Origin: Candidatus Magasanikiibacteriota bacterium
Lineage (GTDB): Bacteria > Patescibacteriota > Patescibacteriia > Magasanikbacterales > GWA2-37-8
Assembly: GCA_023246715.1 (NCBI GenBank)
Contig: JAHFHZ010000001.1
Location: 1-48,570 of the forward strand
DNA length: 48,570 bases
Reading direction: 5' to 3'
How positions within the stretch are numbered: the first letter of the stretch is position 1; every line of letters begins with the position of its first letter. The position numbers and the translations under genes are program-made. Of the stretch, positions 1 through 48,570 are shown in pieces. The notes below the pieces were generated by a model. That model did no database searches. It worked only from the letters and a program-made list of their open reading frames with translations, and was not told the DNA's origin.

Positions 1-1118
1 CCATAGTCCCCACCATGGCAGTTGATTTGCCGGTTGATGCGAAGATAATGGCCGGTTCCGCGCCGAGCACGATGATTGTGCGTCCTGGGTACTATGGATA
101 CCGGTATGTGTACAAAGGCGAGGTGCTGAGCTTGGCTGATACTGAAGTAACTGTGTACCGCCGCGCCAGAGACCCACAAGGAGCCCTTGCATTGGGTGGT
201 GATAACCCACTTGGCCTGCTCAACTTGAGTAGTTTTCCGGGGAGCAAACTCCAGAATTTTCAGGTTTACCAGGATCAATCCGAAGGTTATAGTTTGAATG
301 TGGATGTGGAAAACGGCACTATCTCGATTAACCAGTACTGGCCGGGCTGGAACAAATGCGGAGTTGATGGCCGTTGCCCGGAATTGCCTTCGTTGACTCA
401 GGCAGACGTGCCGAGCGACGAAGCAATGATCGCGATCACTAATTCTTTTTTGAATGCGCACGGCATCCCCACCACTGGTTACGCCAAGCCAGAAGTACAG
501 CGCGAGCAGCCGATATACACGATTATGACGGAGCCGGGCGCGACTATGCCCGCAGTTGATCTGCCGCAGTATGTTCCGGATACTTTTTTAATAACGTATC
601 CAGAACTCATCGCCGGGCAAACTGCTTATGAATATGGTTCGACCAAGGCGGGTTTGAAAATTAACGTAAATATTCGCGATAAAAAAGTGGTCAGCTTGTG
701 GGACCTGAAACGCACGGCCTTTGAGGGTTCGCTCTACGCGTCGGAAACAGATTTTGCTCAGTTAGTAAAAATTGCTGAGCAAACTGGCTGGGCTGCTCCC
801 GAAGCGGAAGGCAAGGCCGCCGAAGTGCAGTTGGGGACTCCGCAGCTGGTGTTGACCAAGGTCTGGCAGAGCGATCCGGCTAACAGCGCCAAACAGCAAG
901 AACTATTTGTTCCGGCGTATTCATTCCCGGTTTTGAACGCCGAGGCTTTGGGTGGTTACTTTGGGCAGAACGCGGTGATTGTTCCGTTGGTCAAAGATTT
1001 GTTGGATGCCTATGGCAACCAACCACAGCCGATGCCTTTAATGAAAGCCGATTTGGTTCGCCCGACCGAGCCAGCCATTGAACCTCAAGGTGCTCCGATG
1101 CCAATTGAGAAAAAATAA
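1..1118 (+). CDS. Hypothetical secreted/membrane-associated protein, 5' end truncated by window
   Basis: ORF 15..1118 stays open upstream to base 1; no family recognised. Confidence 0.75.
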   Translation, partial: IVPTMAVDLPVDAKIMAGSAPSTMIVRPGYYGYRYVYKGEVLSLADTEVTVYRRARDPQGALALGGDNPLGLLNLSSFPGSKLQNFQVYQDQSEGYSLNVDVENGTISINQYWPGWNKCGVDGRCPELPSLTQADVPSDEAMIAITNSFLNAHGIPTTGYAKPEVQREQPIYTIMTEPGATMPAVDLPQYVPDTFLITYPELIAGQTAYEYGSTKAGLKINVNIRDKKVVSLWDLKRTAFEGSLYASETDFAQLVKIAEQTGWAAPEAEGKAAEVQLGTPQLVLTKVWQSDPANSAKQQELFVPAYSFPVLNAEALGGYFGQNAVIVPLVKDLLDAYGNQPQPMPLMKADLVRPTEPAIEPQGAPMPIEKK

Positions 1119-1130
1119 TTCAAGCATACA

Positions 1131-1158
1131 AACAGCCTCCGTTAGTGGAGGCTGTTTT
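1131..1158 (+). terminator. Rho-independent terminator
   Basis: AACAGCCTCC-gtta-GTGGAGGCTGTTTTT just after the first CDS. Confidence 0.85.
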
Positions 1159-1171
1159 TGTATTGAGGCTA

Positions 1172-1198
1172 AAGCACCCCTGGTAAGGGTGCTTTTTT
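1172..1198 (+). terminator. Second tandem terminator hairpin
   Basis: AAGCACCC-ctggtaa-GGGTGCTTTTTT. Confidence 0.75.
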
Positions 1199-1647
1199 GA
1201 TTGCGTTGATTTTTTTATGCTTGATCCGAGCAAAGTTATTTTTCAAAAATTAAGAGATAGGCAACAGCCGTTTTTTTAAATTCTTCATAGACTCGTCTTA
1301 GGGTTAGAAACCCCCGGCTTCAGCCGGTTCTTTTAAGTAAATACATATCTCCACGATGAGTCCCACGGACACTAATCTTTAGCGCCCTTACAGGGCGAGA
1401 GCTGTATTCACTGGATTCTTTCGGCTTCTAGCCGAAAGTGGTTCAGTCTCCCAAACAAGCCCGGGCGCATCATATTGCAGCGGGTCGGTGGCGTTCTGAG
1501 CGGTTATTTTTTGATCATTTTTCTGCATATGTTTATTAATAATACCAGATTATGGTTGAAATTAAAATTATTCGTGTTCACCATAATTGTTTTTTCAGCT
1601 TTATATATAGTATAATAATACTTAGTTTTTCTGATAATTTTTATTTT

Positions 1648-2118
1648 ATGCATCGTTTGGCCGGTCGCTTTTTAGCTCATTTTGACCATTCAGTCATTCA
1701 TTTTTTTAGAAAGATTTCTCGGCCTTTAGCGCGGGTGGCTTTATTTACGGTCTTTTTTTGGTTCGGTATCTTAAAAGTTTTTGGCTATAGCCCGGCTAAT
1801 CCGTTGGTGGAAGCTTTGCAGCGGCAAACGCTCCCTTTTATGACTTTTGGCACGTTCATTATTTTTTTTGGATTGTTTGAAATGCTGATTGGAGTTTTAT
1901 TTGTATATCCTGGCTTTGAACGTTTGGCCATCGCTTGCTTGATTCCGCATATGGTTACCACCTGTTTACCCCTAGTATTATTGCCTCAAGTGGTTTGGCA
2001 GGGATTTTTGGTTCCAACCCTGGAAGGGCAGTATATTATCAAGAATTTGATTATCGTGGCCTTGGCATTTAGTATGGCTGGTGGGTTGCACCCGTGGCGA
2101 GAACCTAAGCCCCACTAA
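1648..2118 (+). CDS. DoxX/YkgB-like small integral membrane protein
   Basis: In-frame ATG at 1648 in ORF 1552..2118; four hydrophobic segments. Confidence 0.6.
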   Translation: MHRLAGRFLAHFDHSVIHFFRKISRPLARVALFTVFFWFGILKVFGYSPANPLVEALQRQTLPFMTFGTFIIFFGLFEMLIGVLFVYPGFERLAIACLIPHMVTTCLPLVLLPQVVWQGFLVPTLEGQYIIKNLIIVALAFSMAGGLHPWREPKPH

Positions 2119-2158
2119 CTGTTTTTTTTGGTATTTTTGTAGTATACTGCGTACAGTT

Positions 2159-2611
2159 ATGGGATTATTTTCTGATTCTACTTCACAAGCTATTCCTTTG
2201 TTGGCTGCAGATGAAGACCGGCCATTTTTTGATTTTTCTTTATTTAAACAGGATGCGGGCGTTTTGTGGGATGGAGCCCACAGCGAAGGCGAGTTGGCGG
2301 TTGACGTGAGTGAAACAGCGACCGAAGTTTTTGTGGTCGCGCCGTTGGCTGGCACGCCCCCGGAGTCAATCTCGTTGCATTTGGTAAACGATGTTATCAC
2401 GATTCGAGGGGAACGGCATAGCCCTATACCAAAGGCGGCGATGCCATTTTATCAAGAGTGTTTTTGGGGAACTTTTTCGCGGACCATTGTTTTGCCGGTG
2501 GAAGTGCGGCCGGAATCGGCCAGAGCCAGCTATCAGCGCGGGGTCTTGACAGTTAGCCTGGAAAAAGCGCAGCATACGGCTACAATTCCGCTATTGGTTA
2601 TTGAAGAATAG
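2159..2611 (+). CDS. Hsp20/alpha-crystallin family small heat-shock protein
   Basis: Alpha-crystallin-like domain (VDVSETATEVFVVAPLAGTPPESISLHLVNDVITIRGER...GVLTVSLEKA); ATG at 2159. Confidence 0.85.
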   Translation: MGLFSDSTSQAIPLLAADEDRPFFDFSLFKQDAGVLWDGAHSEGELAVDVSETATEVFVVAPLAGTPPESISLHLVNDVITIRGERHSPIPKAAMPFYQECFWGTFSRTIVLPVEVRPESARASYQRGVLTVSLEKAQHTATIPLLVIEE

Positions 2612-2640
2612 TGGCGGTACGGTTTTAAAAATTTTTATTT

Positions 2641-4659
2641 ATGGAACAGGGATTGAACCCGTCTCAAAAGCCAGGGTTTTTTATTCGCTGGCGACAACTG
2701 CTATTTGTTATTCTAGCTGTGATTATCGCGGGTGGTGTTGTGATTGGCTCCGCCGCCGCGTATGGCGCTTATTATGCTAGCCGGGTGTACCCGGGGGCGC
2801 ATTTAGGTTCAATCGCGATTGGCGGTTTGACGCCCGCGGAAGTGACCGTTCTGACCGCAACGGTGGCCGAACGTTATAACCGCGACGGTTTACAATTGCT
2901 CGTGACGGGGCGTCCGAGCGCCCAGGCAGAAGGAATGATTCCGCGATTGGTGACGATTGCTGTGGCGAAGAGCGCCGAAAATCCGGCTGTTATTGAAATT
3001 TCACCTGAAGTGGTTGGCGCGCAGGCGTTGGCGCTCGGGCGGACCGGTTCGCTGCTGCGACGCTTATTTGAACCCTTGTATATTTTGGTAAGCGCCACCC
3101 GCGTGCGTTGGGAGGCAGGCATTAATGAGCGGGAGCTTGAAAAACGTTTACGCTCGGCGCTCGCGAGCGGGTCTGATGAACCGCGTAATGCGACATTGCT
3201 GGTGGAAAGTGTGGCCCCGTGGCGCTACTCGGTTGTTGCGGAACGCTCCGGTTCGAGTTTTGAGTACGCGGCAATCGCGCGCGAAGCTGCGCGCCAAGTT
3301 AGCCTGCTTTCTTTTAAACCGATAGCAGTACAAGCGTTTGATTTTACTCCGACAATTAAAGCAGCCGACGTGGAATCGGCCGCTCCCTTGGCCGAACGAG
3401 TAGTCAATTTAGGTAATTTGACCTTGGTTGTTTCTTCGACTGTCGTCACACCAATGTCGTGGGTCATTATCCCGAGTGTGTTTGCCTCGTGGTTGGAACC
3501 GCGCGAATTGCCCGGTCAAAATGGAGTAGTGTTCGGGCTTAGGTTATCCGCCGTAAACGATTTTTTACAAACAGCGATTGTTCCGACGCTTTCTCGGGAG
3601 CCGGTTGAGCCACGTTTTGTGCGCAATGGGGAAAAGGTAGTTGATTTTCAACCGCCGCGGACGGGTGTGACGCTTGACGCGCTCGCCATAGTAACCCGCC
3701 TCGATGAAGAGATTCTGCGACGGGGAAGCGGACAGGGAATTAGTACTGTGGAAGGCGTGGTGTCGGTCGTGCAGCCGCTCACCCAACTCTCGGCGCTTAA
3801 TGATCTGGGCATTAACGATTTGGTTGGCGTGGGTACTTCAACTTTTCGTGATAGCCATACTAATCGGATTAAAAATATTGCCAACGCCGTAGGGCGTTTG
3901 AACGGCGTGCTGATTGCTCCTGGGGAAGAGTTTTCCGCCAACCATTATGCTGGGCCGTATACCCGCGAGAATGGTTTTTTGCCGGAGCAAGTGATTAAGG
4001 GGAATGAAATTAAACCCGAAATAGGCGGAGGGATGTGCCAGATCGGCACAACGCTGTTCCGCATGGCGATGCAGTCGGGTTTGGATATTACCGAGCGGCG
4101 CAATCATTCATTGGTGGTGGGGTACTATTCCGACCCGGTGAATGGAAATCCGGGGACAGACGCTACGTTGTATGAACCGATTTTGGATTTAAAATTCCGC
4201 AACGACACCGGGCGTTATTTATTGTTGACTACCGAGATTGATTACAAAGAACAACTATTGACGTTTAGTTTATGGGGAACGCCGGATGGCCGCGCGGGTT
4301 GGTATACGCACCCGCTCGTGAGCCGCTGGATCCCCGCGGGAAAGGCGCAGCAGTTTTTGGTTGATACGCTCCCGCCGGGCACCACTAAATGCCAAAACGC
4401 TTTCCGCGGAGCGGTGGCCAGCTTTTTGTATACGCGGATTACCCCGGAGGGCGAAAAAATTGAGCGCACGTTTGACAGCGTGTATCGGCCGTTGCCTAAA
4501 ATTTGTTTGGTTGGTAAAGCGCCAGACGACCTGGTAGCCTGCCCAACGGGCAAGAAATGCGCGGTTACCGAAGCGCCCACTCCACTCGCGCCCGGCGTGG
4601 GTGACGCGCCGTTGGTTGAGCCTGCTCCGGAATTGCCGGTGCCTGCCCCAACCGAGTAA
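2641..4659 (+). CDS. VanW family protein with N-terminal TM and peptidoglycan-binding-like repeats
   Basis: VanW motif EFSANHYAGPYTRENGF...GGGMCQIGTTLFRMAMQSGLDITERRNHS. Confidence 0.9.
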   Translation: MEQGLNPSQKPGFFIRWRQLLFVILAVIIAGGVVIGSAAAYGAYYASRVYPGAHLGSIAIGGLTPAEVTVLTATVAERYNRDGLQLLVTGRPSAQAEGMIPRLVTIAVAKSAENPAVIEISPEVVGAQALALGRTGSLLRRLFEPLYILVSATRVRWEAGINERELEKRLRSALASGSDEPRNATLLVESVAPWRYSVVAERSGSSFEYAAIAREAARQVSLLSFKPIAVQAFDFTPTIKAADVESAAPLAERVVNLGNLTLVVSSTVVTPMSWVIIPSVFASWLEPRELPGQNGVVFGLRLSAVNDFLQTAIVPTLSREPVEPRFVRNGEKVVDFQPPRTGVTLDALAIVTRLDEEILRRGSGQGISTVEGVVSVVQPLTQLSALNDLGINDLVGVGTSTFRDSHTNRIKNIANAVGRLNGVLIAPGEEFSANHYAGPYTRENGFLPEQVIKGNEIKPEIGGGMCQIGTTLFRMAMQSGLDITERRNHSLVVGYYSDPVNGNPGTDATLYEPILDLKFRNDTGRYLLLTTEIDYKEQLLTFSLWGTPDGRAGWYTHPLVSRWIPAGKAQQFLVDTLPPGTTKCQNAFRGAVASFLYTRITPEGEKIERTFDSVYRPLPKICLVGKAPDDLVACPTGKKCAVTEAPTPLAPGVGDAPLVEPAPELPVPAPTE

Positions 4660-4675
4660 CGCCAAAAATTTGAGA

Positions 4676-4980
4676 ATAAAAAACACCACCCTCGACTATG
4701 TCGAGGGTGGATTGTTGTTAAGCGGGGGTTTCCCCCCATAACCGTATCCAAGAAGATAAGTTAAGCGCAAAGAGTAGCATTACCCATTCTTCCGTCTAAC
4801 TTATCTCCATGCTTGTCGTGGATACGGGTCGCTAGGCAGTAAGACAAGCTTTACTTTCCAACGATCCGTAACCATTTGTAAGCGGAGAGGTGAGTGGTGC
4901 GCCAGGATACATTAATTATTTCGGCCGGACATGAAGCGGTTCGGCACTGGCGCGTTTTTACCTTGGTTAATTTCGTAACA
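4676..4980 (-). ncRNA. Candidate structured non-coding RNA of unknown class
   Basis: Minus-strand TTGACA-17-TATACT promoter (agtata 4985-4990, tgtcaa 5008-5013), nested helices, terminator CCACCCTCGA-catag-TCGAGGGTGG + T-run; no convincing ORF. Confidence 0.6.
4678..4710 (-). terminator. Strong rho-independent terminator
   Basis: Perfect 10-bp stem 4686-4695/4701-4710 followed on the minus strand by TGTTTTTT. Confidence 0.85.
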
Positions 4981-4984
4981 AATA

Positions 4985-5013
4985 AGTATACCACAAGAAG
5001 GCATTTTTGTCAA
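4985..5013 (-). promoter_or_regulatory. Sigma70-type promoter of the candidate ncRNA
   Basis: TTGACA-AAAATGCCTTCTTGTGG-TATACT, 17-bp spacer. Confidence 0.8.
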
Positions 5014-5237
5014 GGGTCAGTTATCCACGGTTTATTTGAGCCATAAGTTGATTTTTTTGGCTAACTTTAGCAAAAATTGTTTTTAGGCAGTGTTTGGGGT
5101 GTTGGAGGTCGCCAGGTTTGGCTCGCAAACGCCTCCATTTTAATTGGGTACGATCCAATTTTGATGTGATTGTTGGCGTGCAAAAATCACTCCATTGCGC
5201 GGAGGGATTTTTGTTTTAAGCGTACTTTAAGCCTAAT

Positions 5238-5864
5238 TTATTTTTTCACTTTTTCGATTACTTCATCGATCAGACCGTATTGCAGGCCTTCGGCGGCACT
5301 CATGAAATAATCCCGGTCGGTATCTTTTTCGATGACGGCGAGATCTTTGTCGGTATGTTTGGAGAGGATGCCGTTGAGCCGTTCTTTAATCCGCAAAATG
5401 CGCTCGGCGCGGATTTTGATGTCGCTGGCCTGGCCCTCCATACCTCCCATTACCTGATGAATCATGATTTCGGAATTATTGAGAGCCAGTCGTTTGCCCT
5501 TGGCCCCAGCCGCGAGCAAAACCGCCGCCATGCTGGCCGCGAGGCCAACGCAAATGGTGCTGACATCGGGTTTGATAAATTGCATGGTGTCGTAAATGGC
5601 CATGCCGGCTGTTACGGAACCACCAGGAGAATTGATGTATAATTTAATATCTTTGTCGGGGTTTTGATTCTCTAAAAATAACAATTGGGCGATTATGACG
5701 TTGGCGACGTTGTCGTCTACGCCGGTACCCAGGAAAATAATTCGATCCTGAAGCAGGCGAGAATAAATATCGTAGGCCCGTTCGCCATAGTGGGTTTTTT
5801 CGATGACGGTAGGAATCAAGAATTGGGAATTGATTGGATTGTTGATTGGATCGGCAATTTTCAT
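5238..5864 (-). CDS. clpP: ATP-dependent Clp protease proteolytic subunit
   Basis: [21 protein letters not shown]...[31 protein letters not shown]. Confidence 0.95.
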
Positions 5865-5947
5865 AGATAATAGTTATTATTTTCGTATGGAGCGTTCACT
5901 ATACTACAGAAGCTGATTAATTTTATTTCACATTTTCGCAGTACTGA

Positions 5948-6928
5948 TTATACCGTATCTTTGGTTTCCTGGATAGCGGCGACTTTTTCGACAATTTCTT
6001 TAATCGTGCCGTCGATGGTAAAACCAGCCGCTTTTTTGTGGCCACCACCACCGAGCTTTTTGGCCAGCGCGGAAACATCTACATCGTCGCGTGTGGTACG
6101 GAAGCTGCCCTTGATTTTACCGTCGGGTGTTTCTTTAAGGATCAGGGCTATTTTGGCGCCCTCTAAGTTGTTCAGGAAGTTGGCGATACCCTCGCTTTCG
6201 GTGTCGCTTAGGTTATGTTTAATTAAATCGTCCCGGGTAATATAGGTATAAATTAAATCCAGCGAGAGGTGTTTTTCGAGACGCGACAGCACGGTGCCCC
6301 ACAGGCGCAGCGCCCCGAGCGTTTTGTTTTTGATGGTTTGGCCAGTGATGAGCGCCAGATCGGCTCCGTGGCGGATGAGCTCACCAGCGATAGCCAGCGC
6401 GTCGGCTGAGGTGGCGGCGTTGGTGAAGCTGTCGGTATCGGTGATCAGCCCGGTAAGGAGTGATGTGGCCATGGATTTATTTAATTTTGTTTCGGCGTGT
6501 TTGAACAGGTGATAGATAATCGCCGTGGTAGACGGTGCGGTGGGCAATACCAGGTTGTGATGCCCGAAATTTTGGTTGGTGGCGTGGTGATCGATATTAA
6601 TAATGGTAGCCGGGTGCCCAGCAACCAGGTGCGCGACCCCGGCATACGCCAGATCGCCGGAATCCAGCACGACAATCGTGTCTACGTCGGCTTGTTTAAA
6701 AACGGATGGGTCGTTGGTGACTCGTTCGGCATGACGTAAAAAATGCCACCGTTTAGGCGGCAGCGCCGTAGCGCAAAAAATCACGTGGTCTTTGGCGAGC
6801 ACGTGTAAATATTCGGCCAAGGCCGTGGCGGCACCAAGCGCGTCACCATCGGGATTCTGGTGGGGGATGATGATAATGCTTTTGGCCTGGCGCAGGCAAT
6901 GATGAATTTGAGTGGCGATTAAACGCAT
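5948..6928 (-). CDS. DHH/DHHA1 family phosphoesterase (NrnA-like)
   Basis: HQNPDGDALGAATAL, VLDSGD, NIDHHATN and C-terminal GGGGHKKAAGF motifs; likely start at 6928. Confidence 0.9.
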   Translation of the reverse strand: MRLIATQIHHCLRQAKSIIIIPHQNPDGDALGAATALAEYLHVLAKDHVIFCATALPPKRWHFLRHAERVTNDPSVFKQADVDTIVVLDSGDLAYAGVAHLVAGHPATIINIDHHATNQNFGHHNLVLPTAPSTTAIIYHLFKHAETKLNKSMATSLLTGLITDTDSFTNAATSADALAIAGELIRHGADLALITGQTIKNKTLGALRLWGTVLSRLEKHLSLDLIYTYITRDDLIKHNLSDTESEGIANFLNNLEGAKIALILKETPDGKIKGSFRTTRDDVDVSALAKKLGGGGHKKAAGFTIDGTIKEIVEKVAAIQETKDTV

Positions 6929-7009
6929 ATTTTTTGGTTTGGGGCGCGGGGCGCAGAACTCCTTTGCAGAGGGTCGTGCGCCGCCGCGCAAAAAAGCATC
7001 GCGCCCTAG

Positions 7010-7363
7010 TTAGGAGTGGCTGCAGCCGGTGCGGTTACTAAAAAACAGATAAGCCAGGATGACGAAGAGTAGGCCGCTGTTAATGTACAGCACGGTCATC
7101 AGCCCGCTCAGATCTTTCTGCAGGGCCCTGCACCAGTCGACGATGGTGGTGTCGTTCTGCTGGAGGGTCCTGCCCTGGGCTTTTAGGGCGTCAACGTGAT
7201 CGTCGATCTCGTTGACAGTCTGCCGGAGCAGGTCTATCTGAATCTTCTGCGACCGTTCGTCCGAGGCCTCCTTCTGCGCCTCGTCTTCGAGGGTGCCGAG
7301 CACCCGGATGGCCGCGCCGAGGATCGGAATCTGGCCGAGCAGGCCGTCGCGCATTCTCCCCAT
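7010..7363 (-). CDS. Small hypothetical protein, coiled coil plus C-terminal TM helix; GC-rich, strong SD
   Basis: 117-aa ORF; SD AAGGAGAAGCCCATG; TM segment LYINSGLLFVILAYLFF. Confidence 0.65.
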   Translation of the reverse strand: MGRMRDGLLGQIPILGAAIRVLGTLEDEAQKEASDERSQKIQIDLLRQTVNEIDDHVDALKAQGRTLQQNDTTIVDWCRALQKDLSGLMTVLYINSGLLFVILAYLFFSNRTGCSHS

Positions 7364-7471
7364 GGGCTTCTCCTTGCTTTTGTTTGTTCTGCGGGTGAAA
7401 CTACACCCCGCAGTTCTGTGGCACCATTGTACCGTCTGAAACGGTAACCGAGGAGTATAAAAGACTTGTTG

Positions 7472-7500
7472 CCAATTGTCAAGCTATGTTATACTTAGCT
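7472..7500 (-). promoter_or_regulatory. Promoter for the 7010..7363 gene
   Basis: Minus strand TTGACA-ATTGGCAACAAGTCTTT-TATACT, 17-bp spacer. Confidence 0.6.
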
Positions 7501-7505
7501 TCATT

Positions 7506-10500
7506 ATGTACTTGAAGCGATTGGAAATTCAAGGCTTTAAATCGTTTGCAGCCCGCACCGTTTTGGATTTTTTGCCGCCCGCCAGCGGTGTTTTTAGTGT
7601 TACCGCGGTGGTGGGGCCAAACGGTTCGGGAAAATCTAATATTACCGACGCGCTACGCTGGGTAATGGGGGAAACGAGTCTTAAAAATATCCGCGGCAAG
7701 AAAAGTGAAGATGTCATTTTTAGTGGCTCGGCGGGGCGCGGGGCGTTGTCCGCGGCCGAGGTGACAATGACGTTGGATAATGGCGAGCGAGCGTTGCCGG
7801 AATTTGATTTTCCAGAGGTGGTGATTACCCGGCGATTGTACCGCTCCGGCGAGAGCGAGTATTTGATTAACGGTCAGGGGGCTCGGCTTTTGGACATTCG
7901 TTTGCTGTTGGCGCAAGCGCAATGCGCTGAAAATTCGTATAGCATCGTGAGCCAGGGTATGATCGATCGCTTGTTGACGGTGTCCACGGCCGAACGGAAA
8001 GATTTTTTTGATGAGGCGGCCGGAATTAAGGAATTTCAAATCAAGCGCCACCAGGCCGAATTAAAACTGGCGCGCGCGAGCGAGAACATGGGGCAAGCGG
8101 AAAATTTGCTTAAGGAAGTCGCACCGCGTTTGAAGCTGCTCACTAAACAAGTGAAAAAATTGGAACAGCGCCAGGAGCTCCAAGAACAACTGAGTGATAC
8201 GCAGGAATTATATTACGCCACCTTGTACCGCCAGAGCGCTAGCGAAGGTGAACAGTTAATTGGTGAATTGAAATTGGTGGAAGCTGAATACCGGGAAATT
8301 TTTCAAACCCTTACCAATGTACAACAAGAGCTCTCTGGCCTGGCTCGAGCGGCCTCGCGGGAAGAGCGTTTCGGCCAGCTGCAGCGACAACACCAAGAAG
8401 CGGTGAATATTAAGAACGATGTCGAGCGGCGCTTGGCGATTATTGCCGGACAGTTGCATACCGAGTATCGAGCGGCTGGTCGGCAAGATATTAATTGGCT
8501 GACCGATAAATTAGCCGGTTTAAAAACCGAGATTGAACGCCTGCAGGCGGAGTTGGGTGCGCTTTTGCCAGAGTTGCGCCGTTTGAATGGCGACAGCGCG
8601 CAGGTGCGCCGCGAGAGCGAGCTGCTGTCGGCCGAACGCCAGGCGGCAGCGGCAAAATTAGCTGGTTTGCAAAATGCGCTTTTACAAGGTGAAAGCGAAC
8701 GGCAGCTGTGGAATTTATCTGGGCTTTCGACGGTTCAAGCGATTCTTAAAGAACGACAGCGTTTTGGCAAAGTGTATGGTTTGTTAGCGGAGCTTGGTGA
8801 AGTAGATGAACGGTATCGCCTGGCCCTGGAAGTGGCGGCCGGGAGCCATTTAACGTCGTTGGTGGTGGAAGACGAAACTGTCGCGCGGCAGGCAATTGAA
8901 TACTTACGTTCGGAACGCCTGGGCGTGGCCACTTTTTTACCGTTAAACAAGATTGCTGCCCGAGCCGGAATTCCCGATCGAGCGCCGAGTGAAGATGGTG
9001 TGGTAGGGCTTGCTTTACAATTGGTGCGTTTCGACCAAAAATTCGCTCAAATTTTTGCCTTTATTTTTGGTTCTACGATAGTGATGGAGGATTTACGCGC
9101 CGCCGAACGCTTGGGGGTGGGGCGCGCCCGCATGGTGACCGTGGCGGGGGATTTACTCGAAAAAAGCGGTGTGATTAAAGGCGGGTTCCGGCAGCGCCGA
9201 CCGTTGGTTGGTTTTAGCGCGCGTTTGAGCGATTCCGGCAGCGCGGCGAGCGAGGCGCTGCGCGAAGAAGCCGCTGAATTGGAGCGTTTTATTAAACAGT
9301 GCGATGAGAAAATTATCGGATTAAACGCGCGGCTGCTGGCCGCTCAAGTGGCCGAAGAAAAAGCCGCGCTTAAACACCAGTTATTGCAAGACCAATTGAC
9401 GGCGCTTACCGTGGAAAGCAAAGGTTTGGAAAACGAACAAGCCCAGCTCGCTATGACTCCCGAGCAATACGGGCAGCAGTTACAGCGAGCAACCGCCGAA
9501 CAGACGGCGTTGCGTGCTGAATTGGCAGGAGCTGAGCAAGTGGTGGTGGCGCAAGAGAGTGAGCTACAGCAATTTAACGCCGAAGAAGAACGCAAGAAAC
9601 AAAAAGTGTTCGCGTTGCAGGATGAATTGCAAACCCGCCAGACGGCGGTGAATGCCACTTTGAATCGACGTAATGATTTCAAGATCGCTTTGACCAAAGT
9701 GGAAACCCACCGCGAAGATTTGGTGTTAGAAATTCAAAATGAATTAGGCTTATCGGCGCAGAGTTTGGTTGAGCGGCGCGCGGCGGCCACCAAGCCGCCG
9801 GATACTGGTGAATTACAACAGGCAATCCAAAAATTAAAATATCAACTAAGCTTAATTGGTGGAATCGACGAAGAGGTGGCAACTGAATATTCTACCGTGA
9901 AAGAACGTCATGATTTTTTGGTCAACCAGTTAGCGGATCTTACCAAGGCGCGGGCGGATTTAACGGTGATGATTGAACAATTGGATGATTTGATGAAGAA
10001 AAAGCGAGGGGTGGCGTTCAAAAAAATTCGTAAGGAATTTTCACGCTATTTTAAAATTTTGTTTGAGGGCGGTTCGGCTGACTTAGAAGAAATTTATGGT
10101 GAGGAACCGGCTGAAGAACAACCCCCTGCCGAATCTGCGCTGGCTCCAGATTTGGCCGAGCAGCCAGCAGCAACTAAAGGCCGCGGCGAAAAGATTTTGA
10201 CTGGCATCGATATTATTGCGAATCCGCCGGGTAAAAAAATTAAGTATCTGAACGCGTTGTCGGGTGGTGAGCGCACGCTCACCTCGATTGCCTTGATTTC
10301 GGCGATTTTGGCCACTAACCCCTCGCCGTTCGTGGTGCTCGACGAAGTAGAAGCGGCGCTCGACGAGGCTAACACCGAGCGGTTCGTGCGGATTATGCGG
10401 GAATTGGCCCGGCAATCGCAATTTATCGTGATTACGCATAATCGGGTAACCATGCACGCGGTCGATGCCCTGTATGGCGTGGTAATGAAGGGGGACGGGG

Positions 10501-10571
10501 TTTCACAACTCCTGAGCGTTAAAATTGATGCCGCCCAAACCATTGCCGAGTCCGCCCCAGTTGACAAATAG
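7506..10571 (+). CDS. smc: Chromosome segregation protein SMC
   Basis: Walker A GPNGSGKSNITDALRWVMGE, hinge region, signature LSGGERTLTSIAL, Walker B PSPFVVLDEVEAALDEAN; start MYLKRLEIQGFKSFA at 7506. Confidence 0.95.
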   Translation: MYLKRLEIQGFKSFAARTVLDFLPPASGVFSVTAVVGPNGSGKSNITDALRWVMGETSLKNIRGKKSEDVIFSGSAGRGALSAAEVTMTLDNGERALPEFDFPEVVITRRLYRSGESEYLINGQGARLLDIRLLLAQAQCAENSYSIVSQGMIDRLLTVSTAERKDFFDEAAGIKEFQIKRHQAELKLARASENMGQAENLLKEVAPRLKLLTKQVKKLEQRQELQEQLSDTQELYYATLYRQSASEGEQLIGELKLVEAEYREIFQTLTNVQQELSGLARAASREERFGQLQRQHQEAVNIKNDVERRLAIIAGQLHTEYRAAGRQDINWLTDKLAGLKTEIERLQAELGALLPELRRLNGDSAQVRRESELLSAERQAAAAKLAGLQNALLQGESERQLWNLSGLSTVQAILKERQRFGKVYGLLAELGEVDERYRLALEVAAGSHLTSLVVEDETVARQAIEYLRSERLGVATFLPLNKIAARAGIPDRAPSEDGVVGLALQLVRFDQKFAQIFAFIFGSTIVMEDLRAAERLGVGRARMVTVAGDLLEKSGVIKGGFRQRRPLVGFSARLSDSGSAASEALREEAAELERFIKQCDEKIIGLNARLLAAQVAEEKAALKHQLLQDQLTALTVESKGLENEQAQLAMTPEQYGQQLQRATAEQTALRAELAGAEQVVVAQESELQQFNAEEERKKQKVFALQDELQTRQTAVNATLNRRNDFKIALTKVETHREDLVLEIQNELGLSAQSLVERRAAATKPPDTGELQQAIQKLKYQLSLIGGIDEEVATEYSTVKERHDFLVNQLADLTKARADLTVMIEQLDDLMKKKRGVAFKKIRKEFSRYFKILFEGGSADLEEIYGEEPAEEQPPAESALAPDLAEQPAATKGRGEKILTGIDIIANPPGKKIKYLNALSGGERTLTSIALISAILATNPSPFVVLDEVEAALDEANTERFVRIMRELARQSQFIVITHNRVTMHAVDALYGVVMKGDGVSQLLSVKIDAAQTIAESAPVDK

Positions 10572-10590
10572 CCCTATTATGAGGTATAAC
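10561..10590 (+). promoter_or_regulatory. Promoter for rpsP region
   Basis: TTGACA-18-TATAAC overlapping the smc stop codon. Confidence 0.5.
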
Positions 10591-10703
10591 AGCAGCGCTC
10601 TCTATCAATTGTAGGACACGACTACAATTCACCTCGTGGCGGTAATAGCCGCCAGAATTAGTTTTAATACTCAATTTTTCTAACACCTAAACAGTAATCA
10701 TGT

Positions 10704-11042
10704 ATGTTAACGATTCGTTTGCAGCGCGTGGGTAAGCTTAAGAAACCGACCTATCGCCTGATTGTTTCGGAAAAAACCAAAGACACCCAGGGAACCTATG
10801 TGGAACTGTTGGGTAGTTTTAACCCGCATGTTAAAGAAAACGCCTTTCAGCCCAAGGCTGAGCGGATTGCGTATTGGCTCAGCAAAGGGGCGACCACTTC
10901 AACTACCGTGAACGATTTGCTCACTAAAGCCGGTTTGATCAAAAAATCAGAAAAGCGCCGCTCGGTATTTTTGAGCAAGAAGCGAGCCGCCAAGCTGGCG
11001 GCGAAAAAACAGGCTGCTGTGGAAAAAGCTCCGGCCGCGTAA
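10704..11042 (+). CDS. rpsP: 30S ribosomal protein S16
   Basis: MLTIRLQRVGKLKKPTYRLIVSEKTKDTQGTYVELLGSFNP. Confidence 0.95.
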   Translation: MLTIRLQRVGKLKKPTYRLIVSEKTKDTQGTYVELLGSFNPHVKENAFQPKAERIAYWLSKGATTSTTVNDLLTKAGLIKKSEKRRSVFLSKKRAAKLAAKKQAAVEKAPAA

Positions 11043-11154
11043 GATTGACCCGACGATTGTTTTTGTTGTATACTAAATACGCAGTGCTGGTGACACTCGG
11101 TGCCACTTTGTCGACAGACTGTTAGTTCAGACAATTTAGGTTACGAATAATGAT

Positions 11155-11490
11155 ATGGAAGCAGATCAAATGTTTGTTGAAACAGTCGTGAAAGCGATTG
11201 TGAACAATCCAGACGGAGTCAAAACCGTGCGCACGATTGACGAGCGCGGGGTACTGATCACCCTGGATGTTGATCCCTCCGACATGGGTTACGTCATTGG
11301 CCGCCAAGGCCAGACGGCCCGCTCAATCCGGACGCTCCTTAAGATCGTCGGCGCCAAACACAACGCCCGCGTGAATCTTAAGATCAACGAACCGGTTGGC
11401 GGACGGGGCCCCGGCCACCGCTCAATGCCAATGGATCAAATGGACAATCAAACGGTTGATACGAGTGCCGTTGATAACCTCGGTATCTAA
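11155..11490 (+). CDS. khpA: KH-domain RNA-binding protein (KhpA/YlqC family)
   Basis: MGYVIGRQGQTARSIRTLLKIVGAKHNARVNLKI, located between rpsP and trmD. Confidence 0.85.
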   Translation: MEADQMFVETVVKAIVNNPDGVKTVRTIDERGVLITLDVDPSDMGYVIGRQGQTARSIRTLLKIVGAKHNARVNLKINEPVGGRGPGHRSMPMDQMDNQTVDTSAVDNLGI

Positions 11491-11560
11491 TCCGAGCGGA
11501 ATAGTCAGTAGACTTTTGAAGCCATCCTGGTGTACAATCGGGGTGGTTTTATTTTTACCT

Positions 11561-12325
11561 ATGCAATTCGACATCCTGACTATTTTTCCCGATTTGATCC
11601 ACCATTACGCGGCCGACAGTATTTTGGGTAAAGCCCAGCGCGCGGGAGCGGTTAAAATTGTTGCCCATAATTTTCGCGATTACGCGCCAGATAAGCACCA
11701 TCGGGTAGATGACCGCCCCTACGGCGGGGGGCCGGGGATGATTTTGCAGGTTCAGCCGATTTTTGAATGCTTAAAAAGCATCAAAGCTTTATCACCAAAA
11801 GCTCTCAAAAATGTCCTGCCCGTGAAAACGGGCATCCAGAAACGGACGCTGAATTCTCGCTTGCGGGGGAATGACAAGACCAAAATTATTATTTTGGATC
11901 CCGCCGGGAAAAAGTTTGATCAACGGTTGGCCGAAAAATACAGCAAACTGGATCGTTTGGTGTTGATCGCCGGGCGCTATGAAGGTTTTGATGAACGGGT
12001 TTATAAATTGGCCGATGAACGAGTGTCGGTAGGGGAGTATGTGTTGGCGGGTGGGGAGTTACCCGCGCTCACGATTGTCGAGGCCGTGGCGCGTTTGATT
12101 CCAGGGGTGCTTGGCAACACGGCGTCGTTGAAAGAAGAAACGTTCAGCAAGATTAAAGTTAATAAAAAAAAGTCATTAGGCATTAGTCATTTGGATTTAG
12201 ACATTTCCAAAGAGTATCCGCAGTATACCCGCCCCGAAGATTTTATGGGTTGGAAAGTGCCCTCGGTTTTGATGAGCGGGGATCATAAAAAAATTCTGGA
12301 GTGGCGGAAGAAAAAGCAAAAATAA
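11561..12325 (+). CDS. trmD: tRNA (guanine-N1)-methyltransferase with an in-frame palindromic-repeat insertion
   Basis: MQFDILTIFPDLI, HHRVDDRPYGGGPGM, LIAGRYEGFDERV, SVGEYVLAGGELPALTIVEAVARLIPGVLG; ATG at 11561. Confidence 0.93.
   Translation: MQFDILTIFPDLIHHYAADSILGKAQRAGAVKIVAHNFRDYAPDKHHRVDDRPYGGGPGMILQVQPIFECLKSIKALSPKALKNVLPVKTGIQKRTLNSRLRGNDKTKIIILDPAGKKFDQRLAEKYSKLDRLVLIAGRYEGFDERVYKLADERVSVGEYVLAGGELPALTIVEAVARLIPGVLGNTASLKEETFSKIKVNKKKSLGISHLDLDISKEYPQYTRPEDFMGWKVPSVLMSGDHKKILEWRKKKQK
11812..11876 (+). repeat. Palindromic repeat copy 1, inside trmD
   Basis: tgtcctGCCCGtgaaaaCGGGCatccagaaacggacgctgaattctcgcttgcgggggaatgaca; near-identical to 13463-13528. Confidence 0.85.
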
Positions 12326-12366
12326 TTGCTAATTACACTTGAGTTTTAGCTTTGTATCAAGACTAT

Positions 12367-12963
12367 ATGTCAGATTTAAAATCAATTGCCAATTTCTTAT
12401 TTGAAGTTGGAATTTTATCTAAAACTCCGCGCAGCGGGTTTCATTTTTTGGGCAGCGGTAGCCAAAGCGTGGCTGAACATAGTTTTCGCACCGCGTTTGT
12501 CGGTTACACGTTGGCCATGATGGATGGGCAGGTGGACTCAGGCAAGGTGATTAAAATGTGCTTGGTGCATGATTTGGCCGAAGGCCGCGTGTCGGATTTG
12601 AATTACGTGCATCAAAAATATACGAAACGGTTTGAAGAAAAAGCGATCGGCGAGCTCGCCGCCACCTTGCCATTTGGCGAAGATTTAAAGCAGTCGTTTC
12701 TTGAACACGAAGAACGCCTGACTAAAGAAGCACTCTACGTGAAAGATGCCGACAATATTGAATGGATTTTATCGTTGAAAGAACAAGTTGATATTGGTAA
12801 TACGCGCGCGAAAGAATGGATCGATTTGGCGGTGCCACGATTGAAAACCGAACAGGGCCGCGAGCTGGTTAAACAGATACTCGAAACCGATTCGAACGAG
12901 TGGTGGTTTGGCGATGGGAAGGACGAGTGGTGGGTGAATCGCACCGGGCCCGTGAGCGCCTAG
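12367..12963 (+). CDS. HD-domain phosphohydrolase (YfbR/HDDC2-like)
   Basis: AEHSFRTAFVGYTLA..., KMCLVHDLAEGRVSDL, KDADNIEW. Confidence 0.85.
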   Translation: MSDLKSIANFLFEVGILSKTPRSGFHFLGSGSQSVAEHSFRTAFVGYTLAMMDGQVDSGKVIKMCLVHDLAEGRVSDLNYVHQKYTKRFEEKAIGELAATLPFGEDLKQSFLEHEERLTKEALYVKDADNIEWILSLKEQVDIGNTRAKEWIDLAVPRLKTEQGRELVKQILETDSNEWWFGDGKDEWWVNRTGPVSA

Positions 12964-12983
12964 TTTATCCACACTTGTACCCC

Positions 12984-13013
12984 TTGACAGGGCTTGGCGA
13001 ATTAACCTATACT
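12984..13013 (+). promoter_or_regulatory. rRNA promoter
   Basis: TTGACA 12984-12989, 18-bp spacer, TATACT 13008-13013. Confidence 0.75.
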
Positions 13014-13128
13014 GGTGAAGCAAATTTAACCACTACAACCGCCGTCCAAGCAACTTACAATTGACGCCCCTTCTAAGTCGCATCGAGAGCTGTCCGTGAA
13101 CCCGCGGACTATTCTGTAGAGTGATACT

Positions 13129-13175
13129 GGAAAGAAAAAAGAGCTACCAACGTTTGGTGTCTCTTTTTTCTTTCC
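13129..13175 (+). other. Long hairpin in 16S leader
   Basis: GGAAAGAAAAAAGAG (13129-13143) / CTCTTTTTTCTTTCC (13161-13175), inner ACCAA/TTGGT. Confidence 0.8.
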
Positions 13176-13462
13176 CTACCAGGGAAAGAAAGATCATTGA
13201 CAACATTAAAGGTGATAAAAACCACAAACAGTCAACTGTCGTGAGATAGTTGAACGGTCTATCCTTTAAAATAAGATTTTATGTCGGGCCATTGCCCGGC
13301 ATGGAACCCCTTATAAATCCAAATCACAACAACACAACCCTTTCCTCCGGGAAAGGTATCAAACTTTTATTGAGAGTTTGATCCTAGCTCAGGATGAATG
13401 CTGGCGGCGTGTTTAAGGCATGCAAGTCGAGCGACGTGCTTTCTAGCACTAAGGTTTTAATT

Positions 13463-13528
13463 TGTCATGCCCGTGAAAACGGGCATCCACAAAACGGACA
13501 CTGGATTCCCGCCTACGCGGGAATGACA
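13463..13528 (+). repeat. Palindromic repeat copy 2, inside 16S V1 (helix 6)
   Basis: tgtcatGCCCGtgaaaaCGGGCatccacaaaacggacactggATTCCCGCctacGCGGGAATgaca; flanked by TCTAGCACT/AGTGCTAGA helix. Confidence 0.85.
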
Positions 13529-14202
13529 CGATTGAAGCTTGAGTGCTAGAGAGTTACGAGCGGCAAACGGGTGAGTAACACATTGGTAACCTACCTTGAA
13601 GTCAGGGATAGCCCGCCGAAAGGCGGATTAATACCTGATAGCCATGCGGGGGCATAAGCCATTCGCATGTAAAGATTTATTGCTTCAAGAGGGGCCTATG
13701 GCCTATCAGCTAGTTGGCGGGGTAATGGCCCACCAAGGCTACGACGGGTAGCAGGCGTGAGAGCGCGACCTGCCTCACTGGGACTGAGATACTGCCCAGA
13801 CATCTACGGATGGCTGCAGTCGAGAATATTCCTCAATGGCCGAAAGGCTGAAGGAGCGACGCCGCGTGTAGGATGAAGGTCTTCGGATTGTAAACTACTT
13901 TTATATGGGACGAATTCGTGACGGTACCATAGGAATAAGAGGTTGCTAACTCTGTGCCAGCAGCAGCGGTAATACAGAGACCTCAAGCATTATCCGGATT
14001 TATTGGGCGTAAAGCGTCCGCAGGTTCCGCACTTAGTCCGGCGTTAAAACCCAGAGCTCAACTCTGGGACAGCGCTGGATACTGGTGCGGTAGAGGGCGG
14101 GAAAGGCGAACGGAATTGCCGGTGTAGTCGTAATAAGCGCTGATATCGGCAAGAACACCAAATGCGAAGGCAGTTCGCTGGAACGCACCTGACACTCAGG
14201 GA

Positions 14203-14250
<48 letters not shown>

Positions 14251-14325
14251 CTAAACGATGTGCACTAGGTATTGGCAGTATCGACCCTGCCAGTGCCGTT
14301 TAAAAAAGCTAACGCGTTAAGTGCA

Positions 14326-14367
<42 letters not shown>

Positions 14368-14368
14368 A

Positions 14369-14413
<45 letters not shown>

Positions 14414-14611
14414 GTAAGCGTGGAACCTTACCTGGGTTTGACATGTAGCTGCAAGCCACCAGAAATGGAGGCCGCCTTCGAGGGTGCTACACAGGTGCTG
14501 CATGGTTGCCGTCAGCTCGTGCCGTGAGGTGTACCATTAAGTTGGGAAACGAGCGCAACCCACGCCGTGTGTTAAATGAACACACGGGACCGCCCGGCCC
14601 AAAGCGCAGTA

Positions 14612-14726
14612 TGCGCAATGATCAATTACCAATTTTCAATTTTCATTAAATTTTCAATGTTTCAATCCACAATTGTGTAGTTGATCATTGATTGGAAATT
14701 GTAAATTGGTAATTGAAAATTGAGCG
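14612..14726 (+). repeat. AT-rich palindromic insertion near 16S helix 39
   Basis: CAATTACCAATTT (14623-14635) / AAATTGGTAATTG (14703-14715) inside CCCGGCCC.../...GGGCCGGG; absent from canonical 16S. Confidence 0.8.
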
Positions 14727-15235
14727 CGATAGCGCGTTTCGGGCCGGGAGGAAGGAGTGGACGACGTCAAATCAGCATGGCTCTTACATCCAGGGCTACA
14801 CACATGCTACAATGGCCGGTACAATGGGTCGCGAAGCCGCGAGGCGGAGCCAATCCCATCAAAACCGGTCTCAGTTCAGATTGCAGGCTGCAACTCGCCT
14901 GCATGAAGCCGGAATCGCTAGTAAACGCATATCAGCCACGGTGCGTTGAATACGTTCTCGGGTCTTGTACTCACCGCCCGTCACACCACGGGAGTTGGCA
15001 ATGCGCAAAGTCCCTTCGGGATTAACGCAGGGTCAATGACTAGGGTGAAGTCGTAACAAGGCATGGGTAGCGGAAGCTGCTCATGGATCACCTCCTTTCT
15101 GGAGAAACTCTGTCGGAAGACAGTGAATCTTCGTCGATAGGATTCTGGCAACAGAATTTCTAATGGAGGATAGATTGGCAGACGCATTAGGATTATGCGA
15201 AGCTAGGTTTTTATCACCTTTAGTGAAGTCAATAC

Positions 15236-15268
15236 AAAACACCCCTTGATCGGGGTGTTTTGTTTTTG
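15236..15268 (+). terminator. Terminator of the stand-alone 16S unit
   Basis: CAAAACACCCC-ttgat-CGGGGTGTTTTG-TTTTTG. Confidence 0.85.
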
Positions 15269-15282
15269 AGTATTTTTATTTG

Positions 15283-16980
15283 TTAGTTTAAGGCGCGATC
15301 TGTCGGCGGGGCGCTCGGGTTGTCACGGCGGGCAGGAGTTCTGCTTGAAGCCGAGGATGGCGGAATGGTTTCGTCGGAGGGTTGGTCACCGCGTTCAAAA
15401 TTTCGAGTGAGCGCGGCCAGAATATCGGGGTCAACTCTACCCTTTTCACTTACATCGGCCACTCTGATTCCATCTGGTCGATCGGAACGGCGGGCCCAGG
15501 GCAGGGCGGCGCTCGCAGCGGCGTTGGGATCGGTTTCCATGATTTGGCGTAAGCCTTCGTCGTGCTCGGGACTGGTGCTGAGTTGTGCTTTACCCAATTC
15601 TACTTCTCCGGGGCCGGTAACTTCTGATTTTATCTCAATGTTTGGGTCGAAAGCTAGGCTGATTTCTTGCAGGGTTAGATCGTCGCGATCTTGATCTAAT
15701 AATTGTACCATCCGTTTGGTGCGTTCCAGATTTTTATGCACCGGATTGTTTGCCCGAATTTCTTGTTGTAAGCGATTTATTTTACTAATCACTTCGATTT
15801 TTTCCTTTAATTTATTTTTATCGCCTGTAAGACTTTCTTTTTGGCTATTAAGCGTCCGCAGTTCTTCGTTTTCAGCGATCTCTTCTTCGGCCATGTCTTG
15901 CATCTCCGCGACATTTGCCTGCAACTGGGTTTCTATAGTGGTGTATGTTTTTTTTAATTCTTGACTGGCCTGATAAATTAATTCCGGATCTCCTTTTAAC
16001 TTGGCTTGGAGGAGCTTGGCATCCGCCAGCTTTTTTTCAGGATACAGGCCTTCAAGAAATTGTTTGATTTGCCGGTCCGTTTGGACCTCGGCAATTTTTT
16101 GTCTGCTTACATCGATGGTTACTTGCAGCCCGTGGCGAATTTCCATGGCTTCGCTTAGCGCGTCAATATTTTTAGTGCTGGGTGCGCGGTTGGTATCGTC
16201 ATGCTTAAACTGATGCCAGGCCAAAACTTCTTGATCGGTCGGCAAACGAGAGGGTCCCAGGCCGCTTAAATCGATATCTGCCTCGGCCTGCAGATCTGGC
16301 AGCGTTGCTTCGATAATTCTGAGTTTGAGTTCATCTTCTTTGATTTCTCCATTATAAGCAGTTTCTTTAATATCTTCTAAGGTTGCCAAGCGGTTGCCTG
16401 CTTTGTCGATCAATTTAGACCGGCGTTTGACATCGGACAACTCCGCGCCAAGGAGAATTTGTAATTGTTCATGCAGCTCAGCCGTTTGCCCCAAGAGTTT
16501 TTGTCGGGCTTCGACGGCGGTTTCTTCGGGCTGATTACCGACGAGTTCGGCTAGTCTCATGGCTTCTGTATAGGCATTTTTCAGGACCTGTTGTAATTCC
16601 CCACCGACCTGTTCGGAAACCAAAAATAACTGGCGCTTTTCAGTGATTGAAGCCAATTCGGCCAAATGGTTAGTATATTCTTTGCTGACCACTTCTAAAC
16701 TGGCCAGCCTGGTTTCGTACCCGGCGGGATATTCGCCGGTTTCGGCGTACGTTTGCTGGTCTTCTGCCAGGCGGCTATGGATGCGCGCCAAATCTTCGGT
16801 ATCGCCTTTAAGCAGAACGTTAAAAGAATTAAAGGCATCGTGCAGTTCTTTTCCTGTTAATTTTATTGATTCCGCTGATTGAGACCATTCATCGGACTTA
16901 ACCGTGTTTTCAGCGGCTTTGATGGGGTGGTAGCGCGTGTCAAATTTAAGACTGGTAGATTTTTCTGGGCTCTTTTCCAT
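15283..16980 (-). CDS. Large coiled-coil hypothetical protein
   Basis: 565-aa ORF rich in E/K/L/Q; ATG at 16980. Confidence 0.75.
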   Translation of the reverse strand: MEKSPEKSTSLKFDTRYHPIKAAENTVKSDEWSQSAESIKLTGKELHDAFNSFNVLLKGDTEDLARIHSRLAEDQQTYAETGEYPAGYETRLASLEVVSKEYTNHLAELASITEKRQLFLVSEQVGGELQQVLKNAYTEAMRLAELVGNQPEETAVEARQKLLGQTAELHEQLQILLGAELSDVKRRSKLIDKAGNRLATLEDIKETAYNGEIKEDELKLRIIEATLPDLQAEADIDLSGLGPSRLPTDQEVLAWHQFKHDDTNRAPSTKNIDALSEAMEIRHGLQVTIDVSRQKIAEVQTDRQIKQFLEGLYPEKKLADAKLLQAKLKGDPELIYQASQELKKTYTTIETQLQANVAEMQDMAEEEIAENEELRTLNSQKESLTGDKNKLKEKIEVISKINRLQQEIRANNPVHKNLERTKRMVQLLDQDRDDLTLQEISLAFDPNIEIKSEVTGPGEVELGKAQLSTSPEHDEGLRQIMETDPNAAASAALPWARRSDRPDGIRVADVSEKGRVDPDILAALTRNFERGDQPSDETIPPSSASSRTPARRDNPSAPPTDRALN

Positions 16981-17080
16981 AGAAGTTTGATTAAATTTAA
17001 AAAAATTTAACTCCTAATAATAGCATATTTTGGGTATTTTGTCAAGATAAAACCTTGTCTAAAGAAATTATACCATACAA

Positions 17081-17329
17081 TTAAAAAAAGCACCTCATTT
17101 TTGAGGGGCTTTTGGCAATAGTTTTGGGGTGGGGCGGCTGGCTTAGTGCCCCCCGGGAGGTTTCTGTGAATCTGTCTAGAAGTTGAGCAAGGCCGGGGCG
17201 GCGGATGGCGTTGGCCAGGTGCCAGATAAAGGTCTGGCGGTATGTGAACATACCCTGACTGGCGGCGGCTTCGTTCTCTTCTGTGCATGTGCCGTCTTTG
17301 TCGAGGAACAGTACTCTGAGTTTCGGCAT
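17081..17329 (-). CDS. Short ORF with HAD-like motif I (FLDKDGT); may be a truncated HAD
   Basis: MPKLRVLFLDKDGTCTEE; upstream CGGAGAATAGTATCATG. Confidence 0.4.
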   Translation of the reverse strand: MPKLRVLFLDKDGTCTEENEAAASQGMFTYRQTFIWHLANAIRRPGLAQLLDRFTETSRGALSQPPHPKTIAKSPSKMRCFF

Positions 17330-17432
17330 GATACTATTCTCCGTGTTGTTGGATGCAGCGTACCAATTTTATTAGTAAAGTCAATACGGAAGAGCTTTAA
17401 GCGTAACTTGCTTTTATCTGTTTGCCATGATA

Positions 17433-17530
17433 GGCTCGGGGCAGTTGCACAGTTCTTTCACAACTGCCCAACGATCGAGCCAATTTTGTGCGAAGATTTT
17501 TGAGAATTAGTGAAAGAACTGTTTTTATTT
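17433..17530 (+). promoter_or_regulatory. Structured 5' leader (hairpin plus competing loop-pairing helix with T-run)
   Basis: GGCTCG-GGGCAGTTG-cacagttctttca-CAACTGCCC-aacgat-CGAGCC; loop AGTTCTTTCAC pairs GTGAAAGAACT (17510-17520) then GTTTTTATTTT. Confidence 0.65.
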
Positions 17531-17590
17531 TCGCAGAATTGTTGGCCCGATTGTTTTTGGGTCTCTCATTTCCAACAAAAGGAGTTGCCA

Positions 17591-18745
17591 ATGCAGGACA
17601 CTCGGTTTCAGAAGGGTTCTAACACCGCCAAGGTTTGGTTCTTGTTTGTAGCCGGCTTTGTGTTCTACGCGGCCTTCATGGCCATGGTGGAGTACTGGAA
17701 GAACGTCGCTGGCCTCAAGCAGGCGACGATCTTCATCAACACTACACCCGGGGCCACGCTGTCGGCCGGGGCCATCGCCGCGGCCATCGTGCTTCGCTAC
17801 CGTCGCCGTCACCGGCGCGAGATCAGCCAGATCAGCGCGATCATGCCCCCGCGGTTGATCCTCGAGAGCGGAATGCACACCTCGCTCATCGTCGGCTCCT
17901 CGAACGCCGTCTACACCAACACCGGGTGGGCCGTGGCCGCTGGGTCGGGCCTCCTCAAGGGCCTGGCGCTGCAGTTTTCGGCCTTCGTGGACCACCTGTT
18001 GGTTCGCGCCAAGCTCAAGCGCGAGCCAAACCCCAACAAGCACCAGCTCGACACCTGGGCGCTGCGCGTGGCGATCATCGGTATCGCCCTGATTGTCTGG
18101 GGCAAGCTGGATTTCAGCAGGGCGTCGAGCATCATCGGCATGCTCATCGTGCTCCTCTGCGCAGGCGTCTACGCGGGAGCCTACGCCCGCCGCCAGTACC
18201 TGGCGGGTACCTATCGCGTGCTCGTCAACCGGCTGATCGCCGAGCTCAAGCTGACCCCCGCCGAGGCCGAGGCCTTCTCGGCCATCGCCGAGAAGTGGTG
18301 GTTCGGCCTCGAGCAGATGGCCTGCCTGCTCTGCTCGGGCGGCATCTGCTCGAGCGTGGCCGTGCTCTACGCCTACGTTTTCGACCAGGGCGAGTACCTC
18401 TACTTCCACCCGGGGGTCTTCTTCTCCGGCGTGCCCTTCGGGATCATGAGCTACTTCGCCGTCTCGATCATGCTGGCGGACTACCGCCTGGCCGGCGAGG
18501 AAGAGCCCGCCTCGATGAAGGCGCGGATGGTGATGACGAAGGGCCAGGGGGTGGTGGCCTCGCTCGTCGGGCCGATCCCGACGATTTGGTACTTCGGCCT
18601 CAAGGGCCCGAGCGGCTGGGTGATCGCGGGATCGCTCGTTGTCTTGCTCGCCGTCATCATCCCCTTCGTGCCCGACTTCGCGGGCCGGATCGCGGCTCGC
18701 ATTCGCCGCGCGCGCGGCAACACGACTGCCTCGGCCTCCGCCTAG
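17591..18745 (+). CDS. Multi-pass membrane protein of unknown family, GC-rich
   Basis: SD AAAAGGAGTTGCCAATG; 384 aa from 17591 with many hydrophobic segments. Confidence 0.8.
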   Translation: MQDTRFQKGSNTAKVWFLFVAGFVFYAAFMAMVEYWKNVAGLKQATIFINTTPGATLSAGAIAAAIVLRYRRRHRREISQISAIMPPRLILESGMHTSLIVGSSNAVYTNTGWAVAAGSGLLKGLALQFSAFVDHLLVRAKLKREPNPNKHQLDTWALRVAIIGIALIVWGKLDFSRASSIIGMLIVLLCAGVYAGAYARRQYLAGTYRVLVNRLIAELKLTPAEAEAFSAIAEKWWFGLEQMACLLCSGGICSSVAVLYAYVFDQGEYLYFHPGVFFSGVPFGIMSYFAVSIMLADYRLAGEEEPASMKARMVMTKGQGVVASLVGPIPTIWYFGLKGPSGWVIAGSLVVLLAVIIPFVPDFAGRIAARIRRARGNTTASASA

Positions 18746-18763
18746 GCCACATTTTTCGCTCTC

Positions 18764-18801
18764 CGGACGCCTGCTGCAGCCTGCTCAGCCGCAGGCGTCC
18801 G
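18764..18801 (+). terminator. GC-rich hairpin after the 17591..18745 gene
   Basis: CGGACGCCTGC / GCAGGCGTCCG, 11-bp stem. Confidence 0.6.
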
Positions 18802-18880
18802 CCCCTTCCCCAGGGGAACTTGCTTTTTTAAACCAAGCCGGTTATACTTGTTTTTACTCAAAAAAGAGGCTATACTTTTC

Positions 18881-18957
18881 GGGCAATTAGCTCAGTTGGT
18901 TAGAGCGTTACATTGACATTGTAAAGGTCACAGGTTCGAATCCTGTATTGCCCACCA
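18881..18957 (+). tRNA. tRNA-Val (anticodon GAC), CCA encoded
   Basis: GGGCAAT...ATTGCCC-A-CCA; anticodon arm TTACA-TTGACAT-TGTAA; TTCGAATCC T-arm. Confidence 0.95.
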
Positions 18958-18984
18958 GATAGAACATTCTCGCGCTCCAGCGCC

Positions 18985-19308
18985 TTGAACACCCATTTTC
19001 TTGGCTCAAGAGAGATGTTTTTCTCTCTGACGACAAAGTTCGAACACACCCCACGCAGCAGTGTGTCGAAAAAATTAGAGCGGGACATGAACATTGACCA
19101 CAAACGATGGATATTAATCCGACCGTACAAGACGATGAAGAAATTAATGACGCCGTGGCAGGAACAATTATACAAAGGACGATTCCAAATTGAGTTTGAC
19201 TTCCGTTCTCTCAAACTTTCCCATGGGTTAGTAACCAGCATACCCCTTTCAATTAACGGGTATCTGGCTAACTATCTCCAGGCTCTGCTGTCGTTTGTCT
19301 TGAGCTAA
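18985..19308 (+). pseudogene. Transposase C-terminal remnant, IS982-like
   Basis: WQEQLYKGRFQIEFDFRSLKLSHGLVTSIPLSINGYLANYLQALLSFVL resembles the DDE transposase C-terminus of the IS982 group; short, no N-terminal part. Confidence 0.45.
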
Positions 19309-19495
19309 CGAACGACGGTGGGCTTACAAAAGGCGTTTCAATGGGGTGATAACTGATCTTAATTAAATAAATTCGGCATGGTGGTGAACTTGTTTTGGTT
19401 TGAGTTAAAAAAGTGAGGGGTGAGTGGGTTAAGGGGTTTTGTAATTCAGAGCCTGGAAGCAAGCCTAGGTCGATTTTGAAAGATTGTCAAAATCG

Positions 19496-21169
19496 TTACT
19501 CTTTTTTGAATCGTTTTACCATATAGGTTTTTTCCAGCCGGTAGCCATTTTTGCGGTAGTAGGGCCGCACACCAACGCCAGAAATTACCGCTAGCTTTGA
19601 AATCTGTTTATCTTTGACGATTTTTTCGGCTTCGGCCAAGAGTTTTTTGCCAAGCCCCTGATGCTGGCTGTGATCGGTATCGTGCTGCCCTAGTTGTAAC
19701 AGTTGCCCGTACGTGTGCAATTCTCGGATATACGCTGGGAAAGGGGCAACTTGGCTGCCCATTCGTGATTTGTATTTGGCTAATTTATTTTTAAAAATTG
19801 ATTGTGTAACGACGCGTAGCCGGCAAAAAGCAAACACCACTTTACGGTTGACATCTTCAAAACTCAAAAAATATTCTTCGCCACCTTGGGTATCGTACCG
19901 ATCGACAAATAAATGAGGTGTTAAATCGGGGATAGTTTTTAAATCCACATGCCCCACCTCGCGGCAGCGCAAGCATTGGCAGGCTTGGCCAGCTTGTTTG
20001 AGCCGCGCTTGCACCACTTGGCGCAGGTTAGTTATTTTATTGCCTTCCTCGATATATTGGCCAGGGATATCCCGAATCAGGCGGGAGATGCGGCAATATC
20101 GAGGGATGGTTGGTTTAAAACGCACTAAAATATCAATTAATTCTTCCACCGAATAAGCGTGATATTTTCCCTGCACGAACCAATCATAGAGTTCGGAATT
20201 TTTAACCACGGTGCACGGATAAATTTTAATCATATCCGGGCAGTAACCCGGATCAGTAAAAATTTCATTCAGCATTTTGAAATCACTCTCGGGCGTGGCT
20301 CCGGGCAGTTGCGGCATTAGGTGCGCGTCGACTTTGAATCCGTAGTTACGGAGTAGTTCCATGGCCGCTTTGGCTTCGGCGCTCCCGTGCCCGCGTTTAG
20401 TGAGTTTAAGTATTTTGTCCTCGGTATGCTGGATTCCCAATTCCAGCCGAGTGGTTCCCATTTCACGCATATGCCAGATGGTGTGGTAATTGATGCAGTC
20501 TGGGCGGGTTTCCAGGGTGAGGCCAATAATTCGGTGGGCGGATTTTTCGTTTAATTTTTGCTGGCGAAATAATTCTTTTTTTATTTCGGGCAGCGGGGAA
20601 TTTTCGGTAAGAGCGCAGACGCGTTTAGTTTTTTTATCCACGGTGTTGCAGGCTTCGAAGGATTTAAGGATAAACCAATATTGATAGGGGAGAGGGTATG
20701 AATTCCATGTGCCACCTTTGACAATAAATTCAATTTTATCGGCGGGGTGGCCATTATTTTGGAGCGCTTCGATCCGACGGGCCATTTGTTCGTAGGGGTT
20801 AAATTGCAACATCAGCGCGCGCATGGCGGCGGGTTCTTCGGACAGATAGCTTTTGGGCATTCGTTCGTCGAACGGGCAATAGACGCACTGGCCGGGGCAG
20901 GGGTATGGTTTAATCAATGAAGTAATAATCGCCACTCCCGAGAGGCTCCGAACAGCGCGGCGAACCAGCAATTTGGCCAGTTCAGGACTAGCGATTATCT
21001 TGTGATTTTTGAGTAATTTATGATATGCTGCCAGTAGTTCCGTTTTGTCGGGTAGGCTGAAAGCCGCTCCGGCAGAAGCGGTCAGGCCCCGTTTGAGTTC
21101 GTTAAATTGCTCGGCCGTGGCCGGGAGGTTTTTTACCGCTGCAAGAATGATTGTTTCGGCAAGTGACAT
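19496..21169 (-). CDS. elp3: Elp3 family radical SAM/GNAT enzyme
   Basis: Radical SAM CPGQCVYCPFDERMPKSY, LELGIQHTEDKIL, GGTWNSYP, C-terminal GNAT QHQGLGKKLLAEAEKI...YYRKNGY. Confidence 0.93.
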   Translation of the reverse strand: MSLAETIILAAVKNLPATAEQFNELKRGLTASAGAAFSLPDKTELLAAYHKLLKNHKIIASPELAKLLVRRAVRSLSGVAIITSLIKPYPCPGQCVYCPFDERMPKSYLSEEPAAMRALMLQFNPYEQMARRIEALQNNGHPADKIEFIVKGGTWNSYPLPYQYWFILKSFEACNTVDKKTKRVCALTENSPLPEIKKELFRQQKLNEKSAHRIIGLTLETRPDCINYHTIWHMREMGTTRLELGIQHTEDKILKLTKRGHGSAEAKAAMELLRNYGFKVDAHLMPQLPGATPESDFKMLNEIFTDPGYCPDMIKIYPCTVVKNSELYDWFVQGKYHAYSVEELIDILVRFKPTIPRYCRISRLIRDIPGQYIEEGNKITNLRQVVQARLKQAGQACQCLRCREVGHVDLKTIPDLTPHLFVDRYDTQGGEEYFLSFEDVNRKVVFAFCRLRVVTQSIFKNKLAKYKSRMGSQVAPFPAYIRELHTYGQLLQLGQHDTDHSQHQGLGKKLLAEAEKIVKDKQISKLAVISGVGVRPYYRKNGYRLEKTYMVKRFKKE

Positions 21170-21871
21170 ATGCACCCCATTATACAGAAGACTCGCGAAG
21201 ATTATAATTTGATCGCCCCGTTTTTTTCCGATACCCGCCGGCATTTGTGGCGCGAACTAGACCAGTGTAAGCAATATGTCAAGAACGGTCAACGGGTGCT
21301 GGATTGGGGCTGTGGCAACGGACGATTAGTCGGTTTATTCGCGGACTATAGCGGCATTGAATACTATGGCGTTGACCAGAGTATTGAGCTCGTTAAAATC
21401 GCCCGCCGGGCTCATAGCGCTTTAGTACAACAGAGGAAGGCTCATTTTTACTGCACGGCAAAAAGACAAAAAAAATTCTCTGCTGATTTTTTTGACTTGG
21501 AATTTTTGATTGCTTCTTTGCACCACCTCCCCGATGAACGCACTCGACTTTTGCTTTTACAAAAAATGCATCATGAACTTAAACCCGGCGGCCGGATTAT
21601 TATTACAGTTTGGAATTTAAGCAGTGAGTGGGCGAACATCAAAAAGCACAACGGCTGGACAGTACTCGGTACACAGGATTTCTTGATTCCCTGGAAAGAC
21701 CCAACCGGTAAGATTTTATGTGATCGTTACTACCATGGATTTGTTCAAGAAGAACTGCGCGCGCTGTTGGCGCAGGCTGGGTTCCAGGTAAAACATTTGT
21801 CTTATAGCGAAGGCCGGTGGACCGATGATAAGGGCGGTCGAAATTTATTGGCGATAGCGAAGAAAATATGA
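21170..21871 (+). CDS. Class I SAM methyltransferase, Trm9/ALKBH8-like
   Basis: DYNLIAPFFSDTRRHLWRELDQ...VLDWGCGNGRLVGLF...ASLHHLPDERTRLLLLQKMHHELKPGGRIIITVWN. Confidence 0.8.
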   Translation: MHPIIQKTREDYNLIAPFFSDTRRHLWRELDQCKQYVKNGQRVLDWGCGNGRLVGLFADYSGIEYYGVDQSIELVKIARRAHSALVQQRKAHFYCTAKRQKKFSADFFDLEFLIASLHHLPDERTRLLLLQKMHHELKPGGRIIITVWNLSSEWANIKKHNGWTVLGTQDFLIPWKDPTGKILCDRYYHGFVQEELRALLAQAGFQVKHLSYSEGRWTDDKGGRNLLAIAKKI

Positions 21872-23085
21872 GAATTTTGCAGATCAACAAATATTTTTTT
21901 AGCCGTGGCGGAGCGGACGCAGTTTTTTTTGAGACAATCGACGGCTTGCGCAAGCGCGGGCACGACGTATCGGAATTTGCGATGCATCATTCGAGCAACC
22001 GGCCGTCGGAATACGCCGCTTATTTTGGCCCGGCGTTGCCTGAAAAGCTAACGGTCAAGCAGGACTGGCTGGCCTCCGCCCGTATTTTTGGCCACTTATT
22101 TTATTCGCCAGAGATTGAGCGCCGCTTAAAAGCCCTCTGTCTTTCGGCCGAGCCACAGGTGGCGCATTTGCATAATGTGTATCATCATTTGTCGGCGAGT
22201 TTATTTATTACGTTGCGCAAGTTGGGCGTCTCCACCGTGTTGACGCTCCATGACGTATTCCCGCTCTGCCCGAATCACAGTTTTTTACTTGGTGATCATC
22301 TGGTCGAAGAGGTGTTTAAAGGGAAACTTTATAATTGCACGGTTTATAAATGCGTTAATAATCGTTTTTTGCCGAGCCTGGCTGCTACCCTAGAAGCGTA
22401 TTATTTGAAATTGCGCGATGTTTGGAAACATATTGATCGCTTGATTTGCCCCAGCCAGTTTATGTATAATAAAATGTTGGAATGGGGCTACCCCGAAGAA
22501 CAATTGCAGTTATTGTATAATCCATACCAGCCGCCAGAAGTGCCTTTACCGCTCGGCAATAGGATCGTTTTTTTAGGCCGCATTCACCGGGAAAAAGGCA
22601 TTAAACTATTTTTAGAAGCCTGCCGATCGCTCCGGCAGTACCCTATTGCCATCGCGGGGGGTGGGCCGGAAGAAGCCTTGGTAGATAGTTTTATTACCAA
22701 AAATAACTTAGCCCAGGTAGATCGTTTTAAGTGGGTTGAGGGTGAACGATGGAATCAGGTTATGAGAAGCGCGCGGGTTATCGTGGTCCCGTCAATTTTT
22801 TACGAGAATTGCCCGCTGGCCATTTTGGAGGCGCTCGGTAATGGTCGATTGGTGGTAGCGAGTGACCGGGGGGGTAACCCAGAAATGATTATAAACGGGC
22901 AGACGGGGCTTTTATGCCAGCCAGAAGATGCCGATGATTTGACCCGTGTTTTGAAAGAAGCTATGCAGTTGCCAGACGCGGCTGTGATAGAAATGGCCGG
23001 GCGTGGTCGTGAGACAATTTTACCGCGCTACGCGCCCGGGAAGTATTTTGAGGGTTTGGAAGAACTGTATCAATCACTCTTGTAG
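21868..23085 (+). CDS. Glycosyltransferase family 4
   Basis: GRIHREKGIKLFLEA...VPSIFYENCPLAILEALGNGRLVVASDRGGNPEMI; ATGA overlap with upstream CDS. Confidence 0.9.
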   Translation: MRILQINKYFFSRGGADAVFFETIDGLRKRGHDVSEFAMHHSSNRPSEYAAYFGPALPEKLTVKQDWLASARIFGHLFYSPEIERRLKALCLSAEPQVAHLHNVYHHLSASLFITLRKLGVSTVLTLHDVFPLCPNHSFLLGDHLVEEVFKGKLYNCTVYKCVNNRFLPSLAATLEAYYLKLRDVWKHIDRLICPSQFMYNKMLEWGYPEEQLQLLYNPYQPPEVPLPLGNRIVFLGRIHREKGIKLFLEACRSLRQYPIAIAGGGPEEALVDSFITKNNLAQVDRFKWVEGERWNQVMRSARVIVVPSIFYENCPLAILEALGNGRLVVASDRGGNPEMIINGQTGLLCQPEDADDLTRVLKEAMQLPDAAVIEMAGRGRETILPRYAPGKYFEGLEELYQSLL

Positions 23086-23098
23086 TGTTTTTTCGGTA

Positions 23099-23137
23099 TA
23101 AAAAATCTCCCCAATGAACACTGGGAAGATTTTTTTA
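23099..23137. terminator. Bidirectional terminator
   Basis: AAAAAATCTCCCCA-atgaaca-CTGGGAAGATTTTTTT between convergent genes. Confidence 0.8.
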
Positions 23138-23139
23138 TA

Positions 23140-24300
23140 TTAATTTTGTTTGCTCGGTCTGGCTAAGGTGAGTTTGTATTTTTCAGCCATGGTGTTCATC
23201 AGCGCCAGATAATCTTCGGTGATGCGCTTCCAGCTGTAAATGCTTTTGGCGCGAGCGAACGAGCGACTGCCGCGATCGAGGGCGATTTCCGGTCGGGCGC
23301 TCACATTTTTAATAATTTCGGTGAGCGAATCAAAGTTTTTGATATCATAGTATAAACCGCTGTCACCCAGAACTTCGCGATTGGATGGTTTATCATTGGC
23401 AATCACGCAAGCGCCACGGCCCATAGCCTCGATAGTAGCGGGCGAACACCCGCCGACTTCGGCTGCGCGGATGTAAGCGAGTGAACCGTTAACCAATTCT
23501 TTATATCGTTGCCCAAACACATAACCCAGAAAAATAACATTTTCGTTGCCGGCCTGCTTAATTTGTTTAACGTATTCTGGGCTGTAGCGATTATCGCCAA
23601 TCATTAAAAGCGGGTAGGGGCTTTTGGCGCGCACGTAGGCCTGCACCACCTCAAGCGGATTATTTTCAGGTTCAAAGCGGGCGACATACGTGAAGTAGCC
23701 TTTGTTTTGTAGTTTTAATTCTGCCAGTACGGCTGGGTCAGCCGGGCGATCAGCCAGCTCGGTGCCGTAGGGAATGAAGGTGCTCACAGTACGGCGGGCG
23801 GTTTTATAAAATTCCTGTACGCTAATCGCATCGGTCACTACTTCGTTGGCCACGTACGGCACTAATTTGGAACAAGTTTTTAAATACCAACGGGCAAATG
23901 GGCCCCATTTTTTTCGTTCCCAATCCAAGCCGTCGACGCAAAAAATAGTTTTTTTGCCGGCCAGCGTGGCCAGCCAGACAAAGGGCGCGTTGCCGACATT
24001 GACCATGATTACTATATCGGCGGTATTTTTGAAAATTAAATGAATGGTCGACAACAAACTGTGCACGAAGGTGTCTAAGTATTTGTTGATGATAGTCGGC
24101 AGATAAATCAGTTTAATACCGGCGTAACTAGCGGGACGTTCTTTGAAATAATTGCTCCGACAATATCCAGCTGTTTCTACGCCATGACTAACCAACCCTT
24201 TGCCGAGTTCTTCGGCAAATGTTTCAAAGCCGCCATAGTTGCTCGGGATACCATGATGCCCAAGAATCGCTACGCGGATTTTTTGGTTAGTTTTTGGCAT
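23140..24300 (-). CDS. Glycosyltransferase (GT4; DUF1972-like N-terminus)
   Basis: RVAILGHHGIPSNYGGFETFAEELGKGLV...GCSPATIEAMGRGACVIA. Confidence 0.88.
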   Translation of the reverse strand: MPKTNQKIRVAILGHHGIPSNYGGFETFAEELGKGLVSHGVETAGYCRSNYFKERPASYAGIKLIYLPTIINKYLDTFVHSLLSTIHLIFKNTADIVIMVNVGNAPFVWLATLAGKKTIFCVDGLDWERKKWGPFARWYLKTCSKLVPYVANEVVTDAISVQEFYKTARRTVSTFIPYGTELADRPADPAVLAELKLQNKGYFTYVARFEPENNPLEVVQAYVRAKSPYPLLMIGDNRYSPEYVKQIKQAGNENVIFLGYVFGQRYKELVNGSLAYIRAAEVGGCSPATIEAMGRGACVIANDKPSNREVLGDSGLYYDIKNFDSLTEIIKNVSARPEIALDRGSRSFARAKSIYSWKRITEDYLALMNTMAEKYKLTLARPSKQN

Positions 24301-24328
24301 AGCCTAATGGTAATACGAAATAACAGAT

Positions 24329-24396
24329 TAGTATAGCACAATTTTTGCTCTTTGTCAAGATAAGCTTTACAGATAAGCTTTACAGATAAGCTTTAC
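24329..24396 (-). promoter_or_regulatory. Promoter with three upstream 13-bp tandem repeats
   Basis: Minus strand (GTAAAGCTTATCT)x3 then TTGACA-17-TATACT. Confidence 0.7.
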
Positions 24397-24408
24397 TTTT
24401 CTCTAACA

Positions 24409-24455
24409 AAAAACCCTCCATGTAGCTGCCTGTCAGCCAGGTAGATACATGGAGG
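24409..24455 (-). terminator. Terminator for the 24539..25771 gene
   Basis: CCCTCCATGTA/TACATGGAGGG with inner CTGCCTG/CAGGTAG, T6 on the minus strand. Confidence 0.85.
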
Positions 24456-24538
24456 GTGGCACGCGCGGGTGCCGGGGGGGGTGCTAGAGGCGGACCAGTC
24501 TTGATGGACCATTTTGTTTGGCCTTCTGGAGCGCTTTC

Positions 24539-25771
24539 TCAACGTCTGTTGGTTCGCTTGGCAGCGAGCAGCTCGCTTTGGTTCACCACCTCAATGCGCA
24601 GCGGCGGGATTGCGATGTTGTTCCGCAGCACGCGAACCGATCGTTTTGTTTCAATCACAGGTGCTTTGGGCGGCTCCCGGCCAAGTTTGATGGGCTTTTC
24701 GAAATTCTCCGTGAACCGGATCGCTTCTGCCACGGGCTCGCTCAGCACAATGGGGTTGCCTTCTGGCCCACGCAGCTCAGTGCAGAGGCCTTTCGCGCAA
24801 CTTGGCCTCCGCAAGAGCAGCTCGCTCCCGATCAGCACTTCGGTACCTGGTTCGGCCATGGCGGCAAGCAGTGGCTGCCCGCACTCGATGAGTGGAGCGT
24901 CGGTACGATTCTTGTTTTCGTACAACGGTGACGTCTCTGGCGTGTAGGGTGGCTCGACGCATGAATCTGGTGGATTATCCGGGGTGCATTCCGGATCGGG
25001 CAGCCAGCAAACGCCGCCAGCTTCCGGGTACAGTGAACGCACGGTGCGTCGGCAGACCCAATTCCGCCCGGGCAGCGCTTCCCACCACTCTCCGGCTTCG
25101 GCGAACATTTGCGTACGGAAGCGCAGTGGGGTGGTGTAGGCCTGGCACACGCCGCCGATTAAGGGTTCGCTCCGAGCTTCGCGATAGTCGGGCGGCAGAC
25201 AGATACCAGCCACTTCGCCCGGCTTGTCGGTGGTGCGGAAGCCGACACGCTGCCCAACCCAGAGCATTTGGTAGAACCAGATGCTTGGCGTGTTGAATTT
25301 GAGCTTGCGTCGTTGCCCTGCGTGCAGCACTTCGATCTCGGCGTGCAGAATTACCCGCCAACTTGCCCGCCAGATATCTTTTTCATCGGGCAGGCGCGGG
25401 AACACGATTTCATAGGGATCGAGCGGCGGGTTGACGTTGTCGTTGGTCAGCTCGACCGGCTGGCCGCCGGCGGTGCTCTGCAGGGTGACGATCACCATCC
25501 AGTTCAGCGCCGTCACGGTGCCTATGTGCCGACAGTCGGTTCTGTCGATGAGGCGCTTCGTTGGCACCGGGTAGCCGTCGATGTATGGCTGCCCGGGGAC
25601 TTTGAAGTAGTAGTCCTCGGTACCTGTTGCTTGTTTGAAGGCGGCGATTTGCGTGCCGGTATAGTAACCACCCTGCTGGGGGCCAACGTCTTCTTCGGCC
25701 CGGCTGTTACCAGGCTGGCAGATGGCGGCGAAGGTCAGAACCAGATACCACATGATCGACTTGGTCGTCAT
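24539..25771 (-). CDS. Secreted protein of unknown family, Cys-containing, GC-rich
   Basis: Signal peptide MTTKSIMWYLVLTFAAICQPGNSRA; SD AAGGAGTATGCACCATG. Confidence 0.8.
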   Translation of the reverse strand: MTTKSIMWYLVLTFAAICQPGNSRAEEDVGPQQGGYYTGTQIAAFKQATGTEDYYFKVPGQPYIDGYPVPTKRLIDRTDCRHIGTVTALNWMVIVTLQSTAGGQPVELTNDNVNPPLDPYEIVFPRLPDEKDIWRASWRVILHAEIEVLHAGQRRKLKFNTPSIWFYQMLWVGQRVGFRTTDKPGEVAGICLPPDYREARSEPLIGGVCQAYTTPLRFRTQMFAEAGEWWEALPGRNWVCRRTVRSLYPEAGGVCWLPDPECTPDNPPDSCVEPPYTPETSPLYENKNRTDAPLIECGQPLLAAMAEPGTEVLIGSELLLRRPSCAKGLCTELRGPEGNPIVLSEPVAEAIRFTENFEKPIKLGREPPKAPVIETKRSVRVLRNNIAIPPLRIEVVNQSELLAAKRTNRR

Positions 25772-25871
25772 GGTGCATACTCCTTGGTTTGTTGGGTATT
25801 TGGCCCTGATTAAAGGCAAAAAAACCAACCCCCAAAGAGATTTTTTAAAGAACTGTCAAAAAACAGAACAG

Positions 25872-25902
25872 GGGAATATAGCATATATTTGTGGAAAAGT
25901 CA
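25872..25902 (-). promoter_or_regulatory. Promoter of the 24539..25771 gene
   Basis: TTGACT-TTTCCACAAATATATGC-TATATT, 17-bp spacer (approximate coordinates). Confidence 0.7.
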
Positions 25903-26069
25903 ATGTTTTAAAGCGTTATTTGCCCTGGGGATAACTTGATTGACGGTAGGCAGTGGTGCTGATAACGTTTAAAAAGTATGCAAATTAATCATTCGTCAAT
26001 CCAGCGTCCGACCACCATTAAGACCAACCTCGTGTTGGCGAGCTTTTTGGTAGTCGACTTTTGCCTGAC

Positions 26070-26150
26070 GGGTGATTATGCAAGTACAATGTAGCGCGGC
26101 TACATAACACTTACTCGATAATCACCCGAAGCTTAGCGCAACGGGTGATT
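26070..26150 (+). promoter_or_regulatory. Mutually exclusive hairpins (switch-like)
   Basis: GGGTGATTAT (26070-26079)/ATAATCACCC (26118-26127) versus AATCACCC (26120-26127)/GGGTGATT (26143-26150); inner ATGTAGC-gcg-GCTACAT. Confidence 0.55.
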
Positions 26151-26158
26151 TTAGTTAG

Positions 26159-26285
26159 TATAGGATTTGTGGATTTGGCGTATTGCTTTGTTGTCACTGT
26201 GTTCCTCGCTCATCGTAGAGTTGGCTACGACTCGCTCCGGTACTCGTTGCCGCCGCGCACTACACTCAAATCCACAAATCCTATA
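26159..26285. mobile_element. MITE-like element with 18-bp perfect terminal inverted repeats
   Basis: TATAGGATTTGTGGATTT (26159-26176) / AAATCCACAAATCCTATA (26268-26285). Confidence 0.5.
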
Positions 26286-26328
26286 GATAGAAATTTTGTT
26301 CTTTAAAATTTTCTCTACACACAATTTG

Positions 26329-26375
26329 CCCAAACCTTTTTCTTCCAGAAATAATCTGGGACAAAAAGGTTTGGG
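26329..26375 (+). other. Long hairpin in leader of the zinc-ribbon ORF
   Basis: CCCAAACCTTTTT / AAAAAGGTTTGGG with inner TTCCAG/CTGGGA. Confidence 0.75.
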
Positions 26376-26421
26376 TGATCATGGAGTGGGAAAAAACAAC
26401 CCGTTCAAGGAGTTTGTCTGC

Positions 26422-26771
26422 ATGTTGAATCGTAGCAATCTGTCCCGCACCGTTGTCCCTGGCGATCGTCGGCACACCGTGCGGGCCTGGAACGCCTTTC
26501 TGGCTGACGTCGTGGATGGTGTGAACCTCGATCAGGTCTGCGACTTGGGCGGCGGGAACACCCACGCCCAGCCCTGCAACTGCATGGCAGAGTTCGTCTA
26601 CCGGGCACCCACCCCGCCGATATCGCTTCCGATCCCGAGTCGACCGAGATCTCGCTCGAGCTCGACTTCAAGTGCGGCAAATGCCGCCAGCGTGTCGAGT
26701 TCATCGCCGTCGAGGACAAGCGCGTTGGTTCTGGCGGGGGCAAGTCGGATGGAGACAGGGTCGGTCGCTGA
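26422..26771 (+). pseudogene. Small CXXC zinc-ribbon-like protein, apparently frameshifted
   Basis: Frame 1 MLNRSNLSRTVVPGDRRHTVRAWNAFLADVVDGVNLDQVCDLGGG...CNCMAEFVYR; next frame DIASDPESTEISLELDFKCGKCRQRVEFIAVEDKRVGSGGGKSDGDRVGR*; SD AAGGAG. Confidence 0.55.
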
Positions 26772-26885
26772 AGCCCACCCTGATTCACTAGCTTCTGCCC
26801 AGGGTGTGGTAGGGGGAAGCGAGGAGCAGTACTCATGTTCGCGTGGCCGCTACGGCGGCTGCGCTGGCTACGAGCTGCTTCTCGC

Positions 26886-26948
26886 TGTCGGTGTCTTCCG
26901 TTGATAGCGGAACTGATGAGTCCTCAACATTAGGACGAAACACCGGTA
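26886..26948 (+). ncRNA. Hammerhead ribozyme, type III
   Basis: CGGTG-UC^-TTCCG(ttgatag)CGGAA-CTGATGA-GTCCT(caacatt)AGGAC-GAAA-CACCG: all three stems and invariant core present. Confidence 0.92.
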
Positions 26949-26972
26949 TTATTTATCTTTGAATAGTAAAAA

Positions 26973-26981
26973 TGGTATACT
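26973..26981 (+). promoter_or_regulatory. Extended -10 promoter for the EamA gene
   Basis: TGG-TATACT upstream of ATG 26991. Confidence 0.55.
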
Positions 26982-26990
26982 GAAGGCGTT

Positions 26991-27917
26991 ATGTATCTTG
27001 TTATTGCTTTCAGCGGCTTTGTATTGCTGGCCCTGGTGGGTATTCTGGATAAAAGTATTTTACAAAAGACACTGCATCGGCCAGTGTTGTTTGTTTTTTA
27101 TTCGACGATTTTTGTTTTACCAATTTTGCTTCTGGCGCCGTTTGGCGCGGGGGTTTTGGCTACTGGTTTGCATTGGTTTCTGGCGGCTGTTTCGGGCGTG
27201 GCGTTTGGCCTGGCGCTCTGGGCAACGTATATCGCTATTCACGAAAGCGAAGTAAGCCATGCCGGGCCGCTCATTGGCGCGGCCACGCCTTTTTTTGTTT
27301 TGATTTTAAGCAGGTATTTTTTAGGCGAAGTGGTTACGTTTCGTCAGCAAATCGGGATCGCGGTATTAATCGTCGGATCGCTGTTGATTGCTCTGGAAAA
27401 AAGCCGACGGCATAATGGCTGGCACCGGGGAATGCTCTGGGGAATTCTGGCGGGGTTGGCTTTCGCAATTTCGCACGTTACGGCCAAGTACATTTATGAT
27501 CTGTACGGTTTTTATACCGGGTTTGTGTACACGCGCGGAGCGATGGGTCTTTTTGGAGCCGCTCTTTTATTGTGGCCTGGTGTGTTGACGGCGCTCCGGC
27601 GAAAAAAACCGGCGGTAATAGCCGCGCAACACTTGCCGCGCGCCAGTGATCCCGGAGCAGGAAAATTTTTGATTATTGTTGTAGATAAGGTGCTGGGGGT
27701 AATTGGCGTTATTTTGGTGCAGTATGCCACGGCGATTGGCAGCGTATCGCTGGTAAACGCTTTAAACGGGGTGCAGTACGCGGTTTTGGTGGTATTGGTG
27801 GCGATTTTTTCTAAATTTTATCCGAAACTTTTTAAAGAAACCTATTCCCGGCATGAGTTAGCGCAAGAAATTATGGCGATTGCCTTGATTATCACGGGTG
27901 TTGGTTTATTGGTTTAA
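26991..27917 (+). CDS. EamA/DMT-family transporter
   Basis: Two repeated hydrophobic halves; SEVSHAGPLIGAATPFFVLILSRYFLGE. Confidence 0.8.
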   Translation: MYLVIAFSGFVLLALVGILDKSILQKTLHRPVLFVFYSTIFVLPILLLAPFGAGVLATGLHWFLAAVSGVAFGLALWATYIAIHESEVSHAGPLIGAATPFFVLILSRYFLGEVVTFRQQIGIAVLIVGSLLIALEKSRRHNGWHRGMLWGILAGLAFAISHVTAKYIYDLYGFYTGFVYTRGAMGLFGAALLLWPGVLTALRRKKPAVIAAQHLPRASDPGAGKFLIIVVDKVLGVIGVILVQYATAIGSVSLVNALNGVQYAVLVVLVAIFSKFYPKLFKETYSRHELAQEIMAIALIITGVGLLV

Positions 27918-27931
27918 TATAACAAGTTTTT

Positions 27932-28945
27932 ATGCCGAGCAGACAGTTTGTGTTGCGTCGTATACCTATGTTAATTGTTCTTTCGGTTATTTTAGTACTG
28001 ACGGCCTTGATTATTGTGGGATTGCGCAGAGTGCCACGCCAGGCTGTTTTTTTTGGAGCTAGCTTTAGCCCGGCTTACGCCCGCTATTTAGGGCTCGACG
28101 CGCGCGCGGCGTTTAAGCGTGTGATTGGAGAGTGGGGATTTACCTATGTGCGTTTGCCGGTGGATTGGGATGATTTAGAACCGCTGCCAGGGCAGGTACG
28201 CTGGGATGAAATCGACTGGTATATGGACGAAGCGGGCAAGGCCGGTGTTAAAGTTGTTTTGGTGATTGGGCAAAAAACTCCGCGGTGGCCGGAATGCCAT
28301 TTGCCGAGTTGGCTCGACAGCGTGCCGCAGAGCGAGCACCCGGCTCGTTTGGCTGGGTATATGCGCGCGGTGGTGGAACGATATCGGACGCACCCGGCGT
28401 TGGATTTTTGGCAGGTAGAGAACGAACCTTTTTTAGCCTTTGGCAAATGCCCGCCAACCACTGTTAATCAACTACATACCGAAATCGAAGCTGTACAGCA
28501 GCTTGATTCTCAGCATTTGGTTTTGGTTTCGGATAGTGGCGAATTGAGTCTCTGGCGTAAAACTGCCCGAGCGGCGGATTTGTTTGGTACCACGGTCTAC
28601 CGCACGGTGTGGAATAAACGGCTGGGGTATTTTAAATATGATTGGCTGCCGGCGGCCTGGTACCGGCTACGTTTGGCGATGCATGGGCGTGAAGCGCAAA
28701 CGGCGTATGTGATGGAATTGCAGGCGGAGCCCTGGATTCCTAATAGCCCGATCGCGGAGGTGCCGTTGAAGGAACAATACCGTTCGTTTAACTTAGCTCG
28801 TTTTGATCAGAACGTGGCGTATGCGCGAGCGATTGGTTTCCCCCGGGCCTATTTGTGGGGGGCGGAATGGTGGTTTTGGCTCGAACAAAATTATGGCCTA
28901 GTTGATTTTGGCGCCAAAGCAGCGCAGTTACCCAAAGGGAAGTAA
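27932..28945 (+). CDS. Glycoside hydrolase, clan-A (TIM barrel)-like, membrane anchored
   Basis: FTYVRLPVDWDDLEPLPGQVRWDEIDWYMDEAGKAGVKVVLVIG...LDFWQVENEPF. Confidence 0.75.
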   Translation: MPSRQFVLRRIPMLIVLSVILVLTALIIVGLRRVPRQAVFFGASFSPAYARYLGLDARAAFKRVIGEWGFTYVRLPVDWDDLEPLPGQVRWDEIDWYMDEAGKAGVKVVLVIGQKTPRWPECHLPSWLDSVPQSEHPARLAGYMRAVVERYRTHPALDFWQVENEPFLAFGKCPPTTVNQLHTEIEAVQQLDSQHLVLVSDSGELSLWRKTARAADLFGTTVYRTVWNKRLGYFKYDWLPAAWYRLRLAMHGREAQTAYVMELQAEPWIPNSPIAEVPLKEQYRSFNLARFDQNVAYARAIGFPRAYLWGAEWWFWLEQNYGLVDFGAKAAQLPKGK

Positions 28946-28994
28946 ACGAATTGACTAATATCCTGAATTTGTTTAGGATAGTATTCGTTTGAAA

Positions 28995-29068
28995 GCACGC
29001 CTAGCTCAGTTGGTTAGAGCACCTCGTTTACACCGAGGGGGTCAGGGGTTCGAATCCCTTGGCGTGCA
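28995..29068 (+). tRNA. tRNA-Val (anticodon TAC), CCA not encoded
   Basis: GCACGCC...GGCGTGC acceptor; CCTCG-TTTACAC-CGAGG anticodon arm; GGTTCGAATCCC T-arm. Confidence 0.95.
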
Positions 29069-29104
29069 CAAATACAAAGAGGCCCAAATGGCCTCTTTGT
29101 ATTT
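29069..29104 (+). terminator. Hairpin after tRNA-Val
   Basis: CAAATACAAAGAGGCC-caaat-GGCCTCTTTGTATTTG, 16-bp perfect stem. Confidence 0.75.
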
Positions 29105-29218
29105 GTGTGTTTGCAGGTTGGATTCGAACGGGAAAGGGTGAAAACGGAAGTTTTCACTTGCTGAGGAAAGGCTTTGGAAAACCCGAAGGTTTTCCAACGA
29201 GGAGCGCAGCGACGATTT

Positions 29219-29246
29219 CGAGTCCCTTGGCGTGCACAAATACAAA
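29219..29246 (+). repeat. Duplicate of the tRNA-Val 3' end
   Basis: CGAGTCCCTTGGCGTGCACAAATACAAA versus CGAATCCCTTGGCGTGCACAAATACAAA at 29051-29078 (1 mismatch in 28). Confidence 0.9.
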
Positions 29247-29331
29247 CAGTCAACGTTAACCTGTTTGTTTTTTTGTTTTTAAAAATCAATCAATTGCCCC
29301 GAACGATAATTTCTTATATACTATCGAGAGA

Positions 29332-30429
29332 TTGATTTATTTTTTCATGAAAAAAGAAACTCCGGTTGTTTTGCACCAAGGTACTTATAAGCGCACCGCC
29401 ACTACCGCCGAGGCGGTGTTTATGATTACGGGTATGACAATCGGGGCGGGGGTGTTGGGGTTGCCCTACGCGATTGAACAAGCTGGGTTGTTGTTTGGTC
29501 TCGGAGCGATTGTGTTGGTTGGTATTTTGGTATTGGTGTTGAACCTGATGATTGCCCGGGTGGCGGTGCAGACCCGACGGTCGCTCCAATTGCCGGGCTT
29601 GGTGGGGGTGTACCTGGGCAAACCGGCGCAGGTAGTGTTGTCGATTTTAATTGTTGCTTCGTCACTCGGGACTCTTTTGGCATATATTGTCGGCGAGGGC
29701 CAGGCGTTAACCGCGTTGTCTGGCCGGGGCACTCCGTTTGTGTGGAGCATCGTTTTTTGGCTGGTTGGTGCGGCCCTGGTCTGGGGCGGGTTGCAGCGCG
29801 TTAAAACCGCGGAAAAAATTTTGAGCAGCGTGGTGATGGTTTTGGTTGTCACTCTGTCGATAGCGTTATTGCCCGAGCTATCTAGCCTGAATTTAACAGT
29901 GTTTGAGCCGGGGCGCCTTTTGTTTCCCTGGGGGGTTATTTTGTTCGCCCTGCATGGCTCACCGGCCATTGCCGAAGCCCACGCCTTGTTGCCGGGGCAA
30001 ACTAAACGTTTTCGGCGAGCGGTGATTGTTGGCACTTTGCTGCCTTTATTGATTTATTTATTTTTTACCCTCGCTGTTGTAGGAACATTCGGCGCTTTAA
30101 CGCCAGAAATCGCTACCACTGGCTTAGGGGTACTGCTTGGCAGACCAGCAGCCATTGCCGGGAATATTTTTGCCGTGTTGGCGATGAGTACCGGTTTTAT
30201 GGGGCTCGCCACGGCGCTTAAGCAAAGTTTGGTGTGGGATAGCGGAATCCCCAAACGTTGGGCAAAAATGTTTGTCTTGGGGGTTCCGATTATACTTTTT
30301 TTGGTTGGCATTCGCGGATTTATCGGTATTTTGCAGGTGGTGGGTGGAGTGTTTATTTCTCTTGAAATTTTGTTGATGACATTCGTGTATATAGTCGCCC
30401 GGCGGCGGCAGGGCCGGATCCATAAATAG
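29332..30429 (+). CDS. Amino-acid permease (HAAAP/SLC38-like)
   Basis: AEAVFMITGMTIGAGVLGLPYAIEQAG...; ~11 TM segments. Confidence 0.85.
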   Translation: MIYFFMKKETPVVLHQGTYKRTATTAEAVFMITGMTIGAGVLGLPYAIEQAGLLFGLGAIVLVGILVLVLNLMIARVAVQTRRSLQLPGLVGVYLGKPAQVVLSILIVASSLGTLLAYIVGEGQALTALSGRGTPFVWSIVFWLVGAALVWGGLQRVKTAEKILSSVVMVLVVTLSIALLPELSSLNLTVFEPGRLLFPWGVILFALHGSPAIAEAHALLPGQTKRFRRAVIVGTLLPLLIYLFFTLAVVGTFGALTPEIATTGLGVLLGRPAAIAGNIFAVLAMSTGFMGLATALKQSLVWDSGIPKRWAKMFVLGVPIILFLVGIRGFIGILQVVGGVFISLEILLMTFVYIVARRRQGRIHK

Positions 30430-30766
30430 AGTTTAAACACAAAATCGACCTTCCCTTTATTTTTAAACTTTAGAAACAGGCGGAGGCGTATCCGGCCAAG
30501 GTGAGACTAACCAGTAAATGGGTCCATGGTTTCATGGGTCGAATTTCGTGTTTTTTGGAGCTCACTTGAGTTTTTAGGTGAAGGGTGCTATAGTGCCTCA
30601 TAGCCTTGGGGCTATTGAAGATGGTGGAGGTTGTTGGTTGATGTATTGCTTGGTTAGCTGAGCGGTTATTGGTCAACAATTTTCTTCCCGAAAGCGGGAT
30701 GCCTATCTTCTTTCAGAGTGCATCATTGGTTAAATTGATTTTATTTTGTTATTTTTATTTTTTGGT

Positions 30767-31915
30767 ATGGCGGAAAATTTTATTTTTACTTCGGAGTCGG
30801 TGACGGAGGGGCATCCGGATAAAATTTGCGATCAAATTTCGGACGCGGTGTTGGATGCGCTTTTAAAACAGGATAACAAATCCCGCGTGGCGGTGGAGAG
30901 TTTCACCACCACCGGTTTGGTAATCGTGGCTGGTGAAGTTAAAACGACTGGCTACGTGGATGTACAAAAAATAGTACGTGAGGTTTTGCAAACGATTGGA
31001 TATAGTGACCCGGCATACGGCATTGACCATGAACATGCCGGGGTGCTCGTTTCGATTCACGAGCAATCGGGGGATATTAACCAGGGCGTTGACCGTGGCA
31101 ATATTGAGGAGCAAGGGGCAGGGGATCAGGGATTGATGTTTGGTTATGCCTGCAATGAAACGCCGGAATTGATGCCGCTGCCGATTATGTTGGCCCACCA
31201 GTTGGCCCGTCGTTTGGCGGAGGTGCGCAAAACCGGCGTGTTGCCGTATTTGCGGCCGGACGGCAAAACGCAAGTGGCGGTTGAGTATGTTGATGGCAAG
31301 CCAACGCGGCTTAAAAATGTGATTGTAGCCGCTCAGCATCATGAGACGGTTGAATTGGAACAACTGCGCTCCGAAGTGTTGGAGCAGGTGATTAAACCAA
31401 TTTGTGGTAAGTATATTGACGCCGAAACCGATTTTCATATTAACATGACCGGCCGATTTGTGGTTGGAGGCCCGCAAGGTGATACAGGATTAACCGGCCG
31501 AAAGATTATCGTAGATACGTATGGCGGCATGGGTCGGCATGGTGGCGGGTGTTTTTCGGGCAAGGACCCCTCTAAAGTGGATCGTTCCGGAGCGTACATG
31601 GCGCGTTACGTGGCCAAAAATATTGTGGCGGCCGGATTAGCGGAACGCTGCGAAGTGCAGGTGGCGTATGTGATAGGTAAGGCCGAGCCTACCAGTGTGA
31701 ACGTGAATACGTTTGGTACTGGATCGGTAAGTGATGAAAAATTAGTAGCCGCGGTTTTGGAAATATTTGATTTTCGGCCGGGCAAAATTATCGAACATTT
31801 GGGTTTGCTCCAGCCTATATATCGCCCCTCGGCCGTGTATGGCCATTTTGGACGCACTGAGTTCCCGTGGGAAAAAACAGATCAGGCGGTCCAGCTACAG
31901 CGTGCCGTGAAGTAA
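30767..31915 (+). CDS. metK: S-adenosylmethionine synthetase
   Basis: [77 protein letters not shown]. Confidence 0.97.
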
Positions 31916-31931
31916 AATCTTTAAAAAATAA

Positions 31932-31957
31932 AAGAGCCCTTTGAGAAGGGCTCTTTT
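31932..31957. terminator. Bidirectional terminator
   Basis: AGAGCCCT-ttgaga-AGGGCTCTTTTT between convergent genes. Confidence 0.85.
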
Positions 31958-31978
31958 TGCGTCTTGATCAGGCTGCTT

Positions 31979-32860
31979 TTATTTCAGCAGGTCCTTTACC
32001 CAGATGCCGGTAATTGAGGTAGCTTCGTTGAGCTGAATACCGTAGGCGGAAATTCTGTCGCCAACGGCGAAGTCCCCAAGCGTTAAAACGTTCCATTCTT
32101 TGCCAAAGAAGTGGGTTTTGGCGGTAGTGATTGTATAGATCACACCCTTACCATTGGTAAGTGTCAGGCTGGTGTCGGTTTTAGCGGTGAGTGTACCGTT
32201 AATGGTAACGGGATGGAGCCGGACAACAATATTTACTGATTTGGCGGTAATGGTTTTGTTGGCTTTGTCCCAAACTCCTTCCACGCGCACGGTTGCTCCG
32301 GCAACCAGATCAGCACTCGTTGTGGGTTGGCCGTTCTTTTTAAACGTTGTGCTGGCCGTGGTGTTAACTGTTTGTAAGCCCCGTTCGCGCGTTTGCAACG
32401 CGAAGCTGGTGCCAGTCACGGAAACGACCGTGCCGTTAAAGTTTTCATTGCGAATTTGGATTGACTCGTCGCGGATAAGAGCGGCGCTCACTGTTGTTCC
32501 CTCGATAGCTCCGTAAACGGATAACACGTGATTAATTTTTATTTCGCCTAAAGTCAACGGCAAGCCGAAGCGGCCAATAATTTTTGCTTTGGAAGCATCA
32601 ATGGTATATGCCATGCCATTTTCGCCAGCAATGGTTATGGTGGAGCTGCTCATGCTGGTTACCGTGCCATTTACCGTTTTGAATTGTTTTTTGAGCAGCC
32701 TGTTTTCGATCTTGATTTCTTTGGTGATTTTATTTTTTAACTCTCCCAGATGCAGGCCATTGTTATTTTTGTCTCGATTAGATTGAGCTAAAGCGAAACC
32801 GCTGGGCAAGAGCAGGGAAAGCATCGTGGCCAAAGCAATAAGCTTAGAAGTATTTTTCAT
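31979..32860 (-). CDS. DUF5666-like repeat protein, secreted
   Basis: Signal peptide; repeated VNGTVTSMSSSTITIAGENGMAYTIDASKAKI... modules. Confidence 0.7.
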   Translation of the reverse strand: MKNTSKLIALATMLSLLLPSGFALAQSNRDKNNNGLHLGELKNKITKEIKIENRLLKKQFKTVNGTVTSMSSSTITIAGENGMAYTIDASKAKIIGRFGLPLTLGEIKINHVLSVYGAIEGTTVSAALIRDESIQIRNENFNGTVVSVTGTSFALQTRERGLQTVNTTASTTFKKNGQPTTSADLVAGATVRVEGVWDKANKTITAKSVNIVVRLHPVTINGTLTAKTDTSLTLTNGKGVIYTITTAKTHFFGKEWNVLTLGDFAVGDRISAYGIQLNEATSITGIWVKDLLK

Positions 32861-32973
32861 ATGATTCTTTAATAGTTAATTTTTAACTGTTTTAGCCGAC
32901 CTTTAAGGGTGTTTCTAGCTTTGTATACACGGTTTTTGGTTAAAGGTTACAAGTTGTTTAGATGGCAAAATCA

Positions 32974-32995
32974 AAACAGCCCCGCAGGGCTGTTG
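32974..32995. terminator. Hairpin terminator
   Basis: AACAGCCC-cgca-GGGCTGTT. Confidence 0.6.
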
Positions 32996-33011
32996 AGAAG
33001 GCAAAAGAGGT

Positions 33012-34787
33012 TTATTGCACTATCGCGCCGGCGCGGAATCCTCGGTCGTTGTTTTCGAGCACATTGCTAAGGCGGCCGCCAGACAGGTTAAATGTTTTTT
33101 CGACCGCTTGATCGGTTGCGGAGAAAGTGCTGTCGGTTACCAGAGTGAGTGTTTTGCCGATTTGGTTTGGGGTCGGCGTTACGCTTACTTCAAAGTAAAT
33201 ACCGGTAGTGCTGTGGGCAGGTAAGGTGTTGTGCTGCCAGGTGATTTGATTAGTCACGGCGTTGTAAGTGGCTGGGTTGCCGATCGTAATGCTTTGTTTG
33301 CCGGTGAAGGTAACGCCTGGGGCGAGCGTAATAGTTAAGCGCGGGTTTTCTACGGGGTTGATGGTGTTAAAGGCTTCGGCAAAGATCCAATATTTAGTGG
33401 GCGCGCCAACTTCTGGCGGGAGAGGGCCGCGGCCCAATTGATCGCCTTCGGGGGTGAAGTAGCGAACGCGAGTGCGCCAGGTGACCTCGGTGGCCACGGG
33501 AAGGGAAATAGCGTTACCGGTGGAAGTAAAAATTTGTCCTTTTACACCGGGGCTTTCGGCCAAGATGGCTGGGGTTAGTTTGAGCACGCTGGAGTTTTCT
33601 GGGATGTTTCGGAATGAGTTGGCTAAAACGAGATTGAGAGTAAAAGTGTCGGTGCCGCCCGGATTACCATTAGATAGCGCGGTACGATGAGTTTTATCAA
33701 TCAATAAGGAGTTGCCTTCGAAACGCAAGCGATTTTCCCCGGCAGTTTTGGCTAGATTTAAGGCACCTTCCGTGGCGGTAACGCGGATTCGCAAATTGGT
33801 GAGCGAGAAACTACTATTATTTTTCCACGATATTTCAACTGGCAGGGTAGTGCCGGGCTCAATAAAGCGGCTTGTTGAAAGTGGTTTGAGGGTGATAGAA
33901 AAATCCGGCTTTAAAACTGTAAGGCTGGCTGCTCCGCCGCCTTGTGAAACCACGATGTTATTGGCCACAATTGCCGCGGACAGTTGTAGTTGGGTAGCGC
34001 CGCCGGCAGCGGGTGCTTTAATGGCACCCTGTAGAGTGGTTTTTTCACCAGCTTTTAAGGTGATGTTTTTTAACTTTTCCGCTGGGATCACTGGATCTCT
34101 CCAATTAGGTGAAAGTTGAATTTCGTTTAGATCTATTTTCCCACGATTTTCTAGGACGTACATAAAATTGACCGACTGACCCGGGAAAGTGGAGGTGGCG
34201 GACAGATTCAATTCGCCCTTGAGAATACTAGTGGGCAAGGTGATAAGGTAGGAAGAGAGCTTTGCTTCTTGGTTGTTATTGGACGTGGTATAGGCAAGCG
34301 TGGCGTATAGGTGAGTTTCTTCTTTGGGTGTTGCCCACAGTTGCCCGGAAACTTCGGCGCGCCCTTTAGCGCCCGGTTCTATTTGGCCGAGTGTAAAAAT
34401 AGAGTTATTGCTAAATGTTTTTTCGGATATTTTTTGGCGGTCCACCACAAAGCCATCAGGCAGGCGCAGGGCGAGGGTGGCGTTGTCGAGCCGTAGTTTG
34501 CTTCGATTTGTGTAGGTCACGGTGACGCGCACGTTCTCACCACTTTGGATGCGCGTGTCTCCGAGCGAAATTTGAATGTCAATTTGATCGGTAATACCCG
34601 GTTTCCAAAAGAAGAAAAACAAGCTGCTTCCGAGCATGATCAGCGCTGCGGCCAGCAGAAATAAATCAAAAATAAAAAGTTTTTTAGGGTGCCGGTACAC
34701 CGCGTGATAATGATGGTGATAGTGACTTTTGAAAAAAGCGTGGATCGCTTTAAACATAGATAATTTTAAAAACAAGTTGTTACCCAT
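33012..34787 (-). CDS. Membrane-anchored multi-Ig-like (DUF11/CARDB-type) surface protein
   Basis: N-terminal TM; repeated GENVRVTVTYTNRSKLRLDNATLALRLP...-type modules; probable start MGNNL. Confidence 0.7.
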   Translation of the reverse strand: MGNNLFLKLSMFKAIHAFFKSHYHHHYHAVYRHPKKLFIFDLFLLAAALIMLGSSLFFFFWKPGITDQIDIQISLGDTRIQSGENVRVTVTYTNRSKLRLDNATLALRLPDGFVVDRQKISEKTFSNNSIFTLGQIEPGAKGRAEVSGQLWATPKEETHLYATLAYTTSNNNQEAKLSSYLITLPTSILKGELNLSATSTFPGQSVNFMYVLENRGKIDLNEIQLSPNWRDPVIPAEKLKNITLKAGEKTTLQGAIKAPAAGGATQLQLSAAIVANNIVVSQGGGAASLTVLKPDFSITLKPLSTSRFIEPGTTLPVEISWKNNSSFSLTNLRIRVTATEGALNLAKTAGENRLRFEGNSLLIDKTHRTALSNGNPGGTDTFTLNLVLANSFRNIPENSSVLKLTPAILAESPGVKGQIFTSTGNAISLPVATEVTWRTRVRYFTPEGDQLGRGPLPPEVGAPTKYWIFAEAFNTINPVENPRLTITLAPGVTFTGKQSITIGNPATYNAVTNQITWQHNTLPAHSTTGIYFEVSVTPTPNQIGKTLTLVTDSTFSATDQAVEKTFNLSGGRLSNVLENNDRGFRAGAIVQ

Positions 34788-34837
34788 AGTATAGTTATTT
34801 TTACCCCTGATTGTCAAAAAAATCCCTAACTGTGGAA

Positions 34838-35245
34838 TTAGGGATTTTTGTTCGGGAGAGGAGTCGGTGGTGGGGCACTAGCAGGTTCGTTTGGTTTTTC
34901 GTTTTCTTCCGGATGGTTTGTCGGTTCGGCGGACGGGATTTTTTTAATAATTGACTTAGGATTAGGAGAAAAAAGGGGGTTGGAAATTTTCCATTTATCT
35001 ATAAATTGTCCAATACCACGTTTGGCCAGTTTATTGCGTAAAGTCGTGTGGTGCTGCGACCATTTGACTAAGCTTTCAAAGTTTAATTTATATCGCCCGC
35101 TCACCACGACATACGTTAGTTCCTGGGCCTTAATGGCCCGACGGATTGTTTGTGAGTTAACGCCAAATAGACGCGCTGCTTCGGAGATAGAAACACGGAT
35201 TAATTCTTTTGAATCAGTCTTTAATTGTGTGTTGGCCTCGGTCAT
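34838..35245 (-). CDS. HTH regulator (MerR/excisionase-type)
   Basis: RVSISEAARLFGVNSQTIRRAIKAQELTYVVVSGRYKLNFESLVKW. Confidence 0.8.
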   Translation of the reverse strand: MTEANTQLKTDSKELIRVSISEAARLFGVNSQTIRRAIKAQELTYVVVSGRYKLNFESLVKWSQHHTTLRNKLAKRGIGQFIDKWKISNPLFSPNPKSIIKKIPSAEPTNHPEENEKPNEPASAPPPTPLPNKNP

Positions 35246-35268
35246 AATTGTATATATTTGTTTAGACA

Positions 35269-35297
35269 AGTATAGCAATTTAGGCCTATATTGTCAA
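35269..35297 (-). promoter_or_regulatory. Promoter of HTH regulator
   Basis: TTGACA-ATATAGGCCTAAATTGC-TATACT, 17-bp spacer. Confidence 0.8.
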
Positions 35298-35327
35298 TAT
35301 TTTAACTCAAAAATGGTTAATTTCTAT

Positions 35328-35437
35328 ATTTGTATACATTAGTCTATACAAATTATAACTTTTTAGCTCTTTTTTCTTATGTTTTATTAATATATTCTGG
35401 ATTTATAAATTGTATACAATATTGTATACAATTTATA
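35328..35437. promoter_or_regulatory. Operator-like inverted repeats
   Basis: ATTTGTATA-8-TATACAAAT (35328-35353) and 34-bp perfect palindrome TATAAATTGTATACAATATTGTATACAATTTATA (35404-35437). Confidence 0.7.
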
Positions 35438-35521
35438 TTTAACTTTTTCTTGCTCCTGCTGCTCCTGCTTATAGTAACTACTCTACTCAATTTTTAGCTT
35501 TTAAAAATTACCTTATTTTGT

Positions 35522-35550
35522 TTGACTGTGAACGTGTTTATTGGTATACT
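35522..35550 (+). promoter_or_regulatory. Promoter of sigma-factor operon
   Basis: TTGACT-17-TATACT. Confidence 0.8.
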
Positions 35551-35703
35551 AATTTGTAATTTAGCGCTGTAAATGAAGGGCCTTTAACCGGGCTTCTTTT
35601 AGCACTTTGGGTCTGAACTTCATTTTTATAGCACAATTTGTTGCGCCGAGATTTGATTGGTGTTGAGAGGTGTAACATTTATTCACTTTGTTCGTCTACT
35701 TTA

Positions 35704-36252
35704 ATGACTAGCATCTCTGAAAAAATTCTCCTGTACCGCGTACAGGTGCAACGAGATCCAGATGCTTTCGCGCAGCTGTATGATTCATATGTTACTCAGA
35801 TATATCGCTTTGTTTATTTCAAGGTGGGGGGTCATGAGGAAGCCGAAGACTTAACAGCCGAGGTTTTTTTAAAGGCCTGGAATTACATCCGGGAAAAACA
35901 GGAAGTCAAAAGTTTTAGTGGTCTGCTCTATCGCATCGCCAGAAATTGCATCATAGACTTGTATCGGGCAAAAAGTGTCCGGCCAGAAATAATGATGGGC
36001 GAGGCTGAACTTGAGGTGAGTGATCGGGGAGCTTGGTATGAAAAATTAACCATCCAAGTTGAACATGAACAGGCGATTAGCGCGCTCAAACGTTTAAAAG
36101 AAGAGTATCGAGAAATTTTAACGCTGCGATTCATTGATCAGTTGGAAATTCCTGAAATTGCTGAAATCACCCAGAAAGGCGCAGTAACAGTTCGCGTGAC
36201 ATTACATCGGGCGCTCAAGAAATTTAAAGAAATTTTAGAACAGAATCGTTAG
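35704..36252 (+). CDS. RNA polymerase sigma factor, sigma-70/ECF family
   Basis: FAQLYDSYVTQIYRFVYFKVGGHEEAEDLTAEVFLKAW...YREILTLRFIDQLEIPEIAEI. Confidence 0.93.
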   Translation: MTSISEKILLYRVQVQRDPDAFAQLYDSYVTQIYRFVYFKVGGHEEAEDLTAEVFLKAWNYIREKQEVKSFSGLLYRIARNCIIDLYRAKSVRPEIMMGEAELEVSDRGAWYEKLTIQVEHEQAISALKRLKEEYREILTLRFIDQLEIPEIAEITQKGAVTVRVTLHRALKKFKEILEQNR

Positions 36253-36256
36253 CTGA

Positions 36257-37624
36257 ATGGTAATTATGAGTAGAGCGGTAATCCAAAAATTAGCAGCGCT
36301 CCAAACTGGAGCGGCGAACCCGCGAGCTGAATGGGTGCAGACCCAACGGGCCGTGCTTTTGGCGCAGATAAAAAACACGCTGCCGGTAGATCGTCAGGAC
36401 TCACCGTCTTTTACTGAACGCTTGTGGAACGGACTGGCTATTTTTTTGCCTAAAAGTTTGGTATATAATGTTGTTCGTCCGGTGGCGGTGGTGGCTATGG
36501 TGGCCGTGTTGGCTACCAGTAGTTTGAAAGGCGCGGCCAAAGCATCGGAATCCGCTCTGCCGGGAGAGATTTTATACCCGGCCAAACGAGCTGGCGAAGG
36601 TTTAGAGTTAGCAGTGGTAAAAGTTACGGGCTTGGTTTCTGATAATCAGGATAACGAAGCCCAGCTTCATGCTAAATTTGCCAAAAACAGAGCTCTGGAA
36701 ATTAAAACCATTGCAGCCAGCGATACGATTGATAATAAGGAAAAAATTATCCCCAAAGCAGTGTCTGATTTAAATAATGAATTACAAACAATCACTAACC
36801 AGCTAGATAACCTTAAACAGTCTCCAGAAAAAAATCCGCTTTCGTCCGACTCGGTAAAAGACGTGCAACAGAATACACTAGAAGTGAAAGAGTTGTTGCA
36901 TAACGCCGAAATGGAAGTATCTTTAAAAACTGGCACACAGGAAGTTCAAGATTTGTCTACGCAAATCAGAGGCGCCAAGGATTCGGCCGACGCGGCGGCG
37001 TTTAAAGTGGTTGAAGTAGCTGTAAATAACCAGCAAAACTTATCGGCCGACGCCGTGAAGCAGGTAGTTGCTACCGCCATTCAAAGCGCGGTGGATGACG
37101 CGGCTAAATCAAAAGAAAGCGCGCAAGGTGTACAAAATATTGTTGACGCGGTGAAGGACGCGATTAAAACTGAAGTCGGTAAACCTTCGGCTCAGACTAC
37201 GCCCTCTAGCACCGCTGCTTTAAAGCAGCTTAATACGGTAGCGGCGCAAACCAAAGAAGCGACGTTTCAAATTGAGCAAAAATCAGCCAACGCCGAACAG
37301 AAGATTAATGAAGCGCAGGTTTTTGCGGAAAGCGGTAACTTATCTGAAGCGTTAAACAAAATTCGTGAAGCAAAAATCCAGAATAAGGAAGCTACGCAAT
37401 TGCTTGATACAGCTTTGCAAACAGTGTTGCCGGTGGTGAAAGTGAAAGACGATGCCGTGGGTGTAGTCTCGACGACGAAGGATCTGTTGGTAATTGTTAC
37501 CTCGAGCGCGGCGCTGGGATTGAATGGTACGTCGACTATTGGAACGATTTTGCCGAACGCAACGGTGTTGCCGATCAATTCTTCCACCTCGGCGGTGGTT
37601 AACAAAGATGAAACTAAAAAATAA
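36257..37624 (+). CDS. DUF5667-like membrane protein, possible anti-sigma partner
   Basis: TM segment then ALPGEILYPAKRAGEGLELAVVKVTG; immediately after the sigma factor. Confidence 0.75.
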   Translation: MVIMSRAVIQKLAALQTGAANPRAEWVQTQRAVLLAQIKNTLPVDRQDSPSFTERLWNGLAIFLPKSLVYNVVRPVAVVAMVAVLATSSLKGAAKASESALPGEILYPAKRAGEGLELAVVKVTGLVSDNQDNEAQLHAKFAKNRALEIKTIAASDTIDNKEKIIPKAVSDLNNELQTITNQLDNLKQSPEKNPLSSDSVKDVQQNTLEVKELLHNAEMEVSLKTGTQEVQDLSTQIRGAKDSADAAAFKVVEVAVNNQQNLSADAVKQVVATAIQSAVDDAAKSKESAQGVQNIVDAVKDAIKTEVGKPSAQTTPSSTAALKQLNTVAAQTKEATFQIEQKSANAEQKINEAQVFAESGNLSEALNKIREAKIQNKEATQLLDTALQTVLPVVKVKDDAVGVVSTTKDLLVIVTSSAALGLNGTSTIGTILPNATVLPINSSTSAVVNKDETKK

Positions 37625-37854
37625 GTTCCTTAATATTAATCAACAATTTTTACTTCCCGAGGCCCTGAAGCGATTCAGTTCCCACGGGAGGGGAAAATTG
37701 TAGTAACAGGCGGCTGGCGCCGAAAGGTCGATGGGTCCGTGTGGGCCCGTGCCAATCGCGATTGTGCGTCCACCTCACGGTGGAACAAGCTTGTTTCGTT
37801 CGACGCTCATTAATGAGTGCGCGCGCGGGCAGGTTTTTAACTTATAACTAAACT

Positions 37855-40800
37855 ATGAATGTAGTTACTTTGGGAAAGAAGACCCTCAGCTCGATTGTGG
37901 CTGTTTCCATGCTTCTCTCTTTGGTTGCCCCGGTACTTGCTGGTGTGGCGCAGGCCGAAAGCGTCTGCCCGACCCTCGTGCCTGGTGACCGGGTGAAAGT
38001 CAAGGGAAAAGCTCCGATTTATTCGGTAAACAACAAGCTCGAAGTCCTTTATTTCCCTTCTGGTTACGAACACGATACTTGGACTAACAGCTCGGTGAAC
38101 GGTTACGGTGGTTACATCACCATTACCCAAGCCTGCTTTGATTCTTTAAAAGTTCCGGCCGCTTATCCTGGAGCCGTGAACTTCCGCCCGGGTTCTTACG
38201 TGGTTAAACGCGATGCCTCTGATCAGCTCTACGTTGTGGAGCCGAACAACACGCTCGCCAAAATCACCCCGGCTGCTGCCGCAGCTCTCTATGGCGCTAA
38301 CTACAAAGTTCGCGTTATTGCAGACGCTTTCTGGCCGCACTATGTGAACCGCGGAGCCGACGTTACTGAAGGCAAAGCGCACCCTGGTATGCTCGTCAGA
38401 AATGGCGGCAAAATCTGGTATGTTGACAAGGACATGAAATTGCATGAAGTCACCACTGCGGGCATGACGGCCAATGATTTCTTGACTCGTTTCGTGTATA
38501 CGGTAGCGGACTCCGCTGTGGCTGGCCTCACTTTGGGTGATATGATCACTTCTGAGTGGGTAGCTGTAACGGATATGACCCAGAGCGGTGGCATTGTTGT
38601 CACCACCCCGCCGACCTCTTCTCCGGCCGGAACCCTCACGGTTTCCTTGGCCCCCGAGAATCCGGCTGGCGCGACCTTGGTTTCTGACACCGCTGACGGT
38701 GCTCAGGACATGGTTTCTGTCTTGAAACTGAACTTCACTGCCGGCAATGACGGCGACGTGCAAGTCAACGGCCTCAAGATCAAGAAGTCTGGTATTTCCG
38801 CTGACACTGATATCAGCAATCTGTACCTCTACGACAACGACATGAAGCTCGCTGGCAACCCCAGCACCGCTAATGGCGTGTTTACCTTCAGCAATGCCTC
38901 TGGCTTGTTCAAGGTAACGAAGGGTACTACCAAACAAATCACGGTGAAATTGTCCCTCAAGAACAATGTGGCTTCTTCGAAGACCATGCTGTTCTTCGTA
39001 GGTGCTTCGGAAGACGTAACTGTAGCAGGCGGATCCGTCGCGGGAACTTTCCCGATGAACGGTAACACCTTCTCGGTGGCTTCCGTAACCGACCTCGGTA
39101 AACTGGCCTTTACGACCGTTTCTCCGTCGTCCAATGGCACTGTTGATCCTGGAACCACGGGCTACGAGATCTGGAGATTTCAGGCTCTGAGCTCTGACCA
39201 GGACATGGAAGTCCGCAAACTTATGTTCACCATCGTTGGATCGGTGAATGTGGGCGACCTTAAGAACTTCTCGCTCTGGGATGGAGCCAAACAAATTGGC
39301 AGCACCGTTCTTGACATGGCTGCCGATAAGACGGTCACCATCAATTTGATGAGTGCCCCTTATGTGGTTACCAAAGGCCAGACCAAGAACCTGAGCTTGA
39401 AAGCCGACATCGTGAGCGGCACGACGCGCACTTTCCGCGCTTCGTTCCAGAACGGTTCGGACATAATGACTTACGATCGCAATTACAACGTGTACGTTAA
39501 AACCAACGGCACGGACAGCTTCACCATCGTGCAACCGGTTACCGGCAGCACCGCGGTGAACTACACCATCAATAGTGGAACTTTGACTCAGACTCTCGCG
39601 TCTGATTCCCCGACCGGCAACATTCCGGACGGCGCTACGAATGTTACACTTGCCAAATTCAAATGGACTGCCAATGGTGAAGACGTGAAAGTTTCTAGCT
39701 TGAGCGTTTCTTCCACCCTCAGCACGACCAGCGACATCTTGGCCAACGTACGCCTCTTGGTGGATGGTTCGCAGGTAGGTTCCACCGACACCAGTTTGAC
39801 TGGTAACGGCGCGGCCAGCAGCGACTGGGGTACCTTTGGTAACAGCTTCATCATCAAGGCGGGTACTTCCGTCGACGTGAAAGTAGTTGCCGATACCACT
39901 GATTCCACCATTGCGGCTAACGACACCATTATTGTTGGTTTGTCGGCTGGCTCGAGCAATGCCCAGGGCGTTGTTTCGCTGACCTCGATCAGCACTGTTG
40001 CTCAGAACGCCAACACCCTTACGGTGAAAACTGGCACGGTGACTGTCACCAAGAATCTCGCATTCGGTGACAAGACCTCGGCCAACCCGACCGGCGTAGT
40101 TAATCAGAGTGGATCAAAAATTGGTTCCTTCGTGGTTACCGCTGGCGCTGGTGAAGACGTAGAAGTCTCCCAGATCACCTTAACGGAAACTGCCAATACT
40201 TGTATTGGCACCTACATGCAGAACTTGGTTCTTAAGGATTCCGCCGGCAAACAGCTTGGCACTACCTACCCGAATCCTTCGAGCTCTTGTTCTACCGCCA
40301 ACACCTACACCTTCAATATTTCTCCGGCGGTAAAAGTGACCAACGGTGCTCAATACGTGGTTGATGTGTTTGCCGATTTGAAGGCGGGCTTCACCACGGC
40401 CAGCACTGCCTTGGTAAAACTTGATTCCGTAACCGCGACGGGTGTGCAAACCGGCAGCAGCGCCAGCGCTTCGTCGCAGGCTCTCAGCCTTCAGCACTCC
40501 TACATCTCCGGTTCCGGTGCCTACATGGTGCAGCTTGATACCGACACCCCAGTAGCAACCAACTTGCTCATGGGCGCGGCCGATCAGTTGCTTGGCAAGT
40601 TCAAAGTTACTGCCAGCACCACGGAAGCAATCAGCATTACCCAGTTGGTAATTAGCAACCGCATCAGCACTGGTGCCACTGGTACCTTGCAGAACATTCG
40701 TCTCTACGATGCCGAAACTGGCACCCAGATTGGCCCGGCTGTGGCGTCTTTTGACACCAGCAGCGCCACCGGTACTTTGGCCCACGCCGTGTTTACGAAC

Positions 40801-41574
40801 GTTGGCTTGAAAATCCCGGCTGGACAATCGAAGAGCTTGAATGTAAAAGCGGACATCGTGACCTACGCTGGTGGCGGCTTTAGCACCACTGGTCAGACCA
40901 CGAACTTGGCAATCTTGAAGTACTACACCGGCACCACTTCGGCGTTCACGTCGACTGGCGCGGCCTCTGGTTCTTCGTTGACCCCGACGGTTGTTAACGG
41001 TACTGTCGCCAGCGGCGTGGTACTCGCTAACCTCAATCTGGGCGCCGACAACTTGGTTGCCTATGCTACGACCAACACCCTGTATCGTGCGAAGCTGACG
41101 ACTGTCTGGGCGTCTGATGCTCCGTCTGGCGCTGCCTCTCCGGCTGCTGCCCAAACGGTAGCTAAATTCGTCATCCAGAACCAGGCGAACGCTGGACAAT
41201 ACTCGGCCACGGTTAGCCACATTAACTTTGACCTGTCCACCACGATCTCCAACTCGACTGATCGAGCTTTGACTCTGTATAAGGACTCCTTGAACACCAC
41301 CGCTCTTGGCACCACTTCGTGGATTGCCACTGGCGCTTCGGCTCAAAACTTCGGCGACACCGCCTTCACTGATGGTGGTATAACCGATGTTGAGATTTCC
41401 TCGGGTGCTTCCAAGACGTTCTTTGTCACTCTCGACACCACCAACGCGGCCTCTACCAAGAGCCTTTCTATCCGCATTGGTAGCAATGATGTTGTTTGGA
41501 GCGATGGCGTAAGCTCAAGTCTTACCGTCATGAGCCAGGACCTCCCGTTGCAGTACAAGACCTTCACCTACTAA
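37855..41574 (+). CDS. Large S-layer-like secreted protein with repeated Ig-like modules
   Basis: Signal peptide MLLSLVAPVLAGVAQAES; repeated beta-rich T/S/G-rich modules; strongly biased codons. Confidence 0.85.
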   Translation: MNVVTLGKKTLSSIVAVSMLLSLVAPVLAGVAQAESVCPTLVPGDRVKVKGKAPIYSVNNKLEVLYFPSGYEHDTWTNSSVNGYGGYITITQACFDSLKVPAAYPGAVNFRPGSYVVKRDASDQLYVVEPNNTLAKITPAAAAALYGANYKVRVIADAFWPHYVNRGADVTEGKAHPGMLVRNGGKIWYVDKDMKLHEVTTAGMTANDFLTRFVYTVADSAVAGLTLGDMITSEWVAVTDMTQSGGIVVTTPPTSSPAGTLTVSLAPENPAGATLVSDTADGAQDMVSVLKLNFTAGNDGDVQVNGLKIKKSGISADTDISNLYLYDNDMKLAGNPSTANGVFTFSNASGLFKVTKGTTKQITVKLSLKNNVASSKTMLFFVGASEDVTVAGGSVAGTFPMNGNTFSVASVTDLGKLAFTTVSPSSNGTVDPGTTGYEIWRFQALSSDQDMEVRKLMFTIVGSVNVGDLKNFSLWDGAKQIGSTVLDMAADKTVTINLMSAPYVVTKGQTKNLSLKADIVSGTTRTFRASFQNGSDIMTYDRNYNVYVKTNGTDSFTIVQPVTGSTAVNYTINSGTLTQTLASDSPTGNIPDGATNVTLAKFKWTANGEDVKVSSLSVSSTLSTTSDILANVRLLVDGSQVGSTDTSLTGNGAASSDWGTFGNSFIIKAGTSVDVKVVADTTDSTIAANDTIIVGLSAGSSNAQGVVSLTSISTVAQNANTLTVKTGTVTVTKNLAFGDKTSANPTGVVNQSGSKIGSFVVTAGAGEDVEVSQITLTETANTCIGTYMQNLVLKDSAGKQLGTTYPNPSSSCSTANTYTFNISPAVKVTNGAQYVVDVFADLKAGFTTASTALVKLDSVTATGVQTGSSASASSQALSLQHSYISGSGAYMVQLDTDTPVATNLLMGAADQLLGKFKVTASTTEAISITQLVISNRISTGATGTLQNIRLYDAETGTQIGPAVASFDTSSATGTLAHAVFTNVGLKIPAGQSKSLNVKADIVTYAGGGFSTTGQTTNLAILKYYTGTTSAFTSTGAASGSSLTPTVVNGTVASGVVLANLNLGADNLVAYATTNTLYRAKLTTVWASDAPSGAASPAAAQTVAKFVIQNQANAGQYSATVSHINFDLSTTISNSTDRALTLYKDSLNTTALGTTSWIATGASAQNFGDTAFTDGGITDVEISSGASKTFFVTLDTTNAASTKSLSIRIGSNDVVWSDGVSSSLTVMSQDLPLQYKTFTY

Positions 41575-41640
41575 TTTAGTAGTCTAGGCTTGGCTCACGA
41601 GAGTCCAACTCACCGTAGTCTGACGGTATTCAGACGAACG

Positions 41641-41680
41641 CCCCCCGCCCCGATTTATCGGTGGCGGGGGGTTGTTTTTT
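41641..41680 (+). terminator. Strong terminator of the S-layer-like gene
   Basis: CCCCCCGCC...GGCGGGGGG-TTGTTTTTT. Confidence 0.9.
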
Positions 41681-41723
41681 GATCAAGAAATTGGTATGCT
41701 GAAGTGGTAATAAGCCTTTAATT

Positions 41724-43988
41724 ATGGGTAAAAATCGTTTAGTACAATTTATTAGTGCGGCATTATTCGCGCCGCTTTTTTTGCCCATTGCCTTTATTCC
41801 CGTTACGCTGTTCCCGTGGCATTTTGGCAAGACGATTTTATTTCAGGCGCTGGTGGAAATTATTTTGGTGTTGACCGTTGTTTTGATTGTTTATTTTCCC
41901 GAATGGCAACAGCGGTTGGCGCAAAGGCTGGCAAAATGGAATTGGATTGATATTACTGTGGTTGCCTGGCTGGCGGTGTTAACCATTACGGCCTTAACCG
42001 GGGTTAATTTTGACTTAAGTTTTTGGGGTAATCAAAGTCGCGCTAACGGTGTTTTTGCCTGGCTCCATTTTGGTGTCTGGTATTTTTTGCTGACTCTTTT
42101 TTTTACCACGCGCCAGGAGTGGCGGCGATTAGGCCTCGTGGCCATGGGTGTTGGGGTTTTGGCGGTGCTCAGCGCTTGGTTGCAGGATTATTTGCCGCTA
42201 GCCTGGCGAGGTAATTTTGGCTCGCGTTTTTCGGGAATTATTGGTAATTCAGGTTTTTTGGCTTCTTTTTTGGTAGCCGCGCTCGGCGTTGTGGCGATTG
42301 CTGGTTGCGCCAGCAACCGACAATGTGAGCGAAGAATTTTGCTGGCTGTGGCGGCGTTCTTTTTTATAACTATCTTACTCACGGCCAGCCGCGGCGCGGC
42401 GATTGGCCTTGGCGCTGGCGTGGTGGCTGCCGGTATTGCGGCGTTATTTTTGTTGCCAAGAGGGCGTCCGCGTACAGTAGCCGCGATAGGTATAGGGGGG
42501 CTGGTTTTGATCATGGTTTCGGTAGTTTTTTTGGCCCGGGTTGAAAGCGTTCGTCAGCGGTTTCCACAACTCGGATTTTTTGTTAATTTTTCAACCCAGA
42601 GTTCAACAGCCCAAACACGGTTAATGGCCTGGCAAAGCGCTTGGGAGGGGATTAAGGCCCGGCCGATCCAGGGTTGGGGTTGGGGAAATTTTGAAGTGAT
42701 TTTTCAACAATATTATAATCCTCAATTTTTACGATTTAGCTTTCAGGAAACGTTTTGGGACAAGCCGCATAATTTTTTGATTGAAACAGCTACAGCCGCT
42801 GGCTTATTTGGGTTTCTGGCATACCTGGGTTTATATGGCGCTTTATTGGCGCACGCGCTCCGGCCCGCCCAGGCTCCGGGAACCGCCGACGTCCATCGGG
42901 AACAATACTTACAGATCACCTTATTTGGAGCATTGATCGCGTACGCGGTACAGAATGTATTTATTTTTGAAACCTCGAATTCGTTGATGGCGTTCTTTTT
43001 TATCGCGGCGTTTGTAGCGACCCGTACAGCGACAAAAGGTTTTTCGGCGGCCGATGACGCGCGATTGGTCTCGCCGGGCCAACGGCGGGTTGCTTGGTGG
43101 CAAAACGCTGGGTTGGCACTGCTTACGTGCGGCTTGTTGGTTTCACTGTGGAAGGTGCATATTTTGCCCTTCAGAGCTTCGGGCGCAATGGCTCGGGCCG
43201 ACGCCGGGGTGACGTTGTCAAAAGTGCTTCTGAATGGGCAGCAGGCAGTTGGTTGGCCAACCTATCTGCGCTATGAAAATGCTATTTTGTTTACTAAGAA
43301 ATTTACTGAATTCGAGAAAGAGCATTCTGAATTAACGGTGGCTGACATTGCCAGGTTTGGTACGATAGTAACCAGCACGTTGGAAGAAGCCATTACACGC
43401 TACCCCGAGAATCCCACCTACCCGCTCTGGGCGGGAGAAGCCTACTTATCACTTGGTGAGCGCGTTGACGCGCGGTATCTTGATGATGCTGAACGCGTTT
43501 TGAAACGAGCCGAAACACTGGCGCCGCGCAAGCAAGAAATTCTTTTTTTATTAAGCCGCTTATACTTACTTAAGAGGGATTTCCCGTCCGCCGCGGCGGT
43601 GCAGCAGCGGGCCATAGACGTGGCGCCGGAAATTGCGGTGAGCCATTGGTTTTTGGCTTTGGTCCAAGTAGCGAGCGGCCAGGTGCCCCAGGCCTTATTG
43701 ACCGCACAGAAGGCCGAGGAGCTTGGTTTTGGCTTCACCACTAGCCACAAGTTGTATTTAGCAGATTTGTATGTACAGCAAAAAAATTATGGAAAAGTAA
43801 TTGAAATTTATCAAGGTTTACTTGAAGCCGAACCAGAAAATCTAAATTGGTATATTAAGCTGGCCACGGCCTACGCGGTGGCTGGCAATCGCGAAAAAGC
43901 GCAAGAAGTTTTGCGCCAGGGCATACAATTTTATCCGCCGCTCAAGGATCTGGCTAAGGATTTTATCAAGCAGTACCATTTAGAATAA
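41724..43988 (+). CDS. O-antigen ligase/polymerase-like membrane protein with C-terminal TPRs
   Basis: Multi-TM; QTRLMAWQSAWEGIKARPIQGWGWGNFEVIF...DKPHNFLIETATAAGLFGFLAYL; TPRs in last ~200 aa. Confidence 0.88.
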   Translation: MGKNRLVQFISAALFAPLFLPIAFIPVTLFPWHFGKTILFQALVEIILVLTVVLIVYFPEWQQRLAQRLAKWNWIDITVVAWLAVLTITALTGVNFDLSFWGNQSRANGVFAWLHFGVWYFLLTLFFTTRQEWRRLGLVAMGVGVLAVLSAWLQDYLPLAWRGNFGSRFSGIIGNSGFLASFLVAALGVVAIAGCASNRQCERRILLAVAAFFFITILLTASRGAAIGLGAGVVAAGIAALFLLPRGRPRTVAAIGIGGLVLIMVSVVFLARVESVRQRFPQLGFFVNFSTQSSTAQTRLMAWQSAWEGIKARPIQGWGWGNFEVIFQQYYNPQFLRFSFQETFWDKPHNFLIETATAAGLFGFLAYLGLYGALLAHALRPAQAPGTADVHREQYLQITLFGALIAYAVQNVFIFETSNSLMAFFFIAAFVATRTATKGFSAADDARLVSPGQRRVAWWQNAGLALLTCGLLVSLWKVHILPFRASGAMARADAGVTLSKVLLNGQQAVGWPTYLRYENAILFTKKFTEFEKEHSELTVADIARFGTIVTSTLEEAITRYPENPTYPLWAGEAYLSLGERVDARYLDDAERVLKRAETLAPRKQEILFLLSRLYLLKRDFPSAAAVQQRAIDVAPEIAVSHWFLALVQVASGQVPQALLTAQKAEELGFGFTTSHKLYLADLYVQQKNYGKVIEIYQGLLEAEPENLNWYIKLATAYAVAGNREKAQEVLRQGIQFYPPLKDLAKDFIKQYHLE

Positions 43989-44013
43989 TATTTTAATCAT
44001 CTATTGAAGATCT

Positions 44014-44703
44014 ATGAAAAAGAACTCTATATTATACGCGGTTGCCGCGGGAGTTGCCGGAGCGGCGTTGCTCGGTGCCCTGTGGTGGTTTGGGGCGCTG
44101 CCTTCGCAGAGGCAGTTATATTTGAAAATTAAAGATCAGCCAACCCTGGTAAGTTTGTTTGCTAAGGTGCAAGCTCAAGAACAACAGTTGAAAAAAACTC
44201 CTGATGACGCGGCTTTGTATATGGATTTGGCGCTTAATTGGAAAAGCCTCGGTCACCGCAGTAACGGTGTAACCGGTTTTTTTCGCAAATCTTTGGCGGT
44301 GTATGAAAAAGGCATTGCCAAATTTGGGAGCAAGAATATTTTATTTTATTTGAACGCCGGTAAAGTTGCGGAAGAGCTGCGCGATTACGCTAAAGCCGAA
44401 GAATATTTTAAGGCCGCGATTGAAATTTCACCAGCCGATGAAAACGGCTACTTGAGCCTGGCGGATTTGTATAGCTATAAAATGGGCAAAAGCGTGTCCG
44501 AAGTGGCGGCGGTATATAACCAGGGAGGCCCCAAAATGGCCGATCCCACAGCGCTTATTTGGGGGCGGGGGAGTTATTTGAAGCGGGTCGGGCAGTATGC
44601 CGCGGCATTACCGGATTATGAGGTACTAAGCAAAGCTTTTCCGGATAACCAGGGGTATAAAGATGCCATTGCCGAGATTAAGGCGAAATTGAATCAACAA
44701 TAG
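44014..44703 (+). CDS. TPR-repeat membrane-anchored protein
   Basis: N-terminal TM then YAKAEEYFKAAIEISPADENGYLSLADLY. Confidence 0.8.
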   Translation: MKKNSILYAVAAGVAGAALLGALWWFGALPSQRQLYLKIKDQPTLVSLFAKVQAQEQQLKKTPDDAALYMDLALNWKSLGHRSNGVTGFFRKSLAVYEKGIAKFGSKNILFYLNAGKVAEELRDYAKAEEYFKAAIEISPADENGYLSLADLYSYKMGKSVSEVAAVYNQGGPKMADPTALIWGRGSYLKRVGQYAAALPDYEVLSKAFPDNQGYKDAIAEIKAKLNQQ

Positions 44704-44855
44704 GTCGGACAAGACCACTAGATCACCGGGGACGTAGTTCTCGATGAGTCCGCCGGCGGCATTGGTGAGGATGACCCGCTTGCAGCCCGCCCGGATGGCG
44801 GTGCGCAGCAGGTGCACCGTTTGCCAGGTGGGGTACCCCTCGTAGCTGATTCGTG
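44703..44855 (-). pseudogene. Internal fragment of purine nucleoside phosphorylase
   Basis: ISYEGYPTWQTVHLLRTAIRAGCKRVILTNAAGGLIENYVPGDLVVLSDL matches the PNP pattern YEGY...LTNAAGG...GDL..; lacks both termini. Confidence 0.8.
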
Positions 44856-44893
44856 CATTGTAGCAGGGAATTTTTTTTGACAAGTGACTTGGT

Positions 44894-44922
44894 TTGACCG
44901 TCGGCAGCAATTCCTTTACACT
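44894..44922 (+). promoter_or_regulatory. Promoter of the second ligase-like gene
   Basis: TTGACC-17-TACACT. Confidence 0.7.
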
Positions 44923-44958
44923 ATAAGGATAATCATACTTTAAAGCGATTTTTTACTT

Positions 44959-46983
44959 ATGAAAAAAATTGTTGAACAGGCAGTAAAAGCCTGCATTTAC
45001 TTGTCGTTTTTCGTGCCGTTGGTGATGTTGCCCTCATCGTTTATTTTTCCCTTTATCGTGCCTAAGGTATTGATTTTACGCTCATTGATCGAACTCATGC
45101 TTGGCGGGTACGGGTTATTGTTAATTATTAACTGGCAAGAATACCGACCACGCTTTACCCCGTTGAATATCGCTCTCGGGGTATTTTTACTTAGTTTTTT
45201 TGCTTCAACGTTCGCGGGGGTGGATTCGTACCATAGTTTTTGGGATAACCACGAACGCATGCTTGGTCTGTTTACCATCATGCATTATGTGGCGTACTAC
45301 TTCGTGGCCAGCGCGGTGTTTAAAAATTGGTCGGAATGGATGGTGGCCTTGAAAGTTTTTTTGGTGGCCGGTTCGGTCGTTATGCTCCTGGGAGTTTTCC
45401 AGCGTTTGGTGGATGACACTTTACTACTCAACCAAAGCGGCAGTCGCGTGGCCAGCACACTCGGCAACCCAATTTACGTTGGTGGTTACGGATTATTTTT
45501 ATTTTTTGTCGCGTTTTTATTGTTCATGAAAGAAAAAAATACCCTATGGCGCTGGTTGATAGGCGCTATGGGTACCCTCGCCTTTTTGGGAATGGTATTT
45601 AGCGGGACGCGCGGTTCGATGTTTGGTTTTTTGGCTGGTTTAGGAGCAGTGGCGGTGGGGTACGCTTTGGCGTTAAAGCATAATCCAAAAATTCGTTTAA
45701 CATTGGGCATTGTGGTAGCGGTCGGCCTGATGATTTTTGGCGGTTTGTATTTAAACCGAACAAATCCGCTGGTTCGCAATATCCCCACACTGGGCAATTT
45801 ATTAAATTCGTCCCTCTATTCTGGTACGGGAAGTACTCGGTTGATTGCCTGGCAGATCGCGCTCTCGGGCTGGAAGGAGCGGCCTATTTTTGGTTGGGGT
45901 CCGAATAACTTCTTCTATGTTTTTAATAAATACTATAATCCTAAATCACTTGAACATGGGTATGGTGAAACTTGGTTTGATAATGCCCACAACATAGTCT
46001 TGAACACCCTCGCGGTGCAAGGATCGTTTGGACTCTTGGCGTATTTGGGTATTTTTGCAATTGGTATTTTGGTTTTGTGGCAAACCAAAGAGCAGCGGGA
46101 CAGAAATCCACACCTGGTGGTAATTGGCAGCGCTTTTTTATTAGCGCATTTGTTGCATAATGTTACGGTTTTTGAAGATCCAACTTCATATTTATACTTT
46201 GTTTTCTGGCTGGCAATGCTTAATCGGCTGGCGAGCGCCGAAGCCTATGAAGCCCCGTATCCAGCCGATCGAAATACTGGTTCGGTTTCAGCGGTGGCCT
46301 GCGGTGTGGTGACCCTGTTTGCGGTATGCATCTTTAATTATCAGCCGGCTAAGGCCAACATGATGACTTTGGAGACCCTGCTGACCCTGAACCGCGATCC
46401 CGCGGCTGGATCAAAGGCCGTGGCAACCACGCTTACATTAAGTTCGCCGCATATTGATGATATTCGCAGTGACTTAGCGCGTGAAACAATCCAGTTGCTT
46501 GGCGCTAATTACAGCAAGCTGCCAGCGGATCTATCAATGGAATTATTTAATACAATGTACGCGGCACTGAAGCAGAATGTGGAATTGCATCCATTTGATA
46601 TTCGGAATTATTTGTATTTGGGGCAGTTTGGCCAGGTTGGGTACCTGTTGACCAAGGATTTAACTTATATGGTGGAAGCGGAAAAATATTTGTCGATTGG
46701 TTTAAGTTATACGCCGCGACGTCAACAGTTTTTGTACACGCTTGGGAATATTAAATTGCAACTTGGTAAAGCCAACGAAGCCGCCCAATTGTTACAGCAG
46801 GCTTTAAACGACAACCCACGCATTGCGGAATCGTATTGGAGGCTCGCCTATATTTATCATTTAGCCGGACAACCAGACCAGGCCAGGTTTTTACTGTTGC
46901 AAGCGCACGAAAAAGGCCTGACGTTTGATTCGCAAGGCCAGCAAGTAGAGAAATTGATTTGGGCGACGAGTACCGTTAAATAG
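44959..46983 (+). CDS. O-antigen ligase/polymerase-like protein with C-terminal TPRs (paralogue)
   Basis: STRLIAWQIALSGWKERPIFGWGPNNFFYVF...DNAHNIVLNTLAVQGSFGLLAYLG; C-terminal TPRs. Confidence 0.88.
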   Translation: MKKIVEQAVKACIYLSFFVPLVMLPSSFIFPFIVPKVLILRSLIELMLGGYGLLLIINWQEYRPRFTPLNIALGVFLLSFFASTFAGVDSYHSFWDNHERMLGLFTIMHYVAYYFVASAVFKNWSEWMVALKVFLVAGSVVMLLGVFQRLVDDTLLLNQSGSRVASTLGNPIYVGGYGLFLFFVAFLLFMKEKNTLWRWLIGAMGTLAFLGMVFSGTRGSMFGFLAGLGAVAVGYALALKHNPKIRLTLGIVVAVGLMIFGGLYLNRTNPLVRNIPTLGNLLNSSLYSGTGSTRLIAWQIALSGWKERPIFGWGPNNFFYVFNKYYNPKSLEHGYGETWFDNAHNIVLNTLAVQGSFGLLAYLGIFAIGILVLWQTKEQRDRNPHLVVIGSAFLLAHLLHNVTVFEDPTSYLYFVFWLAMLNRLASAEAYEAPYPADRNTGSVSAVACGVVTLFAVCIFNYQPAKANMMTLETLLTLNRDPAAGSKAVATTLTLSSPHIDDIRSDLARETIQLLGANYSKLPADLSMELFNTMYAALKQNVELHPFDIRNYLYLGQFGQVGYLLTKDLTYMVEAEKYLSIGLSYTPRRQQFLYTLGNIKLQLGKANEAAQLLQQALNDNPRIAESYWRLAYIYHLAGQPDQARFLLLQAHEKGLTFDSQGQQVEKLIWATSTVK

Positions 46984-48154
46984 AACGGTAGAGAGTGGCT
47001 GTTTTGTGAAGCATGGCCGCGAGGGAAAATTTCTCACGATACAGCAGATTGGCGGCTTGAGCGTATAATTCCATTGCGGAGCGGCTCGCCAGCGCAAATT
47101 CAACCGCAGCCCCTAACGCTTTTGAGTTTTCGGAAGGAACCAGCAACCCCGTTTGCTGGTTTTTGATTAGGCCTGGCACGCCGCCTACCCCGGCGGCGAT
47201 TATTGGGATATTGGCCGATGCCGCTTCGAGTAGTACATACGGGAAGCCTTCTTTGCGCGAAGGCAAGACAAACAAATCAAAGGCGGGCAGCAGTGTTTCG
47301 GCGTTTGGAATGTTGCCAACCAAAGACACGATGTTTGTTAGGCTGTTTCTAACAATCAGAGCGTTCAATTTAGAGCGTTCCGGCCCGTCACCAATGATAA
47401 TTGTTTTAGTTGTATTGCGTAACCGTTCATTTTGAGCGATTGCGTGAATAAAAATATCAAGGCCTTTGGTGGGGTATAAATTGGCGGTAATGCCAATCAA
47501 AGTTGTTTGTTGCGTTATTTTGCCAAAACCAGCGGTAGTTTTTTTATTTAAAATTTCACGAGCTTCAGATTGGCTGGGCAAGGACGTCGGATTAAGCCCC
47601 AAGGAGATGAGAGTTATTTTTCCACTCGGAATCCTGAGCCGTAATCCTGTTTCGCGGTCTTGTTCGGAAATCACTATCACCATACTTTTTTTTCGACTGG
47701 TGAGTTGTTCCAACCAACGATAGGCCAACCGTTTGAGCGGGTTGCCCGGCTCATTAAATACCCAACCATGAACCGTATATATTAATTTCAGCGGACGTTC
47801 GGCCAGGCGGTGAATAAATAATACTGCTATCGTACCGACGATGCTTGTTTTAGAACTATTCAAGTGAACGCAGGCTGGTTGTAGACGGTCGTATAACTTG
47901 GCTATTTCCACTACCGCCAAAGTATCGTGGTATGGAGAAATTGCGCGTACCAAATGGCGAAGCTGAACAACGGCTATTTTGCCGCGCCAAGCTGGTTCGG
48001 AAAGTTTATTTTGTAAATCCCGCGGGCCGAGTGGTTCACCAACGGCGACGGTAATATCAAAGTCAGTGGCCAGTTGCGTGGCCAAATCAAACACGTAGCG
48101 TTGCGCGCCTCCCCAGGCGCCTTGCGTGATAATGTAAAGTATTTTTTTACGCAT
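46976..48154 (-). CDS. Glycosyltransferase family 4
   Basis: YIITQGAWGGAQRYVFDLA...LPSRKEGFPYVLLEAASANIPIIAAGVGGVPGLI. Confidence 0.92.
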   Translation of the reverse strand: MRKKILYIITQGAWGGAQRYVFDLATQLATDFDITVAVGEPLGPRDLQNKLSEPAWRGKIAVVQLRHLVRAISPYHDTLAVVEIAKLYDRLQPACVHLNSSKTSIVGTIAVLFIHRLAERPLKLIYTVHGWVFNEPGNPLKRLAYRWLEQLTSRKKSMVIVISEQDRETGLRLRIPSGKITLISLGLNPTSLPSQSEAREILNKKTTAGFGKITQQTTLIGITANLYPTKGLDIFIHAIAQNERLRNTTKTIIIGDGPERSKLNALIVRNSLTNIVSLVGNIPNAETLLPAFDLFVLPSRKEGFPYVLLEAASANIPIIAAGVGGVPGLIKNQQTGLLVPSENSKALGAAVEFALASRSAMELYAQAANLLYREKFSLAAMLHKTATLYRSI

Positions 48155-48214
48155 AAAATGTTGACTTTTTTGGCTTTTTATAGGATACTATAGCTACTTA
48201 CTTTAAGCAATTTT

Positions 48215-48570
48215 ATGCGTATTTTGGTAACCGGCGGAGCGGGATTCATTGGGTCGCATTTGTGTGATCGGCTAATCCAGGATGGGCATGCTGTGCTGTG
48301 TGTTGATAATCTTTTTACCGGTTCGGAACGCAACGTTGCTCAATTGAGTAGTCGCCAAAATTTTTCGTTTATCCATCACGATATAGTTGATCCGCTGTAT
48401 GTGGAAGGAGTGATTGATCAGATTTATAATCTGGCCTGTCCGGCTTCACCGGTGCAATATCAACAAAATCCGGTGCATACGATTAAAGCCAGTACGCTTG
48501 GCGTAATTAACATGCTTGGTTTGGCTCGCAAACACGGCGCGCGTATTTTGCAAACTTCCACTTCCGAAGT
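48215..48570 (+). CDS. NAD-dependent epimerase (UDP-glucuronate decarboxylase-like), truncated by window end
   Basis: [41 protein letters not shown]...[35 protein letters not shown]...LQTSTSEV. Confidence 0.93.

Follow-up and report, generated by a model that had tools for sequence, protein, structure and literature searches.

Rickettsia palindromic elements (RPEs) are known to lie in frame within conserved protein genes, as well as within RNA genes (PMC2229807, PMC3767692), and intragenic REPs have been reported from many species, with one case of insertion at the same site, recB of two Xanthomonas (PMC3733652). For RPE-4, RPE-6 and RPE-7 a common origin was favoured, the R. japonica study leaving undecided whether palindromes inside genes point to hotspots of insertion or are the diverged remains of one old insertion (PMC3767692). 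Among REPs, the CGTC-1 class was described as having the tag CGTC or TGTC, 8-bp stems opening with an A-T pair, 4-nt loops and CCA tails, with a predominance of dimers that carry their tags outside (HH) and the absence of a dedicated transposase; Neisseria dRS3 and Rickettsia conorii RPE-6 were both assigned to this class (Di Nocera et al. 2013, PMC3733652). In-frame palindromes as such are already known from these RPEs and REPs, and what is new in the locus described here is the lineage, together with the repeated invasion of one and the same site. In titles and abstract openings, a coverage with few subscription journals and no preprints, no report was found of palindromic inserts in CPR protein genes, nor any description of the extent to which unrelated repeats use the same site.

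The trmD gene and its insert

The window analysed is a stretch of 48,570 nucleotides from a Candidatus Magasanikiibacteriota bacterium (contig JAHFHZ010000001.1), in which trmD, encoding a tRNA (guanosine(37)-N1)-methyltransferase of 254 residues, lies at 11561–12325 on the forward strand. A preliminary description made from the letters of this window had placed a palindromic repeat in frame within the gene, and this was confirmed, the sequence at 11812–11876 being as described and the trmD frame running unbroken across it. The host gene was also correctly named as encoding an essential tRNA methyltransferase. The protein passes the family cut-offs with its insert in place, scoring 258.6 bits against NF000648 (an NCBIfam equivalog; cut-off 220) and 245.2 bits against TIGR00088 (cut-off 195). 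Solved TrmDs align by phmmer to query residues 1–74 and 104/105–252, the gap corresponding to the insert, and outside the insert trmD is an otherwise normal gene. Read in this frame, 11812–11876 encodes part of N84, V85–D105 and part of K106, a segment with many K and R residues; the in-frame position had been given correctly, but the flanks quoted for the insert skipped the native SIKALSPKALKN before it and TK after it. Without the insert, the loop would look much like the 14–15-residue K-rich loop of relatives that have none. An AlphaFold model of the protein (mean pLDDT 81, from 40 sequences) retrieved TrmD structures in Foldseek and has core blocks mostly at pLDDT 88–97; across the insert, which had been put forward for modelling as a surface loop, pLDDT is 72 (residues 81–90), 56 (91–100) and 77 (101–110), and the segment is indeed predicted as a low-confidence loop.

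The element of 65 nt, which is no multiple of 3, is a REP dimer with its tags pointing outward, each unit of 27 nt consisting of TGTC, an 8-nt arm, a 4-nt loop, a second 8-nt arm and CCA, with the second unit inverted. Unit 1 (11812–11838, forward strand) carries the tag TGTC (11812–11815), the arms CTGCCCGT and ACGGGCAT, the loop GAAA and the tail CCA, and its stem has 7 of 8 pairs, the outer A-T being gone. Unit 2 (11850–11876, forward strand) opens with the tail TGA, which replaces the TGG kept in most copies, followed by the arms ATTCTCGC and GGGGGAAT around the loop TTGC and by the tag GACA (11873–11876), and its stem contains one G-T pair and one mismatch. The 11-nt spacer between them is GAAACGGACGC (11839–11849, forward strand). 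On these sequence features the element is assigned to the CGTC-1 REPs, as a dimer whose tags point outward: the tags are unpaired, the A-T-first 8-bp stem and 4-nt loop are seen in the genome consensus ATTCCCGC-NNNN-GCGGGAAT, from which the trmD copy has decayed, CCA is retained in unit 1, and 16 of the 25 copies listed in the genome were recovered by a strict regular expression as tags-outside dimers.

Intragenic copies and the lack of a dedicated transposase are likewise described for CGTC-1 REPs, although these are mostly from alpha-Proteobacteria, with Patescibacteria absent from the accessible part of the source, whereas the present host is of the Patescibacteria/Magasanikbacteria type; their spacers are mostly 20–100 nt (PMC3733652) instead of 11 nt, and the present element, unlike them, also occurs inside a 16S gene. 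Because the element fits the class that holds RPE-6 (PMC3733652) and is inserted in both trmD and 16S, the parallel drawn earlier with Rickettsia palindromic elements holds. As with RPE-4/6/7 (PMC3767692) and RPE-1 (via PMC2229807), in-frame palindromes bearing ATGAC occupy surface-exposed positions in essential proteins, and RNA genes contain palindromes as well (tmRNA and M1 RNA in Rickettsia); by comparison with these descriptions, the trmD element would appear to work like the RPEs.

Copies in the genome and in the 16S rRNA gene

The genome to which the window belongs (G000) comprises 1,058,102 bases in 44 contigs and is 92.8% complete. The nucleotide search that had been proposed, carried out with a 68-mer over the trmD element, gave 13 matches at E≤0.001, confirming that the element is repeated in the genome. 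The half-site pattern TGGATTCCCGCN{3,8}GCGGGAATGAC occurred 24 times (12+12) and GTCATDCCCGCNNNNGCGGGNAT 28 times, with 0 matches for either reversed control, so that the repeat stands far above chance. About 25 distinct copies are present among the matches listed for this 1.06-Mb genome; trmD is the sole recognised protein gene hit among them, one other copy lies in the 16S gene and two further copies fall in short open frames (L011, L025), a short open frame also overlying the L297 copy.

The nearest paralogue of the trmD element lies inside the 16S rRNA gene at 13463–13528 on the forward strand, at what we take to be the V1/h6 tip, with both stems complete (8/8 pairs). It is the best non-self match (86%, E 5e-16), the next full-length matches being at 75–79%; "nearly identical", as the two had been called, was too strong. 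Among 16 complete dimers the trmD copy and the 16S copy are each closest to the other, and the spacer AACGGACRCTG, with small changes, is common to these two only; they lie 1.65 kb apart in identical orientation. The unique spacer and the mutual proximity in sequence together suggest local copying between them. Since each hairpin of the trmD copy is short of one pair and one G-T pair is present, whereas the 16S stems are whole, the trmD copy is seemingly no longer maintained as a hairpin.

A search limited to PF01797 (Y1 transposase), presumably the family that includes RAYTs, gave 0 matches in this genome at its 92.8% completeness, in agreement with a class that has no associated transposase. 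A RAYT was accordingly rejected as the mover, and a GTAG REP or REPIN with RAYT was ruled out, the tag here being TGTC.

A second repeat family of the same genome (39 half-sites in 28 clusters) is found inside UvrA, LeuRS (twice), a ComEC-like protein and transketolase; all were checked against family models, the transketolase match being slightly below cut-off. In the LeuRS frame of 1234 residues (L318:958-4659, contig C39) palindromic inserts are read in frame twice, and the related genome G003 has an insert (L207) where the first of them lies.

The TrmD loop in related genomes

A search of 95 genomes recovered TrmD from 83 of them. The family set consists of 25 genomes including G000, of which 24 gave a TrmD match (G001 did not), the relevant stretch being partly masked in G014 and cut by a contig end in G015. 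The alignment with related genomes suggested in the preliminary description revealed inserts in some and a short K-rich loop in others, the insert site being the loop between helix α3 and strand β4. Palindromes of the GTCAT...ATGAC type occupy this loop in 7/24 family genomes from 6 genera, with insert ends TGTC...ATGACA in each case, and TGTCATYSYGAG is abundant in the genomes concerned (G009 218, G018 212, G011 98, G019 56, G004 54, G000 39 and G012 33), the reversed control giving 0–2 in any genome. Other repeats are found in the same loop elsewhere: an AGTTCAC-type repeat in G016, its motif occurring 17 times in G016, once in G009 and in none of 9 other genomes searched; TGTAGGG...CCCTACA in G005, present at 4 places in G005 and in none of 10 other genomes searched; and a TCCGCC/GGCGGA palindrome in G003, with one further place among the loci examined, which makes G003 the likely third genome with an unrelated repeat in the loop. 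The loops of G008 and G023 look provisionally similar, and outside the family a single CGTC-type unit is present in the TrmD loop of G026. The frame is open across every such insert read. As sister genera bear unrelated, genome-resident repeats in one loop, the comparison argues for repeated arrival or exchange at this site. In Rickettsia, by contrast, every orthologue is described as bearing an insert at one shared position, with a common origin favoured (PMC3767692), whereas here sister genera carry unrelated resident repeats or none.

TrmDs without an insert are mostly in repeat-poor genomes, five g8 genomes and G002 having 0–9 half-sites and short K-rich loops throughout. Repeat count is correlated with TrmD loop length (rho 0.69, p=3e-4, n=23 of 25 genomes, leaving out G001 and the partly masked G014), and also when taken per genus (rho 0.64, n=15, p=0.011); a first version (rho 0.80, n=18) had dropped 7 of the 25 genomes and was replaced. 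The exceptions, G006 and G013, are repeat-rich with short loops, so supply alone is not decisive. The sister species G009 and G018, of one genus, have inserts that differ (64% alike), and another genus is split, G019 having an insert and G013 none. The insert peptide shows no conservation between genera; the contrary picture sketched in the preliminary description, of a peptide conserved in all TrmDs with no nucleotide repeats elsewhere in the genome, departs from the data on both counts. A TrmD tree (26 rows, loops largely excluded, G019 absent) implies at the fewest 11 changes of insert label and is taken as an indication only, good support being limited to 3 of its 23 inner branches and the insert labels being provisional for G008 and G023. 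The loop can be tracked species by species.

The G016 trmD (L045) bears the AGTTCAC repeat twice, in the α3–β4 loop and in a later variable loop, and this later loop has a repeat-like look in several relatives (G010, G018, G005, G004). In another family of the order (mostly f5; L056, L057, L060, L061, L148–L167) the position of the present family's variable loop is occupied by a conserved TrmD linker of ~30 residues, DAIPFxKxDGLTKIKKVFNGSL.

Origin of the inserts and other struck genes

It is considered probable that a copy of a genome-resident CGTC-1-type REP dimer landed in the α3–β4 loop of TrmD, was translated and left the enzyme working, and that this loop was struck repeatedly by different repeats because the genomes of the family are full of them. 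Short palindromes would multiply in these genomes as mobile units, presumably with the help of a moving enzyme; the copy in TrmD would be translated in the cell into ~22 extra residues, forming a disordered surface loop that may well be neutral for the enzyme. Copies that break frame or structure would presumably be purged by selection, which would explain why the remaining copies are seen in tolerant loops.

The junctions are less simple. Exact removal of TGTC...GACA from the 7 GTCAT-type inserts creates an in-frame stop in 4 (G009, G018, G011, G019) and a frameshift in 2 (G000, G004), so that simple insertion of the exact unit does not explain them, and the junctions call for additional bases, duplication of the target or indels that arose later; either the mobile unit holds more bases or the flanks were altered later. 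Target-site duplication was itself rejected as a candidate, as no clean empty site was seen and exact excision failed in 6/7. The same failure would suit a history in which recombination or gene conversion repeatedly overwrote one ancestral trmD insertion with other resident repeats, a cassette exchange in which recurrence is replacement. Such a history is also in keeping with the nearly identical 3' junction of all 7 inserts and their common ends, with the G012 and G018 inserts (77% alike, the 27-nt 3' end being 100% identical), with the trmD and 16S copies, whose proximity and common spacer are as local copying predicts, and with the common origin favoured for RPE-4/6/7 (PMC3767692). It is nevertheless rather doubtful, as the repeats of G016, G005 and G003 lack those ends, the 5' junctions vary between genomes, and G019 has an insert that its congener G013 lacks.

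It is improbable that the insert was recruited, its peptide or an mRNA hairpin altering the activity, dimer stability or expression of TrmD: in its favour, repeats have struck loops of essential translation genes repeatedly, but the peptide varies between genera, the trmD hairpins each lack one pair where the 16S copy is complete, and the loop is predicted at low confidence. A design of the element adapted to coding was likewise rejected, stop-free frames averaging 3.0 of 6 over 16 copies against 2.4 in shuffles, an effect too small. Although the inverted repeats are able to fold, intron-like splicing or translational bypassing that would restore a protein of normal length is very improbable, since the frame stays open through every such insert read, the window yields no Rfam intron at gathering threshold, and the step would need to work on several unrelated repeats. 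An assembly artefact, in which contigs were joined via the repeat, is scarcely credible even for a genome in 44 contigs, both flanks belonging to one gene in one frame, independent genomes bearing the same kind of insert in the same loop, and usual sequencing reads exceeding 65 nt.

The preferred reading, a resident dimer landing in a tolerant loop, can be set beside inserts in other genes. A sample of 56 distinct, arbitrarily listed repeat places from family genomes (a few from G000) and G026 included 25 spanned by an open frame and 13 inside recognised genes, namely TsaD twice, SecA, LeuRS, QueA, TatD, RsmA, PheT, MnmA, a beta-CASP nuclease, Fpg, WecG and a glycosyltransferase, with one weaker case (L258; hence 13–14). 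Left uncounted were frames with no family match (L219, L220, L237, L251), places near 5' ends (L200, L203, L213) and places with a match on one side only (L235, L243). Pattern hits in RuvB (L201) and in a UvrA-like frame (L222) were rejected as repeats, being presumably native sequence in view of the family consensus. Repeats are also seen in QueA (L217), PheT (L233), UvrC (L280) and O-antigen ligase (L243), genes that are struck in R. japonica as well, according to its RPE-4/6/7 table (PMC3767692).

TsaD was found in 24/25 family genomes; by peptide reading, GTCAT-type inserts lie in its C-terminal loop in G004, G009, G013, G016 and G019, and in its middle loop in G005, G016, G017 and G023, the DNA pattern being checked for G004 and G016. 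For the 16S gene, 14 loci were chosen and 11 excised by anchors (G003, G009 and G018 being dropped). Among these 11 aligned genes, inserts of 49–71 nt, with four different sequences, are found in G000, G005, G017, G019 and G023 at one hairpin tip, and inserts of 103–148 nt in G000, G005 and G013 at another, positions that we take to be helices h6 and h39. The TsaD loops, LeuRS and the h6 tip show the pattern seen in the TrmD loop. Tentatively, certain tolerant loops of essential proteins, together with rRNA hairpin tips, could form a fixed and shared landing pad in this bacterial family. Several unrelated palindrome families would successively enter or exchange there, about as fast as species diverge, moved by an active system that lacks a Y1 transposase. 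The unrelated repeats in the TrmD loop of sister genera and the inserts in numerous further essential genes of this family lie beyond the view of the preliminary description. Such inserts are natural insertion scans of essential enzymes, and peptides like VIPAKAG..NDK inside proteins of this lineage call for caution, being translated repeats.

Extra sequence in rRNA genes has also been described in the same broad lineage, as CPR rRNA insertion sequences and introns (PMC11270868). The present 16S inserts, unlike these, are palindromic or repeat-like, span 49–148 nt at the h6 and h39 tips and are too short to be introns that encode endonucleases; a term search of the accessible text of that source gave 0 occurrences of "palindrom" or "repeat" (PMC11270868). 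Within the window, a second, unrelated 16S insert lies at 14613–14735, at the h39 tip, and consists of two 45-nt inverted arms; the inserts of G013 and G005 at the same place differ from it.

Follow-up and report, generated by a model that had tools for sequence, protein, structure and literature searches.

A hammerhead ribozyme behind a GC-rich orphan gene in a Candidatus Magasanikiibacteriota genome and its proposed role in mRNA 3'-end formation

Organization of the locus

The stretch of DNA analysed here, referred to as the window, comprises 48,570 nucleotides of contig JAHFHZ010000001.1 from a Candidatus Magasanikiibacteriota bacterium. The locus of interest contains a GC-rich orphan protein-coding gene on the forward strand (26422..26771), followed by a long hairpin and a type-III hammerhead ribozyme. 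The original prediction described a zinc-ribbon ORF in the position of this gene, but no single continuous frame exists there. Codon-usage log-odds in the three frames, trained on the other units described below, favour the frame opened by ATG 26422 as far as position 26600, approximately, and then the -1 frame to the TGA at 26769-26771. This one-base frameshift may be true and reflect decay, or it may be an assembly indel, and this copy of the gene may therefore no longer yield an intact protein. After this codon-usage scan, the reading of the region upstream of the ribozyme as a large noncoding RNA was rejected. The gene has no meaningful match in Pfam, PHROG, phage, plasmid and IMG/VR searches, and none among the genes of the other units.

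Several features are located upstream of the gene. The ribosome-binding site AAGGAG (26407..26412, +) was read in the sequence 9 nt 5' of the ATG. A leader hairpin with 21-nt arms was found as an inverted repeat at 26329..26375 (+), and a boxA-like motif, GTTCTTTAAAA, at 26298..26308 (+) by a pattern search of the genome; the motif is enriched before unit starts. It is similar to boxA (E. coli TGCTCTTTAACA). Upstream of the leader lies a 19-nt perfect inverted repeat with arms 89 nt apart (26159..26285, +), which is not attC-like.

The 3' side of the gene is occupied by a long GC-rich hairpin (26819..26885, +), a feature that the original prediction did not mention. It ends at the base before stem III of the ribozyme, leaving no gap, and is predicted to cap the mRNA at its 3' end after cleavage. 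For the last 70 nt before stem III the folding energy is -43.9 kcal/mol, and the final pair coincides with the boundary. The minimum free energy structure of 26819-26956 consists of this hairpin and the native hammerhead, with native pair probabilities of 0.87-0.97. The upstream hairpin was also considered as a general protector of the ribozyme fold; in the window it does act in this way, yet no more than 3 of 22 members of the order improve, and the idea was rejected.

Downstream of the ribozyme is a gene of an EamA-family transporter (26991..27917, +; Pfam PF00892, E 1.2e-9), in front of which an extended -10 motif of its own can be read. A terminator search found none between the ribozyme and this gene, so that readthrough into EamA is possible. 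On the other side, a second GC-rich orphan gene is oriented divergently (24539..25771, -). It codes for 410 amino acids with a signal-peptide-like start, has a GC content of 0.60, and is equipped with a sigma70 promoter (25903-25875), a boxA-like motif (25843-25853) and an ordinary terminator without a ribozyme. It has no Pfam family and no phage homologue.

The wider flanks in the window contain genes for glycosyltransferases, EamA, a glycosidase and a permease, as assigned by Pfam. With such flanks the locus was rejected as a phage operon; no PHROG or phage match was found for the unit genes. The window also includes a 16S rRNA gene (13366-15098) of 1733 nt, which contains insertions relative to the 1533-position model.

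The hammerhead ribozyme

The sequence parse placed the ribozyme at 26886-26948 (+), with the predicted cleavage nucleotide C17 at C26895 and the cut 3' of it, which are exactly the coordinates of the original prediction. Stem III is formed by 26886-26894 (UGUCGGUGU) and 26940-26948 (ACACCGGUA) and has nine pairs, counting U16.1-A15.1, of which two are wobbles. Stem I (UUCCG/CGGAA) can be extended by U.G and U-A and has 5-7 pairs, while stem II (GUCCU/AGGAC) has 5. Stem III is open; stems I and II are closed by the loops UUGAUAG and CAACAUU, respectively, and the former is similar to loop I of close relatives. The core had been claimed to be complete, and the structural parse agrees: CUGAUGA is found at 26913 and GAA at 26937, and the elements CUGANGA/GAA, H17, U16.1-A15.1 and G10.1-C11.1 are all present. 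When 26886-26948 is folded by itself, the native hammerhead is the minimum free energy structure.

When 1.3 kb were scanned permissively with all 4227 Rfam families, RF00008 matched this element with 40.7 bits (E 4.5e-7). In the whole 1.06-Mb genome it is the sole match (E 8.7e-8), and the further copies sought there did not appear. The score is below the Rfam gathering cut-off of 48.5 bits, which is a curator's threshold and not a structural feature, and for this reason the element is absent from a default Rfam scan. A resemblance by chance, for which this low score could speak, has a practically negligible probability in view of the two E-values, the covariation and the recurring arrangement described below. 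At the level of sequence and predicted fold, the element is confirmed as a genuine type-III hammerhead with an intact core.

Distribution and covariation

RF00008 matches were found in 18 of 95 relatives, in 24 of 384 sampled genomes of the class and in 31 of 384 of the phylum (6-8% of sampled CPR), and in none of 14 control genomes. In an exact-pattern scan with one genome per species, the 80 matches listed comprise 61 with CPR names, 6 with other names and 13 with unspecific ones. Among 176 distinct CPR hammerheads, the core CUGA(U/C)GA/GAA occurs in all but one, and in stems I and III most pairs show compensatory, double-sided changes. Hammerheads were parsed with a minimum of 4 pairs in stem III and 3 each in stems I and II; these minima bias the percentage paired at the inner pairs, and less so at the later ones, but do not affect the bases used there. 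Comparison with the Rfam model, proposed as a check, has a double outcome: the gathering score is not reached, but the E-value of the window element and the nearly invariant core uphold the assignment. Most of the related hammerheads are also below the gathering cut-off and only a few above it. This means that default Rfam scans overlook most of these ribozymes. Two CPR loci (L226, L227) carry several hammerheads each, among genes that appear housekeeping-like when their ORFs are judged by eye.

The recurrent unit

A hairpin of -8 kcal/mol or stronger, with its end no more than 4 nt away from stem III, is present in 20 of 22 members of the order, compared with 39% of control positions (p 1.1e-6). 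Outside the order the arrangement is looser: only 58 of 112 hammerheads of the named-genome set have an abutting hairpin, and many CPR hammerheads have no terminator. The IMG/VR comparison set for the abutting hairpin consists of only 4 parsed hammerheads. The 440 nt upstream of the ribozyme are GC-rich against the background in 19 of the 22 (median 0.55 vs 0.41, p 3.3e-6), and the downstream side is not GC-enriched. Ten GC-rich unit proteins were compared with Pfam, two of them from the window genome and the other eight from hammerhead units of relatives, and all remained below the cut-offs. The boxA-like GTTCTTT is found in the leaders of 15 of 24 units, or 12 of 21 without three (L102, L103, L105) that were themselves found via this motif, compared with 4% of control windows. 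At the level of the order, therefore, a unit recurs which often has a boxA-like leader, then a GC-rich orphan ORF, a hairpin and the hammerhead, and often a terminator. The original suggestion, of a hammerhead that closes a single-gene GC-rich unit of a CPR chromosome on its 3' side, is thereby supported and extended to an arrangement found across the order.

The three units just named belong to the at least three further GC-rich units of the window genome, which are located on another contig (C44) near 6151, 9926 and 36048. Their orphan genes stand behind GTTCTTTAMAA and have no hammerhead.

The position of the terminator is informative. It lies within 100 nt past the ribozyme in 14 of the 22 order members, against 7% of control positions, and relatives in which it directly trails the ribozyme favour the earlier assignment of the ribozyme to the upstream transcript. 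One could also suppose that the ribozyme serves mainly the downstream gene, by trimming readthrough, by giving the EamA mRNA a defined 5'-OH end or by uncoupling EamA from the orphan gene. The window copy, which has no terminator before EamA, would agree with such a role, as would the proposal of Perreault et al. that long phage RNAs are divided into segments of gene length by clustered hammerheads (PMC3088659). However, most order relatives do have the intervening terminator, the genes downstream of their ribozymes are unrelated housekeeping genes, the constant partner is the upstream GC-rich gene, and EamA has an extended -10 motif of its own. We consider a mainly downstream role unlikely.

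In two relatives (G022 and G024), three units follow each other in tandem and a hammerhead ends each of them; in G022 the row stands between secE/nusG-like and gyrB-like genes, named by eye from their translations. Viroid and retrozyme hammerheads cut multimeric RNA into units that circularise, and the tandem units could suggest a similar element, with ribozymes excising unit RNAs that become circular. The window genome, however, has a single copy, many units possess their own promoters, ORFs and terminators, and no reverse transcriptase was noticed on reading through the ORFs of the loci. In addition, the window genome has no RtcB, and of 57 relatives checked only two have it, neither of them with a hammerhead match. 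Rejoining or circularisation of the cut ends by RtcB is therefore unlikely, and circularisation was set aside as disfavoured. A retrozyme- or viroid-like element is, on these grounds, very improbable.

Two further features of the units may be mentioned. In the tandem units of L032 (6616-8900, genome G022), L033 (G024) and L042 (G007), a conserved structured 3' UTR precedes the hairpin and the ribozyme; it reads GGGAACAGA ... CTGAAAAAGTCTATCCC ... GGGG and is possibly a further RNA element. A hairpin that resembles a terminator, together with a U-run, stands just 5' of GTTCTTTACAA in the leaders of L280, L288, L290, L032, L033 and L042. In this position before boxA it looks like an attenuator.

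The insertion site and integron cassettes

An EamA homologue is found in 22 of 25 family genomes, and in many family members glycosyltransferase and EamA genes border the site. In one relative (G021) the site is empty, with 192 nt between the two genes and no insert. In five others (G004, G005, G009, G013, G022) it is filled by differing GC-rich inserts with a common leader motif, and the inserts are unrelated between genera. Since the inserts differ and one site is empty, the locus upstream of the EamA gene, which forms its conserved right flank, is an insertion hotspot. Other ribozyme classes were not found at the hotspot in five relatives (Rfam).

The hammerhead at this site is intact in G005, while in G004 the orthologous position (L280, about 6860) has a decayed hammerhead after a GC-rich ORF, the 3' half of stem II being lost. 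This decay, the unrelated or missing inserts and the frameshift of the window gene could indicate that the ribozyme is a hitchhiking relic, brought in by a mobile gene unit and functionless today. It should be noted, however, that the core and all stems are intact in the window, that a unit of a Gracilibacteria genome agrees with its stem I and core in 29 of 30 positions, and that the frameshift may stem from an assembly error. A functionless relic appears improbable to us.

A subgroup from different classes (G762, L132, G039, G161, G126, L140) bears on the mobility of the units. Both unit ends are alike in these, with 74-87% DNA identity, the flanks are unrelated and so are most of the ORFs; one ORF, with 89% identity, is common to G762 and L132. 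In three of them (G762, L132 and G126) attC-like sites, composed of GTTAGGC-type and TATAAC-type boxes, border the unit on both sides. These sites recur at 700-1400-bp spacing in L132 and G126, where the hammerhead gene stands in arrays with GNAT, HAD, NUDIX and phosphotransferase-like cassettes. Judged from their sequences, these three unit members appear to be integron gene cassettes. The integron-type integrase of L132 scores 259.7 bits with TIGR02249 (cut-off 265) and 257.1 bits with the XerA/integron model (cut-off 220). TIGR02249 was rejected as an integron marker: it matches 84 of the 95 relatives as well as four control genomes, and is unspecific because Xer-like recombinases score with it. 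Integron-like arrays with repeated attC-like sites were seen in CPR genomes at L132 (reverse complement, 200-4790) and L232 (5900-10400), one of them with a Xer/IntI-like integrase.

In the window genome the best listed integron-integrase match is a fragment of 115 amino acids. A pattern search near 25900-27000, which a degenerate site could escape, found no attC consensus R''/R' pair with a folded spacer, and an integron cassette was rejected for the window copy on the basis of this consensus search.

Proposed role in 3'-end formation

The arrangement of gene, hairpin and ribozyme allows us to propose that the cis-cleaving hammerhead probably generates the mRNA 3' end for the GC-rich orphan gene. 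RNA polymerase would transcribe the three together, the ribozyme would fold and then cut after C26895. The mRNA would then finish with the hairpin and some 10 nt of tail, which would carry a 2',3'-cyclic phosphate at its terminus; in its geometry this end resembles an intrinsic terminator. Any terminator would belong to the downstream RNA, which would be freed with a 5'-OH, and the cut would separate the unit from whatever follows it. The hairpin and the blocked end would shield the mRNA from 3' exonucleases. That the cleavage actually takes place, that it protects or stabilises the end and that this is of benefit is what we infer.

Formation of a 3' end is the most economical reading and we favour it with some reserve, weighing against it that the window copy has no terminator of the kind that most order relatives have, that its gene is frameshifted, that its score is below the gathering cut-off and that hairpin and terminator are less regular around CPR hammerheads beyond the order. 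The recurrence of gene, hairpin and ribozyme in many related genomes suggests a widespread way to make defined mRNA ends. More tentatively, the units may be mobile, self-contained cassettes which express GC-rich orphan proteins throughout the CPR lineage and are composed of promoter, boxA-like antitermination leader, 5' hairpin, ORF, 3' hairpin, hammerhead and terminator. The ribozyme cut could be their standard 3'-end step and some could move by integron recombination. If this is true, there would be a class of bacterial mRNAs with a ribozyme-made 3' end; we regard this wider picture as possible and somewhat doubtful.

The fixed arrangement across the order makes the role of bacterial hammerheads directly testable, since one can ask whether the mRNA ends at the cut and whether it is stabilised. 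The units also bring to notice the GC-rich orphan genes of CPR, with many exported-looking N-termini, common expression signals and an insertion hotspot.

Comparison with known systems

We know of no described integron cassettes that carry their own promoters together with a ribozyme, as these units do. The likeness to integron cassettes consists in the hammerhead gene between attC-like sites in G762, L132 and G126; the window unit differs in having no attC-like site by the pattern test.

The type-III hammerheads of plant viroids and retrozymes (reviewed in PMC6155905) share the ribozyme fold and type. The difference is that a single ribozyme is proposed here to end an mRNA, and that no RtcB ligase was found.

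The closest comparison is with the type-III hammerheads of bacteria and prophages. In prophages, Perreault et al. (2011) described hammerheads that flank single genes or short blocks (PMC3088659). A review of 2017 pointed out that bacterial hammerheads have small non-conserved ORFs next to them, and regarded the role of these ribozymes as an open question (PMC6155905). A search of an open-access library found no paper that links hammerheads to CPR or to integron cassettes. The original remark, that none was known as a 3' element of a single-gene cassette in a CPR chromosome, has to be qualified, since bacterial and prophage hammerheads beside small non-conserved ORFs had already been published. 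The core, the three stems and the open stem III are the same in these published ribozymes and in those described here, as are the small non-conserved ORFs nearby and, in some cases, several hammerheads per locus around single genes. However, the present ones are found in CPR chromosomes, in housekeeping surroundings and not in prophages, and they are located 3' of a GC-rich orphan gene, right behind a strong hairpin and, in the order, usually before a terminator.
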